64,000 nucleotides of DNA from assembly GCA_030528025.1 (NCBI GenBank), contig JAUMZP010000002.1, positions 1 through 64,000 of the forward strand. Direction: 5' to 3'. This DNA comes from Candidatus Saccharimonadota bacterium (GTDB lineage: Bacteria > Patescibacteriota > Saccharimonadia > Saccharimonadales > Saccharimonadaceae). Below the pieces are notes generated by a model that had not been told where the DNA came from, made no database searches, and worked only from the letters and a program-made list of their open reading frames with translations. Made by a program: the position numbers and the translations under genes. Below, piece after piece: positions 1-64,000 of the stretch. Positions within the stretch are counted from its first letter, which is position 1. The number at the start of each line of letters is the position of its first letter.

Positions 1-313
1 CATACCGCCAGCACGCCTCCCATTGTTTTGAGTGGGGTAGGGAGAGGGCGACCATTTTTGTAAATTATTTGATCTGGCTTATGCGGCCAGATCATTTTTA
101 ATAGGTGTACGATGTTTAAGCTGAATAGGAGATGTGGGTTGAGCTATCTTGACTAAACTGAATATCTTCCCGCGCACTATAGAACACGACGTCTTGATAC
201 AGTGATGTCGACTGAGATAGCAACAATAGAATCGCATGAGTTTATAGAGTGCAGAGTGAAGTAGGAGAAAGCAAAGAAAAAACTAAAGAATAATCACCCC
301 AAATAAAATCCTG
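1..313. other. gene-free left edge
   Basis: I see no convincing gene in this stretch. Apart from the hairpin at 71-93 it contains only short, stop-rich frames. It separates an unseen upstream gene from the AT-rich SRPBCC-MarR pair. Confidence 0.5.
71..99 (+). terminator. intrinsic terminator of an upstream gene
   Basis: A perfect 8-bp stem (GATCTGGC at 71-78, GCCAGATC at 86-93) with a 7-base loop is followed directly by ATTTTTAA. The T-run is on the plus side, so it probably ends a plus-strand gene lying left of the window. Confidence 0.75.
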
Positions 314-344
314 TTGACGAATATTATAAGATTAACTTATAATA
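314..344 (+). promoter_or_regulatory. promoter with overlapping MarR-type operator
   Basis: TTGACG (314-319) and TATAAT (338-343) are 18 bp apart. A perfect inverted repeat with 9-bp arms (322-330 and 336-344) and a 5-base centre covers the -10 box. A MarR gene is the second gene of the operon, so autorepression at this palindrome is the natural inference. Confidence 0.7.
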
Positions 345-374
345 AGTATACATATAATGAAAGGAGAAAATAGA

Positions 375-782
375 ATGGAATTCAGCTTTAGTTTAAAAAT
401 CAAAGCAGGAAAAGAAGATGTATGGGAGTACTATGCAAATATCGAAAAATGGTATGATTGGGAAGAGGATCTTAAAAACATTACATTAAAAGATGGATTT
501 AAGACTGGCTCATATGGAACGATGGAACTTGAGGGAATGCCTCCTATGGAATATCAGCTTACTCGTGTGAAACCTTTTGAAGAATTTTGGGATAAAACAG
601 AAACTCCGTTTGGTGATGTTCTCTTCGGTCATCAAATAATTGATAACAATGACGGAAACATCAGCATAAAACATACGGTAGCTCTCGATAGTGAGGATAA
701 GCAACATTTGGAGTTTTTAAGTCAAATTTTTTCAGATGTTCCTCAGTCTATGTTCATTCTAAAAAATTGCTTAGAACGATAA
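375..782 (+). CDS. SRPBCC / polyketide-cyclase-like protein
   Basis: A small protein of 135 residues resembling the SRPBCC (START-like, Bet v1 fold) superfamily, whose members bind hydrophobic ligands in a helix-grip cavity. The N-terminal pattern of a beta strand followed by WEYYANIEKW and the central G-x-x-M-E-L-E-G strand fit that family; the ligand is unknown. I start at ATG 375 rather than 357 because AAAGGAG (360-366) sits eight bases before it. It is followed after 12 bases by a MarR regulator and shares its operon. The gene is much richer in A+T than most of the window and uses AAA/GAA/ATA freely, which suggests recent transfer, perhaps from a Firmicute. The family call is moderately sure; the function is not known. 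Confidence 0.7.
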   Translation: MEFSFSLKIKAGKEDVWEYYANIEKWYDWEEDLKNITLKDGFKTGSYGTMELEGMPPMEYQLTRVKPFEEFWDKTETPFGDVLFGHQIIDNNDGNISIKHTVALDSEDKQHLEFLSQIFSDVPQSMFILKNCLER

Positions 783-794
783 GGTGGTTGCTGT

Positions 795-1238
795 TTGTTT
801 ACGTCAAAGTATAAAGATAATTCAGAAAAATCAACAGGATTGCTGTTCATGAGGGTGTATAATAAATGGCACTTTCTGATAAAAAAGGAGTTAAAAGGAA
901 TAAATCTGACGCACCCTCAATTTGTTGTTTTAGCGTCTCTTGCGTATCTATTACAAAATGGCGACGAAGTTACACAAGTTATGATTTCAAAACTCTCAGG
1001 GATAGACGTAATGACGGTATCTCAAATATTAAGCTTGTTGGAAAAGCATGATTTTGTAAAAAGAAAAGAACATTCAAGAGACACAAGAGCAAAGGCTGTT
1101 ACTCTGAATAAAAAAGGAGAAGAAGTATTGCAAAAAGCTGTTCCGTTAATTGAGCAGATTGATGAATTATTCTTCGGAAAGTTGGCTAGTGATGAAGAGC
1201 AATTTAAACATTTTCTTAGTAGATTAAATGAAAAATAA
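795..1238 (+). CDS. MarR-family transcriptional regulator
   Basis: A 147-residue winged-helix regulator of the MarR family, which forms dimers that bind palindromic operators and release them on ligand binding. The core is visible: an amphipathic dimer helix, LTHPQFVVLASL, a recognition region (VTQVMISKLSGIDVMTVSQI) and the basic wing around KRKEHSRDTRAKAVTLNKKG. The start is TTG 795 with an upstream AAGGTGG. It lies downstream of the SRPBCC gene, and the promoter palindrome at 322-344 is its probable target, so the SRPBCC protein may handle or sense the inducer. Base composition is as AT-rich as its partner and unlike the flanking genes. The family is clear; the ligand is unknown. Confidence 0.88.
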   Translation: MFTSKYKDNSEKSTGLLFMRVYNKWHFLIKKELKGINLTHPQFVVLASLAYLLQNGDEVTQVMISKLSGIDVMTVSQILSLLEKHDFVKRKEHSRDTRAKAVTLNKKGEEVLQKAVPLIEQIDELFFGKLASDEEQFKHFLSRLNEK

Positions 1239-1283
1239 AATGTAGTAGAATTACACACCATAGCATCAGTTTGTGCTGTCGTG

Positions 1284-1289
1284 TATAAT
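1284..1289 (+). promoter_or_regulatory. -10 box of the 1301 gene, probably leaderless
   Basis: TATAAT ends 11 bases before ATG 1301 and no Shine-Dalgarno site lies between them. The transcript would start only a few bases before the start codon. Confidence 0.55.
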
Positions 1290-1300
1290 GGCTAGTAATT

Positions 1301-1960
1301 ATGGTAGCGCAGTCTTCTCAGCTAGCAAAGTCGAAGGAGCAGCCCAAGCAGCCACAGCAACAGCCACGGCGGTTTGCACTTTTGGTGACGCATTGCTGCG
1401 CGTCGATGGGGTATCTCTTTTGCTTGCTGCTATGGGTGTGGTGTGCTATGCAATTGCTCTACCCATATATCACGCGAGATAAGGTGCTTTGGGTTATACC
1501 AGAGCCGCACGACCAGCCGGAGATCACACTCCCGCAGGGTATACCCTCGGGGGCGGACTTGCCGCAGCCAGTAGCGATTGTACTCGTAGCAATCATCACT
1601 ATCGGTATGATTGGGTGCGGCCTCTATATGCTGGTTATGCTGCCGCGCAATATAGCTAAAACAGGCGAGCGCGTAGTAAATAAGACAACGAAAGCAGTTG
1701 CACCCCTGGCAGCAAAAACCCACCAGCCAGTGAGCAAGAAGCAGCGCACTATCCTCAATACGCGCATTGCGGCAGGCATTAAGGTGCTGGCTTGTGTCAT
1801 GCCGGTGATTGTCCTAATGATCTGGCCGGGTGCGGCACCACTGTCACAGCATGTGGTACGGATCGTTGCAGTGTTCTGCGCTGGCATGGCGTCCTTGAGC
1901 TTTTTGCTCCAGTATGCGCTAGCACGGATACTTGGTGTGCCTGATACACTTCTCAAGTAA
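1301..1960 (+). CDS. four-helix integral membrane protein, unknown function
   Basis: I do not recognise this 219-residue protein. It has a Q/K/P-rich cytoplasmic N terminus (about residues 1-25), then four predicted membrane helices at about 27-52, 88-112, 152-174 and 184-208. The loop between helices 1 and 2 (about 55-87, rich in P, D and E) is probably outside. A basic stretch with NKTTKAVAPLAAKTHQPVSKK lies between helices 2 and 3. The start at ATG 1301 is set by the -10 box at 1284-1289. The gene stands alone, convergent with the DUF2188 gene, with a shared hairpin at 1983-2011. It may be a lineage-specific envelope protein. Confidence 0.75.
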   Translation: MVAQSSQLAKSKEQPKQPQQQPRRFALLVTHCCASMGYLFCLLLWVWCAMQLLYPYITRDKVLWVIPEPHDQPEITLPQGIPSGADLPQPVAIVLVAIITIGMIGCGLYMLVMLPRNIAKTGERVVNKTTKAVAPLAAKTHQPVSKKQRTILNTRIAAGIKVLACVMPVIVLMIWPGAAPLSQHVVRIVAVFCAGMASLSFLLQYALARILGVPDTLLK

Positions 1961-1982
1961 TTAGTACTTTCTTCTGACATAA

Positions 1983-2011
1983 CAATACCTCTGCTAAGAG
2001 CAGAGGTATTG
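1983..2011. terminator. hairpin between convergent genes
   Basis: A perfect 13-bp stem (1983-1995 with 1999-2011) has a 3-base loop and sits between the convergent genes at 1301 and 2263. There is no proper T-run on either side, so it may be a weak bidirectional terminator or an RNA 3' end stabiliser. Confidence 0.55.
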
Positions 2012-2023
2012 TGAGGATGAGTG

Positions 2024-2263
2024 CTATCCTTGCGGCGGGAAGGGATCCTTCTTGGGCGGGACGGTATCGGTGTCGCGATACTGGGCGGTGCCGTCGGCGT
2101 GCTGGATTCTGAGCTCGCCACCACCATGCTGGCGCATGTAGTGCCTGGTTTGGTCGATGACTTCCTCCTGGGTGGTGCCCACAAAGTGGACACGGCCAGT
2201 GCCGTCGGCGACTGCTTGGTAGCCTTTGAGTTTGTTACCACTAATCGTAAAATTTTGTGCCAT
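2024..2263 (-). CDS. DUF2188-family small protein
   Basis: A 79-residue protein matching the DUF2188 pattern: an N-terminal strand, a central helix (TTQEEVIDQTRHYMRQHGG), the strand GGELRIQHADG and a C-terminal DPFPPQG tail that is the family hallmark. The family is widespread and of unknown biochemical function. I start at ATG 2263 because GAGGAG lies six bases upstream on this strand; a longer frame to 2311 has no ribosome site. It is monocistronic. Confidence in the family is good. Confidence 0.82.
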   Translation of the reverse strand: MAQNFTISGNKLKGYQAVADGTGRVHFVGTTQEEVIDQTRHYMRQHGGGELRIQHADGTAQYRDTDTVPPKKDPFPPQG

Positions 2264-2584
2264 GGAGTACTCCTCGTGCGACTTTAACGATATTGGTATG
2301 CAAGGTGCCAACCCTGCCTCCTTCTAGCCTAATACAAGATTGCTGATGAGGCAAATTGGTGCTATGAGAGAATAACAAATTGAAGTTATTTAAAGTGGGG
2401 AAATAATGGCTTGATATATCATGATTAGGTATTAATGGCGATATCTGAGTACCTCTATGTAGTAGAAGTGTAGTGTATAACATTAGTAGATCATATCTAT
2501 AGGTAAAATCGCTATGACATATATGCGGCACGGCTAAAGTGTGCTATATTGTTATAAACATAAGAGTATTTTTCGGAGGGAAAA
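2264..2584. other. AT-rich divergent intergenic region
   Basis: This holds the upstream regions of two divergent genes (2263 minus, 2585 plus). TATATT at 2545-2550 could be the -10 box of the plus gene. I see no gene or strong repeat in it. Confidence 0.45.
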
Positions 2585-4564
2585 ATGAAACGATGGGGAT
2601 TGAGCGTCGTGCTGCTGTGCGGTGCACTCTATGGGCTGGCGATAGCTCCGCCAGTGCGGGCGAATACGTCGCTGTGTGGTACAAATGATCAGCTGTTCAG
2701 GGCAGTGCGTCGGCCACTGGCGACTGACTCAGCACCAGCAGCGCGTGCGATGGCATGGCTCAAACAGATGATGGAGCCAAAGCGTAACCCAGGTGATGGT
2801 AGTACCATCACGCCAGCACAAGCCTATGGTTTTGACTACCAAGCAAAGGTTAGCGGGCGCTTTACGCTTGCGCACTCACGACAAACTGAAAGTGCGACAC
2901 CGCTCACGGTTCCTCATGCTGCACATACTGCCGAAGGTTACCGCGGCACAGTGAAGGGAACGGCGCCAACTGGGGCGAATCCACGTGAAGTGCGGGCTTA
3001 TCTCTACAGTGATGCTGAATATGAGCAAGCGACCGTTGCGCCAGCGGTGGTACAGCCGGATGGCACATGGACACTTGATCTCTCACCTGTCAATCCGGCA
3101 TTTGCTGGATCCTGGCACTTCCGGTTATACGATAAAGTGACGGGGCAGCAGATTGGCGAGAGCTGGCCGCGACCTGTTACATATAAGAATCTGGAGGTGC
3201 AGCTCTACGCGGTATCTGATAAAGAATACCTCCAAGCTACGCAGCCAGCCCAGGCAGATAATACCTTTAGTTTCGATGCAGTAGGTAAGAGGCATAAATT
3301 AATTCGCCTCTATGACACGGCAACCAAAACTATCATTGCCGAGTATTTCAAGCCAGAGCTGGTGGGACTTATTCGCTCGTATGAGTATACACAAGGTCAA
3401 GACGGCTATGGTACGCCGCGTGAGTCATACAGCTATGTGTATGATCAGTCGCTGGCACTACTCGTGGCGATTGGTGCGAATGATCGAGCAATGGCGGATA
3501 AGCTCGTGCATGGCCTAAGCGCAATCCAAGTCAAGACAGGTGAGCAGAAGGGGGCGTTTCCGGCAAGTGCACATCAGCTTGATTATACAGGGATCCAGCA
3601 GCCGATTTATTATACTGGTGGTATCGCCTTTGTGCAGTATGCGCTCATCCGCTATATGGAAAAGTATGGTGACCAGCAAGGGGTGCACCAGATGATTATC
3701 GATACCTTCCGTTGGCTTGAGACAATGAAGACGACGACTGGTGATGCTGCCGGGTTATTCCGTGGCGGGGTGAAGATTGATAATGGCGTCAAGAAGGATA
3801 TTGCATGGCATGCCACCGAGCACAACACTGACATGTGGCATGTGTACGAGCGAGCAGCCCGCGTGCTGGGTGATAAGCAGTACGCCCAGAAGGCAGATGA
3901 ACTTGCCAAAGTGACAGTAGCAAAGCTATGGAATACATCCGAGGGGCGGTTTAACCAAGGGTATAACGACAGCAGCAAGGCGCTTGATACAACAAGCTGG
4001 GGGTCGATCTTCCTCAATGCGATTGGCGAATACGACAAAGCCAAGCAAGCGCTTGCTCATACTGCTAGCTACAAAACAACCGATGGTGCAGCAAAAGGCT
4101 ACACGCCGTATTTGACAGGTAATTACGTGCCAACCATATGGTTTGAAGGGACGTATGGTGTAGCACAGGCGCATACTATCGCTGGGGACACGGCCACGGC
4201 GCGGGCAATCTTGGTAGACACGTACCCAGCGCAGCGGTCCAATGGTGCATGGCAATACGCCTCCAAGGCGGACCTACCAAATGAACTAACCAATGCAAAC
4301 TCGGTGGCATCGACGGCGTGGTATGTGCTAGCGGCTAGCTACCCAGAAGCAATTTGGTCGGAGTGCCGCGCGGCACTGGCGACAAATTCGCTCGATCCAA
4401 ATAAACCCAACCAGCCCACTCAGCCAGCCGAGCCAAGCCAATTCCACGGCCTCTTGGCTGATACGGGTGTATCGCTCTGGCAGTTTGTCCTTACGACAGC
4501 GGCGTTGCTCACCAGTGGGATGCTACTGGCACGCTATGTGCAACGACGTGAAGCAAAGCGGTAG
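2585..4564 (+). CDS. secreted, membrane-anchored protein with alpha/alpha-toroid domain
   Basis: A 659-residue exported protein. Residues 1-26 are a signal peptide ending near PVRANTS. Two beta-rich segments follow (about 120-200 and 205-255), each opening with a strand like REVRAYLYSDAEY or LEVQLYAVSDKEY and so apparently duplicated. A helical domain (about 265-600) with AWHATEHNTDMWHVYERAA and repeated aromatic-lined hairpins resembles six-hairpin glycosidase folds. A P/Q/N-rich linker leads to LLADTG, a hydrophobic helix and RREAKR, a degenerate sortase-like anchor. The start is supported by CGGAGGG seven bases upstream. I infer a surface carbohydrate-active or carbohydrate-binding role; no catalytic residues were identified. 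A hairpin follows the stop. Confidence 0.7.
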   Translation: MKRWGLSVVLLCGALYGLAIAPPVRANTSLCGTNDQLFRAVRRPLATDSAPAARAMAWLKQMMEPKRNPGDGSTITPAQAYGFDYQAKVSGRFTLAHSRQTESATPLTVPHAAHTAEGYRGTVKGTAPTGANPREVRAYLYSDAEYEQATVAPAVVQPDGTWTLDLSPVNPAFAGSWHFRLYDKVTGQQIGESWPRPVTYKNLEVQLYAVSDKEYLQATQPAQADNTFSFDAVGKRHKLIRLYDTATKTIIAEYFKPELVGLIRSYEYTQGQDGYGTPRESYSYVYDQSLALLVAIGANDRAMADKLVHGLSAIQVKTGEQKGAFPASAHQLDYTGIQQPIYYTGGIAFVQYALIRYMEKYGDQQGVHQMIIDTFRWLETMKTTTGDAAGLFRGGVKIDNGVKKDIAWHATEHNTDMWHVYERAARVLGDKQYAQKADELAKVTVAKLWNTSEGRFNQGYNDSSKALDTTSWGSIFLNAIGEYDKAKQALAHTASYKTTDGAAKGYTPYLTGNYVPTIWFEGTYGVAQAHTIAGDTATARAILVDTYPAQRSNGAWQYASKADLPNELTNANSVASTAWYVLAASYPEAIWSECRAALATNSLDPNKPNQPTQPAEPSQFHGLLADTGVSLWQFVLTTAALLTSGMLLARYVQRREAKR

Positions 4565-4578
4565 AGATGATTGATAAT

Positions 4579-4607
4579 AAGGCGAGCTGCTGCGGGGTGG
4601 CTCGCTT
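4579..4607 (+). terminator. hairpin after the secreted protein gene
   Basis: GCGAGC (4582-4587) pairs with GCTCGC (4600-4605), and AA/TT extend the stem around a one-base bulge. There is no long T-run, so termination is likely but not certain. Confidence 0.5.
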
Positions 4608-4824
4608 ATGCATAATAACTATGAATTATGGTTATTATTTATAATAAATAGTGTTGGAATGTCGCGCAGATAATAGCATGGTGTATCGTAGACAAGAAGG
4701 TGCAATGGCAAGTTCCTTAATATGTAAAAATAACAGCACAATACGATAAAACGGCGAACATAACGAAAGGAGTGGATGGTATAATACCACCATAAGATGA
4801 CAATAACGAGTAGTCATAAACAGC

Positions 4825-4830
4825 TATAAT
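4825..4830 (+). promoter_or_regulatory. -10 box of the type III R-M operon
   Basis: TATAAT is followed after exactly six bases (AACGAT) by ATA 4837, where the Mod reading frame begins. This copies the leaderless TATACT-N6-ATG layout seen elsewhere in the window. A second TATAAT lies at 4780-4785. Confidence 0.55.
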
Positions 4831-4836
4831 AACGAT

Positions 4837-6612
4837 ATAAAACAAGAACAGATTAATAAACTCAAACAACTCTTCCCCGAAGCAGTCACCGAAGGCAAGA
4901 TTGACTGGCAGAAGCTCCAGGCGACACTAGGCGAGGCGGTTGATTTGGGTGAGCGCTACGGCCTTGGCTGGAAGGGTAAGAGCGACGTCTTCGCTACCAT
5001 CCAAGAGAAAACCGTCCAGACGCTCCACCCCGATCGGGCGAATTCCGTCGATTGGGATACGACGGGCAATATGTTTATTGAGGGTGATAACCTGGCGGCG
5101 CTAAAGATTTTGCACAAGGCGTATTACGGCAAGGTCAAGATGATTTATATTGATCCACCCTACAACACTGACAATGATTTCATCTACAACAACAACTTCA
5201 AGCAGACACGCCGTAGTTATGAAGCAGAGGCGGGTATCACCGATGATGAGGGTAACGTTGTGCGGGATGACGGCCTGCGCACCAATACCGGCGGGCATAA
5301 GCACAGCAACTGGCTGAATATGATGTATCCACGTCTCTTCCTGGCACGCAACCTGATCCGCCAAGATGGCGTCATCTTCGTCTCGATCGACGACAACGAA
5401 GTCCACAACCTTCGCTTGATGATGAATGAGATATTTGGAGAGGAGAATTTTGTAGCGTAGTTAGTTTGGGAAAGGGCTTATGCACCAAAGAATGACGCAA
5501 AGTATGTTTCGAATAGTCATGATTATGTATTGATGTATGCGAGGAGTATAAACGAATTTACTATTGGGCGCCTAAAGAGAACAGATGAAGCAAACGCACG
5601 CTACTCAAACCCAGACAGCGACCCAAGAGGAGTTTGGAAGCCGAGTGATTTATCTGTTAAAACTTATAGTGCAGCTAATGACTACTTGATTACAACGCCC
5701 TCTTGGCGTGTAATCGAGACTCCAAGATAATCGCATTTGGTTTGGACCAAATGGTGATAGTGTTCCAGCAATCAAAAGATTTTTGTCGGAGTTAAAGTAC
5801 GAAGGGATGGCTCCGACGTCAATATTGTTTTATAAGGATGTTGGTCATAGTCAAGAAGGGGCTAAGGAGGTCGTATCTCTGTTTGATGAAAAAGGAAGTT
5901 TTGATGGCCCGAAACCCGTTAGGTTTATAAAGCGTTTAATAACTATGTCGGGTGCAAAAGATGAGGACATTATCCTCGATTTCTTCTCCGGTTCTGGTAC
6001 AATCGTTCATGCTGTTGCCGAACTTAACGCCGAAGACGGTGGTAATCGCCGCTGGATTTGCGTGCAGTTACCTGAGCTGACTGACGAGAAGTCGGAAGCG
6101 TATAAAGCCGGCTATCGCACTATCGCCGACATTGCTCGTGAGCGTATCCGTCGGGCGGGCGCCAAAACCGTGCTGACCAGGAGGACAAGCTAGCGTCTCG
6201 CAATGTTCCGCTTAACCTTGGTTTTCGGGTGTATCGGGTGGGTCATAGTAATTTCAAGCAGTGGAACGAGCTAGTTTCTGACTCGGAGGAAATTCGCCAG
6301 CAGGCGCTCGCCAACCTCGATCCGCTGGAGGAAGGCACGACTGATGACGACCTGTTGGCTGAGCTCCTGCTCAAGCGTGGTGTCTCGCCGCTGGTGCAGA
6401 TTGACCAGCATAACGGTTTTTGCCTCATCCCGTCCGAAAAGCTCGCCATCTGCTTGGTGCACTTCATGACAGAAGAGCTATTTGCGACTATCCTTGCTAC
6501 CAAACCATCATCCATTATCCTCCTCGACCGAGCCTTCGGTGACGACATAAATCTAAAAGTAAACCTACTCCTGCAAGCCGAACGGCAAGGTGTTGAGGTG
6601 GAGGTGGTGTGA
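4837..6612 (+). pseudogene. mod: type III restriction-modification DNA methyltransferase Mod, broken
   Basis: Reading across the breaks gives a type III Mod subunit (EcoP1I/EcoP15I class), the SAM-dependent adenine methyltransferase and specificity subunit. Visible are the N-terminal QINKLKQLFPEAVTEGKIDW, catalytic IDPPYNTDN near 5150, the SAM motif LDFFSGSGT near 5985 and a conserved C-terminal half ending at 6612. Lesions: no ATG/GTG/TTG at the expected start (ATA 4837); TAG at 5458-5460 where the family usually has Gln (NFVA-x-xVWERAYAP); missing sequence plus frameshift near 5725 between the VIE-TP and NRIWFGPNG segments; another frameshift near 6180. The stop overlaps the next gene as ATGA. 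The family is certain. As written, the gene cannot make full-length Mod. Confidence 0.88.
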
Positions 6613-7571
6613 TGAATGCACGAGATTACGGTAAAAAATTAGAGGAGCTTCAACATCAATCTAAGACAAAAGTTGAGGCTATTGAGTCAACATATAACTC
6701 TGTTTTAGAAATTAAGAAAAAAATTGAAGAATACCTAGACTAGGCTACCGAACTCAACAATAAAATCACCGACGAAGAAACCAGTCTTCAGGTAATATTA
6801 GATCAAGCGGTTGAGCTAAAATCTGAAATTGTTGCTGTAAAATCTAATGCAGAAACTGTATATAAAGAAATTCGTATTTTTCGTGATAATGCGGCTGGCT
6901 ATATTAAAGATATTGAAAATTTTAAGGATAATGCAGAAAATGTAGCTCAAGGAATTCAAAACAAATATGATGAAAGTGTTGAATTTAAAGAAAAGATCCA
7001 AGAAATATGTAGCATAGGCACTAAAGGAGCACATGCCAATCATTTTGTAGAAAGACGGAATAAACTCAGACGGATGTTTATAACATGGATGATAGCATCT
7101 TTGACGTTTCTTATAGCGACCGTAATTTTAGCTATACATTTTATTACACCAATGGCAGACAATATGAAGCATTCTCTTGACATAAACTTAAGTGCGCTTT
7201 TACTGCGTTTTAGTATATTGACACCTACAACCTTTGCTTTTGTGTATTCATTGAATCAATACTCTCAGGAAAGGCGTTTGTATGAGAAATATGCGTTCAA
7301 AGCTATAAGTACCTATTCTATCGAGACATCGCTAAACACCCTGATACGTTCTACCGAAGGGCTATCCGACTAAAGTAGAGATAAAAAGATTACCGATTTT
7401 GCGATTTGCTCATTTAACTCTATATATCAAGAACCGATAGAAATTAAAAAGGAGCGATGGTCTTTCGGTGTAGGTAATAAAATATTGAAATTAACGGCCG
7501 AAACAAACCAAACCGTAGGAAAAATCCATCAAGATGTTGACAACCTAAAAGATTTTGCAAAACAGGAATAG
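6612..7571 (+). pseudogene. coiled-coil membrane protein inside the R-M operon, interrupted
   Basis: One frame of 320 codons runs from ATG 6612, which overlaps the mod stop as ATGA, to TAG 7569-7571, but is interrupted by TAG 6741-6743 and TAA 7371-7373. The conceptual protein is a long charged coiled coil (about residues 5-145, K/E/I/N rich), two membrane helices (about 155-177 and 195-217) and a cytoplasmic tail ending in a further amphipathic helix (TVGKIHQDVDNLKDF). I do not recognise the family. Its place between Mod and the HEPN gene suggests an accessory of the defence operon, perhaps a membrane sensor or effector. It is clearly more AT-rich than mod and res, so it may have been inserted. 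Both internal stops are one C-to-T change from Gln codons. Confidence 0.7.
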
Positions 7572-8358
7572 GTGAACAAGATGAGCGGTAGCAGAAATAA
7601 TAAATATACAACGAAACTGCGATCAAGGCTTGACGAAATAGAAAAGCTTGAATCGATATCTATGGTAATGCGAGATCAAGCGACTCAGTGCCTTGAAACA
7701 GTACTAAATAGCTCGCAGCTCACATACAATGATAGGAAAATAATTAAAAATAAAATTGCTCTTCTCGAGAACATAAAAGAAAAATCTATGAGGGAGCAAT
7801 TTAGAGTAATATACTCTCAAATGTATGTTTTGGCTGTCTCATCGTTAGAGGCAATTCTGAAGGATTATTTTGTGGATAGTTTTAATGATAAAACAGACAT
7901 CAATATAGAAAATAAGAAACTAAATGAAATAGAAGTAACGATAAGGGATATTATTTGATAACGAGCTTAATTTTGACAATAAACTGGGAGCTCTAATACT
8001 CGAGCGTGACAAACCCAACTTTCAAGATTTAAAATCTATACTGAATAATTTTAAGAATTATTTTAATAAAGAAATTGAATTAGAAGGTAATCTTCAGAAG
8101 AAGTTATGCTTTTATTTTGAGATAAGACACTTGCTGGTACATAAGGGTGGTGTGGTCGATAAAAAGTCTATTAATAGTACTAAGGTTTTGGACGCAAATA
8201 TAAAGAACTACAAAGCAGGTGATACTGTAGAGATCAAATCATCTGACTGGATCGATATGAAGCAATCGTTTCTAACTCTACTGGATATGTTAACAAGAGG
8301 AAAAGCTGCCGCGGAGATAGACGGTGGATCTTTAAAGGACAGCAGGAAGGGTGCTTGA
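7572..8358 (+). pseudogene. HEPN-domain protein (MAE_28990 / RiboL-PSP-HEPN-like), frameshifted
   Basis: A helical protein of about 260 residues in two frames. The first part (7572-7958) has long charged helices and LAVSSLEAILKDYF; the second resumes in another frame as LFDNELNFDNKLGAL and carries IRHLLVHKGG at about 8122-8154. The R-H-x-x-x-H core (8125-8142) is the Rx4-6H signature of HEPN domains, whose arginine and histidine form an RNase site in many defence and toxin proteins. A one-base-scale frameshift lies near 7950. The start is GTG 7572 or ATG 7581. It lies between the coiled-coil gene and res, whose start follows nine bases after the stop. HEPN is likely from the motif and helical context; the subfamily is a guess. 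Confidence 0.7.
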
Positions 8359-8366
8359 TTGGTTTT

Positions 8367-11083
8367 ATGAAACTAAAATTCGACCCCAACCAACAATACC
8401 AGCTCGACGCCATCAATGCGGCGGTGGATGTATTCGTTGGCCAGTCAAAAGATAGTGACAGTGCGACTCGCCATATAGATCAGGATGGGCAGCTAGGTTT
8501 GGAGGCGATAATCGCCAGAGGAAATAGCTTGGTGCTGGACGCGGCGCAGATTACTGAAAATATGCGCACGGTGCAGCAGCGGAATGATATCTTGCCAGAT
8601 AAGAATGATTTAATCGATGAGTCTAGTGTAGTAGAGAATTTGCCTCATGGTATGAATTTCTCCATCGAGATGGAGACTGGCACGGGTAAAACATATGTAT
8701 ATTTACGGACAATTCATGAGTTACATCAGCGCTACGGCTAGAAGAAGTTCATCATCGTGGTGCCGAGTATCGCTATCCGCGAAGGAGTATTAAACAACCT
8801 AGAGATCACTAGGGAGCATTTTGCCGATCTCTATAATAAGCCAGAGATGAACTACTACGTGTGGGATAGCAAGAAGACTGGCCAAGCGCATGAGTTCGCC
8901 ACAAATGATACGTTACAGATTATGGTGATTACTATTGATAGCTTTGCCAAGGCACAGAATGTGATGAATCGGCAGAGTGACTATGGGCGGACGCTCGATT
9001 TCATCAAGGCTACTCACCCAGTAGTTATTCTCGACGAGCCGCAGAATATGGAGACGGATACGCGGCGGAATGCTATTGCCAGCCTTCATCCGCTGTGTAC
9101 GTTGCGCTATAGTGCCACGCACAAGCACTTATATAATTTGCTGTATCGGCTGACTCCGGTCGATGCTTATGATAAAGGCTTGGTCAAGAAGATCGAAGTA
9201 CATAGTGTTCAGAGTGAGGATAATTATAATGATGCGTATATTAATGTGCTGTCGCTGGAGCGCCAGTCGAAGACGCGTTCGTTTGCTAAAATCGAAGTAG
9301 ATGCGAGCGACGAGTACGGCTTACAACGCAAGGTCATCAAGGCATTTCCGGGCGATGATTTGGAGTCTAAGACAGGGCGCTCGGCTTATGCTGGCTATTA
9401 CATCGAGTCGATCAATCACGGCGATAATTGCGTGGAGTTTAGTAATGGTAAGGTGGTTTACGTTGGTCAGCGTGATGAAAGTCTACACGAAGATATTATT
9501 AAGCGACAGATTGAGCTGACGATTGATGATCACTTTGATAAACAGCGCCAACTGGGGAGCAACGTCAAAGTGCTGAGCTTATTCTTCATCGATAAAGTCA
9601 TGAACTATCGTGAATATACGGCAAGAAAGGTAAATTCGCCAAGTGGTTTGAAGAAGCCTACGCCAAGGTGGCATCTAAACCGAAATATGCTGGTGTGATG
9701 GACGGCCTGCTAGCGAGCGAGGTGCACAATGGTTACTTTGCGTCGGATAAAAATGGCCAGTGGAAGGATTCCCGCGACACTAAGGGTGAGGGTGGCCGCA
9801 CCAAGGATGACGACACTGCCTATGGCCTCATTATGAAGGACAAGGAACGCTTGTTGGATGTCAATGAGCCACTGCGATTTATCTTTAGTTACTCGGCACT
9901 GCGTGAGGGCTGGGATAATCCTAATGTATTCCAGGTATGTACGCTTAACGAGACGTCAAGCCGGATGAAGAAGCGCCAAGAGATTGGGCGAGGACTGCGC
10001 TTGCCGGTCGACGCTAATGGGCAACGAATATATAGCGATAGTATTAATGTATTGACGGTAGTAGCTAATGAGAGTTACGCTGATTTTAGTCGCAAACTCC
10101 AGACGGAAATTGAGGAAGAGACAGACATTAAGTTTAGTGGGCGAATCAAGAATCGAGATAATCGGCAGGCGGTTAGATTTCAAAAGTCACGGGCGCTTGA
10201 CCCAGCTTTCAAGGAACTATGGGATAGGATTAAGCATAAGACAACCTACCGAGTAGCAATTGATATAGAAAAATTAGTGACGGAGGCGGCTGATGAATTA
10301 GCACAAGTTACCATCAGTCGACTGCACATTGCCGAGACGAAAGTGTTGATTAACTCTATGAACAACGATAGCGGCTTTATGGTGCGCGAGACTAATTTTA
10401 ACGCATATGCGGTGCGCCAAACTGAGGTGAAGATACCAAATCTCTTAGCAGATATTCAACGCCGAACGCAGATGACTCGTCGCCTTATCTTTGATGTACT
10501 TGATAAAGCACAAATGTATCACACGATACCGGTGAATCCACAACAGGTTATTGACGAGGCGGTTCGGGCGATTAACCGTGCAAAGCAACGTTTGGCAGTA
10601 GATGGTATTAGATATTACAAAACAGGTGAATGCTATGATATGGCGCTGTTCAAGAATGATGAGCTGCAAGCATATCTATATGATGCGGCGATGAAAAGTG
10701 GGGCAATTGCAGTGACTGAGCGTGCTAAAACTATCTACGACTATGTAACGGTTGATTCAGAAGTAGAGCGCGAATTTATGCAGTCGCTGGAGGATAATGC
10801 CAGCGTGAAGTTCTATATCAAGCTACCAGGTTGGTTCAAAATTGATACTCCAGTTGGTAAATATAATCCAGATTGGGCAGTGGCGTTTGATGGTGATAAG
10901 CGGATTTACTTTGTGGCGGAAACAAAAGGCTCAGATGATATTCGTGATAACCACTTAAGCAGTAGCGAACGCAGTAAAATAACCGCGGCTCGCCGGCATT
11001 TTGCAGAAATTCATGTACTATATACAGCGCCAGTGCGGAGTTTGCAGAGCGTGATTAGAAAATTATCGGATAGATACCAGTAG
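8367..11083 (+). pseudogene. res: type III restriction enzyme Res subunit, interrupted
   Basis: Conceptually about 905 residues of a type III Res: a superfamily 2 translocase with a C-terminal nuclease that cuts DNA with Mod. Seen are MKLKFDPNQQYQLDAI at the start, Walker A ETGTGKT near 8680, the DEPQN Walker B box near 9037, SATH near 9111, the helicase motif REGWDNPNVFQ, and a PD-(D/E)xK-like end with NPDWAVAF followed by VAETKG. TAG 8739-8741 replaces what is probably Trp before KKFIIVVPSIAIREG. A frameshift near 9617 splits the helicase core at KGKFAKWFEEAYAKVASK. I start at ATG 8367; a frame back to 8355 overlaps the HEPN stop. The family is certain; the copy is inactive as written. Confidence 0.88.
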
Positions 11084-11151
11084 AAGGTTTAATACTGGCT
11101 ATAGTAGTATGGTTCCGTAGCTTATTCATCGCTAATAGTCTGGGGTAATTT

Positions 11152-12156
11152 TTATGATTTATCCACTAGTTTCGTTAGCTTCACGCCACCGTACATCCAG
11201 TGGTCGGCGCCGCGGTATGCGCCGGAGTTGTTGACTTCGCCGCGCTGGGTGTAGATTAGGCGGGTGAGGGCAGACAGGCGCCAGGTTTTGCCGCCGTAGG
11301 ATACTTCGCGTGGGCCGGCTACAACGGCAGTAGTGGCTGAGTCTTTGATGAAGCAGATGGTTGCGCCCTTTTCGACCCTCTTTTTGTAAAAGCTAAAGCG
11401 TTGGTCTTGCTGATGCGTGGTGGTAACGGCTTCGAACGAATCAGCTTTGCTAGTGGATTGAGCTGGCTTGGGGTAAATCTGCGTGCCATCAAGGGCGAGC
11501 AGCAGCCGCTGGATAAGATACTCATCGAGCGCAAAGAACTCGCTCCGGCCAATGCGGTGTTTGCTAAAGACTTCGTGTAGGAGCTGCTCCTTCTTGTGGT
11601 AATTATCTACCTCAATAGCAACCAGCCGCTGCAGCCCAGTGATATTAGAATAGCCGTTAGATTCGAGATGCTGCATGCGCGCCTCAAAGCGTTCAGTGCT
11701 GGTCTTGCCAATCTTGACCAAGCCACCAATGGCACTGGTCATAACATAAATTACTCCGCGCGACTCGGGCTGTGTAGTTGGCTGCGGTGCTGGCTGGGGC
11801 GCCGGGGCTGGCTTGGGTGTCCGAAGAATAATGTGAGTGACTGGTTGTGTAATGACTGTCGTTTTGTTCTCGTACCCGGATTTGTTGGGCTTGCAGATTT
11901 GCTTGGTGCCAGATTTACCTTGCTATTTGATAGTATCGGTATAGCCATACGCACCCGATTCGCCTTCGTAATGTGTCTCGAAGGGTATTTTTTCGGTTGA
12001 GCAGTCTGTGTAGGTAACGACGGGTGGCTTGGGCGGTGTAGTAGCTGCATGATGTTGCACAGAAGTAGCACCTGCCGATACAAGCGCACTAGCAACGAAG
12101 CAAATACTGGCGATAACACCAACAGACTTCTTCGAAATGTTTGTGATCGATTTCAT
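11152..12156 (-). pseudogene. secreted G5-domain plus GIY-YIG (T5orf172) nuclease-like protein, amber-interrupted
   Basis: A single 335-codon frame is broken only by TAG (plus-strand CTA at 11923-11925). Residues 1-30 form a signal peptide (basic start, VGVIASICFVASALVSAGA). A G5-like domain spans about 48-110: paired strands, QGKSGTKQ right after the amber, and VITQPVTHII. A Pro/Ala/Gln linker follows, then a GIY-YIG domain of the T5orf172 type: GVIYVM, GLVKIGKT, the catalytic-type Glu in KKEQLLHEVF, and SEFFAL. The C-terminal block with VSYGGKTWRLSALTR and WMYGG recurs after such nuclease domains. The start is set by AAAGGA and a promoter upstream. The downstream half alone could be made from ATG 11742. 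The domain calls are good; an extracellular nuclease role is inference. Confidence 0.68.
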
Positions 12157-12191
12157 AGTATAAGTCCTTTTGTGATGAGATTGACCTTACC

Positions 12192-12219
12192 AGTATAATA
12201 CGCTCATGCTTATTTTCAA
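12192..12219 (-). promoter_or_regulatory. promoter of the G5/GIY-YIG gene
   Basis: On the minus strand TTGAAA (12219-12214) and TATACT (12197-12192) are 16 bp apart. AAAGGA follows shortly before ATG 12156, giving a leader of about 30 bases. Confidence 0.6.
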
Positions 12220-12286
12220 TAGACAATTAATAACCAAATAAAATACATAGAGAATATAATAGATTAAAAAGGTATAAAGAAGTAGC

Positions 12287-12520
12287 ATGAAAATCCCCGC
12301 CACTATCAAACCTAACTCCCGCCACCGCGAAGAAGTCGTGGTGGGTGGCGATGGTACGTATATTATCTACACCAAAGCACCGGCGATTGAAGGCCGGGCA
12401 AATGCGGCGGCCATTAAGCTGTTGGCTAAGCATTTTGGTGTGTCGCAGTCTCAAGTAAAGCTAGTGCGAGGTGCGACGTCGAAGCATAAGGTATTTAATA
12501 TCGATAACATAGTTCTATAA
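12287..12520 (+). CDS. DUF167 / YggU-family protein
   Basis: A 77-residue protein of the DUF167 (YggU) family, small alpha/beta proteins of unknown function found in most bacteria. Diagnostic elements are TIKPNSRHREEV, the strand YIIYTKAPAIEGRANAAAIK and the C-terminal VKLVRGATSKHKVFNID. It is monocistronic and divergent from the G5/GIY-YIG gene. TATAAT lies about 30 bases upstream, and there is no strong ribosome site. Length and motifs match the family well. Confidence 0.88.
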   Translation: MKIPATIKPNSRHREEVVVGGDGTYIIYTKAPAIEGRANAAAIKLLAKHFGVSQSQVKLVRGATSKHKVFNIDNIVL

Positions 12521-12846
12521 AACACACAGCTGGCTTGGCACAGAGTACCTAACAAAAATGACAATATAGCTTTTGTAAACAGTACATCGCCAAGGATTCT
12601 AGTGCATATAATATACACGAAAAAAGTGAGGCGCGATAAAATGCTGGAACGCAAATTACCGAATATCTACGCCTTCCTTCCGCAAGAGCTTGCCTCGTCT
12701 TATCTCATTAGATAAAGCGATGACATCATCATTAATCCGATAAGTATTTCATATGGTGTATTAATCTGCTTTTGCAATGCTGACGTGTATAAGCGTAAGA
12801 AAGAAGGGTAAGATCCTAAAGGATCTCAATATTCAGGTGTATATTC
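12521..12846. other. intergenic region with possible gene remnant
   Basis: A TATAAT box near 12607-12612 precedes the short frame at 12641. AGATCC (12811-12816) and GGATCT (12821-12826) form a 6-bp hairpin. Nothing else is recognised. Confidence 0.4.
12641..12715 (+). CDS. possible 24-residue ORF or remnant of a longer gene
   Basis: ATG 12641 opens a 24-residue frame (MLERKLPNIYAFLPQ...) ending at TAA 12713-12715. The same frame continues beyond that stop for 32 more residues with ordinary composition, to TAA 12810-12812, so this may be a 56-residue gene with a nonsense codon. A -10 box lies about 30 bases upstream. I recognise no family, and this may be chance. Confidence 0.25.
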   Translation: MLERKLPNIYAFLPQELASSYLIR

Positions 12847-14361
12847 CTATGGATAATTGGCACCCGGTGCAGTCTTGCCGAGCAGTGTCTGCACGGTGAC
12901 AAAGCGATAGCCTTGTTGCTTTAGCGTGCTGAGAATGCAGGGCACAGCATTGACAGAGGTAGGGTGAATGTCATGCATGAGGATGATAGCGCCCGGCCGC
13001 GCACCAGCAACAGCACGGTTGCAAACAATGGTACTATTGCGATCGGCCCAGTCGCGCGTATCGACTGACCACAAGATAGAAGCCATACCGCGCTGGCGCA
13101 GTTGCTCGAGGACGACACTATTCACCGCGCCATATGGTGGGCGCATGATAGTTGGTGCAACGCCTGTTGCTTGGGTGATGGCGCTGTTGGTTCGGTCGAT
13201 CTCACTGCCGATTACTTCTGCGCTATACTGTGGCAGAACCGGATGGCTCCACGAGTGATTCCCAAGCTGGTGACCACTGGTGTGAATACGGCGCGCGACG
13301 TCAGCACGAGCTGCAACTTTGTTGCCAATCATGAAGAATGTACCTTTTGCACCGTATTGGTCTAGGGTATCTAGTAGCTCGTTTGTGTATGGCCCAGGCC
13401 CATCGTCGAAGGTGAGGGCAATGCAGGCTTGAGCGCAAGATCCAGAAGGTGCTGATGCGGCTGGCACGGGGACAGCGATTGGTTTTGGCTGTGGTTTTGG
13501 CAGAGCAGGGATAGTTGCAATCTGCCGCGCCTGGGTGGTTTGCAATGCAGCGAGGATACTCGTGAAGGGGAGAGAGATCGTCATTGTGCCATAAGATGAC
13601 GGCACGAGCGCAGCTTGGCTAAAAGGCCAGGCAAGCGCATTGTCATTGGTGATAATGAAGTTGGTGAGTGCGTCTTCTGTGACCATTTCGCCAAGATCGA
13701 CGGCTGGCTGTTGGCGCTCGGCAATTGTTGCAGCAACAGAGCGCTGCGCAGCATCAATAACGGTGCGGAGGTGTGCGGTATTGCCACCAACGAGGTCGCG
13801 CAGGGTGATAGCCGCGCCTGTCTGCTTGTTGAATGTCCAAAATCGGGTGAAGCTGGCGGGATGAGCACCGTGGGTGTCTTGGTTAGCTTGGACAATAACG
13901 GATAGGGCAGTATTGGTATTGTGGGTAATTTGGTAACTAATTGCCTCGGTCATTGGTCGGTGGAAGGTGCGGCCAGCTGCGACGCTTTGGCGAAACTCGT
14001 GGTCAAGCTGGTCAATGGCGCTCGCGATAGTAGTGTCGATCGTGCGATTGTCTGTCAGTGGATATTCGAGCGAAGCTTTTTCTTTGGCAGAGGTGCGGTT
14101 GACCAGCTTCGAGCGGATGCCTTGGTAGCGCGAATCAACGAAGGAGTATTTTTCATCTGTTTTGTCGGTTGTGCGCGTGGCTGGTGGGGAAGGCTGTGGT
14201 GTAATAGGCCGCACAACATGGATGATAATAAGGGTAATAATGAGGCCACATAATGCACAAGCAAGTAGTGCAAGCAAGATGATCATGCGGCGTCGCGCTT
14301 GGGTGCAGCGCTTGTGGTGCCGCTGCAAGCGTGATGCTAGTGAGGGAGATTGACGCTCCAT
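12847..14361 (-). CDS. membrane-anchored polysaccharide deacetylase (NodB / CE4)
   Basis: A 504-residue type II membrane protein: basic cytoplasmic tail (1-26), membrane helix (about 27-50), an RsiV/DUF3298-like region (about 75-290) containing ITLRDLV and a YGTMTISLPF strand, a Pro/Lys linker and a C-terminal NodB domain. The CE4 motifs are present: TFDDGPG (motif 1, the two Asp), HSWSHP (metal His pair), RPPYG, WSVDTRDW and LMHDIH. This architecture is typical of peptidoglycan GlcNAc deacetylases (PgdA-like), which protect walls from lysozyme. In an epibiont it could act on its own or the neighbour's wall. The start is fixed by TATACT six bases before ATG 14361. It is divergent from the coupling-ATPase operon. 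Confidence 0.9.
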   Translation of the reverse strand: MERQSPSLASRLQRHHKRCTQARRRMIILLALLACALCGLIITLIIIHVVRPITPQPSPPATRTTDKTDEKYSFVDSRYQGIRSKLVNRTSAKEKASLEYPLTDNRTIDTTIASAIDQLDHEFRQSVAAGRTFHRPMTEAISYQITHNTNTALSVIVQANQDTHGAHPASFTRFWTFNKQTGAAITLRDLVGGNTAHLRTVIDAAQRSVAATIAERQQPAVDLGEMVTEDALTNFIITNDNALAWPFSQAALVPSSYGTMTISLPFTSILAALQTTQARQIATIPALPKPQPKPIAVPVPAASAPSGSCAQACIALTFDDGPGPYTNELLDTLDQYGAKGTFFMIGNKVAARADVARRIHTSGHQLGNHSWSHPVLPQYSAEVIGSEIDRTNSAITQATGVAPTIMRPPYGAVNSVVLEQLRQRGMASILWSVDTRDWADRNSTIVCNRAVAGARPGAIILMHDIHPTSVNAVPCILSTLKQQGYRFVTVQTLLGKTAPGANYP

Positions 14362-14367
14362 ACCGCT

Positions 14368-14373
14368 AGTATA
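14368..14373 (-). promoter_or_regulatory. -10 box of the deacetylase gene, leaderless layout
   Basis: TATACT on the minus strand is separated from ATG 14361 by six bases with no room for a Shine-Dalgarno site. Confidence 0.65.
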
Positions 14374-14445
14374 GCAAAATAATGAGCATAAGCGCCATAG
14401 ATATGATGATTATGCTCGCACCTATTGCGCCAGCGCAGCCTATGG

Positions 14446-14451
14446 TATAAT
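14446..14451 (+). promoter_or_regulatory. -10 box of the coupling-ATPase operon
   Basis: TATAAT lies 11 bases before ATG 14463, again without a Shine-Dalgarno site. It is back to back with the deacetylase promoter. Confidence 0.6.
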
Positions 14452-14462
14452 TTAGGCAGAAT

Positions 14463-14891
14463 ATGGGACCACAACAGCCGCGATTCAATAGTTTTCCTGA
14501 GCAGCCTCGGGCAAACAACCAGAATATCTACCGTTCGCCAGCGCCTCAGGCGCACGAGCGGCTTCCTGCGTTGATGCCTGAGCGTCGGAGCGAGCAGCAG
14601 CCCGCTGACACGCATGAAATGATGCCGATGGTCCCGCAGAGCCTCACGCTGCCAGCTCTTCCTACCACGGTTATTGCTGCGCCACAACCCGACCCAGATA
14701 CGACTGTCACAGCCGCTCCTGCAACTGCTGCAGACGAAGACCTGATTGAAAAAGACTGGGTTATCAAGCTCAAGCAGATCATTAAAGATACCCAAGATGA
14801 CCCCTATCAGCGCGAGCAGCAGGTCAGTGCTCTGCAGCGCGACTATATCTACAAACGCTATGGGCGCAAAATTGGCGCAACGGAGAACTAG
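14463..14891 (+). CDS. proline-rich partner of the VirD4-like ATPase, unknown function
   Basis: A 142-residue protein. The first about 95 residues are low-complexity (P, Q, A, T), and the last about 45 form a compact charged domain (EKDWVIKLKQIIKDT, then VSALQRDYIYKRYGRKIG). The stop TAG (14889-14891) abuts the ATG of the VirD4-like gene with no gap, so the two are translationally linked. The tail may dock with the ATPase or tether a substrate; that is inference from position. No known Pfam-type domain is recognised. Confidence 0.72.
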   Translation: MGPQQPRFNSFPEQPRANNQNIYRSPAPQAHERLPALMPERRSEQQPADTHEMMPMVPQSLTLPALPTTVIAAPQPDPDTTVTAAPATAADEDLIEKDWVIKLKQIIKDTQDDPYQREQQVSALQRDYIYKRYGRKIGATEN

Positions 14892-17800
14892 ATGAATACC
14901 GTCACCACATTCATTATTGTTTTTGGCTCGGCTGGCCTTATTCTTATTATCTTGTTTGTCGCCTTTATCGTTTATCGCAACAGTATGCGCGAGGCTAAGA
15001 ACTATGAGCGCGGTCTTAAGATGGTGCCGATTCTCATCCACTTGCCGCCTGCTAGTGACGATATCGACGGTGGTGGGCGCGACAAGCGTGACCTCACAGA
15101 GGAAGTGCTATCGCAGGCCCAAGTGATGTACAACATCATTGCAAGTACTAGCACTAAGGGCTTTATGAGCCGGATCTACGGGCAGCGCCATGTGTCATTT
15201 GAGATTGTGGCGCGTGAGGGGCTAGTGTATTACTATGCAGTGGTGCCAACAGTGCTGACGGACACAGTGCGCCAGGCAATTGCTGCAGCTTACCCATCGG
15301 CACGGTTAGAGGAGGTGTCGGAGCACTCAGTGTTTAGTAAGGTAGGCAAGGCGAGTGGGACAATTGGTGGTGAGTTTACTCTGCGCAAAGAATTTATTTA
15401 TCCGATTTCTACCTATATGGAATCTAAGCGCGATGCGTCGCGGGCGCTGCTTAATGCAGTGTCTTCGGCTGGGCGCGAGGATGGGGTGGGAATCCAATTT
15501 TTGATCCGCCCAGCGTATGAGAAGTGGACAAAGCGCTCTATCTCGGCTGCTGAGCAGATCGTCAAGAACAAGGGTGAGAAAAAGAGTAGTGGCAGCAGTG
15601 GTCTCTCGGCGCGTGATGTTATGCAGGCACTATGGAAGCCGCCTGAGGCAAGTGACAAAAAGGAATTCCAAGCTGAGAAGCCGCTCAGTGCGGTGGAGCA
15701 GGCTAAGGTTGATGCTATCCAAGAGAAGATTCGCTACCCCGGCTATGAGGTAATGATCCGTGTGGTGGTGTCGTCCAATACGGCGGCGCGCTCACAGGTG
15801 CTGCTCAAGAATATTGTGGCAGCGTTTGCACTGTTTGATTCGCCGAGCTTTAACGGTTTCAAGTTTCATCTTACTAAGAATGTCGATGAGCTTGCGACAG
15901 CCTTTATCTTCCGATTCTTCCCGCAGGCAAATAGCCGCGATATTCTCAACTCAGTCGAGCTTGCCACTCTCTTTCATTTGCCAGACCAAAATAGTATTCC
16001 TACCTCGCAAGTCAAGCGCCAAATGAGCAAGCAAGTCGACGGCCCAACAGAGGTGATGGAGACGGGGTTGTTGCTCGGCTACAATGAGTTCCGCGGTGTG
16101 CGCAAGCCGATTCGCCTGGCAGATAAAGACCGTCGCCGTCACATCCATATCATTGGTCAGACGGGTGTGGGTAAGTCGGTCTTGCAAGAGAACTTGGCCT
16201 ACCAGGATATGCTGGCGGGGCGGGGTTTTGCCTTGGTTGATCCGCACGGCGACCTGGCTGAGGCATTGCTTGCCAAGGTGCCGCGTGATCGGGTAGAGGA
16301 TATTGTCTATTTCGACCCAGGTGATATGAGCAACCCGATTGGTCTTAATATGTTTGAGTTCGATCACCCCGACCAAAAGGACTTCTTGGTGCAGGAGGCG
16401 ATCAACATGCTGTATGGCTTGTATGACCCAGGCCACACCGGTATCGTTGGACCACGCCTAGAGCACATCTTCCGTAACTGTGCGCTGCTGCTGATGGCTG
16501 ATCCTGCGGGTGGAACGTTTGTCGATGTGCCAAAGCTGTTGGTGGATGAGCAATTCCGCAATGCCAAGCTTAAATACGTGACGGATCGGCAGGTGCTCGA
16601 CTTTTGGACCAAAGAGTTCCCAGCCTCGCAGCGCTCCAACGAAGCTGGTGATTTGATTAGCTGGGTGATCTCCAAGTTTGGCCCATTCATTAGCAACGAT
16701 GCAATGCGTAATATTATTGGTCAGACTAAGAGTGGCTTTAATTTCCCTGAAATCATGAATAACAACAAGATCCTGCTCGTTAACCTCTCCAAAGGTAAGA
16801 TGGGTGATCTCAACTCGAAGTTGCTTGGTATTATCTTTGTCATGAAGTTCCAGGCGGCGGCGATGGCTCGGGCTAATATCCCTGAGCACGAGCGCAAGGA
16901 CTTTACGCTCTACGTTGACGAGTTCCAGAACTTTGCTACCGATAGCTTCGAGACGATCCTCAGTGAGGCACGTAAGTATCGCTTGAGTTTGGTTCTGGCC
17001 AACCAGTTTATGACGCAGCTCAAGGAAGAACTACGCGAGGCTATCCTTGGTAACGTTGGTACAACCATTACCGGCCGAATTGGTACGACTGATGCAGAGA
17101 TTATGGTCAAGCGTTATACCCCTGTCTTTACTGCCGAAGATTTGACCAAGCTACCAAACTTTGAGTCGGTCTGTGTGGCGCAGATTAATGGCACGCCGTC
17201 AGCGCCATTTAGTATGGCGTGGATCCCGCCAATGGGCGAACCAAACCAGCAGTTGAGCGATGCCCTCAAGAAGCTTTCGGCCGCGAAGTATGGCCGACCG
17301 CGTGATCAAGTGGAGCGCGATATATCTGCCCGTATCAGTGTGCAACAACCCAGCCAGCCAGCAGCCGGAGCAGGGCGCTCAGGAGGCACGGCTGGTGGTG
17401 GGTCATCTTTCCTCGATGAATGGCTTGCAAAGCGTAAGCAGATGAATGCAAAGAAGTCGCAATCGGCGGCAGCACCATCAAGCGCGCAAGCCTCACGGCC
17501 CAGTAGCCCAGCTGCTCAACCAACTCGGCCACAAACCACACCAGCTTCCTCAGCTCAGCCATTGCGTGCCCAGCCAGCTATGCCGCCAGCTTCTTCATCC
17601 TCTCAAGCACCACGGCCACAGCCAGCTGGCACTCCTCGCACTATGCCAAATCCAAGCATGTCATCTCCATCGTTGGCTGCTCAGCCTACTCCACCACCAT
17701 CGCCAGCGGTGCAGGATGCGCTTGATAGAGCACGTCATGCTGCGCGGCCCAATATCCTTGGTGGCCAGCAGACCGAGGCACGTGCTCAGTCTACTCCACC

Positions 17801-17942
17801 GGTTGCACCATCGCCCGCTCCCGAGCCAGCTATGCTATCGCCAGAAGAGCTAGAGCGTGAAGCTCTGCGTCGCCAAGGTACTCTCAACACTCATGGCGAC
17901 CTGAGTGGCGAGCCACAGGAAGTGTCGATTAAGTTACATTAA
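14892..17942 (+). CDS. VirD4/TraG-like type IV secretion coupling ATPase
   Basis: A 1016-residue protein with one N-terminal membrane helix (about 5-28), a conserved pre-ATPase region (about 40-400), a P-loop ATPase domain with Walker A GQTGVGKS near residue 420 and Walker B LYVDEFQNF near 673, then a 150-residue Pro/Ala/Ser/Gln tail. VDPHGDLAEALL and FDPGDMSNPIGLN are typical of the VirD4/TraG/TraD class that pumps DNA or protein through type IV machines. Such ATPases occur with pilus genes in Saccharibacteria, but no other type IV component is in this window except perhaps the preceding gene. The disordered tail may recruit substrates. The family is certain; the transported cargo is unknown. 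Confidence 0.88.
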   Translation: MNTVTTFIIVFGSAGLILIILFVAFIVYRNSMREAKNYERGLKMVPILIHLPPASDDIDGGGRDKRDLTEEVLSQAQVMYNIIASTSTKGFMSRIYGQRHVSFEIVAREGLVYYYAVVPTVLTDTVRQAIAAAYPSARLEEVSEHSVFSKVGKASGTIGGEFTLRKEFIYPISTYMESKRDASRALLNAVSSAGREDGVGIQFLIRPAYEKWTKRSISAAEQIVKNKGEKKSSGSSGLSARDVMQALWKPPEASDKKEFQAEKPLSAVEQAKVDAIQEKIRYPGYEVMIRVVVSSNTAARSQVLLKNIVAAFALFDSPSFNGFKFHLTKNVDELATAFIFRFFPQANSRDILNSVELATLFHLPDQNSIPTSQVKRQMSKQVDGPTEVMETGLLLGYNEFRGVRKPIRLADKDRRRHIHIIGQTGVGKSVLQENLAYQDMLAGRGFALVDPHGDLAEALLAKVPRDRVEDIVYFDPGDMSNPIGLNMFEFDHPDQKDFLVQEAINMLYGLYDPGHTGIVGPRLEHIFRNCALLLMADPAGGTFVDVPKLLVDEQFRNAKLKYVTDRQVLDFWTKEFPASQRSNEAGDLISWVISKFGPFISNDAMRNIIGQTKSGFNFPEIMNNNKILLVNLSKGKMGDLNSKLLGIIFVMKFQAAAMARANIPEHERKDFTLYVDEFQNFATDSFETILSEARKYRLSLVLANQFMTQLKEELREAILGNVGTTITGRIGTTDAEIMVKRYTPVFTAEDLTKLPNFESVCVAQINGTPSAPFSMAWIPPMGEPNQQLSDALKKLSAAKYGRPRDQVERDISARISVQQPSQPAAGAGRSGGTAGGGSSFLDEWLAKRKQMNAKKSQSAAAPSSAQASRPSSPAAQPTRPQTTPASSAQPLRAQPAMPPASSSSQAPRPQPAGTPRTMPNPSMSSPSLAAQPTPPPSPAVQDALDRARHAARPNILGGQQTEARAQSTPPVAPSPAPEPAMLSPEELEREALRRQGTLNTHGDLSGEPQEVSIKLH

Positions 17943-18016
17943 TAAACGCTTAATACAGGTGATAGAGAACACAAGCGGCAAGTACGATATTTTTCGACGT
18001 TCGTTACCACGTGTAT

Positions 18017-18022
18017 TATACT
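18017..18022 (+). promoter_or_regulatory. -10 box fixing the start of the 18029 gene
   Basis: TATACT is followed after six bases by ATG 18029, so the GTG at 18011, which lies upstream of the -10 box, cannot be the start. Confidence 0.65.
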
Positions 18023-18028
18023 AGGTCT

Positions 18029-18508
18029 ATGAAAACTCATTATGTTTTACAAAAGTTGTTTCAGGGGCGACGGTATGTCGGCGACGATTGGGAACTGGAT
18101 TCTGATAACATAACGTGCCGAAACAAGCTCACGTCTGCGACGACAACGTTCGGTGCTGACGACACTTGTCCTTGGTGTATTGAGCTTGGAGTTGGGTTCA
18201 CTCTGCAGAAGAATATCGAAATTGGCGACCCGTATCTTATAGAAGGTGATCGTTACGTGATCACCGTTTGTTCACCCTCGTTCGTTGATGATTCACAGGG
18301 CACGTGGTACTTTGAGGACGATAATGAGGCAAAGCCTCTGATTATGAATACGCTTGACTACGACGCTATCTTTGAGTTTGTTCAAACGAGATTAAAGGAG
18401 TACGTCTTTACACCAACGCCTGATCGTCCATATGGAGACGATGTAGAATTCCACAATGTCACGAAGCACTGGCTCTTTGATGCAGATTGGGAGGATTATT
18501 ATCGATAG
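18029..18508 (+). CDS. hypothetical acidic cytoplasmic protein
   Basis: I do not recognise this 159-residue protein. It is rich in D, Y and W with no signal peptide or membrane helix. A CPWC pair (near residue 50) and one earlier Cys could bind a metal or form a disulphide. The composition suggests a compact beta-rich fold. The start is set by the leaderless-type promoter. It stands alone between the ATPase operon and convergent surface-protein genes. Confidence 0.65.
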   Translation: MKTHYVLQKLFQGRRYVGDDWELDSDNITCRNKLTSATTTFGADDTCPWCIELGVGFTLQKNIEIGDPYLIEGDRYVITVCSPSFVDDSQGTWYFEDDNEAKPLIMNTLDYDAIFEFVQTRLKEYVFTPTPDRPYGDDVEFHNVTKHWLFDADWEDYYR

Positions 18509-18741
18509 TTCTTTTGTCAAAGATACTCCTTAGATACCTGAGTCATTCGTTAGTGACTCTGACAGTGGTATCATTCGCTCATGACATACGTAGCCACCGT
18601 CGTTCAGGTGCTCCTCTCCAGCCTGAGTAACCTTCCTCTAGGGTGGTGGAGTTTGATCAATAGGGCACTATTCATATGAGAAGTGTAAGTTATCAGTGAT
18701 TGAATCATGTTGTTGATCGAGCAGTGATTTGCAGAGGCAAA

Positions 18742-19368
18742 CTACACATTCCGCCGACCAAGCATCATCATACGCACAAAGTCGAAGGCGAGGCCGCAGA
18801 GCCAGCCGAGGGCGAAGGCAGCGATGGATTCGGCACCAGAGAGTGGATAACCGTTGAAGCGGGCGATGAGGTAGATGGCTAGAGTGAGTACGAAGGCGGC
18901 AATGGCACCAGAGAGCAGTGCGTTAGGCCGGGCAACGGTGCTGCCAGTGACTTCGCTTGCTTTCTCGATGGCTGGGTTGTGGATGACTTTGCTAAAGGCA
19001 CGGCTCGAGGGCGAGAGCTGGGATTGGACGGCTGCCATGGTTTTATCGAAGCGTTCTTGCTGGGCAGCCGGGCTGGTTTGGTGTTGGCGCTCGGCGCGCT
19101 GTTGTTCGCGGGTTTCGCGCTGGCGGCGCTCAGCTTCGACAGTGGCTCGTTTTTGCTCGGCAGCTTGCTCGTAGACTTGCTCGGCTTCGTGGCGAGCAGC
19201 CCGAAGGGTTTCGCGGCGCTGACGTGTTTCGCCCTGGAGGCTGGGGTGTTCTAACTGGCGGTGTTCGCCAGATTGGCGTAGGGCAGTTAGCTGTTCGGCG
19301 CGTGATTGCTCGATGGTTTGCTCGGTGCGGTGCTCGGGTTGGCGTTTGGTGGTAAATCGTTCTGCCAT
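18742..19368 (-). CDS. coiled-coil protein with two C-terminal membrane helices
   Basis: A 208-residue protein whose first about 110 residues are almost all E, Q, R, A and K in heptad-like pattern, a long charged coiled coil. A short linker leads to two hydrophobic helices (about 150-172 and 178-200) and a basic end. AAGGAG six bases upstream supports the start. It is the second gene of an operon, 14 bases after the LPHTG surface protein, so it may be an inner-membrane scaffold linked to that surface structure. No family is recognised. Confidence 0.72.
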   Translation of the reverse strand: MAERFTTKRQPEHRTEQTIEQSRAEQLTALRQSGEHRQLEHPSLQGETRQRRETLRAARHEAEQVYEQAAEQKRATVEAERRQRETREQQRAERQHQTSPAAQQERFDKTMAAVQSQLSPSSRAFSKVIHNPAIEKASEVTGSTVARPNALLSGAIAAFVLTLAIYLIARFNGYPLSGAESIAAFALGWLCGLAFDFVRMMMLGRRNV

Positions 19369-19382
19369 TGGTTTCTCCTTGG

Positions 19383-21002
19383 TTAGATTGTTCCAGCGTT
19401 AAAGTTGCGGCGCACGAGGCGGATCTCGGTGCTGAGTTGGCGTGAGCGAGCGTAGAAGAAGACTACTACCGCAAGGACGATGCCAGCAAAGATGATATTC
19501 TCACTGCTACCAGTGTGGGGCAGCTCGGTTACCACTTGCTCGACGACGCGCTTCTCGGCAGGGCAATCTACCTTGGTGCTGAGTGTATTGCCAAAGGTGT
19601 TATCGATGCGGCAATCGTAGGAGGTTGCGTTACTAGTGCCAGTGCCCATCGAAGGAATCTGGTCTTTGAGCTGGACGGTAAACTGCCGCTCTTGGCTCTC
19701 ACCTGGTTTGATCTCTACGGCCGGCCAACTGAGGATGGTTGCATCGGTGCTGGCGCTTTGGTTGGTGTCTTTGCCAAGAGTACCACCGCCAGCATCGACG
19801 ACTGTAGCGTATTGAAGGACGTCGCTGAGGTTGTCGCTAAAGGTGAATTTCTCGGTATTGAGACCTTTGTTGGTGACGATGAGCTTGTAGGTAATGCGGT
19901 CGTGGGCTTTGGCAGTGACGGTGGTCGTCTCAGCGCTGTTTTGGGTGAGGTTGTGGCCACTCTTGGTCTGGACGAATTTGGCAGTACAGGTCTTGTCTTC
20001 TAACCAGAGGGTGTTGTTGCCTGGGCAGGGCTGACAGCGGGCATCATCTTTGAGTAGGGTAGGATTGATCGGGCAGCGGGCGGGTGCAGCGATGACGAAG
20101 GTCTTGGCGCAGGCCTCGCTGGTGCGGTCGCCCAGAGAGGTTTTGACAGTGAGGACGACGCGGTACGAGCCAGGTGTTTTCTCGCTGTAGCTGACGGTAG
20201 GCGTACTGCTCTCGAGTGTTTTGGCGAGCTTGCCATCGCGGTAGACCTGGAAGATATAGCCGGTGATGGTAGCGCCATGCTGGGCAGATGCTGCAGCGGT
20301 GAATTGATAGGTGGTGTCGTTCTTATTGATAACAAGGCCACTACAGCTTGCCACTGGCGTTGGCTTGACGACGGATGGCGGCGTGCTGCAGTTTGGATAG
20401 GTACCGACCTGGCCGGGTGGGCAAACAGGTGCGGGTGGCACTGTCTGAGTGATGAGGTTACCACAGTTGAGCATAATGGCGAACCAGCCAAACTTTGCTG
20501 AGTGGCCAACGAATGCCCGGTAGGTGAAATTCCCCCACAAGCGGTGTGGTCGGTAGTAGAAGTTGCGCATTCCACCTTGCGCTGCCTTAACAGAATATAC
20601 ACCTTCGCCCTGAGCAGCACTAAAGTGCGGCGTCATTCCCCACGAGTAGGTGCTCTCGGTACTTCGCCGGGTTTCGAGGCGAGTTGTCGCCTGCTGTAGT
20701 TCGGCACGAGTAATGCCGATGGTGCTGTAGAGGTCGCGGATGTTGTTGGTGTTGGCGTCGTAGTGCGCCATGAGCTGCGAGCCATTGCTAATTCCACCGT
20801 AGATCATATCGCTTGGGTCGGCGGCGTTAGCCGATTCTGGTGGCACAAGCAACGTGAATGACTGCACGACGAGTGCTAGCGCAGTAAAGATCAGCCCCAA
20901 GCGGCGCGTCGCCTCCTCTTTGCGCAGACGCTTCGCATAAAAGCCCAGCTGGCCGACGATCGCCGGACTGAGCGATAAGTTTGATACGAGTTTCCGAAAC
21001 AT
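19383..21002 (-). CDS. LPXTG-type surface protein with DUF11-like repeat
   Basis: About 539 residues. The basic N terminus and hydrophobic helix (about 28-57, RRLGLIFTALALVVQSFTLL, then ANAAD) form an atypical signal peptide. An alpha/beta region is followed by a PKD-like domain (about 225-300), two Cys-rich motifs, a DUF11/conserved-repeat domain (about 360-470, with YKLIVTNKGLNTEKFTF) and an LPHTG sorting signal with hydrophobic helix and basic tail. It should be displayed on the cell surface; DUF11 repeats commonly form stalks with isopeptide bonds. I start at ATG 21002, preceded by GGGGGT, since the frame open to 21137 lacks a ribosome site. No sortase gene is in the window. Adhesion to the host cell is inference. 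Confidence 0.8.
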   Translation of the reverse strand: MFRKLVSNLSLSPAIVGQLGFYAKRLRKEEATRRLGLIFTALALVVQSFTLLVPPESANAADPSDMIYGGISNGSQLMAHYDANTNNIRDLYSTIGITRAELQQATTRLETRRSTESTYSWGMTPHFSAAQGEGVYSVKAAQGGMRNFYYRPHRLWGNFTYRAFVGHSAKFGWFAIMLNCGNLITQTVPPAPVCPPGQVGTYPNCSTPPSVVKPTPVASCSGLVINKNDTTYQFTAAASAQHGATITGYIFQVYRDGKLAKTLESSTPTVSYSEKTPGSYRVVLTVKTSLGDRTSEACAKTFVIAAPARCPINPTLLKDDARCQPCPGNNTLWLEDKTCTAKFVQTKSGHNLTQNSAETTTVTAKAHDRITYKLIVTNKGLNTEKFTFSDNLSDVLQYATVVDAGGGTLGKDTNQSASTDATILSWPAVEIKPGESQERQFTVQLKDQIPSMGTGTSNATSYDCRIDNTFGNTLSTKVDCPAEKRVVEQVVTELPHTGSSENIIFAGIVLAVVVFFYARSRQLSTEIRLVRRNFNAGTI

Positions 21003-21174
21003 GATGTACCCCCATAGACCATCAATGTTAGCTAAATGTTCTATGTATATTCTAGCAATGTGTTGCACGAAATGCAATTGTTTATTGGTTGTGCTTACTG
21101 ATACATGATATAGAAGCTGCGGCGTAGCTCGTCTCATTTGACAATAAGCTCCAATTTAGAGAATAATATGGAAT

Positions 21175-21621
21175 ATGGTTAGCTCTGTTCGCTCACACCA
21201 TCCCGATGACTTTGCGCTCGATATTGCGCATAATGAGCTCGATCTCTTTCGCTGGTTTCTCTTGGTGTATCTGCTGGGCAAACCGATTCAATCACCGGTG
21301 GCAGTGCAGACTTGGCGTCTCTTGGTGGAGCGCCAGCTTGATACGCCATGGGCACTGCTTGCGGTGGAGCGCAGACGCCTCGTGCGGCTGCTGGATGAAG
21401 GCAAATACACGCGCTATGATGAGAAAACAGCGACGGCACTGCGACTCTGTGCGCAGCAGCTGATTGACTGGTATGATGGCTCGCTGATGCTGCTCATCGA
21501 CAGTAGCTCGGACGAAGCTGAGTGTGCCAAACGCCTGCAAAAATTCTATGGTGTTGGGCCAAAGACGGCAGAGATTTTCCTGCGCGGCGTGGCTGAGTTA
21601 TTTGCTCAGCGTGTGGAATAA
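21175..21621 (+). CDS. HhH-GPD-like DNA repair domain protein
   Basis: A 148-residue, mostly helical protein with a helix-hairpin-helix near its end (LQKFYGVGPKTAEIFLRGVAE), the DNA-binding element of the endonuclease III/HhH-GPD glycosylase superfamily. The preceding helices resemble the glycosylase core, but the catalytic Lys/Asp arrangement is not obvious and the protein is shorter than EndoIII (about 210) with no Fe-S cluster cysteines. It may be a minimal or inactive glycosylase. TTGACA followed by an AT-rich -10 lies just upstream, with almost no leader. Confidence 0.72.
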   Translation: MVSSVRSHHPDDFALDIAHNELDLFRWFLLVYLLGKPIQSPVAVQTWRLLVERQLDTPWALLAVERRRLVRLLDEGKYTRYDEKTATALRLCAQQLIDWYDGSLMLLIDSSSDEAECAKRLQKFYGVGPKTAEIFLRGVAELFAQRVE

Positions 21622-21735
21622 GCGGTTGTCGGAAATACTGGCTCTATACTTGAGCACTATACCGAGTAAATCATTATTGTAATACATTTACATTAGCTCT
21701 CATCTGTGCGATAATCTTACGGAAGGAGAAATATA

Positions 21736-23061
21736 ATGCACACACAATTTGATGCACTGATTATTGGTTTTGGTAAGGCGGGCAAGACGCTGGCGGTAGC
21801 ACTGGCTGGGGTAGGTCAGCGGGTGGCACTGGTGGAGCAGTCGCCACAGATGTATGGTGGGACGTGTATTAATATTGCATGTATCCCAACCAAGACGCTG
21901 GTGAGTGCGGCAGCGGCTGGTCGGTCGATCGACGAAGCATTTGCGCGCAAGACAGCGGTCGTGACCAAGCTGAATAACAAGAACTACCACATGCTTGCGG
22001 ATAATCCGGGCGTGATGGTTATTGATGGCACCGCGTCGTTTGTTGATGCGCACACAGTGAGTGTCCAGGCGGGTGAGGAGCATATTGAGCTGCAGGCAGA
22101 TCGGTTGTTCATTAATACCGGTGCAGTGCCGGTGATGCCGGCGATTGCCGGCCTTGAGCAATCGGCCCATGTCTATACTAGTACAGAGGCGCTCACTCAG
22201 CAGCTGAAGCCACGGCGGCTAGCGGTGATTGGCGCTGGGCCGATTGGCCTGGAGTTCGCGTCGACCTACGCGGCTCTTGGCACAGAGGTAACGCTCTACC
22301 ATCGCCGGGCGCAGCTGCTTCCGCACGAAGAGCCGTCTGTTGCCCAAGCAGTTACCCAGGCTCTGGAAGAGCAGGGTATAACACGTGTGTCTGCATCAGA
22401 CATACAACAGGTGCGCGATACAGATCAGGGCGTTGCTGTGATACGTGGCGGTGATGAGCAAATACACGATGCCGTGCTTGTGGCCGCCGGCCGCCAGCCT
22501 AATACCAGTCAGCTTGGTCTTGCCGCCGCTGGTGTGGAGACTGATGAGCGCGGCGCTGTTGTCGTCAACGACCATTTACAAACCACTCAGCCACATATCT
22601 GGGCGCTGGGCGATGTCAATGGTGGGCCACAGTATACCTATGTGTCGCTCGACGACTTCCGTATTGTTAAGAGCCAGCTCCTTGGTGATGGTAGCTATAC
22701 GCGGGCTCAGCGTGCAGTATTGCCTCATGTGATATTTATGCAGACACCACTGGCGCGTGTTGGCCTGACCGAAGCAGCAGCTCGCGCACAGTATGGCGAT
22801 GATGTGAAGGTTAAAGAACTGCCAGCTATGGCGGTGCCGCGCATGCATGTTGATAATAAAACAACGGGGCTACTCAAAGCAGTGATCCAGCCATCGACAG
22901 GCCATATTCTTGGCGCGACGCTCTTTTGCCAGCAGGCTCCAGAGGTGATTAATACTATCAAAACAGCAATGGATGCTGACCTGCCCTATACCACGCTGCG
23001 CGACCAGATCTTTACTCACCCAACGGTGAGTGAGGCGTTGAATGACCTATTTGCTATCTAG
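21736..23061 (+). CDS. rclA: RclA-type flavin disulfide reductase
   Basis: A 441-residue class I pyridine nucleotide-disulfide oxidoreductase. The FAD-binding start IIGFGKAGKTLAVALAGVG and the redox-active MYGGTCINIACIPTK (Cys pair near residues 43-48) are close to E. coli RclA/YkgC, which protects against hypochlorous acid and reduces copper(II). The NAD(P)H Rossmann motif (VIGAGPIGLEFAST), the second FAD box IWALGDVNGG and the C-terminal QIFTHPTVSEALNDLF are all present, so the gene looks intact. GGAAGGAG precedes ATG 21736. It is monocistronic with a strong terminator. It would help a cell exposed to neutrophil oxidants. Confidence 0.85.
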   Translation: MHTQFDALIIGFGKAGKTLAVALAGVGQRVALVEQSPQMYGGTCINIACIPTKTLVSAAAAGRSIDEAFARKTAVVTKLNNKNYHMLADNPGVMVIDGTASFVDAHTVSVQAGEEHIELQADRLFINTGAVPVMPAIAGLEQSAHVYTSTEALTQQLKPRRLAVIGAGPIGLEFASTYAALGTEVTLYHRRAQLLPHEEPSVAQAVTQALEEQGITRVSASDIQQVRDTDQGVAVIRGGDEQIHDAVLVAAGRQPNTSQLGLAAAGVETDERGAVVVNDHLQTTQPHIWALGDVNGGPQYTYVSLDDFRIVKSQLLGDGSYTRAQRAVLPHVIFMQTPLARVGLTEAAARAQYGDDVKVKELPAMAVPRMHVDNKTTGLLKAVIQPSTGHILGATLFCQQAPEVINTIKTAMDADLPYTTLRDQIFTHPTVSEALNDLFAI

Positions 23062-23091
23062 GAATAGCAAGTTGTTTCGCTATCTATGATA

Positions 23092-23119
23092 AAAGCCTCC
23101 CCGTGTATGGGGAGGCTTT
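23092..23119. terminator. strong bidirectional terminator
   Basis: A perfect 11-bp stem, AAAGCCTCCCC (23092-23102) with GGGGAGGCTTT (23109-23119), has a 6-base loop and A/T ends on both sides. It serves rclA and the convergent kinase-like gene. Confidence 0.85.
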
Positions 23120-23138
23120 GTAGCTACTAGAGTGGTTG

Positions 23139-24087
23139 TTATATAAAATCAGCAATATCATCGCCGCGCGCCAGTGCGATAGTATCTTCTATATCCAGCT
23201 GGTCTAGGTTGTCGTGTGTGCTTGGGCCGGCTGCTTGTGTTTGCAGGTAGCCATCAACGAACGCATCAATATCCGCTAGGGATGGAGCAAATGTTAACGT
23301 TTCGCGATCGAACATATTGTTTACGTCACTCAGGCGATCGATGGTGGCATCGTGGCTGTAGTTGGATATCGGTATACGTTTCGGTATCCAGGTGACGGAT
23401 GGCACCGCGCGAATCAAGCGCAAAATTCTTAGCCTGGGCGTCGCCATGGATGAAGCCATGGTTGTGGAGCTCTGCCATGGCACGGCCTGCTACCTGGTAC
23501 ATAGCCCGGCGGGTTTCTGCTGGGGTGTTGGGGTTCCACAGGTAGTTATCGAGCGTGTTGACGTTATGCTCGTAGCGGGTTAGTACGCCAACGCGCTGCG
23601 CCCCACGTGGGGTGTCTTCTGCCCGAATAAAGCCAAGCGGTGTATAGACTTTGTGCTCACCAAAGCGCTCGTTTACGGCTTTGGCTGCTAAGAACTCGCG
23701 ACTAGCTGTAATGGGGTGTATGTACTTAACAGCTACAAGTTCGGTAGTGGTGCCAGCTTCTAACTGTGCCATGTGGAGCTGGCCAAAAGCAACCTTGGTG
23801 CGGCTATGCTGGCGGCCGCGCTCCAGGCCAGGCACTCGATTGAGACTGCAGTTGTGTAAATTTTGGTTATTCACCGTGGTGGTAATACCAGACAGCTCTG
23901 GTGATAACAAGAGTAAATCACCTGTTGTAAGACTACCAAGCTTACGGATGAGTCGTTCATTACGAAAATCGCGCTTTGCGGCTGTTTCGCTGGTGGGAAT
24001 ATATTTCTTTTTAAGGTAATCAACGGTGTTGATCTGTTGAATGGGATCACCATCGATAATTAAGGTGGGTGCTATCTTCTCACTCAT
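23139..24087 (-). pseudogene. protein-kinase-like protein, frameshifted
   Basis: Two overlapping frames join into a kinase-like protein of about 315 residues. The first (24087 to about 23360) carries VAVKYIHP (possible ATP-Lys), a long N lobe and the catalytic loop HNHGFIHGDAQAKNFAL with HLDTE as the metal-binding DFG equivalent, resembling RIO/Kdo/aminoglycoside-kinase-like folds. After TYTDI the frame closes, and the C lobe (NYSHDATIDRLSDVNNMF to ADFI) resumes one frame over, so a small indel lies near 23360-23375. The active-site residues are kept, so either the loss is recent or the sequence is in error. The substrate is unknown. Confidence 0.7.
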
Positions 24088-24229
24088 ACTGTATATTTAC
24101 CATAAAAATAAATGGATAGTCAATATATGCGTACACACCTCACCACCTCTGCAACATCTCTGCAGGTGTTCGCATCTGTATGCCTAAGTGTATGCGCTCT
24201 TTATTGCTCGCCAATCTTAGGATGAGAGA

Positions 24230-24340
24230 ATGCGTTGTGTGCTGGAGACCCCAGAGGGGCGGAAGCGGCTTGATGATCTTCTTGAATTCCTTATACGGGA
24301 AGATGAAAAAGAGCAGCGTTCTTGGGAACGACAAGACTGA
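24230..24340 (+). CDS. possible 36-residue charged protein
   Basis: ATG 24230 opens a frame for a 36-residue peptide of strongly helical, charged composition (LETPEGRKRLDDLLEF, then EDEKEQRSWERQD), which looks more like real protein than chance. The upstream ribosome site is weak (GGATGAGAG). It could equally be the tail of a lost gene. No family is recognised. Confidence 0.3.
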   Translation: MRCVLETPEGRKRLDDLLEFLIREDEKEQRSWERQD

Positions 24341-24394
24341 AGTGATAAAGTACTTTAAAGGTATCAAGTAACAAAATTTCTAGGCTCTGAATCA

Positions 24395-24412
24395 TATCAC
24401 TGTATAGTGATA
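24395..24412. terminator. palindromic hairpin at the 3' end of the 24992 gene
   Basis: TATCACT (24395-24401) and AGTGATA (24406-24412) form a perfect 7-bp stem with a 4-base loop, eight bases past the stop of the minus-strand gene. No long T-run is present. Confidence 0.45.
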
Positions 24413-24419
24413 TACCCAT

Positions 24420-24992
24420 CTATGCCGCCCGAAACTCATACACAAATGCACCCGTCTTCTGTGAGAGACAGATGATATCTAGGTCGGGCGAGCCGTGTTT
24501 GTCTGGGAGTGTTTGTCCAAGATAATGGAAGCGAATGATACACGAGCTATCTGGTGTAGCGGCTGAGTTTAGCAGAGCACGCGCGTGGCCAGATACCTGC
24601 TCTGAAGAATCAAGTGGCAATGTGCGCTCAAGCCGCGAATATGCCATCCACCCCGTACAACCAAACGTACAACTGCGAAACGGCTGGCTAGCGAGCAGAC
24701 GCTGACGTGCAGCGTAGTCGGTAATAGTGCCGATGACGATGCCACCTGGCCCATCAATATTGATAAACTCACCGCGGCTCAGGGTAATGTCGAGCGACTG
24801 CGTGGCCTCGCTCTTTACTCGCTGCGTGAGCTCCTTTGTCGCATTCGTCCAGAGTGGTTCGGGTCGCACTGCGTGCAAGACAGCGCTTATGCCAACGCCT
24901 GCCACGATGAGCAGGATAATTACCATAAGGGGCAGCCACATATGGCGGAGAAGAGTGAGAAGCTTGGCGAGTATATTGCGCATGTATTTCAT
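24420..24992 (-). CDS. single-pass membrane protein, unknown function
   Basis: A 190-residue protein with an N-terminal membrane anchor (about residues 18-42, LMVIILLIVAGVGISAVLH) and an extracytoplasmic domain with four or more cysteines (RSCTFGCTGW, SSCIIRF, IICLSQKTG) that may form disulphides. I set the start at ATG 24992 because TATACT lies six bases upstream; the frame is open to 25043 but that part lies upstream of the promoter. The secreted domain is not recognised. It stands downstream of and parallel to the signal peptidase/TasA-like genes but has its own promoter. Confidence 0.7.
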   Translation of the reverse strand: MKYMRNILAKLLTLLRHMWLPLMVIILLIVAGVGISAVLHAVRPEPLWTNATKELTQRVKSEATQSLDITLSRGEFINIDGPGGIVIGTITDYAARQRLLASQPFRSCTFGCTGWMAYSRLERTLPLDSSEQVSGHARALLNSAATPDSSCIIRFHYLGQTLPDKHGSPDLDIICLSQKTGAFVYEFRAA

Positions 24993-24998
24993 GCATAT

Positions 24999-25004
24999 AG
25001 TATA
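24999..25004 (-). promoter_or_regulatory. -10 box fixing the start of the 24992 gene
   Basis: TATACT on the minus strand, six bases before ATG 24992, lies in a run of overlapping TATAC repeats. Confidence 0.6.
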
Positions 25005-25084
25005 TAGTATATAGCAGGCGCTGGATGCTTGCAATGAGAGCAAGACGATGTAATAGCTAAAGATATGTTGTCGCGCTGCGTGCG

Positions 25085-26752
25085 CTATTTTGTGCCGGCG
25101 AGGTAGATTTCTTGCACCTGAGCATCATTAAGCGCGGTGGTGTGGACAGCCCCAAACTGCATCATACCAGTGAAGAATATATTTGTGCTGTTGATAAGTG
25201 TGCCATCACCATTACGCCACTCGCTAAAGCGCCCACAGCCAAACTTCCAGTAGCCGCGGAAGTTTTGGGCCTGCGTGACACTTGGGTCGTGAGCAACCAG
25301 TGCACCATCGGCATAGAGCCGCATACCTTGCGGTGAGAGTGAGGCAGCAACGTGGTGCCATTTGCCATCGGCGTAGTTTTTGCCGGCTGGTGAGAATATT
25401 GAGCGCGTGGCATTGGGCCACACCGCAAAGGCAATGCGCCCTTGCTTGTCGAGAAAGAGGACGCGGTCTAAGCTTGGGTCGGCACCATTGTCTGGTGTAC
25501 TAGCAAAGCCGGCGATGCGCCCATTATTGAGCCCATATTGATTGGTATTGAACCAGACAGAGAGGGTAAAAGGGTTGGGGTTGTCGATGAGCGTAGGGTA
25601 GGCAAGGCAGGTATCTTTGAAGAGGGTGCTGCGCACACGGTCGCGGCGGCAGGCATATGACTGTGAACCATGAGCGGCGGCCGTGTGAGTGAGCCAGGTA
25701 CCCTTATTGTTATTGCCAGATAGATCGCGCTCGGTAGTGCTAGTATCGAAGTACGTCATGCCATAGATGAAGAGTGCCTGCGTAGGAGCAGTGAGCTTGG
25801 TGGCATCAGCGCAGTTATATAGCACGGGGCGCGCGGTATTAGCACTGTTGCGGATCGTACCTGAAAACGCCCCGCTCGTTAGATAAAAATTATGAAAGAT
25901 AATAAAGCATACTCCTACTAGGGTTACAATTGCTGCGACAATAACAGAGGTGATGGGTAGTGGCTGCGGTGAACTATCTGTGGTAGTAGGCCGAGATAGC
26001 TGGCGAAGGCCGTAGAGCATGATCCCAAAGGGGATAAGACAAATGAGCATAATGCACAGGATAACCCATGCTGTGTAATGAATCGTTGGTGTGAAGAAAT
26101 ACTGACCGTGGCTATTTTGTACCGAGACGGTAATGGTGGCATCTTGGCCGGGGTAGAGCACTGTGCCGACTGCGTCAATCGGGAAGACACCAGTGTTGAC
26201 GATGTGCATAGTGGCACCTTCATTGGCTGGCAAAACACTGAGCACGCTAAAGTTGATCCATGGATGAAACCACAGCGACACAGCGCAGAGCACTAGTGTC
26301 ATACCAATAATCCGATAATACCAGCGCCACGTTGGGCGAGCTCGGCGGGTAGCTAGATGAATAATGAGCCAGCCTATCACCACCCATGGCACCATTAGCC
26401 ATACCCAGCCAAGCCATCGGTTGATGAAAATTGCTTTGCCAATGATGGCGCTGTGCTCAATAGGAAGTGGGTCGGCCGCATGGTTGAGGTCGCCCTTGGT
26501 GAGGATACGCTGGTTGGTGGTAGATTGAATCCGATGGGTATACGTCCGGCCGTGGCGCTGAAAAGTAATGATGTCGCCGGTGTGATAGTTGCTAGCTGGC
26601 TGCGTGACTACGAACGAGCCAACTGGTGCGGCAGTGGCCATACTCGGTGTTGTGACAAAAAAGATACGCATGCCAAGTGCCATCATCACGGCAACGAAGC
26701 CTCCAAGACAGAGGCTCAGGATGGTGATGATAATCATTCGTTGCCGAGGCAT
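25085..26752 (-). CDS. signal peptidase I (S26B/SipW-like) fused to a LamG domain
   Basis: A 555-residue fusion. The N-terminal part (about 10-135) is a signal peptidase of the SipW/eukaryotic-archaeal class: a membrane helix, TPSM with the nucleophile Ser (near 36), GDIITFQ, and YTHRI, where His replaces the general-base Lys of ordinary signal peptidase I. ILTKGDLNHAADP and a second helix follow. The middle holds further membrane helices around a small beta domain. The C-terminal about 200 residues are a concanavalin-like LamG jelly roll (LSVWFNTNQYG, GKWHHVAASL). It is encoded 24 bases after a TasA-like protein, its likely substrate. The fusion is unusual: processing and glycan-type recognition in one polypeptide. 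Confidence 0.82.
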   Translation of the reverse strand: MPRQRMIIITILSLCLGGFVAVMMALGMRIFFVTTPSMATAAPVGSFVVTQPASNYHTGDIITFQRHGRTYTHRIQSTTNQRILTKGDLNHAADPLPIEHSAIIGKAIFINRWLGWVWLMVPWVVIGWLIIHLATRRARPTWRWYYRIIGMTLVLCAVSLWFHPWINFSVLSVLPANEGATMHIVNTGVFPIDAVGTVLYPGQDATITVSVQNSHGQYFFTPTIHYTAWVILCIMLICLIPFGIMLYGLRQLSRPTTTDSSPQPLPITSVIVAAIVTLVGVCFIIFHNFYLTSGAFSGTIRNSANTARPVLYNCADATKLTAPTQALFIYGMTYFDTSTTERDLSGNNNKGTWLTHTAAAHGSQSYACRRDRVRSTLFKDTCLAYPTLIDNPNPFTLSVWFNTNQYGLNNGRIAGFASTPDNGADPSLDRVLFLDKQGRIAFAVWPNATRSIFSPAGKNYADGKWHHVAASLSPQGMRLYADGALVAHDPSVTQAQNFRGYWKFGCGRFSEWRNGDGTLINSTNIFFTGMMQFGAVHTTALNDAQVQEIYLAGTK

Positions 26753-26776
26753 GCGTATCGTCCTACTCCAGAGGAA

Positions 26777-27430
26777 TTACGCGCCAAATGTCCACGTCAG
26801 TGGTTGCGAGACCTGCAAGCCTTGGTGGGTTGGACCAGCACTGGCGTCGAGTGATACCTCAAAGGTGATTGGCACACTCTCGCCTGTGTTGATGGTTGCT
26901 TTGCTGAGCTTGGCGAGTAGGTCGATAGCACCGCCTGCTTGCAATTGTGCGGCAGTGCCCGTAAAGAATGTGCTGCTGCCTGATTTGATAGCTACCTTGA
27001 CTTTGCTACACAAGTCTGTTGCCGAACCCGCTATTGAAGCACCAGTGACCAACGATTGGCTACATGTGCCAGGGTTAAGGCTAAAGGATGTTGCGGCTAC
27101 GCTTCCGGTGTTTTGCAGGGTAATGTTGGTTGTTTGGGCTGGCCCACCAGCAACGAGTGGCGTGCTCGTGCCACCATACTTGTTAATAGTGGAGCAGGTA
27201 GCCGAGTTCGTCGTCGCACCGGCGCCATCTGTGCTATTGCAAGTGTAGGCGCCTGATGTTTCCTTCATGGTGAGTGTACCGGTTGAGGCACTGTTGATGG
27301 TGTTTTGGATGCTTGCCGCAAAGCCTGCAAAGGTTGGCGTAAAGGTAAAGGCGACCAGCAGTGCACCCACAATCCCCGTTGAGATAAGGCCAATCCGCTT
27401 TTTGCCCTGGCCAGTTTGAGTTGCAATCAT
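26777..27430 (-). CDS. TasA/camelysin-like secreted protein (SipW substrate type)
   Basis: A 217-residue secreted protein. The signal peptide is of the SipW type: KKRIGLISTGIVGALLVAF, then a TFTPTFAGFAAS cleavage region. The mature part is Ser/Thr/Gly-rich beta sandwich with four Cys and the pattern TTNITLQNTGSVAATSF, as in TasA/CalY biofilm-fibre proteins. I start at ATG 27430, preceded by GGGGG; the upstream extension to 27490 lacks a ribosome site. It is the first gene of an operon with the SipW-like peptidase. It probably forms an extracellular fibre or coat; this is inference from the pair. Confidence 0.75.
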   Translation of the reverse strand: MIATQTGQGKKRIGLISTGIVGALLVAFTFTPTFAGFAASIQNTINSASTGTLTMKETSGAYTCNSTDGAGATTNSATCSTINKYGGTSTPLVAGGPAQTTNITLQNTGSVAATSFSLNPGTCSQSLVTGASIAGSATDLCSKVKVAIKSGSSTFFTGTAAQLQAGGAIDLLAKLSKATINTGESVPITFEVSLDASAGPTHQGLQVSQPLTWTFGA

Positions 27431-27865
27431 AAAAATCCCCCTTATGGTTATATTAGCTATCAGTGTACCAAAAACATGAACGTTATACAAGACGGTAGAT
27501 CGCTGTTTGTTGTATATACTGTTATATTAGCTATCCCTCCTTTGAGGCAATACCAGGATTGATTTAGTATTTTCTGCGAGTTGGTCTCTTCCGTTGATGC
27601 CAAAAGTCTGATGAAGGAGGCAACAGATTTTTCTCGATGTATAGCAGAGTAGCGAGAAAAAGGTTGCTGCACCAGATCATGCTCGTATGGATATAGCATG
27701 GCTACACCTCTGTTTTTACTATAGGCTAATGCGAGAGAGCTGGTTGCTATACACCCTATTACCAGTCTCGCTGCGCAGCCGTTTCCAAACCTGCTATAAT
27801 AGAATATGAGTAGAAAGTAAAGAGGCGTTATCGTCCAGGATAGCGCGAGCGGAGGTCGGAGCGAT
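27431..27865. other. intergenic region with a 15-base direct repeat
   Basis: GTTATATTAGCTATC occurs at 27447-27461 and again at 27521-27535 in the same orientation, bracketing the promoter region of the TasA-like gene. TATAAT at 27795-27800 serves the TetR gene. A minus-strand frame at 27460-27699 has no supporting feature. Confidence 0.45.
27795..27820 (+). promoter_or_regulatory. tetR promoter and possible leader mini-ORF
   Basis: TATAAT (27795-27800) is followed after five bases by ATG-AGT-AGA-AAG-TAA, a four-codon frame at the position used by leaderless starts elsewhere here. The TetR gene itself starts 60 bases later with GGAGG. Confidence 0.4.
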
Positions 27866-28438
27866 ATGGCAATCAGTCAGGCGAAACTAATTCAGGCAGC
27901 GCGGCGGGTCTTTGCCCAGGATGGCTACAAGACGGCATCAATTGTGGAGATTGCTCAGGTGGCAGGTATTGCGGTCGGCGGCGTGTATTTGCTCTATCCG
28001 TCTAAGCTGGAGCTCTTCCTTGCGGTGTATCGTGCAGAGGACGAAAAGACAAAGAACCGGATTGTTGGACGAATCGATTGGTCGCAGCCGCGGGCGGCTT
28101 TTGCAGACTATCTACGCGCCACAACACAAGCAATGCGGCGTAATAAAATCCTGGCTGAGTGGCAGAGTGATGTGCCTGGCGAGCAGGTGCGCCAAGCTTA
28201 CCATGATAATGCGAAGCAAGCAGGAGCGAGTAATAGCCTGGCAATGCGTGGTGAGTTCTTTGCCGAGCAGGTGCAACAGTGGCGGCGCGATGGCGTACTG
28301 CAGCCAGGCGCAACCGACCAGATAATAACAGAGCTCTTTACTGTAGTGGCAGTGATCGATACACTAGATGACGTTGCACCAAAGACAATGCGGTTTATGG
28401 TTGATGCGGTGCTCGAGCAGCTGTTTGTAAGTGAGTAG
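27866..28438 (+). CDS. TetR-family transcriptional regulator
   Basis: A 190-residue TetR-type repressor. The N-terminal helix-turn-helix is clear: LIQAARRVFAQDGYKTASI, VEIAQVAGIAVGGVYLLYPS and KLELFLAVY. The C-terminal ligand-binding domain is the usual length and unassigned. TetR proteins repress by binding palindromes as dimers until a ligand binds. No efflux pump adjoins it; the nearest gene downstream is CorA with its own promoter. The start at ATG 27866 is preceded by GGAGG (27851-27855). Confidence 0.9.
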   Translation: MAISQAKLIQAARRVFAQDGYKTASIVEIAQVAGIAVGGVYLLYPSKLELFLAVYRAEDEKTKNRIVGRIDWSQPRAAFADYLRATTQAMRRNKILAEWQSDVPGEQVRQAYHDNAKQAGASNSLAMRGEFFAEQVQQWRRDGVLQPGATDQIITELFTVVAVIDTLDDVAPKTMRFMVDAVLEQLFVSE

Positions 28439-28527
28439 CTGCTGCGATACGCTGCTACGGCACCATGAGCAACGCAGGATGCAGAAGCGAAACTGGCATA
28501 TTAGTTGCAATTATGACTGCTTCATCG

Positions 28528-28533
28528 TATACT
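28528..28533 (+). promoter_or_regulatory. corA promoter, leaderless layout
   Basis: TTGCAA (28505-28510) and TATACT (28528-28533) are 17 bp apart, and ATG 28544 follows after ten bases without a Shine-Dalgarno site. Confidence 0.65.
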
Positions 28534-28543
28534 TATCACTAGT

Positions 28544-29458
28544 ATGTTGCAATATCTTCGTTCGAGTGAGGCAGATCAGACGATTACGCCGCGCGGTGCG
28601 CTGCGGATTGGGTCGTGGCTGCGCTGCGAGAAGCCCAGCAGTGAGGAGATCGACAAGCTCCTGGCGCTTGGTATGGACGAAAATATTATCAAAGATGCGC
28701 TGGACCCACACGAGGTGCCGCGTATTGAGTTTGAGGATGAGTGGACGTATTTGATTGCCCGCTTGCCTGATACGGACGATGATTTTAATGACTTTACGAC
28801 GCCAATATTGTTTGGTATTCACAAAAATTATGTCGTGACACTTTCGCGTGATAGCCTGGGCCGGCTCTGGCAGCCTTTTGTTGACAAAACGCGGATGAAT
28901 ACGGCGCGGCGGATTGAGCTCGTGGTGGCAATGATTGAGGCAGTGTCGCTGCAGTACCAGCGACGAGTAGCAACGATCAACCGACAAATGCGAGCAGCAA
29001 CAGATGACCTCCATACGCTGCGGGCGCGCGATATCGTGACGCTGACCGAGTATGAGCGCAAGCTCAACGATTACCTCAACGCACTAGTGCCAATGAACTG
29101 GGCGATTGAGCGCTTGATGGCAAATCGTAGCCTCCGCCTCAAGGAGGATGATAAGGATGATGTGGAGGACATCTCGATTGACTTGGAGCAGGTGATTGCA
29201 CGTTGTAAGTCGCTTCTGCGCACCATCACTAATGTGCGTGATAGCTACCGTGCCGTGATGGACACGCGCCTGAATGAGACAATTCGCTTACTAACGGTGA
29301 TCACGGTAGCCCTGACCATCCCAACGATGATCGCTGGGCTCTATGGCATGAATGTGCCTGTGCCAGGGGCGGATGACCCAACGATGTTTTGGAAGATTAC
29401 CACCGTGAGTGTGATAGCTGCCATGGCAACCGGGTATTATTTCTTACGCCGGCGGTAG
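28544..29458 (+). CDS. corA: CorA-type magnesium transporter
   Basis: A 304-residue CorA-family channel. The soluble N-terminal alpha/beta domain and long stalk helices are followed by two membrane helices at the C terminus (about 247-270 and 278-299). The signature YGMNVP, the selectivity filter of CorA pentamers, lies at about residue 267. Family members import Mg2+ and sometimes Co2+ or Ni2+ down the membrane potential. It is a single gene, convergent with the DsbA-like gene three bases beyond its stop. Confidence 0.92.
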   Translation: MLQYLRSSEADQTITPRGALRIGSWLRCEKPSSEEIDKLLALGMDENIIKDALDPHEVPRIEFEDEWTYLIARLPDTDDDFNDFTTPILFGIHKNYVVTLSRDSLGRLWQPFVDKTRMNTARRIELVVAMIEAVSLQYQRRVATINRQMRAATDDLHTLRARDIVTLTEYERKLNDYLNALVPMNWAIERLMANRSLRLKEDDKDDVEDISIDLEQVIARCKSLLRTITNVRDSYRAVMDTRLNETIRLLTVITVALTIPTMIAGLYGMNVPVPGADDPTMFWKITTVSVIAAMATGYYFLRRR

Positions 29459-29461
29459 GGG

Positions 29462-30172
29462 CTATTGCACCCCACCTGCTTTAAGCAATGTCTTCAGTCC
29501 GTGCTCGCCGCCACCAAAGCCGCTAGTGGTGTAGTCGTTAACGATCATGTAGGGGAGGCCAGTGACGCCGAGCTTGAGAGCGCGGTTGGTGTTTGTGGCA
29601 ATGTCGTCTTTGTGTTTCTCGTTTGCGACGCAATCGCGGAAGGTCTCGACGCTGAGCCCAGTAGCTTCGGCCGATGTTTCAAAATAGCTGACGGGGAGGA
29701 GCGGAATTTCTTTGGGCACGGCAACACCTTTGACACCAATACCTTTATCGAAGTAGTCAGCTTTGATGCGGGGCACAATGTGGTGTGTGTATTCCCAATA
29801 TTTATGCTGATCGGCTGCGCAAAATGCTGCTTCAGCGCCACGTTCAGTGTTAGGCACGATATCTTTGAGAACGGCAACAATCCGGTGCTCATAGCGCAGT
29901 TTGCCCGACTTGATATACTGCTGGAAGTCTGCAGTGTTCGTGGCAGCCTCAACCTGCGCACAGAATGAGCAGAAATAGTCGGTGTAGTCAACAAAGACAT
30001 TGGGCGCAGTATGGCTACCTTGCGACATGGCGCTCTGCCAGGGCTCACCTTTGCCAATGTGCTTATTAGGTGGACGGTTGACGAGATTGTAGGCGAAGAG
30101 GCTGATGATTGTGACGACGACAATCCCAAGCATGATATGGATCAAGCTAACCCCTGTTTGTTGTGACTGCAT
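29462..30172 (-). CDS. DsbA-like membrane-anchored thiol oxidoreductase
   Basis: A 236-residue protein: N-terminal membrane anchor (about 10-30) and a thioredoxin-fold domain with FVDYTDYFCSFCAQVE (CxxC active site CSFC near residue 68) and a cis-proline loop TGLPYMIVND. This is the DsbA/BdbD class that introduces or isomerises disulphides in exported proteins. Many secreted proteins in the window are Cys-rich, giving it substrates. Its start overlaps the preceding membrane-protein gene by 26 bases and is preceded by GGAGGA, so the two are coupled. The family is strongly supported. Confidence 0.87.
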   Translation of the reverse strand: MQSQQTGVSLIHIMLGIVVVTIISLFAYNLVNRPPNKHIGKGEPWQSAMSQGSHTAPNVFVDYTDYFCSFCAQVEAATNTADFQQYIKSGKLRYEHRIVAVLKDIVPNTERGAEAAFCAADQHKYWEYTHHIVPRIKADYFDKGIGVKGVAVPKEIPLLPVSYFETSAEATGLSVETFRDCVANEKHKDDIATNTNRALKLGVTGLPYMIVNDYTTSGFGGGEHGLKTLLKAGGVQ

Positions 30173-30770
30173 GATGCTCCTCCTGCTGAGCTAATGTTAT
30201 GTAGATGGCGGCAATCTGGCCTGATCGATAGAGCGAAAAGAGGCTGAGCCCAAGGGCAATGATAAGCACAATGGTGCTGGCAACCGTCGCGGCCGAAGCG
30301 GCGGCTGCTCCCGAGAAAAACACTGCCACGATGGGGAGAATGAGCGATGTGCCACAGGGCACACAGCCCAGACCAATTGCCGCCGCGACGGAGGCAATAC
30401 CGCTGAGGCCGAGCTGCTGGGTGGTTTGCTGGTTGCGCTTGTTGTGCCGGGCAGTGAAGATAATAAGCGCGAGCGATACTCCTTGCAGTATTGAGACAAG
30501 CACGAGCAGCGCGCCCGTTAGCGATGTCGCGGCCTGCCGAGCGATCTCCGCGAACATCGTCCCAATGACGCTAAGTTTATCGACAAGCGGCAAGCGAGAC
30601 ATAAGCAGCGCGCCATAGAATCCACCATTGGTCAGGAGAAAAATCAACCAGGCAAAGCCGAGCGCACCAACTAGCGCCCCTGCCGCATAGCGTGGCTGGC
30701 GCAGCACCTGACCAATGCCGCTTAGGGCGGTGAAGGTGGTATGACGTAGCGAAGAAAGGCGATGTTTCAT
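30147..30770 (-). CDS. multi-pass membrane protein with CVPC motif, partner of the DsbA-like protein
   Basis: A protein of about 207 residues with four to five membrane helices. GLGCVPCGTSLILP holds a CxxC pair at the start of a helix. Such placement recalls membrane redox partners (DsbB, CcdA/DsbD), but I cannot assign it to those families. Overlap with the DsbA-like gene suggests that it recharges that protein; this is inference. The start is ATG 30770, because TATAAT (30786-30781, minus) lies ten bases upstream; the frame extends to 30797, upstream of that promoter. Confidence 0.72.
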   Translation of the reverse strand: MKHRLSSLRHTTFTALSGIGQVLRQPRYAAGALVGALGFAWLIFLLTNGGFYGALLMSRLPLVDKLSVIGTMFAEIARQAATSLTGALLVLVSILQGVSLALIIFTARHNKRNQQTTQQLGLSGIASVAAAIGLGCVPCGTSLILPIVAVFFSGAAAASAATVASTIVLIIALGLSLFSLYRSGQIAAIYITLAQQEEHHAVTTNRG

Positions 30771-30780
30771 TAGTGTCTTT

Positions 30781-30786
30781 ATTATA
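30781..30786 (-). promoter_or_regulatory. -10 box of the CVPC/DsbA operon
   Basis: TATAAT on the minus strand, ten bases before ATG 30770 and without a Shine-Dalgarno site between. Confidence 0.55.
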
Positions 30787-30827
30787 CCACTGAGCACTGC
30801 AACCTTCTGTGGTTATCCTAGTGATGG

Positions 30828-31443
30828 CTACTCTGTAACGCCATAGCCAAGTAGGCCAGTATAGTTGCGCTGCTGATTGGCAAAGACGCGTATCTTGTTA
30901 TTCTCATTGCCGCCAACAGTGGTGAGTATGCCATCGTCATTGCGTAGGACAATGTGCGTATGGTCGCCAAAGACGGGCGAAGCGCGGTAGATTGCTACGT
31001 CACCAGGGCGGGGCTGGTAGCCGCTATCGGCTGGCTTGAAGCGGCCTACTGACTCGTAATACTCACGCAGCGTGAAGGTGCCTGGGATGCGCCAGCTACC
31101 AGTGTCTGGGTTCTTGAGCGGCGCACCAGCTTGCTGCATCGTCCAGCTGACGAAGTCGGCACACCATGCCTCGCGTGCTCCTTGGCTATATTTCGTACCA
31201 GCGGGCTGAGCGGCAAACTCCGCTTGGGTAAGCTGGATGACCTTGCGGCGAGTAGGGCTGAGGGCTTGTGTGTTGACCTCAGGAAATTGCGTCAGCCCTG
31301 GCGAACGATCGAGCGTGGCCACATGCGACGTACCTTGGAGCTTGTAAAGGATTTTGCGCCAGCCAATCGCTGTACCAACAATACCGCCCAAGGCAGATGG
31401 TGATAATGGTTGCTCGGTAGCTAAGAGGGAATAATCGTTTCAT
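30828..31443 (-). pseudogene. CHAP-type secreted peptidoglycan hydrolase, frameshift in the signal peptide
   Basis: The main frame (31391 to 30828) encodes a CHAP-like papain-fold domain: WCADFVSWTMQQAG with the nucleophile Cys, PRPGDVAIYR, and GDHTHIVLRN with the catalytic His. This class cleaves peptidoglycan amide bonds. Only a TTG (31391) opens that frame, yet TATACT with a six-base gap points to ATG 31443, which encodes a signal-peptide start (MKRLFPLSYRATIITICLG) in the neighbouring frame. The two join if one G is removed from GGG near 31388 (LGGIVGTAIGW). So either a one-base insertion inactivates export or the sequence has an error. The hydrolase family is likely; the frameshift is well supported. 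Confidence 0.75.
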
Positions 31444-31449
31444 ATGTAT

Positions 31450-31455
31450 AGTATA
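31450..31455 (-). promoter_or_regulatory. -10 box of the CHAP hydrolase gene
   Basis: TATACT on the minus strand, six bases before ATG 31443. Confidence 0.6.
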
Positions 31456-31552
31456 CACCGCATGGTGATGAGATGCTTGTTAGTTAATTGCTGTTTGGAT
31501 GGCAGGAGGGGTGTTTTGGGCCATTAATAATGTGTGTTTATTTGCACACTAC

Positions 31553-32452
31553 TTATAACTCGGATAAATCAGTAAGTTCTTGCGCATTACGATACCCGAG
31601 TAACTGAGAAATTTCCTCATTCTTGAGCTCTGCGTAGGCCTTATCAGCTTCTCGCTGTGCTGTTTCCTGTGCCTTTGCTGCTGCTTCTGCTGTTGCTTCG
31701 TCTTCTATTTGTTTTTCAGTACGAAATCGTTGTTCGGCGTAGATTGCGGCAAGAGGAAGGTCAATCGCCTTTCCCAATCTTGCTTCAAGTGATTTCGCAA
31801 GAGGGTATGATAGCTTTCTATTCTCTGGGGATGTTTGATTCTTTTGGTAGGCAAGAGTAATATCGCGATCATTATCCATAAGGTAGTCAAGAATTGTAGC
31901 AATAGCTCGCTTTCTTTCACTATAGGAGAGTCGATATGGAGGCATTGTTGCTTGGTTTTGTTTATCGATATGTCTATAGATCTCATAATATGTGCTGGTA
32001 ACGGCTTCGTGATTTGTTCCAATCAACTTCTTGAGCCGGTGGGTTTGATGGCGAGCTTGCATACGAATAATAGGGTCATATTCCTTGGCTGTATCTCGTG
32101 TGATTCCTGCAAAAAAGCCACCGAAGCCCCCAGGGATTGTGCTGAGTAGACTAGCCGCAAAAATAGTAGGAGCTCCTGTTTCTATACTGCTTACACTACT
32201 GTAGGCAAGGCCACCTGCGACACACATACTGAGTGCTATTGATCCGAGTGTTATCTCACCAGCGGCGTCATGCTTGAATAATTTTGTAGCCTCTGGCGAA
32301 ACCTTCCCATTAACGATATAGCTTGCGACAGCATCTGGGCCAAATTTAGCAACATCTTCCTGAGTGCAATCCGCCCAATAGTAGTTAGTGTCTGTCGTGT
32401 AATCTTCGAGATCGCTGTCGAAATGGGTGTATCTGTGTGGTACAAGTGCCAT
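31553..32452 (-). CDS. hypothetical membrane protein with C-terminal coiled coil
   Basis: I do not recognise this 299-residue protein. A soluble N terminus with many D, Y and T (about 1-60) leads to two hydrophobic segments (about 70-90 and 97-120, ending in a Gly/Phe-rich GGFGGFFAGI), a helical region, and a C-terminal E/A/K/Q coiled coil (about 235-290). AAAGGAAA precedes ATG 32452; the frame extends to 32521 without a ribosome site. TTGACA (32520-32515, minus) is spaced 17 bases from TACGAT. It may anchor a cytoplasmic assembly at the membrane. Confidence 0.65.
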   Translation of the reverse strand: MALVPHRYTHFDSDLEDYTTDTNYYWADCTQEDVAKFGPDAVASYIVNGKVSPEATKLFKHDAAGEITLGSIALSMCVAGGLAYSSVSSIETGAPTIFAASLLSTIPGGFGGFFAGITRDTAKEYDPIIRMQARHQTHRLKKLIGTNHEAVTSTYYEIYRHIDKQNQATMPPYRLSYSERKRAIATILDYLMDNDRDITLAYQKNQTSPENRKLSYPLAKSLEARLGKAIDLPLAAIYAEQRFRTEKQIEDEATAEAAAKAQETAQREADKAYAELKNEEISQLLGYRNAQELTDLSEL

Positions 32453-32562
32453 AGTGGTTTCCTTTTGATAATGTGAGATAACGTTATAATCTATCGTAGA
32501 AGATGGTTGCGTTACTGTCAAGGTTATATATTGTTCATCTTTCGCTTTCCTTTTCTCTATGC

Positions 32563-32568
32563 TATAAT
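32563..32568 (+). promoter_or_regulatory. -10 box of the ABC exporter operon
   Basis: TATAAT lies about 106 bases before the ATPase gene. The leader in between has G/C-rich repeats (several GGCC, GGTTGG) that could fold, but I recognise no riboswitch. Confidence 0.45.
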
Positions 32569-32674
32569 CAGGCCCAACGGATGGTTGGTTGGCTTATAAC
32601 AATACAATGCCCTGGGAGTGATTTAAGTAGAGGCCTGTTTAGGTGTGGGGCTTGTAGTATAAGAAAGGAGTTTT

Positions 32675-33439
32675 ATGACTCAAACCAAACCAATTATAAC
32701 GGTGGATGGCCTAACCAAAGCCTATGCCGGCACGCCGGTGGTGGATGGGATATCCTTCACAGTTAAGACGGGCGAGATTTTTGGCCTGCTGGGGCCCAAC
32801 GGCGCTGGTAAGACCACAACGCTGGAGATGCTCGAGGCGCTGCGGCCGATTGACGCTGGCCGGGCCACCATTGACGGCATTGATGTCGCCAAGCAGCCCA
32901 AGCAGATTAAGCAGATCATCGGCATCCAGCTGCAGTCGACCACCTTTTACGATAAGCTCACCCTGCGCGAGCAGTTACGTATGTTTGCGAGCCTCTACGG
33001 CCAGCGCGTTGATGCTGATGCTTTGCTAGAGAAGGTGCAGCTCAGTGCGAAGGCGGGCAGCTATGTCGAGCAGCTAAGCGGTGGGCAAAAGCAGCGCTTT
33101 GCGATTGCCGCAACGCTTGTGAACCAGCCCAAGGTACTCTTTTTGGATGAGCCGACTACGGGTCTGGACCCGCAAGCGCGGCGTAACCTGTGGGAGCTGA
33201 TCAAGACGATTCGCGATGAAGGCATTACCATTGTGCTGACCACTCACTACATGGATGAGGCCGAGCTGCTGTGTGATCGCCTGGCGATTATGGATGCGGG
33301 CAAGATTATCACCATCGATACGCCGCAGCATCTTATCGAGCAGCTGCTAGCTCGCGGCTTTACCAAGCAACAAACGGTCGAGCCCGCCAACCTTGAAGAT
33401 GTGTTTATTGATTTAACTGGCAAGGCCATTCGGGAGTAG
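32675..33439 (+). CDS. ABC-2 exporter ATP-binding protein
   Basis: A 254-residue ATPase of the DrrA/CcmA-like ABC-2 exporter class. Walker A GPNGAGKTT (near 42), Q-loop region, signature QLSGGQKQRF, Walker B VLFLDEPTTGLD and switch His (LTTHYMDEAE) are all intact. AAGGAG precedes ATG 32675. It ends directly at the permease start (TAG then ATG-ATG), so the two form one transporter. DrrAB-type pumps export drugs, lipids or polysaccharides; the substrate here is unknown. Since the permease has an internal stop, this ATPase may lack a partner. Confidence 0.9.
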   Translation: MTQTKPIITVDGLTKAYAGTPVVDGISFTVKTGEIFGLLGPNGAGKTTTLEMLEALRPIDAGRATIDGIDVAKQPKQIKQIIGIQLQSTTFYDKLTLREQLRMFASLYGQRVDADALLEKVQLSAKAGSYVEQLSGGQKQRFAIAATLVNQPKVLFLDEPTTGLDPQARRNLWELIKTIRDEGITIVLTTHYMDEAELLCDRLAIMDAGKIITIDTPQHLIEQLLARGFTKQQTVEPANLEDVFIDLTGKAIRE

Positions 33440-34660
33440 ATGATGCGAGTCAAGTCATATTGGATTGGAGTATATGGGCAGGTGCGTGCCCTGCAAAAGC
33501 GCTTTATGCGTGATGGGACGTCGCTGTTTTTTACCTTCTTGTTCCCGCTGATATTCCTCTTAGTGTTTGGTGTGATTTTTAATAACCAAACCACTAGCTT
33601 TGATGTGGCGATTATTAACCACTCGAAGAGCGAATTTGCCAAGCAGTTTGTGGAGCGGGCCAAGGCAAATAACGACACGACGCTCAAAGTAAAGGACGTC
33701 AAGGATATGCAGGAAGCGCGTGAGAAGCTGAAGCACTCGGAGCTGAGTGGCATCATCGAGCTGCCAGCCGACTTTGGCAATGTGACGCCAGCCCAAGCGG
33801 GCGCCCCTGGCTAGGGTAGCAGCCAAGTGGTGCATAGTGAAGTCCAGCAACCTGGCACCCCTCAGCCCGGGCAGGGCAGTGCCGCTGGCCAAACCCAAGT
33901 GCGTCCAAGTGGCACTCTGCGTGTGCTCTACGCCAAGGGCTCGGAGCAGTCTGGCAACACGCTGATGGCTATTATGGGGCAGATCATTGACGGTATTAAT
34001 AAGGGTATGGGTCAGCCCGAGCCACCGCTAAAGGTTGCTGGCCAGGCTGTGGGCGACGAGCAGCTCAAGACCTTCGACTATACCTTTACTGGCCTGCTGG
34101 CCTTTAGTTTGCTGAGTATGGGGATCTTTGGCCTGGCCAACCAGATGCCGACGGAGAAACAAAAAGGCTCCTACCGGCGCCTGCGGGCGTCGCCCTTTAC
34201 GGCGGGGCAGCTGATCCTGGCAATGGGCATCCACTACACGATTGTATCGCTGCTGAGTGCCGCTATGATGCTGGTGGTGGGGATGAGCGTCTTCCACTTT
34301 ACTATGCGGGGCGACTGGCTGCTAGCCGTGCCGTTTATTACCTTAGCGGCGCTGCTGATGGTAGGGTTTGGCCTGCTGGTTGGTGGCTGGGCCAAGAACG
34401 AGAACCAGTCGGCACCGCTGGGTAACCTGGTGGCCTTCCCGATGATGTTCCTTTCTGGCACCTTCTTCCCGTCCTTTATGTTCCCGGAGTGGCTGCGCAC
34501 GCTGAGCCAGTTTGTCCCGATGACACCTGTGACTGATGGTCTGCGCCTGATTATGACCGAGCATGCCAGCCTGGCAGAGGTACTGCCATACGCCGGTACC
34601 ATTGGCCTATGGATGCTGGTGGTGTATGTAGCGGCGATCAAGCTGTTCCGGTGGGAATAA
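33440..34660 (+). pseudogene. ABC-2 type permease with one in-frame amber codon
   Basis: A single 407-codon frame broken only by TAG 33812-33814. Before it: cytoplasmic start, first membrane helix (about 28-50) and extracytoplasmic alpha/beta segment. After it: a P/G/Q/S-rich stretch, then the five-helix ABC-2 core (LANQMPTEKQKGSYRRLRASP, FPMMFLSGTFFPSFMFP). The amber lies in the low-complexity extracytoplasmic loop (AQAGAPG-stop-GSSQ), where a Gln would be unremarkable (CAG to TAG). Nothing else is damaged, so readthrough would restore a normal DrrB-like permease. An internal start for the second half is unlikely because it would lack helix 1. The family is certain. Confidence 0.85.
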
Positions 34661-34686
34661 CGAAATAACGAACAAGAGGAGATAAT

Positions 34687-34998
34687 ATGACGTATCAATT
34701 TATTCAAGATGCCTACCAAGCGCGGCGTGGTGGGTCGTCGCGGGTGCTTGATGTGTGCTGTGAAGGCTGCACTAAGCATGTGACGTTTTACCAAAAGGAT
34801 GGCCCAGGTTCGCTGCGGCGCATGTATGTCGACCGTTTTATCGATATGACTCCAACTGGTGATGCATTGCGCTGCCCGCACTGCCAGCGCGTCCTTGGCA
34901 TTCTCATCACGTATGCCAAGGAAAATCGCCTGGCCTATCGGCTTTTTGTCGATGCGGTGACGAAGCGGATTGTACCGCGTCAGCAGGTAGGGCGGTAA
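34687..34998 (+). CDS. small zinc-ribbon-like protein
   Basis: A 103-residue protein with two Cys pairs, VCCEGC (near 23-27) and CPHC (near 63-66), spaced as in a zinc ribbon. Basic residues are frequent (RRMYVDRF, KRIVPRQQ), which would suit nucleic-acid or protein binding. AAGAGGAG lies upstream of ATG 34687, and the gene follows the ABC permease by 26 bases, so it probably shares the transcript. The function is unknown. A hairpin overlaps its stop codon. Confidence 0.72.
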   Translation: MTYQFIQDAYQARRGGSSRVLDVCCEGCTKHVTFYQKDGPGSLRRMYVDRFIDMTPTGDALRCPHCQRVLGILITYAKENRLAYRLFVDAVTKRIVPRQQVGR

Positions 34999-35007
34999 CC
35001 CTACCTG
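34984..35007 (+). terminator. hairpin spanning the stop codon of the zinc-ribbon gene
   Basis: A perfect 9-bp stem, CAGGTAGGG (34984-34992) with CCCTACCTG (34999-35007), has the TAA stop in its loop. There is no T-run, so it may act as an mRNA 3' end structure rather than a classical terminator. Confidence 0.45.
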
Positions 35008-35016
35008 TGCTGGTGC

Positions 35017-35022
35017 TATACT
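35017..35022 (+). promoter_or_regulatory. -10 box of the phosphatase gene
   Basis: TATACT, seven bases before ATG 35030, in the leaderless layout. Confidence 0.6.
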
Positions 35023-35029
35023 GAATACT

Positions 35030-35590
35030 ATGATACATACCACGCTTTATTTTGTCCGTCATGGTCAGACAGATGCTAATATCGTAGCAGCGCAGAGCAA
35101 TGAAGCTTATGATAGTAACATGCCACTTAATCGTGTTGGGGCGGGACAAGCTACTGCGGTTGCGCGTGAGCTGGAGAAACTTACTCCGGTGGCGATCATC
35201 ACCTCACCATTGCTGCGCGCTCGTCAAACAGCCAAACAGATTGCGATGTATCACCCGATAGTCCCGCTAATAGAAATGACATACTTAGCGGAGCGATCGA
35301 TTGGCACAGTGGCCAATCGCAGTTGGCACCGGCTGTTTGATGTTGATGAGAACATTCAACCAGAAGGCGGCGAGTCGGTGCGGGATTTTTTGACGCGGAT
35401 CTACTGAGCCTATTGCTCAATTGACACGGATTATGCTGGTCAGACGGTCATCGTTGTGGCTCATGGCGGTGGGCATCGTGCTTTGTATGCCTATGCGCAC
35501 GATCTACCGTGGCGCGGCAATATGCGCCGCGAGCTGCTTGATAATAGCGCGGCGGTATACAATTTGGCCGCACGCTACGCCAACGTGTAG
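35030..35590 (+). pseudogene. histidine phosphatase (phosphoglycerate mutase-like) with internal TGA
   Basis: A 187-codon frame interrupted by TGA 35405-35407. The first half has the RHG catalytic motif (LYFVRHGQTDAN), the phosphate-binding Arg in TSPLLRARQTAKQI, and EGGESVRDFL. After the stop the same frame carries DYAGQTVIVVAHGGGHRAL with the second catalytic His, and runs to TAG 35588-35590. Both halves are needed for activity. TGA is one transition from CGA (Arg), and one change from TGG or GGA. Other genes here use TGA as an ordinary stop, so recoding is unlikely. The family is certain; the substrate is open. Confidence 0.82.
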
Positions 35591-35616
35591 TAAACTATGA
35601 GAGCCAAAGCGCTTGA

Positions 35617-35970
35617 TCACTGGGTGTGTTCTAACCACTGTTTTAGTACGACTGCCTGGTTGTGCTCTGTATCCTTTGCGCCGTATACTAGCGTCACAAC
35701 AGGGTAATTGGACCAGGCATTTTTTGCTGCAGTGGCAGCTAGATTAGTATCGAGCTCTTTTTTATAACATGCTGAAAACTCTGTAAACTTTTCTGGATCA
35801 TGGTGAAACCAGTGGCGTAATTCATCAGTTGGTGCAATGTCCTTTGCCTACTCATCGAGTGCCGCGTGCTCTTTGCTGATGCCTCGTGGCCAGAGTCGAT
35901 CGACCAAGACACGGTAGCCATCGCGTGGTGTCACTGATTCGTAGATTCGCGTAATTTTGTAGGTGGTCAT
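35617..35970 (-). pseudogene. DUF488 protein with one amber codon
   Basis: A 118-codon frame of the DUF488 family (small proteins of unknown function) with TYKITRIYE, GYRVLVDRLWPRGISKE, ELRHWFHHDPEKFTEF and a final VVTLVYGAKDTEHNQAVVL, all conserved. It is broken by TAG (plus strand CTA 35849-35851) in ALDE-stop-AKDIAPTDELR, where the family usually has Trp (TGG to TAG, one transition). No other lesion is seen. GAGAGG precedes ATG 35970, with TACAAT upstream. Confidence 0.8.
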
Positions 35971-36030
35971 ACTACCTCTCGTGCTATTGTAGCATAGAAG
36001 GTGAGACGGTGATTATATGGTGAGTAAAGC

Positions 36031-37698
36031 TTATTTATCGTCCTTGTTTGCGGTCAAGGTGCGCTGGGGCAAGAAGAGGGCAACAAGGAAGCCTGTGGCC
36101 ATAAGCGCGGCGCTGATGATAAAAATCTGGTGCAAGGAGTCGCTAAAGGCGTTGAGAATGCGCGTCGTGTAGTCGTCTTGCTGTTGGCTCAGCTGTTGCT
36201 GGGCACGTGCGCGAGCTGGAGCAGGGAGGCGGGCCATGCCTTTGGCTACACCCTGGCTGATGGTATCGCGCTGACTGTTGATGCGGAGTAGGGTATCGGC
36301 GCTGAGCTCACCATCGAGCTGCCGAGCGGCTTGTGGTGCGTGGTGCAGCGTCTGGATGTAGGGAATCTGATTGACATCGCCAAGGCTGTGCAGAATGCCA
36401 CTAGTGAGCACGCCCGCAAAGATAGCCGTTCCCACCGTCGAGCCAAGCCCGCGAAAGAGTTGTACGCTCGAGGTAGCAGCACCAAGATCCTGCTGGCGGA
36501 ATTCATTTTGTACGGCGAGGGTGAGGATGGGCATACACATCCCCATGCCAAAGCCAGTGAGTGTCATGATGATCGCCTCGTGCCAGTAGGGTGAGGTGGG
36601 CTGAAGCGTGATAAGTGAGAGAATACTTGCTGCGGTGATGGCGCAGCCAATGACGATATAGCGCTTGTATACACCTGTCCGGCTGATGATTTGCCCTACA
36701 CTGATAGAGCTGATCATCATTCCGCCTACCATTGGCAGGAGCATAAGGCCAGCCTGCGAGGCAGTCGCACCAAAGACTTGCTGATTGAACTGCGTGAGGT
36801 AGAGAATCGCCCCGAGAAAAGCGGCACCAAAGAGCAGGCTAATGAGCATAATGAGACGGTAAGTGGGGTTGCGGAAGAAGCGGAGAGGGAGGATGGGCTG
36901 GGCGGCTTTGCGCTCAAGCCAGAGGAAGATACCACTTGCAAGGGCGGCAATAGTCAGCAGCACACTTTTGATGAGAGTAAGGCTCGTGCCACGGTCGATG
37001 ACGCTCTTAAAGACCATCTCCGTATTGTCTACTGCCAAGACAAGCGCCGCTAGAGCAATGGTGATAAAAAGAGCACCGAGGTAGTCTGGCTTGTGCTTGC
37101 TGTCGTGCTTGATTTGTGGGCAATAGCGGATGATGAGAGCGGTAGCGATAATGCCAATTGGCACATTGATAAAGAACGTCCAGCGCCAGTTGGTTGTGAC
37201 ACCAAAGATGGTTGCACCATCAGTTAGCCAGCCACCAAGCAATGGCCCCGCCACCGAGCTCATACCAAAGGTCGCACCGATGAGCCCTTGCCAGCGGCCC
37301 CGCTCCTTAGGCGTAAAGAGATCGCCGACAATAGTAAAGGCGTTGGCGGTGATAATGCCGCCACCAATTCCTTGCAGCGCACGCCACGCAATGAGCCATT
37401 CTACGGTTGGTGCGATACCGCTGAGTAAGGAGCCAATGGTAAAGATTGCCACACCACTGAGCAAAAGTGGCTTGCGGCCATACATGTCGCTTAGCTTACC
37501 GGCTAGCGGCACCGTTACAGTGGTGGTGAGCATATAGGCAGTAACGATAAAGCCAAGTGATGAAAAGCTATTGAATTCCTTGACGATTGCGCCTAGTGCC
37601 GTCGCCACGATGGTTTGGTCGAGCGCTACGAGAAAGAGGGCGCTCATCACGGCAAGTATGACGATGAGTTTGTGACGTTGGGGCAGATGGTGGAGCAT
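36031..37698 (-). CDS. DHA2 (14-TMS) MFS drug:H+ antiporter
   Basis: A 555-residue EmrB/QacA-type exporter with about 14 membrane helices. Family motifs: LDQTIVATAL in helix 1 (motif D1), GKLSDMYGRKPLLL after helix 2 (motif A), WRALQGIGGG (motif B) and SSVAGPLLGGWLTDG (motif C). Members expel drugs, dyes and bile salts using the proton gradient. The gene is intact and monocistronic, next to a Nudix gene on the same strand. No regulator adjoins it. The substrate is unknown. Confidence 0.92.
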   Translation of the reverse strand: MLHHLPQRHKLIVILAVMSALFLVALDQTIVATALGAIVKEFNSFSSLGFIVTAYMLTTTVTVPLAGKLSDMYGRKPLLLSGVAIFTIGSLLSGIAPTVEWLIAWRALQGIGGGIITANAFTIVGDLFTPKERGRWQGLIGATFGMSSVAGPLLGGWLTDGATIFGVTTNWRWTFFINVPIGIIATALIIRYCPQIKHDSKHKPDYLGALFITIALAALVLAVDNTEMVFKSVIDRGTSLTLIKSVLLTIAALASGIFLWLERKAAQPILPLRFFRNPTYRLIMLISLLFGAAFLGAILYLTQFNQQVFGATASQAGLMLLPMVGGMMISSISVGQIISRTGVYKRYIVIGCAITAASILSLITLQPTSPYWHEAIIMTLTGFGMGMCMPILTLAVQNEFRQQDLGAATSSVQLFRGLGSTVGTAIFAGVLTSGILHSLGDVNQIPYIQTLHHAPQAARQLDGELSADTLLRINSQRDTISQGVAKGMARLPAPARARAQQQLSQQQDDYTTRILNAFSDSLHQIFIISAALMATGFLVALFLPQRTLTANKDDK

Positions 37699-37848
37699 AG
37701 AATTCCTTGGTTTAGTGATTTAATATTTCCAGTGCGAAACAGGGCAATTTACTCGCCTAATGTTTGGTGGGAGCTAGCCGTCGTTGAGTGATTAGAGAAC
37801 TACTGGCCAAATATGTTATGATACGCCGAAGAGAACTGTTTGTCAATT

Positions 37849-38316
37849 CTATGCTAAGGAGCTTAGGCATTGCACTGGTTGATCGTGCGCGATAAGCTGT
37901 GCCAGATCAACCTCGGCAAGGAAGCGAGGCAAGATTGGGTACTGCTGCGGGCTAATGAAGCCGCACTCGGCGACCTCTGCTAAACCGTGCGTTGTAGCGG
38001 CAAGGTCAATTGACTGGTAGTCTTGCCAGTTGGTGATGTGAAACAAGAACTCAAGCTGTTCGTGTGGCTCGCCATCTGCTGGCGCTGCGATAGTAAACTG
38101 CTGGACGAAGAGCAGTCGACCAATTACTGGATCGACGCCAGTTTCTTCGATCATCTCTCGCTGTAGGCCATCCAGTACGCTCTCACCCAGCTCTAGCCCA
38201 CCGCCTGGTGTGCACCAAAAATCTCGGTCATCGCCAGTGCGCGCTGTCAAGCGCTGGCAAAAGAGCTCGCCCCTGTCGTTAATGATAATTCCGCGTACGT
38301 TGACGTGTCTGTGCAT
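37849..38316 (-). CDS. Nudix hydrolase
   Basis: A 155-residue Nudix protein. The full Nudix box is visible: GGLELGESVLDGLQREMIEETGV (residues about 39-61, given here as the G-x5-E-x7-REUxEExGU pattern). VRGIIINDRGELFCQRLT forms the first strands. Such enzymes hydrolyse nucleoside diphosphate derivatives, often as housecleaning enzymes; the substrate is not predictable here. It is a single gene divergent from groESL. Confidence 0.9.
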   Translation of the reverse strand: MHRHVNVRGIIINDRGELFCQRLTARTGDDRDFWCTPGGGLELGESVLDGLQREMIEETGVDPVIGRLLFVQQFTIAAPADGEPHEQLEFLFHITNWQDYQSIDLAATTHGLAEVAECGFISPQQYPILPRFLAEVDLAQLIAHDQPVQCLSSLA

Positions 38317-38425
38317 GGTGTCTCCGATGATTGATATGACTTATGGATGATGTCCTGTATTTATTTTACTATTTTACGCTAAAAAATGATGTGTTGCGTG
38401 CTTATGTAGCAGGCTTACTCACCTC

Positions 38426-38464
38426 TTGATTTTCCCATTAGCACTCGCTATACTAGAGTGCTAG
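38426..38464 (+). promoter_or_regulatory. groESL promoter with CIRCE operator
   Basis: TTGATT (38426-38431) and TATACT (38449-38454) are 17 bp apart. A CIRCE element, TTAGCACTC (38438-38446), nine bases, GAGTGCTAG (38456-38464), straddles the -10 box, which lies inside its spacer. CIRCE is the HrcA repressor site, so heat-shock control by HrcA is expected. One base at the right end departs from the perfect repeat. Confidence 0.92.
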
Positions 38465-38516
38465 AAGCGCCTTAATTGATATGGGCGCGGTGATAAGTAT
38501 AAGAAAGGGGTAACCA

Positions 38517-38783
38517 ATGAGTTCACCAATCAAGCCAATGGCGCATTTCGTCGTGGCAGTTAAGGAGAAAAAGCCAGAGAAGACTGCCAGCGGGATCTTT
38601 TTGCCCGAGTCAGCTCAGGAGAAGTCGGAAGCTGCTAAGGTGATTGCTGTTGGATCGGCAGTAGAAGATGTCGCAGTCGACGCACGGGTGGTCTACAAGA
38701 ACTACGCAGCTACCACCATTAAGCTCGACAAAGAAGAATATTTGATTATCAAGGACGAGGATATCCTCGCGACAGTAGAATAG
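38517..38783 (+). CDS. groES: co-chaperonin GroES
   Basis: An 88-residue GroES/Cpn10 that caps the GroEL ring. The mobile loop (KPEKTASGIFLPESAQEK) and the C-terminal beta strands (VYKNYAATTIKLDKEEYLII) match the family; the length is slightly below the usual 95-97. GAAAGGGG precedes ATG 38517. It is the first gene of the CIRCE-controlled operon, 12 bases before groEL. Confidence 0.93.
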   Translation: MSSPIKPMAHFVVAVKEKKPEKTASGIFLPESAQEKSEAAKVIAVGSAVEDVAVDARVVYKNYAATTIKLDKEEYLIIKDEDILATVE

Positions 38784-38795
38784 GAGAACTAGTCT

Positions 38796-40439
38796 ATGGC
38801 AAAAAAAGTATTTTATGATGAAGATGCGCGCCGCCGAATTTTGGGCGGGGCAGAGATTCTCTACAACGCAGTGAAGACAACGATGGGGCCAAAGGGCCGC
38901 AATGTCGTCATTAGCAAAAGCTACGGTGGCCCAAGTGTCACGCACGATGGTGTGACAGTAGCTAAAGGTATCGACATCGAGGATGTTGATGACGAAACAC
39001 TGGGCTTTAAGGTGGGGGCAGAGCTTATCAAGCAAGCCGCTAACAAAATGAACGATGTAGCTGGTGATGGTACAACTACCGTGACGGTTTTGACCTACCA
39101 CATCCTCAGTGAGGCGAACAAGCTGATTGCTGCTGGTCACAACCCAATGCTGCTGCGCAAGGGTCTGGAGCGGGCTGCGGCAGAGGTAACAGCGGCTTTG
39201 AGCGAGCAGGCAGAAGACATTCGCAATGACGAAACACGTGTCGCAGAGGTGGCAACTATCTCGGCGGGTGATGACGCAATTGGCCGGCTAATTGCTGATG
39301 TGATGGAGAAGATCGGGCCCAATGGTGTGGTGACGGTTGAGGAAGGCCGCGGCCTTGAGCTAGAGAGCGAAGTGGTCGAGGGCTTTACCGTTCAGCGCGG
39401 CTTTGTCAGCCCATACATGGCGACAGACACGAAGCGAATGGAAGCGGTGTACGACAAGCCAGCTATCGTTATTACCGACAAGAAGATTTCTTCGGCGCAG
39501 GAATTTGTCCCACTGCTTGAGATGATTGCCCAGAGTGGTAAGAAAGATCTCGTCTTGATTGCTGACGATGTGGATGGTGAAGCGCTTGGTCTGCTTGTGC
39601 TGAACCGTCTCAAGGGTGCCTTTAATACCCTAGCTATTAAAGCGCCGAGCGATAAGGATGTCCTCTACGATATTGCTGCTCTGGTGGGCGCAACGGTTAT
39701 TACCGAGGATACTGGTATGAGCTTTGATACGGTTGGGTCTGATGTGGTGGGCTCGGCTCGCAAGGTGATTGCTACTAAGGATTTGACAACGATCGTCGAA
39801 GGGGCTGGTGCGAAGACGGCAGTTGATGCCCGGATTGACCAGATTGCCGTTGAAATTGCCAACAGCACAAGTGACTACACCAAGAACAATCTTGTTAAGC
39901 GCCAAGCTGCCCTGACTGGCCAAGTGGCGGTGATTAAGGTAGGTGGGGCAACCGAGACCGAGATCGAAGAGAAGAAATACCGCGTTGATGATGCGGTGGC
40001 TGCTGTTAAGGCTGCTCTGGCTGAGGGCGTTGTACCTGGTGGTGGGGTGACACTGGTCAATCTTGCGACGAGCTACACCCACGCTGGTGATGGCGATGCG
40101 TCAGTAACCGCTGGTGAGGATTTGCTCATCCACGCGCTGGAGCAACCATTCCGCATCCTGCTGACCAACTCTGGCCTCAATGCTGATGAGTGGCTGCCAC
40201 AGGTGAAGGCGGCGCAGCCTGGCTTTGGTATTAACGTCAATACACCAGGCGAGCTGATCGATCTCAAAGCAGCTGGCGTGGTTGACCCTGTTCGCGTTAC
40301 CAAGGAAGCACTGCAAAATGCGGCGTCTATCGCTGGCACCGCAATGACGATGGGTGCGCTCGTCGTCGACTTGCCTGAGAAGGAAGCGGCAAGCCCAGCT
40401 GGCATGCCTGGCATGGGCGGCGGTATGGGCATGTACTAG
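38796..40439 (+). CDS. groEL: chaperonin GroEL
   Basis: A complete 547-residue GroEL. Visible are TTMGPKGRNVVI, the ATPase loop DVAGDGTTTVTVL (with the catalytic-type Asp), EGVVPGGGV in the equatorial domain and a Gly/Met tail (GMPGMGGGMGMY). The N terminus begins AKKVFYDEDARRRIL. It folds client proteins with GroES in the cytoplasm. An intrinsic terminator follows. There is nothing unusual. Confidence 0.97.
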   Translation: MAKKVFYDEDARRRILGGAEILYNAVKTTMGPKGRNVVISKSYGGPSVTHDGVTVAKGIDIEDVDDETLGFKVGAELIKQAANKMNDVAGDGTTTVTVLTYHILSEANKLIAAGHNPMLLRKGLERAAAEVTAALSEQAEDIRNDETRVAEVATISAGDDAIGRLIADVMEKIGPNGVVTVEEGRGLELESEVVEGFTVQRGFVSPYMATDTKRMEAVYDKPAIVITDKKISSAQEFVPLLEMIAQSGKKDLVLIADDVDGEALGLLVLNRLKGAFNTLAIKAPSDKDVLYDIAALVGATVITEDTGMSFDTVGSDVVGSARKVIATKDLTTIVEGAGAKTAVDARIDQIAVEIANSTSDYTKNNLVKRQAALTGQVAVIKVGGATETEIEEKKYRVDDAVAAVKAALAEGVVPGGGVTLVNLATSYTHAGDGDASVTAGEDLLIHALEQPFRILLTNSGLNADEWLPQVKAAQPGFGINVNTPGELIDLKAAGVVDPVRVTKEALQNAASIAGTAMTMGALVVDLPEKEAASPAGMPGMGGGMGMY

Positions 40440-40462
40440 GACTCATCCTGCCTTGTTTTGCA

Positions 40463-40491
40463 AAAACCCACCACGTCTGTGGTGGGTTTTT
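40463..40491 (+). terminator. terminator of groESL
   Basis: A 12-bp stem, AAAACCCACCAC (40463-40474) with GTGGTGGGTTTT (40479-40490), has a 4-base loop and a T-run. Confidence 0.92.
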
Positions 40492-40508
40492 ATGTGGGAG
40501 AGAATCGG

Positions 40509-40537
40509 TTGACAGATACCCCTAGGGGGTATACCAT
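40509..40537 (+). promoter_or_regulatory. csoR-copB promoter with CsoR operator
   Basis: TTGACA (40509-40514) is spaced 17 bp from TACCAT (40532-40537), and ATG 40544 follows after six bases. Between the boxes lies the palindrome ATACCCC-TAG-GGGGTAT (40516-40532), the typical CsoR-family operator with its G/C tracts. Repressor bound there would block the polymerase. Confidence 0.85.
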
Positions 40538-40543
40538 AGGAAC

Positions 40544-40822
40544 ATGAGCAAAGATATTACCAGACGAGCATTACACCGTATCAAAATTATGAAGGGCCAG
40601 CTGGAGGGGTTAGAAAAGCGTGTGGCCGATGATGCCTACTGCATGGACATCATCATCCAGAGTCTGTCGATCCAGAAGTCGCTGGCGTCACTCAACAAGC
40701 TGATGGTCAAGCAGCACCTCGAGACACATGTGGCCGAGATGCTGGCGTCAAGCGATACGAAGCAGCGCGATAAGGCGCTCAAAGAGCTCGACCAGCTTTA
40801 TGATCTGACGAACATCCGCTAA
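40544..40822 (+). CDS. csoR: CsoR/RcnR-family metal-responsive repressor
   Basis: A 92-residue all-helical repressor of the CsoR/RcnR/FrmR (DUF156) family. Metal-site positions are Cys33, His58 and His62, with the exact 25- and 4-residue spacing of the CsoR Cys-His-Cys site but His in place of the last Cys. RALHRIKIMKGQLEGLEK forms the DNA-binding helix. It precedes a CopB-type ATPase by 60 bases, and its own promoter carries a CsoR palindrome, so copper-type autoregulation is inferred. The changed ligand could alter metal preference. Confidence 0.9.
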   Translation: MSKDITRRALHRIKIMKGQLEGLEKRVADDAYCMDIIIQSLSIQKSLASLNKLMVKQHLETHVAEMLASSDTKQRDKALKELDQLYDLTNIR

Positions 40823-40882
40823 TAGTACGCAGGGATAAGAAATGGAAGAATAATAGTGGTGCATTGCACCAAGGAGTTTGCT

Positions 40883-42886
40883 ATGGATACAAAACAGTCA
40901 CAGCACCATGAGCAGCATGCGACGGAGAGTTGTGCTCATCATGAGACGCATGGACAAGGTGGCCATTGCGGGCATGATGCGGCTCAGTTTCGGCAGCGGT
41001 TTTGGCTGTCGCTGCTGATAACGATCAGCGTATTGGTGTGTTCACCACTGCTACAGCAGTGGCTCGGCTATACACTACCGGAGGTGGTGAGCCGGTATGT
41101 GCCAGCCGTGAGCGGGACGATACTGCTGTGGTATGGTGGCCGAATTTTTATCCGGGCAGGGTGGCAGGAGCTACGGCAGCGCCAGCCTGGCATGATGCTG
41201 CTGATTGCTCTGGCGATCAGTGTGGCGTATGGTTACAGCCTGCTGGTGACCAGTGGCGTGGTAGCAGGAATGGATTTTTGGTGGGAGCTTGCGTCGCTCA
41301 TTACCATTATGCTCCTTGGGCACTGGCTCGAAATGGCAGCGATTAAGCGGGCAACGGATGCCGCTCATACCTTAGCTCAGCTCTTGCCTGAGATGGCAGA
41401 GGTCGTGACAGAGCAATCGATTGATACAGTGCCGCTTGATCATCTGGCTGTGGGGATGACCGTGCTGGTGCGCCCGGGTGGGCGCGTACCAGTGGATGGC
41501 CAGGTGATAACTGGCGCGTCGCAGGTCGATGAGTCGATGCTTACGGGTGAGTCGCGCCCCGTTGCCAAGCAGTCAGGGAGTCTTGTGACGGCAGGCACGA
41601 TCAACGGCACTGGTGCGCTTCATGTTATGGCCCAGCACATTAGTGATGATACAACGTTGTCGCATATTATGGAGCTGGTGCGCCAGGCTGAGCAGCGTCG
41701 GTCGCGAACGCAGGTGCTGGCGGACCGGGCAGCGGGCTATCTTTTCTATGCGGCGCTTGGTACTGCGCTGGTGGCGGGTGCTGGCTGGGCGCTGGCTGGT
41801 GCATCGCTGGGTGAAGTGCTGCAGCGAGTGGTGACGGTGCTGGTGGTGGCGTGCCCACACGCTTTGGGCTTGGCGGTGCCGCTGGTTGTATCGATCTCGA
41901 CCGGGCTTGCGGCCCAGCGCGGTATTGTGGTGCGTGATCGCCGCGCTTTTGAGGCCGCGTGGCACGCCAATGTGGTGTTATTTGATAAAACGGGTACGCT
42001 GACGACTGGTCGCCTAGCAGTGGTTGCAGTCCATGGTGGGGACGACGCGGCTGTTCTGGCATTAGCGGCAGCAGCTGAGCATGAGGCAGAGCACCCGATT
42101 GCAGCAGCGATTCGCCATGCGGCAGCTGATCGCCATGTCGCGATACCTGTGGTGCGTGACCTCCAGACGGTGCCGGGTTATGGCGTGCAGGCTGTGGTTG
42201 ATGGTGTGCCGACGTTAGTAGGCAATGCAGCCTTTATGCGGCAACATCAGATTGATCGAGACGAGATAACGACGGATCACACAGTGGTTTATGTTGCCCA
42301 GGCTGGACGCGTCTGTGGTGCGATTGAGCTTGGTGATGCGCCGCGCCCTGGTGCGGCAGCGACAGTTGCAGCGCTCCAACGCCGCGGTATAACGGTTGCT
42401 ATGGTAACGGGAGATGGTGCGCGGCCAGCCGATGCAATTGCTCGCCTCGTTGGTATCACTGAGGTCCACGCTGAGGTAACGCCAGCTAAGAAGGCGGCGA
42501 TTGTCATGACGTACCAGCAGCAGGGGAAGCGAGTGTGCTTTGTTGGTGATGGTGTGAATGATGCACCAGCGCTGGCCCAGGCCGAGAGTGGTGTCGCGAT
42601 TGGGACAGGGACTGATGTTGCCGCAGCGTCAGCCGGGATTATGCTGGTTGGCGATGATCCGCAGGCAATTGTCTGGCTGGTCACGCTGGCCCAGGCGACG
42701 TACCGCAAAATGGTGCAGAACCTCTGTTGGGGAGCGGGTTACAATGTGCTGATGCTTCCCCTCGCAGCTGGAGTGCTTGCGCCAGTTGGGGTGGTTATTT
42801 CGCCTGCGATCGGTGCGGTGGTGATGTCACTTTCGACGATCATTGTTGCAGCAAACGCACAGCTCCTGCGCCGCACGGCGGTGTAA
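40883..42886 (+). CDS. copB: CopB-type P1B heavy-metal ATPase
   Basis: A 667-residue P-type ATPase with a His-rich N terminus (SQHHEQH, CAHHETHGQGGHCGHD) instead of a CxxC domain. Motifs: TGES (actuator), CPHALGLAVPL in the sixth helix, DKTGTLTTG (phosphorylated Asp near 367), EHEAEHPI and GDGVNDAPALA. CPH rather than CPC, with the His-rich tail, marks the P1B-3 (CopB) subgroup that exports copper or silver. AAGGAG sets the start at ATG 40883; the frame extends to 40856. It is regulated with csoR upstream. Confidence 0.93.
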   Translation: MDTKQSQHHEQHATESCAHHETHGQGGHCGHDAAQFRQRFWLSLLITISVLVCSPLLQQWLGYTLPEVVSRYVPAVSGTILLWYGGRIFIRAGWQELRQRQPGMMLLIALAISVAYGYSLLVTSGVVAGMDFWWELASLITIMLLGHWLEMAAIKRATDAAHTLAQLLPEMAEVVTEQSIDTVPLDHLAVGMTVLVRPGGRVPVDGQVITGASQVDESMLTGESRPVAKQSGSLVTAGTINGTGALHVMAQHISDDTTLSHIMELVRQAEQRRSRTQVLADRAAGYLFYAALGTALVAGAGWALAGASLGEVLQRVVTVLVVACPHALGLAVPLVVSISTGLAAQRGIVVRDRRAFEAAWHANVVLFDKTGTLTTGRLAVVAVHGGDDAAVLALAAAAEHEAEHPIAAAIRHAAADRHVAIPVVRDLQTVPGYGVQAVVDGVPTLVGNAAFMRQHQIDRDEITTDHTVVYVAQAGRVCGAIELGDAPRPGAAATVAALQRRGITVAMVTGDGARPADAIARLVGITEVHAEVTPAKKAAIVMTYQQQGKRVCFVGDGVNDAPALAQAESGVAIGTGTDVAAASAGIMLVGDDPQAIVWLVTLAQATYRKMVQNLCWGAGYNVLMLPLAAGVLAPVGVVISPAIGAVVMSLSTIIVAANAQLLRRTAV

Positions 42887-42902
42887 GCTGTTAGTCTCGT
42901 TA

Positions 42903-42932
42903 TTGACAGGTCTTGGCTATCTATGTCATACT
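42903..42932 (+). promoter_or_regulatory. vanZ-like gene promoter
   Basis: TTGACA (42903-42908) and CATACT (42927-42932) are 18 bp apart; ATG 42943 follows after ten bases. This shows that the frame open from 42913 lies inside the promoter and is not translated. Confidence 0.7.
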
Positions 42933-42942
42933 AGCGCGCAGT

Positions 42943-43983
42943 ATGCTCTCATTCTTAGGAAATTTCACCGCGTCGTTTCGGGTGGCGCTTGTGATGTGGC
43001 CGTTTGCTGCATTTGTGTTGACACTACCACTGTTATTGGTGCACTATATCCGCTTTCGCCGGGTGGCATTTGGACGGGTGGTCATGACGTATTTGGTGGT
43101 GCTCTATGGCTTGGCGCTAGCTGCCTTTACACTTTACCCGATGCCAGATAATGCGGCGCGCTTTTGCGGGAGTCACCATATCCAACCGCAATTAGTGCCA
43201 CTGGCGTCAATTTTTGATATCTCGCACGAGGGCGTGCGGGCGTTACTGCAGGTGGTGCTTAATATTATCTTCTTTGTGCCACTGGGGGCGTTTTTGCGGG
43301 CGATGTATCGGGTGCGCTGGTGGACGGTGGTGGTGATTGGCCTTATGACGTCGGTAGTGATTGAAATCACACAGCTCACGGGGGTGTTTGGCGTGTATCC
43401 GTGTAGCTATCGGTTGTTTGATGTTGATGATTTGCTACTTAATACGAGCGGGGCACTGTTGGGCTTTTGGTCGGGTTGGTTGCTGCCAAATCTTCGTGAT
43501 ACTGAGCGTGGAGCAACGACGATTCGCCAGCCTGGCCTTGTGCGGCGTATCGTTGCCTTTGTTGTTGATATGACTGGAGTAGCGATTGGCTCAACGATTG
43601 TGATGGCGGCGCTCACGCTTCTCAATGTATTGCATTCACGGCAGTGGACTGAACAGATGCAGATGCTGATGCAGATCGTTCCGTATGGCTTTATTGCGCT
43701 CGTGCATGCCATCCTCCCATTGGTGGCACAGGGGCGGACGCTCGGTGGCTGGCTAACGGGTATTTCGCTGGATGATCGGCTGCGGGGGTGGTTCCACCGC
43801 GTGGTATTCTATGCGGTGCGGCTGCTCTATATTGCGGCGCTGTCGATGGTGCATCTGCCGTTTGTGTCATTGATGACGCTGCTTGTCACGATCGTGCTAT
43901 GGCATCGGTATAAGCAGCTGCCCTATGCAGTGCTTGATCGGTACTGGCCAACGCGTCACACACCAACCACTGATGACAAGTAA
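42943..43983 (+). CDS. VanZ-family protein with C-terminal RDD domain
   Basis: A 346-residue membrane protein. Residues about 1-185 form a VanZ-like domain with five helices (FTLYPMP after a helix, NIIFFVPLGAFLR, TSVVIEITQLTGVFG and DVDDLLLNTSGALLGF are hallmarks). The C-terminal part (about 195-320) is an RDD-type domain (RRIVAFVVDMTGVAIGS, QGRTLGGWLTGISL). VanZ proteins are linked to glycopeptide or lipoglycopeptide tolerance, by an incompletely known mechanism. The start is fixed by the promoter at 42903-42932. It is a single gene before the chitinase. Confidence 0.87.
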   Translation: MLSFLGNFTASFRVALVMWPFAAFVLTLPLLLVHYIRFRRVAFGRVVMTYLVVLYGLALAAFTLYPMPDNAARFCGSHHIQPQLVPLASIFDISHEGVRALLQVVLNIIFFVPLGAFLRAMYRVRWWTVVVIGLMTSVVIEITQLTGVFGVYPCSYRLFDVDDLLLNTSGALLGFWSGWLLPNLRDTERGATTIRQPGLVRRIVAFVVDMTGVAIGSTIVMAALTLLNVLHSRQWTEQMQMLMQIVPYGFIALVHAILPLVAQGRTLGGWLTGISLDDRLRGWFHRVVFYAVRLLYIAALSMVHLPFVSLMTLLVTIVLWHRYKQLPYAVLDRYWPTRHTPTTDDK

Positions 43984-44063
43984 CCTATACCACCTCACAC
44001 TTTACCTATTCTGGCAAACGATATAGACTAGAAGGAGACAGGTGGCAAAAGCAAGGAGGCGAT

Positions 44064-45434
44064 ATGCGGACGGCAATGGTGAAAAGTGTGCTCAGTGTCA
44101 TGATGATAGCAGTCGGATGCCAGCTGATGACTCCAGTATCAGCTCAGGCTGCGGAGCGGAAGACAATCTCGGTCTATGTCAGTGACGAGAATCTCCCAAA
44201 GGTGACTGACGACCATCTGAAGATGATCGATCGGCTCATTGTCCATTTTGGGCGTATTGCAGCCGATGGACATCTAACGCTTAATACGTTGCCGCACCTT
44301 AGGCAGTCAGCCACGCTGCAGCGGATTCGGGCGGTTAATCCGCGTATCTCCCCTGTTCTCTCGATTGGTGGTGGTAATGATGCCGCGCGAAGTGAGTTTG
44401 ATGCGATGGTGTGCCACGCAAGTACCCGGCAGGCCTTTGTGAGCTCTGTTAAGGAGGCGCTGCAGGCTCATCAGTTAGATGGGGTGGATATCGACTGGGA
44501 ATTTCCAAAGGGGAGCCAGCAGGCTGATTTGATTGCTCTCTTGCGCGAATTGCGCGCGGCAACGACCACCAGTGGACGCCGACCGAGTATTTCGATGACC
44601 GGTGCACCGGCCAAGTGGTATGCCGAGCAAAATAAGTTTGCTGAGTACCAGCAGTATCTTGACCAGATTGCGATCATGACGTATGACATGCGGGGGTTTG
44701 GCTCGTTCAAGACGCACGCTGGTCACCATGCCGGACTCTATACCGCGTCGGATGACCCGCTCGACCAGAGTGCCAACTCGGCGGTGCAGCACTACCAAGC
44801 CCATGGTGCGCCAACAAACAAATTAATGATTGGAGTGGGGTGGTATAGCCGGCGGTTTACCTCAGTTCCTGAGGTGAATCATGGGTTGCACCAGCCTGTG
44901 GGAGATACCCAAAAGGCTGGCGAGTACCACACCACGTATGACCGGCTCGAGCGAGAGTATATTAACAAGAATGGCTACACTCGCTACTGGGACGACGCAA
45001 GCAAAGCGCCCTATCTCTATAATGCTGCGCGGCGTGAATTTATTAGCTACGACGATGCGGAATCGATGAAGTACAAGGCAGAGTATGTCCAGCAGCACAA
45101 TTTGCAAGGGATTATTGTCTGGCGCTATCTTTCTGATCCGCAGAGTAATGATGCGTTGCTGCGGCAGCTTGACCACACGCTGCATGGCAGCACTGCGTCA
45201 TCGTCGATTCAGTCGCAATCAAATCAGTCACAGAATACTACGCTGCCACCAAAGGTGATGCATATCTCGCAGGTTGAGCAGTCGCAGCCAAGCCAGCCGC
45301 AGCGAGAGGGGGCATTGGCGGCTGCCGGTGATAATGTTCCGCTGCTCTATTATGGCGGTGCGGCGCTGGTTGTGCTGGGTGGAGTTGGCGCGGCAGTGTC
45401 TGCCAGGCGTCGCCGGCGCGCTGTGCGGCGTTGA
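44064..45434 (+). CDS. secreted, anchored GH18 chitinase-like hydrolase
   Basis: A 456-residue exported protein. Signal peptide about 1-29 (ending SAQAAE), then a GH18 TIM barrel (about 33-375) with the SIGGG strand and the catalytic box DGVDIDWEF (DxxDxDxE complete, near 140), MTYDMRGFG and IIVWRYLSD. A Ser/Gln linker precedes a C-terminal helix (LLYYGGAALVVLGGVGAA) and a run of Arg, which anchors it to the membrane. GH18 enzymes cut chitin or GlcNAc-containing glycans (endo-beta-N-acetylglucosaminidases). GGAGG supports ATG 44064. Action on neighbouring wall or host glycans is inference. Confidence 0.9.
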   Translation: MRTAMVKSVLSVMMIAVGCQLMTPVSAQAAERKTISVYVSDENLPKVTDDHLKMIDRLIVHFGRIAADGHLTLNTLPHLRQSATLQRIRAVNPRISPVLSIGGGNDAARSEFDAMVCHASTRQAFVSSVKEALQAHQLDGVDIDWEFPKGSQQADLIALLRELRAATTTSGRRPSISMTGAPAKWYAEQNKFAEYQQYLDQIAIMTYDMRGFGSFKTHAGHHAGLYTASDDPLDQSANSAVQHYQAHGAPTNKLMIGVGWYSRRFTSVPEVNHGLHQPVGDTQKAGEYHTTYDRLEREYINKNGYTRYWDDASKAPYLYNAARREFISYDDAESMKYKAEYVQQHNLQGIIVWRYLSDPQSNDALLRQLDHTLHGSTASSSIQSQSNQSQNTTLPPKVMHISQVEQSQPSQPQREGALAAAGDNVPLLYYGGAALVVLGGVGAAVSARRRRRAVRR

Positions 45435-45467
45435 CAATAAATAGTTTAGTAAGTAAACTATTAGAGC
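45431..45467 (+). promoter_or_regulatory. promoter and MarR operator of the ABC exporter operon
   Basis: TTGACA (45431-45436) and TAAACT (45454-45459) are 17 bp apart. A perfect inverted repeat, AATAGTTTA (45440-45448), five bases, TAAACTATT (45454-45462), fills the spacer and overlaps the -10 box. ATG 45468 follows after eight bases. Confidence 0.82.
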
Positions 45468-45938
45468 ATGACGATAGAAGTACCCCCGAGCGCGCAGTCG
45501 CAGCGTCAAGAATGGATTGAGCACATTATGAGCTGCGTGTTTCAGTTCAAGCAGCGCCTAGCCCATGCCGCGCGCCAGACCGACCAGCAGTTTGGTTTGA
45601 CGCCAGTCCACTGGTACGTGCTGAGTCTGCTGCATCGTGGAGCTATCGAGACAATGGGTGATGTCGCGGCAAAGCTGTGTGTTTCTAAGGGCGCGGCGAC
45701 GCAGATTCTTGATGCGCTGGTGGCACAAAAGCTCGTTCAGCGTACGCTTGATCCGCACGATCGACGGGTGGTGCGTCTGCAGTTGACGACGCAGAGCCAG
45801 CTAATGACCGACCGCTTTCAGCAGTATATGACGGAGACTGTTGCCGACCTCTTTGCGGTGCTGAGCGATGCTGAGCTGGCGCAGCTTGGCCAGCTGATTG
45901 ATAAAGTGGCTCAGGGCTACCGGGCGGAGCGAACATGA
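45468..45938 (+). CDS. MarR-family regulator of the adjacent ABC exporter
   Basis: A 156-residue MarR protein: an N-terminal dimer helix, FGLTPVHWYVLSLL, the helix-turn-helix (MGDVAAKLCVSKGAATQILDAL) and the wing with DPHDRRVVRLQLT. The stop overlaps the first exporter gene (ATGA), so the three genes form one operon. The palindrome in its own promoter is the probable operator, giving drug-inducible export. It is one of two MarR operons in the window with 9-5-9 palindromes. Confidence 0.92.
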   Translation: MTIEVPPSAQSQRQEWIEHIMSCVFQFKQRLAHAARQTDQQFGLTPVHWYVLSLLHRGAIETMGDVAAKLCVSKGAATQILDALVAQKLVQRTLDPHDRRVVRLQLTTQSQLMTDRFQQYMTETVADLFAVLSDAELAQLGQLIDKVAQGYRAERT

Positions 45939-47716
45939 CGTATATCTGGCGATTACTCTGGGGATATTGGTGGCAGCTGGGGTTGCTGGTTGCTGCGACG
46001 TATGGCTCAGTGATGGCAACGCTTAGTTTGCCAGACTTTATGGCAGCGATTATTAATAAGGGTATCGTTGGCGCAGATATGGCCGTTCTGTGGCATAATG
46101 GCTGGCAGATGATTGTGGTAACGCTGGCGGGTGCAGTGGGGACGATTGTATCAGTTTTCTTTGCAACGCGGATTGCGACAGGCCTCAGTCAGCAGCTGCG
46201 CGATCAAGTGTTTGCCCGGGTGGAGGATTATGCTGTGGCGGACTTTAACTGTTTCTCGACAGCGTCGCTTATAACTCGCTCGACCAACGACACCCAGCAG
46301 ATCCAATCGACAGCGATTATGCTACTGCGCATTGCCTTGATGGCACCGATTATGGCTGTGGCTGGCCTGCACAAGGCGCTGGCCAATGCACCGAGTCTGA
46401 GCTGGATTATTGCCCTGGCAGTTGCCGTGCTTTTGGCAGTCATTATTGGCTTGTTTATTGCGGCGATGCCTCGCTTTCAGCGGCTGCAGAGCGTGGTGGA
46501 CAAGCTGAACTTAGTCGCCCGCGAGAACTTGACGGGCCTGCGCGTCGTGCGCGCTTTTCATACCGAAGCGGTCGAAGAAGCAAAATTTGATGCCGTCAAC
46601 CACGAGCTGACCAGGCTCAATCTGGTGGTCAATCGCCTTATGATGGTGATGGAGCCAGTGATGATGTTAATAATGAATCTCGCGAGTGTGGCAGTGGTGT
46701 GGTATGGCGCGCTGGCAATTGGTGATGGGCGCCTCGCAATTGGCAATATGATGGCCTTTTTGCAATATGCTTTGCAGGTGATTATGTCGTTCTTGATGAT
46801 CTCGATGGTGTTTATTATGGCACCGCGCGCGGCTGTGTCGGTGCGGCGAGTGGCAGAGGTGCTCGATACCGAGCCGTCGATCACCGACCCGGCTGAGCCT
46901 CAGCCGCTCACGCCGGGTGGCACGGGGCGGATTGAATTTCGCAATGTTACCTTTGCCTACCCAGGGGCAGATGAGCCAGTGCTCAGTAACATTAGCTTTG
47001 TGGCGGAGCCTGGCCAGACGACGGCGTTTATTGGCAGCACGGGCTCGGGCAAGTCGACATTAGTTAATCTGATCCTGCGGTTTTATGATGTGTCGGCCGG
47101 GCAGATTTTGCTTGATGGGGTGGATATTCGCAATCTGAGACTCAAGGATTTGGCTAGCCAGATTGGCTATGTTCCACAAAAGGGTGTGCTGTTTCGGGGT
47201 AGTATTGCCAGTAATATTGCCTATGGTGCGCCTGAAGCAGATAAGGCGGTGATTGCTCATGCGGCAGAGGTGGCCCAGGCGAGTGACTTTATTGCCCAGC
47301 TTGATAATGGTATGGAAAGCGCGGTCGCGCAGGGCGGCACAAATGTCTCGGGTGGGCAGCGCCAGCGCCTAGCGATCGCCCGGGCGTTGGCGGCGCAGCC
47401 CCAGGTATATATCTTTGACGATTCGTTTTCGGCGCTTGATGCGCGGACGGACGCGGCGCTGCGCCGCCGGCTGACACAGGAGGTGGCGGGCAAGACGGTG
47501 CTGATTGTCGGGCAGCGGATCAATACGATCGCCCAGGCGGATACAATTATTGTCCTTGATGAAGGCCGGATTGTTGGCCAGGGGCAGCACCAGGAACTGA
47601 TGAAAACCTGTGCGGTGTACCAAGAGATCGCCGCGTCACAGCTCAGTAAGGGCGAGTTGGCTGTGCTTGAGCGGCCTGCTTTGCTTGGCACCGCCGCGCA
47701 AGGAGGGGCGTTATGA
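45935..47716 (+). CDS. heterodimeric ABC multidrug exporter, degenerate-site subunit
   Basis: A 593-residue ABC half-transporter: six-helix membrane domain (about 1-320) and ATPase domain. Walker A GSTGSGKST, signature NVSGGQRQRLAIARAL and Walker B VYIFDDSFSALD. The catalytic Glu after Walker B is Asp, as in the TM287/LmrC/BmrC type of subunit, so one ATP site of the heterodimer is slow. It overlaps its partner gene by four bases (ATGA), which supports equal production. Exports hydrophobic compounds; the substrate is unknown. Confidence 0.93.
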   Translation: MTYIWRLLWGYWWQLGLLVAATYGSVMATLSLPDFMAAIINKGIVGADMAVLWHNGWQMIVVTLAGAVGTIVSVFFATRIATGLSQQLRDQVFARVEDYAVADFNCFSTASLITRSTNDTQQIQSTAIMLLRIALMAPIMAVAGLHKALANAPSLSWIIALAVAVLLAVIIGLFIAAMPRFQRLQSVVDKLNLVARENLTGLRVVRAFHTEAVEEAKFDAVNHELTRLNLVVNRLMMVMEPVMMLIMNLASVAVVWYGALAIGDGRLAIGNMMAFLQYALQVIMSFLMISMVFIMAPRAAVSVRRVAEVLDTEPSITDPAEPQPLTPGGTGRIEFRNVTFAYPGADEPVLSNISFVAEPGQTTAFIGSTGSGKSTLVNLILRFYDVSAGQILLDGVDIRNLRLKDLASQIGYVPQKGVLFRGSIASNIAYGAPEADKAVIAHAAEVAQASDFIAQLDNGMESAVAQGGTNVSGGQRQRLAIARALAAQPQVYIFDDSFSALDARTDAALRRRLTQEVAGKTVLIVGQRINTIAQADTIIVLDEGRIVGQGQHQELMKTCAVYQEIAASQLSKGELAVLERPALLGTAAQGGAL

Positions 47717-49734
47717 GCCAGCAATCGTCTGCACGGCCGCGCTCATCGGGAGTGCGCCGCGGCCCAATGGGTGGGCCAGTCGCTGGCGGCGGGACGGAGC
47801 GAGCCAAGGATTTCCGTGGGACGGTGCGCACGCTGCTACAGTATCTGCGCGTCTTTCGTTGGCAGCTGACCCTAGTCGTTGGCTTCACGATAATGAGCAC
47901 GCTGTTTGCAATTGTTAGCCCCAAGCTGCTTGGCAATGCGACCAACCAGATTGTCGATGACTACACGCGCCTGCGTACGTATGATGCTCTCCACGAGAAG
48001 CTTCCTGCTGGCGTGACGATCCCTGCGGGCATGACGGGTGAGCAATTTATGGCATCGCCCCAAGGTAAGCAGCTCGTTGAGGCGCTGCCTGTTTCGACCC
48101 ACGACACAGTCAAGACGCTCGATCTGGGCACGCGCCCTACCTTCCATTACGATGCAATTTTGCAGATTGTCCTTTGGCTGATTGGGCTCTATGTGGTCAG
48201 TGCGCTGTTTCGCTATGGACAGGCCTGGCTGATGACGAATATTACCCAGAAGCTGACGTACCAGCTGCGCCGCGATATCTCAAAGGCGATCAATCGCTTG
48301 CCGCTGCGCTACTTCGACACGCAAACGCATGGCGAAGTCCTCAGTCGCGTCACGAATGATGTCGATACGGTGAGCCAAACGCTTAACCAGAGCTTGTCGC
48401 AAATGATGAGTGCGGTGGTGATGCTGATCGGGATCTTGGGGATGATGTTGTCGATTAGCTGGTTGCTCACTGTAGTGGCACTCTTAGTTCTACCGCTGTC
48501 GATGGGACTGATCATTATGATTACCAGGCGCTCACAAACGCAGTTTATCCGCCAGCAAGATGAGCTAGGCGAGCTCAATGGCCACATTGAGGAGATGTAT
48601 GCTGGCCACCAGGTGATGCGTGCTTTTCGCGGGCAGGAGCGTTCGCTGAAGACGTTTCGGCAGATTAACCAGCGGCTTTTCTCGAGCGCGTGGCAGTCGC
48701 AGTTCCTCTCTGGTTTGATGTATCCAGTGATGAATGTGGTGGGGAATATTGGCTATGTTGGCGTGGCGGTGCTCGGTGGATGGCTGGCAATTGAGGGGCG
48801 GATTAAGATTGGCGATATTCAAGCCTTTATCCAGTATATGCAACAGTTTAACCAGCCGATTACTCAGACAGCGAATATTGCCAATGTGCTGCAATCGACG
48901 GCGACTGCGGCTGAGCGGGTCTTTGAATTTCTCAAAGAACCAGCCGAAGCACCTGACCCAGTGCCTGCTACGACGCTGCCAGTGGTGCGCGGCGAAGTGG
49001 AGTTTCGCGATGTTGTCTTTGGCTACGACACAAAGACGCCGGTTATTAAGCACCTCTCGGCTCACATTCACCTTGGCCAGCGGGTGGCGATTGTTGGGCC
49101 AACGGGCGCGGGCAAGACAACGCTAGTCAATCTGTTGATGCGATTTTATGATATTGATAGTGGCCAGATCCTGATCGATGGCGTGGATATTGCTCAGATG
49201 ACGCGCAGCAGTGTCCGGCAGCTCTTTGGCATGGTGCTGCAAGATACGTGGCTTTTCCATGGGACGATCCGCGACAACCTGCGCTATGGTAACCCTGAGG
49301 CGAGCGAAGCTGAGCTGTTGGTGGCGGCGCGTGATGCGCATGTCGACCATTTTGTCCGGTCGCTGCCGGGTGGCTACGACATGGTGCTAGACGAAGCGGC
49401 GACTAATATCTCGCAAGGGGAGAAACAGCTGCTGACAATTGCCCGTGCTATGCTTGCCAAGACGCCTATGCTTATCTTAGATGAAGCGACTAGCTCGGTT
49501 GATACCCGCACTGAGGTACTGATCCAGCAGGCGATGGATAGGTTAATGCAGCACAAGACAAGCTTTGTTATTGCCCATCGCCTGAGCACGATTCGTGACG
49601 CCGATCTCATCCTTGTGGTGAAGGACGGTAATGTTATCGAGCAGGGTACACATGACGAGCTACTCGCCCAGAATGGCTTTTATGCGGAATTGTACCAGAG
49701 CCAGTTTGCGGAAGACGTCGATAAACCTGCGTAG
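47713..49734 (+). CDS. heterodimeric ABC multidrug exporter, canonical-site subunit
   Basis: A 673-residue partner of the previous subunit, like TM288/LmrD. A disordered N terminus (Ser/Arg/Gly-rich, about 35 residues) precedes the membrane domain, which has a 50-60-residue insertion between helices 1 and 2 (around residues 80-135), a feature of this subunit class. ATPase motifs: GPTGAGKTT, NISQGEKQLLTIARAM and MLILDEATSSVD with the catalytic Glu present. The signature has SQGE instead of SGGQ, again typical. Its 3' end overlaps an opposing gene by 75 bases. Confidence 0.93.
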   Translation: MSQQSSARPRSSGVRRGPMGGPVAGGGTERAKDFRGTVRTLLQYLRVFRWQLTLVVGFTIMSTLFAIVSPKLLGNATNQIVDDYTRLRTYDALHEKLPAGVTIPAGMTGEQFMASPQGKQLVEALPVSTHDTVKTLDLGTRPTFHYDAILQIVLWLIGLYVVSALFRYGQAWLMTNITQKLTYQLRRDISKAINRLPLRYFDTQTHGEVLSRVTNDVDTVSQTLNQSLSQMMSAVVMLIGILGMMLSISWLLTVVALLVLPLSMGLIIMITRRSQTQFIRQQDELGELNGHIEEMYAGHQVMRAFRGQERSLKTFRQINQRLFSSAWQSQFLSGLMYPVMNVVGNIGYVGVAVLGGWLAIEGRIKIGDIQAFIQYMQQFNQPITQTANIANVLQSTATAAERVFEFLKEPAEAPDPVPATTLPVVRGEVEFRDVVFGYDTKTPVIKHLSAHIHLGQRVAIVGPTGAGKTTLVNLLMRFYDIDSGQILIDGVDIAQMTRSSVRQLFGMVLQDTWLFHGTIRDNLRYGNPEASEAELLVAARDAHVDHFVRSLPGGYDMVLDEAATNISQGEKQLLTIARAMLAKTPMLILDEATSSVDTRTEVLIQQAMDRLMQHKTSFVIAHRLSTIRDADLILVVKDGNVIEQGTHDELLAQNGFYAELYQSQFAEDVDKPA

Positions 49735-50088
49735 TAAGCTGTCTAGAGCTAACTGCGTCATGTGTTTATAGATATACCTAATTTTTTCGTTCTCTCCGAT
49801 GTGTTCGCTCATCCCGTGTGGGTCGCTTGATGCGTGCAGCAGGACAGCCTGATCGCCATCCGTTCTTTCGAGGACTTCAAGGATTGTATAATGACCGGTG
49901 TTTAATTTCTGATTAAGCTCTGGCAAGCCTCGACCATCCATGTCATCGTGTGTGCCGTTAATTTTACGGATAACTAATTCCTCGATCTCGTAAATGACGC
50001 GACTTTTGCGCCATGATACAACCGCAACCACGACAGAGGCGATTGATATGAACAGAGATAGGAGTGCGATACTATCGGGTAGAGACAT
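49660..50088 (-). CDS. small single-pass membrane protein, unknown function
   Basis: A 142-residue protein with an N-terminal membrane helix (about 5-26, IALLSLFISIASVVVAVVSW) followed by a charged helix and a soluble alpha/beta domain (HYTILEVLERTDGDQAVLLHAS). The family is not recognised. It follows the PEBP gene by 27 bases on the same strand and may be co-transcribed. Its last 25 codons overlap the convergent ABC exporter gene, which is unusual here; the tail could have been extended by loss of an earlier stop. Confidence 0.6.
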   Translation of the reverse strand: MSLPDSIALLSLFISIASVVVAVVSWRKSRVIYEIEELVIRKINGTHDDMDGRGLPELNQKLNTGHYTILEVLERTDGDQAVLLHASSDPHGMSEHIGENEKIRYIYKHMTQLALDSLLRRFIDVFRKLALVQFRIKAILGE

Positions 50089-50115
50089 TGGTTTATAAGG
50101 TTAATTAATCGCTTG

Positions 50116-50577
50116 TTAGCGCAAATCGAATATATCCAGCGCGCCAAAGTTCCCCGTTAGCATGGTGCGCTCGATGATGTGCGGAGCGATTGCTTTGGAG
50201 AATTTCTTGGGGCGTGTTTTGGCGGGGAGGTCAAGTACGGTATTGAGTGCATAGACAAAGAATTGGTAGCGATGCGTGCCGAAGGCGGGGTGTGGGCCGC
50301 CCCAGCCTGGCTTACCCCAGGTGGTAGTACCTTCGATGGCGTCGTGGGGGAGGTAGTCGCTGCCAATTTCTGTAGTGGTGGGTGGGAGGTTCCAGACAAT
50401 CCAGTGGTAGAAGCCACCAATGAAGGGTGCGTCGGGGCTATAGCACACCACGGCGAGACTTTGGGTGCCGTCAGGGACATCGCTGATGGCGAGAGGTGGT
50501 CGCTGGTTGCCGCCGAAGCGCGAATAGATCTTTGGTATTTTGGTGTTGTTTTTGAAGGCGGGGCTGGTGACTTTCAT
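50116..50577 (-). CDS. YbhB/YbcL-type phosphatidylethanolamine-binding protein
   Basis: A 153-residue PEBP-family protein: MKVTSPAFKNNTKIPKIYSR, CYSPDAPFIGGFYHWIVWNL (DPDAP-like and GxxxHW ligand-pocket motifs) and GPHPAFGTHRYQFFVYAL. Bacterial members are small and mostly uncharacterised; some inhibit proteases or kinases. The start at ATG 50577 is set by TATACT six bases upstream; the frame extends to 50682 through that promoter. The length matches bacterial YbhB (about 158). Confidence 0.9.
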   Translation of the reverse strand: MKVTSPAFKNNTKIPKIYSRFGGNQRPPLAISDVPDGTQSLAVVCYSPDAPFIGGFYHWIVWNLPPTTTEIGSDYLPHDAIEGTTTWGKPGWGGPHPAFGTHRYQFFVYALNTVLDLPAKTRPKKFSKAIAPHIIERTMLTGNFGALDIFDLR

Positions 50578-50583
50578 GGTTAT

Positions 50584-50589
50584 AGTATA
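50584..50589 (-). promoter_or_regulatory. -10 box fixing the start of the PEBP gene
   Basis: TATACT on the minus strand, six bases before ATG 50577. Confidence 0.65.
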
Positions 50590-50704
50590 CCGTATACTGG
50601 TCATGCTCGCCAGAATAATTTCGATCAAATGGCATACAAATGGGATTTGTATATGAGAAGGCGCTAAAATGAACCAGGTCATAGCATCATAGGCGATTAT
50701 TTGC

Positions 50705-50710
50705 TATAGT
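50705..50710 (+). promoter_or_regulatory. -10 box of the methyltransferase gene
   Basis: TATAGT, nine bases before ATG 50720, with no Shine-Dalgarno site between. Confidence 0.5.
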
Positions 50711-50719
50711 GGGCCAATA

Positions 50720-51343
50720 ATGATCACCGACCAACTTCTCCGCACTTACCCAATCATCTCCGACCAAGTGGACGAGCGTGAGCTGCGGGTTTTGCTGCGT
50801 GAGCTCGAGCGGCTTCTGAGAGCTGGCTGTCAGGGGTCAGTTGTTGAATTTGGCTGCTATGTGGGGACGACAAGTTTGTTTATTCGGCGCTTGCTCGATG
50901 CGTATCAGCACGCGGGAGCCTTTCACGTCTATGATTCGTTTACTGGTTTGCCAGAGAAGTCGGTGCAGGATGTGAGCGCAGCTGGTGAGCAGTTTGTAGC
51001 AGGGGAGCTTGCTGCAACGCGCAAGGGATTTCTCCAGCAGTTTAAGAAAGCTAGGCTGCGCCCACCGATGGTGCATAAGGCGTGGTTTGCTGAGCTTATG
51101 CCGCATGATGTGCCGGAGGATATTATGTTTGCCTTTCTCGATGGTGACTACTACCAGTCGATTATGGACTCGCTCCGGCTCGTGACGCCGAAGCTGACTC
51201 CTGATGCAGTACTGGTGGTGGATGATTATGCCAATGAGGCGCTGCCTGGTGCAGCCCGGGCAGCCGATGCGTGGCTGTGGGCGCATTCTGGATTTCGCTG
51301 CCGGGTGGAAGCGAGTTTGGCGGTTATGACTCAAGCGGTGTAG
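50720..51343 (+). CDS. TylF/MycF-like SAM-dependent methyltransferase
   Basis: A 207-residue class I methyltransferase resembling TylF/MycF O-methyltransferases. SVVEFGCYVGTTSLFI is the SAM-binding motif I; FHVYDSFTGLPEKS, IMFAFLDGDYYQSIMDSL (DxD metal-type motif) and AVLVVDDYANEALPG follow in the family order. Such enzymes methylate sugar hydroxyls of natural products or cell-surface glycans. No glycosyltransferase lies nearby, so the substrate is unknown. It is a single gene. Confidence 0.85.
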   Translation: MITDQLLRTYPIISDQVDERELRVLLRELERLLRAGCQGSVVEFGCYVGTTSLFIRRLLDAYQHAGAFHVYDSFTGLPEKSVQDVSAAGEQFVAGELAATRKGFLQQFKKARLRPPMVHKAWFAELMPHDVPEDIMFAFLDGDYYQSIMDSLRLVTPKLTPDAVLVVDDYANEALPGAARAADAWLWAHSGFRCRVEASLAVMTQAV

Positions 51344-51656
51344 CAGCAAGCAATCGATAGAGTGATTGGTAAGGTGCCGCTGCATGTTTGTTTTGTGATA
51401 CTCTAGTTTGCTCAGAAAATACCGCGGATATATCAATACAATCGGCAACACTCGCAGTAAATTAAAAAGGCCAGAAACAGCGGTAGGTCGAAACCTTAGG
51501 CTTGTCTGGCCATGGTGATGTCTCCTAGTATAAGGCATGACAGTGGGTGGTATCAACATAGCTTGTTTGAGCCAATGTGACACCTGTTATCCATTGCACT
51601 TACCTCAGAACATGCTACAATGAAAGCATCAACTATAAGCCACACAGGGGGAAAAG
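51344..51656. other. intergenic region upstream of the arginine deiminase operon
   Basis: It contains a minus-strand promoter and terminator that appear to define a small RNA (51459-51520), and the arcA promoter region with TACAAT near 51615-51620 and AGGGGG before GTG 51657. Confidence 0.6.
51459..51520 (-). ncRNA. candidate small RNA of about 60 nt
   Basis: On the minus strand TTGATA (51556-51551) is spaced 18 bp from TATACT (51532-51527). About seven bases later a transcript would begin, containing GGCCAGA ... TCTGGCC arms (51511-51505 and 51475-51469), inner helices, an AGGT-UUCG-ACCT tetraloop hairpin and then TTTTT (51468-51464). Promoter, hairpin and terminator are all in order, with no gene downstream on this strand until 50577. 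It also holds AGGAG and a five-codon frame (M-A-R-Q-A). I recognise no known RNA family. It is divergent from arcA, about 140 bases away. Confidence 0.55.
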
Positions 51657-52892
51657 GTGGACGATCCAATTCATATTACATCAGAAATTGGCCGGTTGAA
51701 GACAGTGCTCTTGCATCGGCCGGGTGAGGAGCTCGAGCATCTCACGCCAGAACATTTGCAGCGCCTATTGTTTGACGATATTCCGTATCTTAAGGTTGCG
51801 CAGGAGGAGCATGATCGCTTTGCGGAGCTGCTCCGCTCGCGTGGGGTCGAAGTGTTGTACTTAGATGAACTTGCCGCCGAGGCACTCGCTGACGAAGCAG
51901 TGCGGCGGCAATTTGTTGTTGAGATGCTGGTGGCATCGAAGCAAGACAACCAGCGAGCATCACGGACGCTCGCTGAGTATTTGCTTGGTATGGAGCCGCG
52001 CCAGATGGTGCGCAAGCTGATGGCAGGGGTGCGCAAAGATGAGATTAGCCTGCCACCCGAGCAGCAGCAGCTTCACACGATGGTAGCGCATGAGCAATAT
52101 CCGTTTTATCTTGACCCAATGCCGAATCTCTACTTTACGCGCGACCCAGCAGCGGCGATTGGCCAAGGTCTGACGATCAACAAGATGCACTGGCCAGCTC
52201 GGCGGCGTGAGTCGCTCTTTATGCGCTATATTATCGACTTCCATCCACGCTTTGCTGGCAAGAACGTACCGGTCTGGTATGATCGCAGCCAACCATTCTC
52301 GATTGAGGGCGGTGATGAGCTGGTGCTCAATAACCACACGATGGCGATCGGTATTAGCGAGCGCACCTCACCAGAGGCGATTGAGCTGATGGCGACGAAG
52401 CTCTTTGCTGAGTCGAATTTTGACACGGTGATTGCCCTTGAGATCCCCAAGAGTCACGCCTTTATGCACCTGGATACTGTCTTTACGATGATTGACCATG
52501 ACAAATTTACTATTCACCCTGAGATTCGAGGCTTTGAGGGGCGGATGAATATCTTCGTCTTGCACAAAGCAGACGGGCAAGCCTACCCAACCATTACCAA
52601 AGAACATAATCTTGAGCAGGTGCTCAGTCAAGCCCTTGGCGTGCCGTCGATTACCTTGATCGAATGCGGTGGCGGTGATGATATCGCTGCAGCACGCGAG
52701 CAGTGGAATGACGGTAGTAATACCTTGGCGATTGCTCCTGGGGTGGTGGTCACCTACGACCGCAACTACGTCACCAACCAAAAACTGCGTGAGGCAGGCG
52801 TCGAAGTGCTGGAGATTACTGGCTCGGAGCTTGGCCGGGGCCGTGGCGGGCCACGCTGCATGAGTATGCCATTAATACGAGAGGATGTGTAA
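51657..52892 (+). CDS. arcA: arginine deiminase
   Basis: A 411-residue arginine deiminase, which converts arginine to citrulline and ammonia. The N-terminal [53 protein letters not shown] (catalytic His/Asp region) and the C-terminal GGPRCMSMP with the nucleophile Cys401 are all present. The start is GTG 51657 with AGGGGG upstream. It is the first gene of arcA-argF-arcD-DDAH-arcC. The ammonia also buffers acid for the cell and its neighbours. Confidence 0.97.
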
Positions 52893-53888
52893 ATGAATCT
52901 ACCAGCCAATCTAAAAAATCGCTCATTCCTAGCCCTCAAGGACTTTTCGTCAGAGGAAATCCGGCAGATGCTCGACACTGCGCACGAGCTCAAGAAGCTT
53001 AAGCGCGAGGGTGTGCCACACCGCTTGCACGAGGGCAAGCAGGTCGCGCTCTTGTTTGAGAAGAACTCGACCCGTACGCGCTGCGCCTTTACCGTGGCGG
53101 CCAATGACCTTGGCGTTGCGCCGGAATTTCTTGGCAAAGACGACATCCAGCTTGGTAAAAAGGAGTCGGTTGAGGACACCGCCAAGGTACTGGGCCGGAT
53201 GTTTGATGGGATTGAGTTCCGCGGCTTTAAGCACTCGACAGTGGAAGACTTGGCTAAGCACGCTGGCGTACCGGTGTGGAATGGCCTGACCGACCAGTTC
53301 CACCCGACCCAGATTTTGGCTGACTTTATGACGCTTGAGGAGCACATTAGACCGCTGGCTGGCACGAAGCTGGTCTTTGTCGGTGATGGGCGCAACAATA
53401 TGGCCAACAGCCTGATGATTGGTTCGGCCAAGATGGGTGTTGACTTCCGCATCTTAGCGCCAGCTGAGCTGCACCCGAGCAGTGATCTGGTTGACCTCGC
53501 CCGGGCAATTGCCGCCGAGACTGGTGCGCAGATTACTGTGACAGATGACCGCACGACGGCTCTGGAGGAAGCTGATGCGATCTATACCGACGTGTGGGTG
53601 TCGATGGGTGAGGAAGCGCAGTTCGCTGAGCGGATTGCTCTGCTTAAGCCGTACCAGGTAAACCGTGCGATGCTTGACGAGACGCACAATCCACACGTTA
53701 AGTTCTTGCACTGCTTGCCAGCCTTCCACGATCTCAATACTGAGACGGGGCTGAAGATCTACCAAGACTATGGCCTTGAGAGTATGGAGGTGACAGATGA
53801 GGTGTTCCGGAGTGAGCATAGCGTGGTCTTCGACGAAGCGGAGAACCGCATGCATACGATTAAGGCAGTTATGGCACTGACGTTATAA
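52893..53888 (+). CDS. argF: ornithine carbamoyltransferase (catabolic)
   Basis: A 331-residue ornithine carbamoyltransferase that splits citrulline by phosphate into ornithine and carbamoyl phosphate in the deiminase pathway (arcB role). [11 protein letters not shown] binds carbamoyl phosphate, [12 protein letters not shown] is the adjacent conserved helix and HCLPAFHD contains the catalytic Cys. It starts directly at the arcA stop (TAA then ATG). Catabolic use is inferred from the operon; sequence alone does not separate ArcB from ArgF. Confidence 0.96.
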
Positions 53889-53918
53889 CAAGTAACTGAG
53901 GCATAGGGGGCCTCACGT

Positions 53919-55394
53919 ATGACAACACAACAAACACAACAAGAGAGCAAGCTGGGGTGGCGATCACTCACCGGGCTTGTTATCGGCAGCATGATTGGGG
54001 CTGGTATCTTCAATCTTGTCCGTAATACCGCAGAGTCGGCTGGGCCACTGGCAACCATCATTGCCTGGCTTGTCACTGGGGTGGGGATGGTGTTTCTCGT
54101 CCTGAGTTTTCGTAACCTTGCCGAGAAGCGCCCCGACCTCGATGCCGGTATCTATAGCTATGCCGAGGCAGGGTTTGGCAAATATGTTGGGTTCAACTCA
54201 GCTTGGGGGTACTGGATCTCGGCCTGGATTGGCAACATCGCCTATGCTGTAACGGCCTTTTCGGCGCTTGGCTATTTCTTTCCGCAGCTGTTTGCTGACG
54301 GCCAGAACTGGGCCTCGGCGATTGGTATGTCGATCCTACTCTGGGGCGTGCACTGCCTAATTCTCAGAGGCGTGCGCACAGCGAGTGCGGTGAACTTGCT
54401 CATCACGATTGCCAAGATTGTCCCGCTGATGGTCTTTTTGGTGGCGATCATTGCTGCCTTTAAGCTCGATATCTTCTCGAAGGATCTCTGGGGCCTGGCT
54501 GGTAGCAATCTGAGTCTTGGGTCGGTGCTCAGTCAGGTGCAGAGCATGATGATCGTTACTGTCTGGGTGTTCATTGGCATCGAGGGTGCGGTTGTGTTCT
54601 CGGGCCGGGCTAAGCAGCGCAGCGACGTCGTTAAGGCGACCTTCATTGGTTTTGCCGCCGTGCTTGCGCTTTATGTCTTGATGACCGTCCTCGCCTTTGG
54701 AGTGGCAACGCAGCCAGAGTTGGCTGGCCTTAAAGACCCAGCGATGGCGCTCTTGCTTGAGAAGGTGGTTGGGCCGTGGGGTGCCTGGCTGGTCAATATT
54801 GGCTTGATCATTGCGGTGCTCGGTGGCTGGCTGGCCTGGACGATGTTTGCGGCTGAGCTGCCCTACCAGGCGGCAAAGGCTGGTACCTTTCCAACATTCT
54901 TTGCAAAAGAGAACAAGGTTGGCGTGCCAAAGAACTCGCTGCTGGTGACCAACCTCCTCGTGCAGCTCTTTATCTTGACGATACCGCTGACAAGTGGCTC
55001 GGTGTATAACATTGGCATTGCCATTGCGACATCGGCAATTCTCGTGCCCTATGCCTTAACGGCCTTTTACCAGCTGAAGTACTCGGCTCTGGAAAAGCCA
55101 GAGACAAAGGGCCGGGCGGCCAATATCTTGATTGGTGTGATGGCCAGCGTGTATAGCGTCTGGCTGGTCTATGCCGCCGGGGTAGAGAACTTACTGGTGA
55201 CAGTGTTCTTGTATGTACCGGGTATTGTGGTCTACGGCCTGATGCGTAAGCAGCAGGGCAAGAAGCCGTTTACAGTGCTTGAGTGGCTGCTTGTCGCGGC
55301 ACTGCTGGTGGCGCTGGCCTATGCGCTGCTCCAGCTGCTGACTGGTGGGCTGGATAAGACGCTGGGTATTACGATGCCCAAGCTGTTTAACTAA
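53919..55394 (+). CDS. arcD: arginine/ornithine antiporter
   Basis: A 491-residue APC-superfamily transporter of about 12-13 helices that exchanges outside arginine for ornithine. The first helix has LVIGSMIGAGIFNL, the conserved substrate-backbone site (GxGIF), and GIEGAVVFSGRAKQ in helix 6 fits the arginine/ornithine (ArcD/YjdE-like) group. It lies between argF and the DDAH-like gene. Exchange costs no energy, so each arginine yields one net ATP. Confidence 0.92.
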   Translation: MTTQQTQQESKLGWRSLTGLVIGSMIGAGIFNLVRNTAESAGPLATIIAWLVTGVGMVFLVLSFRNLAEKRPDLDAGIYSYAEAGFGKYVGFNSAWGYWISAWIGNIAYAVTAFSALGYFFPQLFADGQNWASAIGMSILLWGVHCLILRGVRTASAVNLLITIAKIVPLMVFLVAIIAAFKLDIFSKDLWGLAGSNLSLGSVLSQVQSMMIVTVWVFIGIEGAVVFSGRAKQRSDVVKATFIGFAAVLALYVLMTVLAFGVATQPELAGLKDPAMALLLEKVVGPWGAWLVNIGLIIAVLGGWLAWTMFAAELPYQAAKAGTFPTFFAKENKVGVPKNSLLVTNLLVQLFILTIPLTSGSVYNIGIAIATSAILVPYALTAFYQLKYSALEKPETKGRAANILIGVMASVYSVWLVYAAGVENLLVTVFLYVPGIVVYGLMRKQQGKKPFTVLEWLLVAALLVALAYALLQLLTGGLDKTLGITMPKLFN

Positions 55395-55458
55395 TAAGGA
55401 GCCATGCGGTGTGCCAAGAAAAGGGCGCACCGTATTGGCAATAAGAGAAAGGAGTGTG

Positions 55459-56232
55459 ATGTTTCATTACGCGATTACCCGCCGGCCAAGCCGTAGCTTG
55501 ATCAACGGCATTAGCCAGACACCGGAGAAGGGGAAGCCAGACTACGAGCGAGCAATGCAGCAGTACGATCAGTACGTTGCGCTGCTCCGCCAGTGCGGCC
55601 TTGAGGTGACGGTCTTGGAGTCCAATGAGGAGTATCCAGATAGTGTCTTTATTGAGGATAATGCTCTGTGTACGCCGCATGGGGTGGCGATTTTGTCGCG
55701 GCCTGGGGCAGCAAGTCGGCGCGGCGAGGCGAGTTTGCCGGATTTGCGCCAGGCGCTCAGCCAGCATTATGATACCATTGAGCAGGTCGAGGCACCGGGT
55801 ACTGTCGACCCCGGCGATATTATGATGGTGGGTGACCACTACTACATTGGCCTGAGCCACCGCACCAACCAGGCGGCGGCCGAGCAGATCACTGCTATCC
55901 TTGAGCGCTACGGTATGACGGCCGAGACGGTTGAGGTGACGGGCATTCTACACCTCAAGGATGATGTGGTCTACTTAGACAACAACAACCTGATCGTTGC
56001 GAAGGCGTATGAGCACCACCCAGCTTTTGCAGCATTTAACAAGCTAGTGGTGGATGACGATGAGTACTATGCGGTTAATAGCTTGTGGATTAATGGTACG
56101 GTGATCGTGCCGCAGGGCTTTCCCAAGATCGAGCAGCAGATCCGCGACTGTGGCTACCACGTAGAACTAATTGATACCAGTGAATTTGAAAAAATAACCG
56201 GCAGTTTGACCTGCATGTCGTTGAGGTTTTAG
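55459..56232 (+). CDS. dimethylargininase-like amidinotransferase-fold enzyme
   Basis: A 257-residue member of the pentein (amidinotransferase) superfamily closest to dimethylarginine dimethylaminohydrolase (DDAH). DSVFIEDNALCTPHG holds the substrate-binding acidic residues, GTVDPGDIMMVGDHYYIGLSHRTN the central strand, LKDDVVYLDNNNLIVA the catalytic-His-type strand region, and GSLTCMSLRF the nucleophile Cys252. DDAH turns methylated arginines into citrulline. GAAAGGAG precedes ATG 55459; the frame extends to 55345 inside arcD. Its place between arcD and arcC suggests that it feeds citrulline from methylarginines into the pathway; alternatively it is a second deiminase-like activity. Confidence 0.85.
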   Translation: MFHYAITRRPSRSLINGISQTPEKGKPDYERAMQQYDQYVALLRQCGLEVTVLESNEEYPDSVFIEDNALCTPHGVAILSRPGAASRRGEASLPDLRQALSQHYDTIEQVEAPGTVDPGDIMMVGDHYYIGLSHRTNQAAAEQITAILERYGMTAETVEVTGILHLKDDVVYLDNNNLIVAKAYEHHPAFAAFNKLVVDDDEYYAVNSLWINGTVIVPQGFPKIEQQIRDCGYHVELIDTSEFEKITGSLTCMSLRF

Positions 56233-56233
56233 G

Positions 56234-57175
56234 ATGAGTACAATTGTGATTGCATTGGGCGGTAACGCCCTCCAAAAACAAGGTGAAGCAAGTGCGGCTG
56301 CCCAGCAGCGAGTGGCGAGTGAGACGGCAGCTCAGCTGGTGCCGCTGATTGCGGCTGGCCATCGGCTGGTGATCGTCCACGGTAATGGGCCGCAAGTGGG
56401 GAATATTGTGCTCCATGAGGAGGCGATTAATACCCCTGAGGTGCCGACAATGCCGCTTGATACGTGCGGCGCAATGAGCCAAGGAGAGATCGGCTATTGG
56501 CTACAGCAGGCGCTGACGAACGAGTTTGCCCGCCGTGGCATGCTAAACCACGCCGTGACGATGGTGACGCAGACGGTGGTTGATGCGGATGACCCGGCGT
56601 TTGTAAATCCTACGAAGCCAATCGGGGTCTTTTATGCCTCCGAGGCTGAGGCGCAGCAGTCGGCGGCGGGGCGCGATTTCGTCTTTAAAGAAGATGCGGG
56701 GCGAGGCTGGCGCCGCGTCGTGCCATCACCTCGGCCGCAGCGCGTGGTGGAAGAAGGTGCGGTGCGTGCCTTGCTTGATGCTGGCTTGACCGTTGTGACA
56801 GCAGGCGGCGGCGGCATTCCGGTGGTTGAGAATGAGGCGCAGGGTATGGCCGGGGTCGAGGCGGTGATCGACAAGGACTTTACCGCTGCGGTGGTGGCTG
56901 ATGCGATTGATGCTGAAGCTTTGGTGATCCTTACGGCTGTCGATAACGCGATGGTCGACTATGGTACGCCGCAGGCCCGTGCGATTGGCCAGACGACCAG
57001 CCAGGAGATGCAGGCTTATGCCGAGCAGGGGCAGTTTGCGTCGGGTAGTATGCTACCGAAGGTGCAGGCCGCGCTCAATTTCGTGGCAAAGCCTGGTCGG
57101 CGCGCCATCATTGCCAACCTAGAGCATGCTGCAGCTGCCGTGGCCAGTGAGCAAGGGACGATTATTGTGTCGTAG
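56234..57175 (+). CDS. arcC: carbamate kinase
   Basis: A 313-residue carbamate kinase that makes ATP from carbamoyl phosphate, the energy-yielding last step of the arginine deiminase pathway. IVIALGGNALQKQGE, VHGNGPQVGNI, VTAGGGGIPVVE, VIDKDFTAA and SMLPKVQAAL are family motifs. It starts one base after the DDAH-like stop. An intrinsic terminator at 57198-57234 ends the operon. Confidence 0.96.
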   Translation: MSTIVIALGGNALQKQGEASAAAQQRVASETAAQLVPLIAAGHRLVIVHGNGPQVGNIVLHEEAINTPEVPTMPLDTCGAMSQGEIGYWLQQALTNEFARRGMLNHAVTMVTQTVVDADDPAFVNPTKPIGVFYASEAEAQQSAAGRDFVFKEDAGRGWRRVVPSPRPQRVVEEGAVRALLDAGLTVVTAGGGGIPVVENEAQGMAGVEAVIDKDFTAAVVADAIDAEALVILTAVDNAMVDYGTPQARAIGQTTSQEMQAYAEQGQFASGSMLPKVQAALNFVAKPGRRAIIANLEHAAAAVASEQGTIIVS

Positions 57176-57197
57176 GATACCGCGAGGAGAGAAACAG

Positions 57198-57234
57198 ATA
57201 GACACTGGTGCACAGAGCGCTGGTGTCTATTTTT
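57198..57234 (+). terminator. terminator of the arginine deiminase operon
   Basis: ATAGACAC (57198-57205) pairs with GTGTCTAT (57223-57230), followed by TTTT. The loop is 17 bases and partly complementary. Confidence 0.8.
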
Positions 57235-57290
57235 GATGGCATTATTCTGTGGTGAGTGCGATGTAACCAGTACTTTATTTCTTAAACTAC

Positions 57291-57319
57291 TTGACATTTC
57301 AATATACCTTGTATAGCAT
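57291..57319 (+). promoter_or_regulatory. promoter of the ABC/PadR/PspC operon
   Basis: TTGACA (57291-57296) and TAGCAT (57314-57319) are 17 bp apart, about 35 bases before the GGAG-led start at 57359. Confidence 0.65.
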
Positions 57320-57358
57320 AGTACCAGGCAATAACAATAATATAGTAAGGAGTATCGA

Positions 57359-58633
57359 ATGAGGAGAATCGATATAATCAAGCGAGCAGGGCGGAACCTA
57401 CGCCAAGCCAAGGCTCGCACAGCACTAACAGCACTGGCGATGTCAGTGGGAGCATTTACAATTGGTCTGGCGCTGATGCTGGGCAATGGCGGCCGGGCTT
57501 TCTTGACCTCAGTGATTGATAGTGCCGGTAGTGCCTCAACGGTGTATGTGACGCACGCCCGTGATGAAAAGAAATTACCTGAATATGGCAAAAATAAGGC
57601 AGTGAATGAGAGCGGCACCCTCGTGCTGAGCGATGATGATGTCGCCAAGCTCAGCAAGCTTGATCACGTCAAGACGGTGCGGCCGTATGCGAATGTGACC
57701 CAAGTGGTGCGCTATGTAGAGAGCCCAGCTAACCACAAGCGGTTGATTGCCTCGATCAACGTCAAGAACGAGGGCAAAACATCGAAAATTGTGGCTGGTG
57801 AGTTGACGAAGACTGATGACGGTACAGACCTCGTGCCTGGCCAAGCCATCCTTGCTAAGGAATATCTGGCCGACTTTGGCTTTGCCTCGGCCCAGGATGC
57901 AATCGGCAAGACGGTTACGCTCCATGCTCAGGGGCCGGGCGGGACGCATGATGTGCAGCTGAATATTGTAGCGGTCGAAACAGCCGGTATGGCCTCAATT
58001 GGTTACCAGCCTGGTGTGACGATTGCGACCGATGATGCACTGCTTATCAACCAAAAGACCAAAGCCCCCGGCGCGGCTAACCAGTACCCAAGCGTCGTGA
58101 TACGAGCAGACAGCGATGATCATGCTGCTGCTGTGAAAGACGCAGTCGTCAAGCTCGGTGGTGGTACCTACCAAGCCCAGACCTTTACTGAAGCAAAAGA
58201 AGGTATGCTCAGTCTCATCAATGGGGCACAGTATGCTCTGCTCGCCTTTGGTGCCCTCGCCTTGCTGGCTAGTATGTTTGGGATTATTAACACCATGTAC
58301 ATCTCGGTGCTGGAACGAACGCAGCAGATTGGCCTGATGAAGGCGCTGGGGATGCGTAGCCGTGATGTTGGTAAGCTCTTCCGCTATGAGGCTGCGTTGA
58401 TCGGTGTCATCGGTGGTGCGATTGGTGCGGGCGGGGCCAGCCTACTGAGCCTGCTCAACCCGTGGATCGTTGAGAAGCTCAAGTTTGAGGAGGGTATGCA
58501 GCTGCTTCTACCCGAAGCCTGGCAGATGGTCGCCCTCGTGGCACTACTGGCCATCCTGGGCATTATTGCCAGCTACTTACCAAGCCGCAAGGCAACCAAG
58601 CTTGACCCAATCGAGGCACTAAGGACAGAATAG
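57359..58633 (+). CDS. FtsX/MacB-type ABC permease
   Basis: A 424-residue permease: N-terminal helix (about 22-42, ALTALAMSVGAFTIGLALML), a large extracytoplasmic MacB-like periplasmic core domain (about 50-270) and three C-terminal helices with INTMYISVLERTQQIGLMKALGM, the family's coupling-helix signature. Such permeases act as mechanotransmission machines for peptides, lipoproteins or cell-wall hydrolase control. TAAGGAG precedes ATG 57359. It forms an operon with its ATPase, a PadR regulator and a PspC protein. Confidence 0.9.
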   Translation: MRRIDIIKRAGRNLRQAKARTALTALAMSVGAFTIGLALMLGNGGRAFLTSVIDSAGSASTVYVTHARDEKKLPEYGKNKAVNESGTLVLSDDDVAKLSKLDHVKTVRPYANVTQVVRYVESPANHKRLIASINVKNEGKTSKIVAGELTKTDDGTDLVPGQAILAKEYLADFGFASAQDAIGKTVTLHAQGPGGTHDVQLNIVAVETAGMASIGYQPGVTIATDDALLINQKTKAPGAANQYPSVVIRADSDDHAAAVKDAVVKLGGGTYQAQTFTEAKEGMLSLINGAQYALLAFGALALLASMFGIINTMYISVLERTQQIGLMKALGMRSRDVGKLFRYEAALIGVIGGAIGAGGASLLSLLNPWIVEKLKFEEGMQLLLPEAWQMVALVALLAILGIIASYLPSRKATKLDPIEALRTE

Positions 58634-58648
58634 AATAAGGAGAAGGAC

Positions 58649-59335
58649 ATGATTGAACTACGGCATATTACCAAAACCTATGGCAAAAAGCACAACCAAT
58701 TTAAGGCACTCAATGATATCAACCTCACCATACCTGGGGGCGCGAGTGTAGCCATCCTCGGCAAGTCCGGCTCGGGTAAGTCCACCTTGATGCACGCGAT
58801 CTCTGGCCTCGACCGGCCGCAGACGGGGCAGGTGGTGATCGGCGGGCGAGATATCCTGCAGATGAAGCCACGGCAGGTTGATGCCTTCCGGGCGCGGACG
58901 ATTAGCTTCATCTTCCAGAGTTTCTTTGTCGAGGGTAACGATAGCGTGGTGAGCAACGTGATGCTGCCGCTGGAGATCGCTGGTGTGCCGCGGGCGCAGC
59001 GCAGTGCTAAGGTGAACCAGGCGCTCGAGGCGGTCGGCCTGGCCAGCAAAAAGCACAATAAGGCCAAGGATCTATCCGGTGGGCAGAAGCAGCGCCTGGC
59101 GATTGCCCGAGCAATCGTGGGCGAGCCGAAGATCCTGTTTGCTGATGAGCCAACTGGCAACCTGGATAGCGAGACGGGTATCCAGATCGAGGAGCTGCTC
59201 TTTCGCCAGCAGCGTGAGCATGGCACAACGCTGATTATTGTGACGCACGATGCGGATCTGGCTAAGCAATGTGACTACCAAGTGGTGATCAAAGACGGGC
59301 GTGTTACACGCCATAACATCCCAGGGGGACACTGA
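58649..59335 (+). CDS. MacB/LolD-type ABC ATPase
   Basis: A 228-residue ATPase paired with the preceding permease. GKSGSGKSTLMHAIS (Walker A), SFIFQSFFV (Q-loop), DLSGGQKQRLAIARAI (signature), ILFADEPTGNLD (Walker B) and IVTHDADLAKQ (switch His) are typical of the LolD/MacB family. GGAG lies nine bases before ATG 58649. The stop shares a base with the PadR start (TGATG), so the regulator is translated with it. Confidence 0.94.
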   Translation: MIELRHITKTYGKKHNQFKALNDINLTIPGGASVAILGKSGSGKSTLMHAISGLDRPQTGQVVIGGRDILQMKPRQVDAFRARTISFIFQSFFVEGNDSVVSNVMLPLEIAGVPRAQRSAKVNQALEAVGLASKKHNKAKDLSGGQKQRLAIARAIVGEPKILFADEPTGNLDSETGIQIEELLFRQQREHGTTLIIVTHDADLAKQCDYQVVIKDGRVTRHNIPGGH

Positions 59336-59664
59336 TGAATGCAACTGACTATGCCGAGGCGCTGACGACGCAGCTGCGCAAAGGCTTCTTATCGTACTGC
59401 GTGCTGGTGGTGTGTGCCAAGGAGCCACGCTACACCAGCGAGATCATCCAGCAGCTCCGTCAGGCTGACCTGATGGTGGTGGAGGGGACGATCTACCCAT
59501 TACTGAGTCGCTTGCAAAAGGACGGGCTCTTGCAACACGAATGGAAAGAAAGTGAGCAAGGGCCACCGCGCAAATATTACACGGCCACACCATTTGGCGC
59601 AGAGGTAACCAAGCAGCTCAAACACAATATTGCGGCACTAAGTAGTACAATAGAGAAGTTGTAA
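59335..59664 (+). CDS. PadR-family transcriptional regulator
   Basis: A 109-residue PadR regulator (short PadR-s2 type). It has the winged helix with KEPRYTSEIIQQLRQADLMVVEGTIYPL and LLQHEWKESEQGPPRKYYTAT, the wing motif of the family, then a short C-terminal dimer helix. PadR proteins of this size often respond to antimicrobials and repress ABC or PspC-type genes, as LadR/LmrR/LstR do. Position within its operon suggests autoregulation. No clear operator palindrome was found by eye. Confidence 0.93.
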   Translation: MNATDYAEALTTQLRKGFLSYCVLVVCAKEPRYTSEIIQQLRQADLMVVEGTIYPLLSRLQKDGLLQHEWKESEQGPPRKYYTATPFGAEVTKQLKHNIAALSSTIEKL

Positions 59665-59676
59665 GGAGGACATGTC

Positions 59677-60963
59677 ATGAAGGAAATTACCAACATACAC
59701 CTCGCCAAGACGCCATTTCGTGTTGAGGTTGAGGCAAAACACGCACTGGGAGCGTATCTGACGTCGATTCAGCAGCGGATGCATGCCGAGCCAGAAGCAA
59801 TGCGTGAGATCGAAGCGCGGATGGTTGAGCTGCTTGCCGAGCGCGGTGTGACGCGCGATGGTGTAGTGACTGCTGAGGATGTCACGGCGCTGCGCGGTCA
59901 GATGGGTGAACCTCGAGAGTTTGCCAGTGAAGCCGAGACAGGAGATGACGATGCTGCACTGCGAGATGCAGCTGAGGCGGCTCTCGCGGACGGGGCACCC
60001 AAGCAGCTGATGCGCGATACAGATCATGCGTTGATCGGTGGGGTGTGTGCTGGGGTAGCGGCATACTTTGGGATCAGCCCGCTGTGGATTCGCTTGCTGG
60101 CGATCGTCTCACCTTTTATGACGTTTGGGACGGCGCTGCTGATCTATATCGTGATGTGGCTTTCTATTCCACCAGCAGTTACCGCGTCGGATAAGCTGCG
60201 CATGGCTGGTAAGCCAGTGACGTTTGATAGCTTAAAAAAAGCCGCTGCCGAGCCTGTCAGCGGTAGCCAAGCGGCCCAGACTGCTGCGAAGGTGCTGCGC
60301 ATTATGATCGGCTGTGGGGTCTTGATGATGGCGCTGGGTGCACTCGTCGCACTGATGGTCGGTGGCGTAATGAGCGCTACTATGGTCTCAAGCATGGGCG
60401 ACTTTGCTGCGCAGAGCTGGCTGTGGTTGGCGTATGGCTGTGCAGTGCTCGGCGGCGTGGCGCTGACTGCTTTGCTCTCACTTGGTGCATGGAGCATCTT
60501 TGCCTGGCGGCTGAAGCGGCCGGTTGGTATTGCGATGCTGGCGATGCTCCTCGTTGGGGCGGTTGCTATCTCTGGCCTAGCGGTTGGTGGAATGAATGCG
60601 GGGATGAGCTTAGAGCGCCAAATGCGCGACGTGCAGCGCATCAAGGTGGTTGACGTCGCCGATGCCACTACGGTGCGCGTCGATGGCACCGACAGGGTGA
60701 GCTATGGTGGCTACGCTGAGAAGCCGCGTGTTGAGATAGATTATCTGCAGATGAAGGGTGTCAAAGAACCAACAGCGACGATTACGAAGGAAGATAGCAG
60801 AGCTATTGTGACCGTGCAGCATGATGCCTGCCGTGATCGCCATAACCTCTTCTCGACGTGTACCTACTCACCCAAGGATTATGTCAGTGTCCGCGTTTAT
60901 GGGCCATCGCCGCAGATGATGGAGGTGGATCATCGCCCTGATGTGGTCACTGATCGGTCGTAG
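59677..60963 (+). CDS. PspC-domain membrane protein with N-terminal DUF-like helices
   Basis: A 428-residue protein: an N-terminal helical part (about 1-95, resembling HAAS-type signalling domains: AKHALGAYLTSIQQRM, ALRGQMGEPREFASE), a PspC domain (about 108-165, RDTDHALIGGVCAGVAAYFGISPLWIRLL), further membrane helices and an extracytoplasmic beta-rich C terminus (about 310-428). PspC proteins sense or resist envelope stress. Pairing with PadR matches known PadR-HAAS modules. GGAGG precedes ATG 59677. The C-terminal domain is unassigned. Confidence 0.85.
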   Translation: MKEITNIHLAKTPFRVEVEAKHALGAYLTSIQQRMHAEPEAMREIEARMVELLAERGVTRDGVVTAEDVTALRGQMGEPREFASEAETGDDDAALRDAAEAALADGAPKQLMRDTDHALIGGVCAGVAAYFGISPLWIRLLAIVSPFMTFGTALLIYIVMWLSIPPAVTASDKLRMAGKPVTFDSLKKAAAEPVSGSQAAQTAAKVLRIMIGCGVLMMALGALVALMVGGVMSATMVSSMGDFAAQSWLWLAYGCAVLGGVALTALLSLGAWSIFAWRLKRPVGIAMLAMLLVGAVAISGLAVGGMNAGMSLERQMRDVQRIKVVDVADATTVRVDGTDRVSYGGYAEKPRVEIDYLQMKGVKEPTATITKEDSRAIVTVQHDACRDRHNLFSTCTYSPKDYVSVRVYGPSPQMMEVDHRPDVVTDRS

Positions 60964-60982
60964 CTGCGGTGAGGATAGGCAC

Positions 60983-61020
60983 TAATGACCCGCTTGGATG
61001 AGTGGGTCATTATGTATTTT
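60983..61020 (+). terminator. terminator of the PspC operon
   Basis: TAATGACCC (60983-60991) pairs with GGGTCATTA (61004-61012), followed by ATGTATTTT and more T's. Confidence 0.82.
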
Positions 61021-61099
61021 TGTTTTTTGCGTATAGGAGAAGGGTGGAGCGTAAAACGGGCCATGTCTTCGTCAGTATGGTGATTTATGACACCTTTGC

Positions 61100-61105
61100 T
61101 ATACT
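61100..61105 (+). promoter_or_regulatory. -10 box of the phosphotransferase gene
   Basis: TATACT, six bases before ATG 61112, leaderless layout. Confidence 0.65.
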
Positions 61106-61111
61106 AGAGGT

Positions 61112-62122
61112 ATGAGTCAGCCATCGTCTTCCCAGGTTTTGAGTCCATCGGCACTTGCGATGGTAGCGCAGCACTGCAAGGTGGCGCGCGATCAAGTGCG
61201 GGTGGCGCCGATTGAGGGCGCATCGATGGGTTGCCGACGAGCTGTTGCACTGACTGGAGCGCAGGCGGTGTTTGTCAAGGAAGCCGATCCAGAAGCTTCA
61301 AACCACGCTGCATTGGCAGCGGCTCTGAGCAAAGATGATGCGGTAATTCGGGCGCTGCAGCAGGCCGGTTCGCCGTTGGTGACGGAGTTTATTCAGTATG
61401 ATGATGAGCGGGTGATTATGCTTAGCCAGGCGTATATTGCTAAGGACGGCTGGCAGTGGCAGCCGCCTGATGCGGCGGATAAGCTGGCTAGTCAGCGCTA
61501 TATAGCGGCGGTGCTGCGGGCGATTGCTCAGCTTGAGCAGACCGAGCTGCCTGCGGCGGCAGCTGAAACACTTGCGCTGCATGCCACGGTGTTTGACCGA
61601 GTGATGCAGTGCCAGGGGCTTCGGTTACTTTGCGATGATGCGACACGGCGTGAGGAGCTTCAGCGGACGTATCGCTCCTGGGCCGAGCAAGCCAGTAAGC
61701 CAGTGATTCGCCGGCGCTACGAGCAGTTTTGTGCTGTGCTTGATAATACCGAGCGCTTGGCTGATCTCGCGGCATTGGCTCAGCAAGTGGCCGACCAGCC
61801 GTGCGATCGGTTGAGCCATGGCGATGTGCGGAGTGAAACGATTGCCTACCATGCCGCTCAGGATGTCGTGAAGCTGATTGATTGGCAGTGGGCAGCCTAT
61901 GTGCCAAGGCAGTGGAGCGCAACCGAGTTCTTGCTCGATATGGCGCGCCGTGGCTACGATGTGCAGGCCTGGCAGGCCGAGCTGAACCAGCCACTACTTG
62001 CTGGCCTAGTAGGGTATTATGCCGTGTGTAGCGCTCAGCCCGCTCCTGAGGCAGCTCAAGCAGTGCGGCGGCTCCAGGCCTATATGGCGGCCACAGCGTA
62101 TGATATGCTGGGTAATAAATAG
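61112..62122 (+). CDS. aminoglycoside/choline-kinase-like phosphotransferase
   Basis: A 336-residue APH-fold protein. The catalytic loop is recognisable as RLSHGDVRSETIAYH (HGD with the Asp) and the metal site as VVKLIDWQWA (IDW). The N lobe has the ATP-binding Lys candidate in AVFVKEADPE. The normal metal-ligand Asn after HGD is Ser or absent (HGDVRSET instead of HGDxxxxN), so activity could be altered. Substrates of this family range from aminoglycosides to choline and amino sugars; resistance should not be assumed. It is a single gene. Confidence 0.78.
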   Translation: MSQPSSSQVLSPSALAMVAQHCKVARDQVRVAPIEGASMGCRRAVALTGAQAVFVKEADPEASNHAALAAALSKDDAVIRALQQAGSPLVTEFIQYDDERVIMLSQAYIAKDGWQWQPPDAADKLASQRYIAAVLRAIAQLEQTELPAAAAETLALHATVFDRVMQCQGLRLLCDDATRREELQRTYRSWAEQASKPVIRRRYEQFCAVLDNTERLADLAALAQQVADQPCDRLSHGDVRSETIAYHAAQDVVKLIDWQWAAYVPRQWSATEFLLDMARRGYDVQAWQAELNQPLLAGLVGYYAVCSAQPAPEAAQAVRRLQAYMAATAYDMLGNK

Positions 62123-62540
62123 CTAACCAGGAGGCTGAACGCGCTATTACTCAGGCGTGTGCTATGATGGATGCCACTCAGCCGCAGTATACGTCTATTG
62201 CTGCACTGGTTGCAGCGATTGATGCAGAATCGTGACGTGAACCCTTTGATATGCTATGAGAAGACGACGATTCGTAGTGGCGCTAGAAGAGAAAGAGGCT
62301 AGGCACGTAAGAGAGGCGATAACGTGTTTTGGTTATAGCGAATAGTGGAATACTGGAGTATGCCTTCTTTTTCTTCATCTTCTGGCGCAGTATATGGCCT
62401 GGATAAACAAGTTCAGGTTAGTTGTTCATGAAACAAAATAATCACGTCAGAGTAGTACGGGTAAGGGGAATATCTACTAGTGATTTGGTTGCTTTGCTCG
62501 CTCGTTTTGTACTTGTCCTGTCATGGGGAAAAGGATAGCT
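62123..62540. other. degenerate intergenic region with gene fragments
   Basis: Several short frames look like protein debris: a 23-residue frame starting with MMDATQPQYTSIAAL (about 62164-62235), a basic 29-residue frame (MRRRRFVVALEEKEARHV) near 62257, and MKQNNHVRVVRVRGIST near 62429. None is recognised or well initiated. Confidence 0.4.
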
Positions 62541-63273
62541 ATGCAAGGAAAGAGTACGCGGTATAACCTATACGGGATGGCGTACCCGTGAGAATATGGG
62601 TTGTTTTGTTATGTGTGGGGTATATTACAGATGATGAGAGTATCAGTTGTACCAGCTCAAGTTACCACGGTAGAGGATCGAATTATCGGTTGCCTTGGTT
62701 TTATGAAGATCCTTATTTTAGTGAGTGCCATATTATGTGGGGCTGGCCTTGGAGTAGATGGTGTTACTAAGGCTGAGGTGTATGATAAAAGTGACCACAC
62801 GATTCGATTTATGGTGAAGGGTTTTCCGGGTGACAGTCCGTACAGTAATAACTATTGGGATGGATACCCCGATATGATATGGGAAAAACACCTCAAAAAG
62901 GATATTGATCCTATGATAAAAACGTATTTGGTGCCGACGCATCGCTCGCATCAATAGAAGTCTACAGTATACCTGCAGTGAACCAAAGGATAGGAAAAGA
63001 GATACCATTGTATCGTGATGCCTTCCAGCGATTTGGTAAAAATATACATGTCGCTGTACGTATAAAGAGTAGGGTTGTCCATAATGATGTAGCCGCACAG
63101 ATATACCAGATAATCGTCAAGCTGCGAGAGCTTGGTGTGTCGCTATCTATTAATTATGAGATTATGAGAACCCCATGGTATATGTTGCATTAGTCGAAGA
63201 AGCAAGTATACGCGGTATACACTCACCGCAGGATGTAAGGAAATATATAGAAATGAAGGAGAAAAAGCTATGA
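62541..63273 (+). pseudogene. unknown (lipo)protein, frameshifted, upstream of the lipase
   Basis: Reading across breaks gives one gene ending at TGA 63271-63273, overlapping the lipase start. AAAAGGA precedes ATG 62541, but TGA 62589-62591 interrupts that frame. MKILILVSAILCGAGLG (from about 62703) looks like a lipoprotein signal with a lipobox Cys. A soluble domain follows (YDKSDHTIRFMVKGFPG). Near 62925 the frame shifts to FGADASLASIEVYSIPAV, and near 63175 again to YVALVEEASIRGIHS. The family is not recognised. As the partner of a lipase it could be an immunity or chaperone protein; that is speculation. Confidence 0.5.
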
Positions 63274-63811
63274 AAATAGAACAGTACTTGGCATTAAGCA
63301 TATTATCTTAACAGTAAAATCCCTAAGTAGTTTTGCCTCCAGTAGCGAGGAGCTATCTATTGAGGCGCTCATAAAACAGGGAAAAATTGACAATTATCGC
63401 CACAGTGATGGATCTATTTCTCTCGAACTTAAGTCTCTCTCCTCCCTCGCATCCTGGCACCTCATCAACACTATAACCACTTCATCTGGTATGTCAGCTA
63501 TTGCTGTGCAAGATCCAGCCACCAAGGACATTGTCTTTGCCTACCGCAGGACAGATATTGATAAAAATATCTGGGAAGCGATGAAAGATATTGAGTCGGA
63601 TCTTGCGATTGCATCGAGTGGAAATGTTTTTGTACAGGATGGGCTGAACCAATTCCACGATGCCTACACCTTCTACACCAAGACGATCAAGAAAGTTGGC
63701 GGTGGTTCATGTAGGCACCAAGAGCTTCACCGGTCATTCACTCGGTGGTAGGCTAGATGGTTTGGGCTACTTTTTCAATATTGGTGCTTAGGCAGCATAC
63801 TCGCTTTTATA
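63270..63811 (+). pseudogene. class 3 lipase-like alpha/beta hydrolase, frameshifted
   Basis: AAGGAG precedes ATG 63270 (MKIEQYLALS), the frame then changes to LTVKSLSSFASSSEELSIEAL and AIAVQDPATKDIVFAYRRTD, the family's strand before the oxyanion region (usually RGT). After VGG near 63703 it changes again to VHVGTKSFTGHSLGGRLDGL, where GHSLGG is the lipase GxSxG nucleophile elbow, and stops soon after. Downstream Asp and His are not found before the window ends, so the gene is truncated or decayed. It overlaps the preceding gene by four bases. Family likely Lipase_3/DUF2974-like; this copy is inactive as written. Confidence 0.62.
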
Positions 63812-64000
63812 ATTTCCTAGAGGAAGAATAAGACAGCGAGAAATAATAAATGGGCTGATACGCGCACGTCGCTTCTCTAGGAGTCTCTTTAAGCTAGCTT
63901 TCATCTCCCTCCTGCACAATACCATACATGAAAACAGCAACCATGACCCAATCAGCCGCAGTGGTCGCTTAATCCGCGGACGCTCAGTATCGATATTGTG

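What the first reader, a model, noticed from the sequence alone, without database searches (positions are those of the whole stretch)
11152..12156. Secreted protein joining a G5 domain to a GIY-YIG nuclease domain
One frame, broken only by a TAG, runs from signal peptide through a G5-like domain and Pro/Ala/Gln linker into a T5orf172-type GIY-YIG domain with its usual C-terminal block. G5 domains are extracellular and bind cell-surface sugars or zinc; GIY-YIG domains act on DNA. An exported nuclease would suit an epibiont that needs nucleotides, or an antagonistic effector. The combination is new to me.
Basis: partly seen in the sequence, partly recalled or inferred. Interest (0 to 1): 0.6.

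Follow-up and report, generated by a model that had tools for sequence, protein, structure and literature searches.

The report
Broken fusion of secreted-module and defence nuclease
In this Saccharibacteria genome the front end of a small secreted protein has become joined in frame to a DNA-cutting antiviral-defence gene of a known candidate type, but the joined gene carries a stop codon in the middle, is found in no relative and sits in a decaying defence island, so it is most likely a dead or dying one-off and not an exported nuclease in use.

Summary
One frame, cut by one TAG at codon 78, encodes a signal peptide, a weak Cys-containing G5-like domain, a Pro/Ala/Gln linker, a T5orf172 GIY-YIG domain and a C-terminal domain. 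The interpretation mostly fails. The C-terminal 203 residues are a member of PADLOC candidate defence family PDC-S57 (E 3.9e-50). Its C-terminal block has the RAMA fold (CcrM, Z 8.5), so the kind is GIY-YIG–RAMA, already suspected of being type IV restriction. Homologues across Patescibacteria and other phyla are standalone genes starting a few codons before the GIY strand; none of about 100 inspected copies has a signal peptide or G5. The N-terminal 131 residues resemble the signal-peptide/G5/linker module that in this family normally ends in DUF3761. TAG is the window's commonest stop, and none of the 47 tRNA genes found is an amber suppressor. The only restart codon (ATG 11742) removes β1 and the GIY tyrosine. 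The convergent type III R-M genes also carry ambers and frameshifts. The nuclease frame has stayed open along an unusually long branch, so the amber looks recent. A formerly working exported fusion is not excluded.

The parts
12192..12219 (-). sigma-70-like promoter match TTGAAA-16-TATACT upstream of the secreted ORF
   Evidence: 10 of 12 positions, but no more sites than in shuffles (2 found, 1.9 expected); suggestive only. An AAAAGGA ribosome-binding-like site lies just before ATG 12156.
11923..12156 (-). 77-codon ORF actually readable from ATG 12156: signal peptide plus first part of the G5-like domain, ending at the amber
12067..12156 (-). predicted signal peptide (codons 1 to about 30)
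   Evidence: +3 n-region, hydrophobic core at residues 12-26; no dedicated predictor available
11827..12003 (-). Cys-containing G5-like domain (residues 52-110)
   Evidence: Pfam G5 E 0.002-0.008, below cut-off; two G010 proteins, one an independent hit at E 8.9e-14; profile match to canonical G5, E 1e-4, 58%
11923..11925 (-). in-frame amber stop (TAG, codon 78) inside the G5-like domain
   Evidence: TAG ends 24 of 45 long ORFs of the window; no CUA anticodon among 47 tRNAs
11764..11820 (-). Pro/Ala/Gln-rich linker (residues 113-131)
11467..11763 (-). GIY-YIG nuclease domain of the T5orf172 type (residues 132-230), catalytic motif residues present
   Evidence: (PDC-S57 E 3.9e-50); AlphaFold2 pLDDT about 90; folds like HIGLE, Slx1 and I-TevI
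11740..11742 (-). only in-frame ATG/GTG/TTG downstream of the amber before the domain core (Met139); starting here loses beta-1 and the GIY tyrosine Y137
   Evidence: Y137 invariant in 29 aligned sequences
11155..11403 (-). C-terminal RAMA-like DNA-binding domain (residues 252-334)
   Evidence: CcrM 6pbd Z 8.5 over 77 residues, MPND 7ydw Z 7.0; sequence family; weak RAMA Pfam hit in one member
4816..6612 (+). type III R-M methyltransferase (mod) pseudogene: amber at 5458 plus two frame changes near 5720 and 6160
   Evidence: against the intact 613-aa protein of G077; PADLOC MTase_III E 6.8e-88
8334..11083 (+). type III R-M restriction subunit (res) pseudogene: amber at 8739 plus a frameshift at about 9620-9656
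   Evidence: against the intact 946-aa protein of G077; RE_endonuc E 8.2e-34

Best explanation
This is a lineage-specific gene chimera, now a pseudogene or close to it. A PDC-S57 gene (GIY-YIG nuclease plus RAMA-like DNA reader, an intracellular, probably modification-sensing restriction-type defence protein) lost its own start and became joined in frame, exactly at its start codon, to the signal-peptide/G5/linker front of a small secreted protein of the kind that in this family normally ends in DUF3761. A later amber in the G5 part cut the product. What can be made today is a 77-residue exported fragment, and at best an inactive nuclease fragment from ATG 11742. Shown: the frame, the amber, the absence of the fusion in the relatives read, the family of the nuclease, the broken R-M genes next door, the lack of an amber-suppressor tRNA in the assembly. 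Inferred: the DUF3761 ancestry of the front half, the order of events, and that nothing useful is made now. Mechanism of the intact family (inferred): the RAMA domain binds modified or foreign DNA and the GIY-YIG domain cleaves it, with the GIY tyrosine activating water.
For: Frame and amber. TAG is the commonest stop in the window, and no CUA tRNA occurs among the 47 tRNAs of a 98.6%-complete genome. PADLOC PDC-S57 covers 132-332 from profile position 2-4. Homologues start at Met two or three residues before G[VI][IV]Y with an upstream stop, and none has a signal peptide or G5. Secreted or membrane-anchored G5-linker-DUF3761 proteins are common in the family, and two in G010 have the same Cys-G5. 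The convergent mod and res genes are broken by ambers and frameshifts relative to intact copies in G077. The same spot in G077 holds unrelated genes, so gene content here turns over. The structure model puts beta-1 at 133-140, which a start at Met139 (ATG 11742) would remove. RAMA-like fold of the C-terminal domain. GIY-YIG-RAMA proteins are named as putative type IV systems in PMC11037411.
Against: The nuclease half has no stop or frameshift in 203 codons and keeps its catalytic motif residues. It lies on a long branch (1.59 against a median of 0.25) with pN 0.32 and pS about 0.9, so it was coding until recently. The join falls neatly at the domain edge without junk, as expected if a fused protein was selected. 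One amber in one assembly could be a strain polymorphism or an error.
Confidence: 0.72

Rival explanations
1. The fusion is or recently was a working exported nuclease: the signal peptide and G5 domain carry a GIY-YIG-RAMA enzyme to the cell surface, where it degrades DNA for nucleotide supply or harms the host bacterium. The amber is a strain variant, a sequencing error, or very recent.
For: Open, constrained nuclease frame on a long branch, as after a change of role; junction exactly at the domain start; simulated drift gives P(no stop) 0.14 at 0.1 and 0.024 at 0.2 substitutions per site, so the loss is recent.
Against: No relative has the fusion; neighbours are broken too; the family is intracellular; no amber suppressor.
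Confidence: 0.17
2. Two functional units: the short secreted G5 fragment and an independently translated GIY-YIG protein starting at ATG 11742.
For: 196-codon ORF from ATG 11742; a GGAG motif lies about 11 bases upstream.
Against: The start would remove beta-1 and Y137, which is invariant in 29 sequences; all homologues start upstream of that strand. No promoter-like site was found there.
Confidence: 0.06
3. Amber readthrough or recoding gives some full-length protein in the cell.
For: The frame continues with recognisable sequence on both sides of the TAG; mod and res also have ambers.
Against: No CUA tRNA; TAG ends most long ORFs; mod and res also have frameshifts, which recoding would not explain.
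Confidence: 0.05

Closest known systems
PDC-S57 (PADLOC phage defence candidate, single gene)
   Same: Residues 132-332 match over nearly the whole profile; same GIY-YIG plus C-terminal domain layout
   Different: No own start codon; fused to a signal-peptide/G5 front; interrupted upstream
GIY-YIG-RAMA putative type IV restriction enzymes (noted in PMC11037411)
   Same: GIY-YIG domain followed by a RAMA-like fold
   Different: Only predicted; no activity or modified-base sensing tested; no secreted member described in the passages read
Secreted or anchored G5-DUF3761 proteins of the same family (e.g. L241, L248, L013, L035)
   Same: Signal/TM segment, G5 or Cys-G5, Pro/Ala linker
   Different: DUF3761 tail replaced by the nuclease; own genome has no DUF3761 hit
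T5orf172 homing endonucleases and Odn of phage ICP1
   Same: Same GIY-YIG subfamily, modular fusions to DNA-binding domains (PMC8263062, PMC10448857)
   Different: DNA-binding part is CapR, DUF723 or RepA-like, not RAMA-like; phage-encoded; no phage record matched here

Membership tests
PDC-S57 / GIY-YIG-RAMA defence candidates | Match to the PDC-S57 profiles | tested here: met
   E 3.9e-50, 3.6e-34 and 6.1e-20
PDC-S57 / GIY-YIG-RAMA defence candidates | GIY-YIG motif residues (Y of GIY, K-I-G, R, E) present | tested here: met
   Invariant Y137, K148-I149-G150, E206; R160 nearly invariant
PDC-S57 / GIY-YIG-RAMA defence candidates | RAMA-like C-terminal domain | tested here: met
   CcrM Z 8.5 over 77 residues, MPND Z 7.0; Pfam RAMA only weak in one member of ten
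PDC-S57 / GIY-YIG-RAMA defence candidates | Complete translatable gene with own start | tested here: not met
   Start lost, frame continuous with an upstream ORF that holds an amber
PDC-S57 / GIY-YIG-RAMA defence candidates | Location among defence genes | tested here: met
   Convergent with broken type III R-M; several homologues lie near restriction or other defence-type genes, judged from sequence
PDC-S57 / GIY-YIG-RAMA defence candidates | Nuclease and anti-phage activity | not testable with these tools
   Needs protein
G5 domain (PF07501) | Score over Pfam cut-off | tested here: not met
   18.8 of 23 bits
G5 domain (PF07501) | Profile similarity to canonical G5 of the genus | tested here: inconclusive
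   hhalign E 1e-4, probability 58%; AlphaFold2 unconfident there, with no homologues of that part in the alignment
Exported nuclease | Uninterrupted signal peptide plus nuclease in one frame, kept in relatives | tested here: not met
   Amber in the only copy; no relative has the fusion

The most novel reading that the evidence does not exclude
In this Saccharibacteria lineage a DNA-reading defence nuclease (GIY-YIG-RAMA) was re-purposed as a surface or secreted effector by capture of a signal-peptide/G5 module, evolved fast in that role, and has only just been lost in the sequenced strain (or is intact in sister strains).
Probability: 0.2. Interest if true: 0.6.

Novelty: new variant of a known kind. 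Interest (0 to 1): 0.3.

Why it matters
It shows a defence nuclease joining a secretion module and then breaking, in a tiny epibiont genome whose restriction island is decaying. If a working copy existed in sister strains, it would be a rare case of an intracellular defence enzyme turned outward. More useful in general, the structure model supports reading PDC-S57 as GIY-YIG-RAMA, which gives that otherwise undescribed candidate a testable mechanism.

Tried and rejected
Amber recoding: rejected, since no CUA tRNA was found and TAG is the commonest stop. Conserved fusion in relatives: none in the homologues read; the few long upstream frames (L167, L170, L172, L177, L182, L188) have no signal peptide or G5 by eye. 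N-terminal half as query in 198 genomes gave mostly chance hits; only L013 was a real relative. First genome-contig scan with the full protein found no relative. Search for the DNA around the amber in viral contigs: none. Phage records: none; plasmid records: three weak or partial hits without the N-terminal part. Viral contigs gave only two weak GIY-YIG matches. PDB by sequence: no relevant hit. Foldseek alone gave no E below 0.001; the second look gave RAMA and GIY-YIG matches with Z about 6-8.5, and the report's fold claims rest on those. dN/dS could not be quantified because synonymous sites are saturated. The window copy differs at 6 of 47 otherwise invariant positions, but so does the equally distant L132 at 7 of 48, so this shows divergence, not decay.

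Full report
What is there. On the minus strand from 12156 to 11152 one frame encodes 334 residues with a single internal stop, TAG at codon 78. The order is signal peptide, Cys-containing G5-like domain (residues 52-110), Pro/Ala/Gln linker (113-131), GIY-YIG domain (132-230) and a C-terminal domain (252-334). T5orf172 is well over its Pfam cut-off; G5 is below its own (18.8 of 23 bits), but the match spans the TAG. The genome is 1.03 Mb, 98.6% complete, and its relatives are Candidatus Saccharibacteria. The protein has one copy in the genome.

The C-terminal half. PADLOC recognises residues 132-332 as PDC-S57, a candidate single-gene phage defence system (E 3.9e-50). Homologues occur in 22 of 393 genomes of the order, a count that includes shorter or domain-only matches, and in many other phyla. 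In the homologues read the protein starts a few residues before the GIY strand, with a stop close upstream; none has a signal peptide or a G5 domain. A few have longer open frames upstream, without recognisable secretion features by eye. The AlphaFold2 model is confident for 133-334 apart from a linker near 230-250. In the structural second look the GIY-YIG part matches HIGLE (Z 7.1), Slx1 (6.7) and I-TevI (4.1), and the C-terminal domain matches the RAMA domains of CcrM (Z 8.5) and MPND (Z 7.0) at the top of the list. Z values below 8 can mean only a common arrangement; here the GIY-YIG sequence match and the agreement of two RAMA structures support them. The same C-terminal domain is also fused to an HSDR_N-type nuclease domain (L006) and, judged from sequence, to a DUF262/DUF1524-like protein (L008) and an HNH-like protein (L055). 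PMC11037411 already mentions GIY-YIG-RAMA fusions as possible modification-sensing type IV restriction enzymes and states that GIY-YIG enzymes activate water with a tyrosine, most likely that of the GIY motif. The sensing of 6mA by RAMA is disputed (PMC9963953), so which modification is read, if any, is open.

The N-terminal half. Two proteins of G010 share the Cys-G5 layout and end in DUF3761. A wider search shows signal/TM-G5-linker-DUF3761 proteins across the family. The window's front half therefore looks like this module with its tail exchanged. That ancestry is an inference: similarity is low (22-27% identity) and the profile match to canonical G5 is only 58% probable.

Can it be translated? 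TAG is the most used stop of the window (24 of 45 long ORFs). All 47 tRNA genes over threshold were typed and none has a CUA anticodon; the assembly is not complete, so this is strong but not absolute. After the TAG the first in-frame start is ATG 11742 (Met139). It lies inside the first strand (133-140) and after Y137, which is invariant in 29 aligned sequences, so the restart product should be inactive.

Surroundings. The convergent genes 4816-11083 are a type III R-M pair broken relative to intact relatives: mod by an amber and two frame changes, res by an amber and a frameshift. An intact pair with about 81% identity over res, and 97% over the longest mod fragment, is in another genus (G077). 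In G077 the same spot between res and the polysaccharide deacetylase holds three unrelated genes. So this is a turning-over, decaying defence island, and the interrupted nuclease fits that picture.

How old is the break? The window's nuclease half sits on an end branch of 1.59 against a median of 0.25, with non-synonymous difference about 0.32 and saturated synonymous sites, yet no stop in 203 codons. Under simple simulated drift this would be unlikely beyond 0.1-0.2 substitutions per site. So the frame was protein-coding until recently. The clean junction, without junk between linker and domain, mildly favours a fused protein that was once selected. This is the main evidence against calling it a mere accident.

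Verdict. Observation confirmed; the exported-nuclease idea is not supported for the gene as it stands, with a residual chance that a working fusion existed or exists in sister strains. Membership: the C-terminal half is a PDC-S57 (GIY-YIG-RAMA) member by sequence and fold but fails the test of being a complete gene; the G5 assignment is probable, not proven.

Noticed in passing
window 4816-11083 (+): Type III R-M pair (mod, res) recently broken by ambers and frameshifts; intact, closely related pair in another genus (G077, L078/L098), suggesting horizontal transfer followed by decay.
   Followed up: yes
L006, L008, L055, L036: The RAMA-like C-terminal domain of PDC-S57 is fused to several different nuclease types (HSDR_N, DUF262/DUF1524-like, HNH-like, GIY-YIG) in Saccharibacteria: a modular type IV-like restriction reader.
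   Followed up: partly
L084:5866-6477: A PDC-S57 gene inserted inside a ribosomal protein operon, right after a secY-like gene (G216).
   Followed up: no
L239, L240, L241, L242, L244, L248, L013, L035: A family of secreted or membrane-anchored G5 (or Cys-G5) plus DUF3761 proteins in this bacterial family; function unknown.
   Followed up: partly
L045 and L057 (G293): Another PDC-S57 copy interrupted by stops and split between frames: decay of this gene is not unique to the window.
   Followed up: no
L017, L031 (G000:C3 about 199-200 kb): Two adjacent G5 proteins in the same genome with other C-terminal domains (one resembling a transglycosylase/resuscitation-factor domain), showing that G5 fronts carry different tails here.
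   Followed up: no
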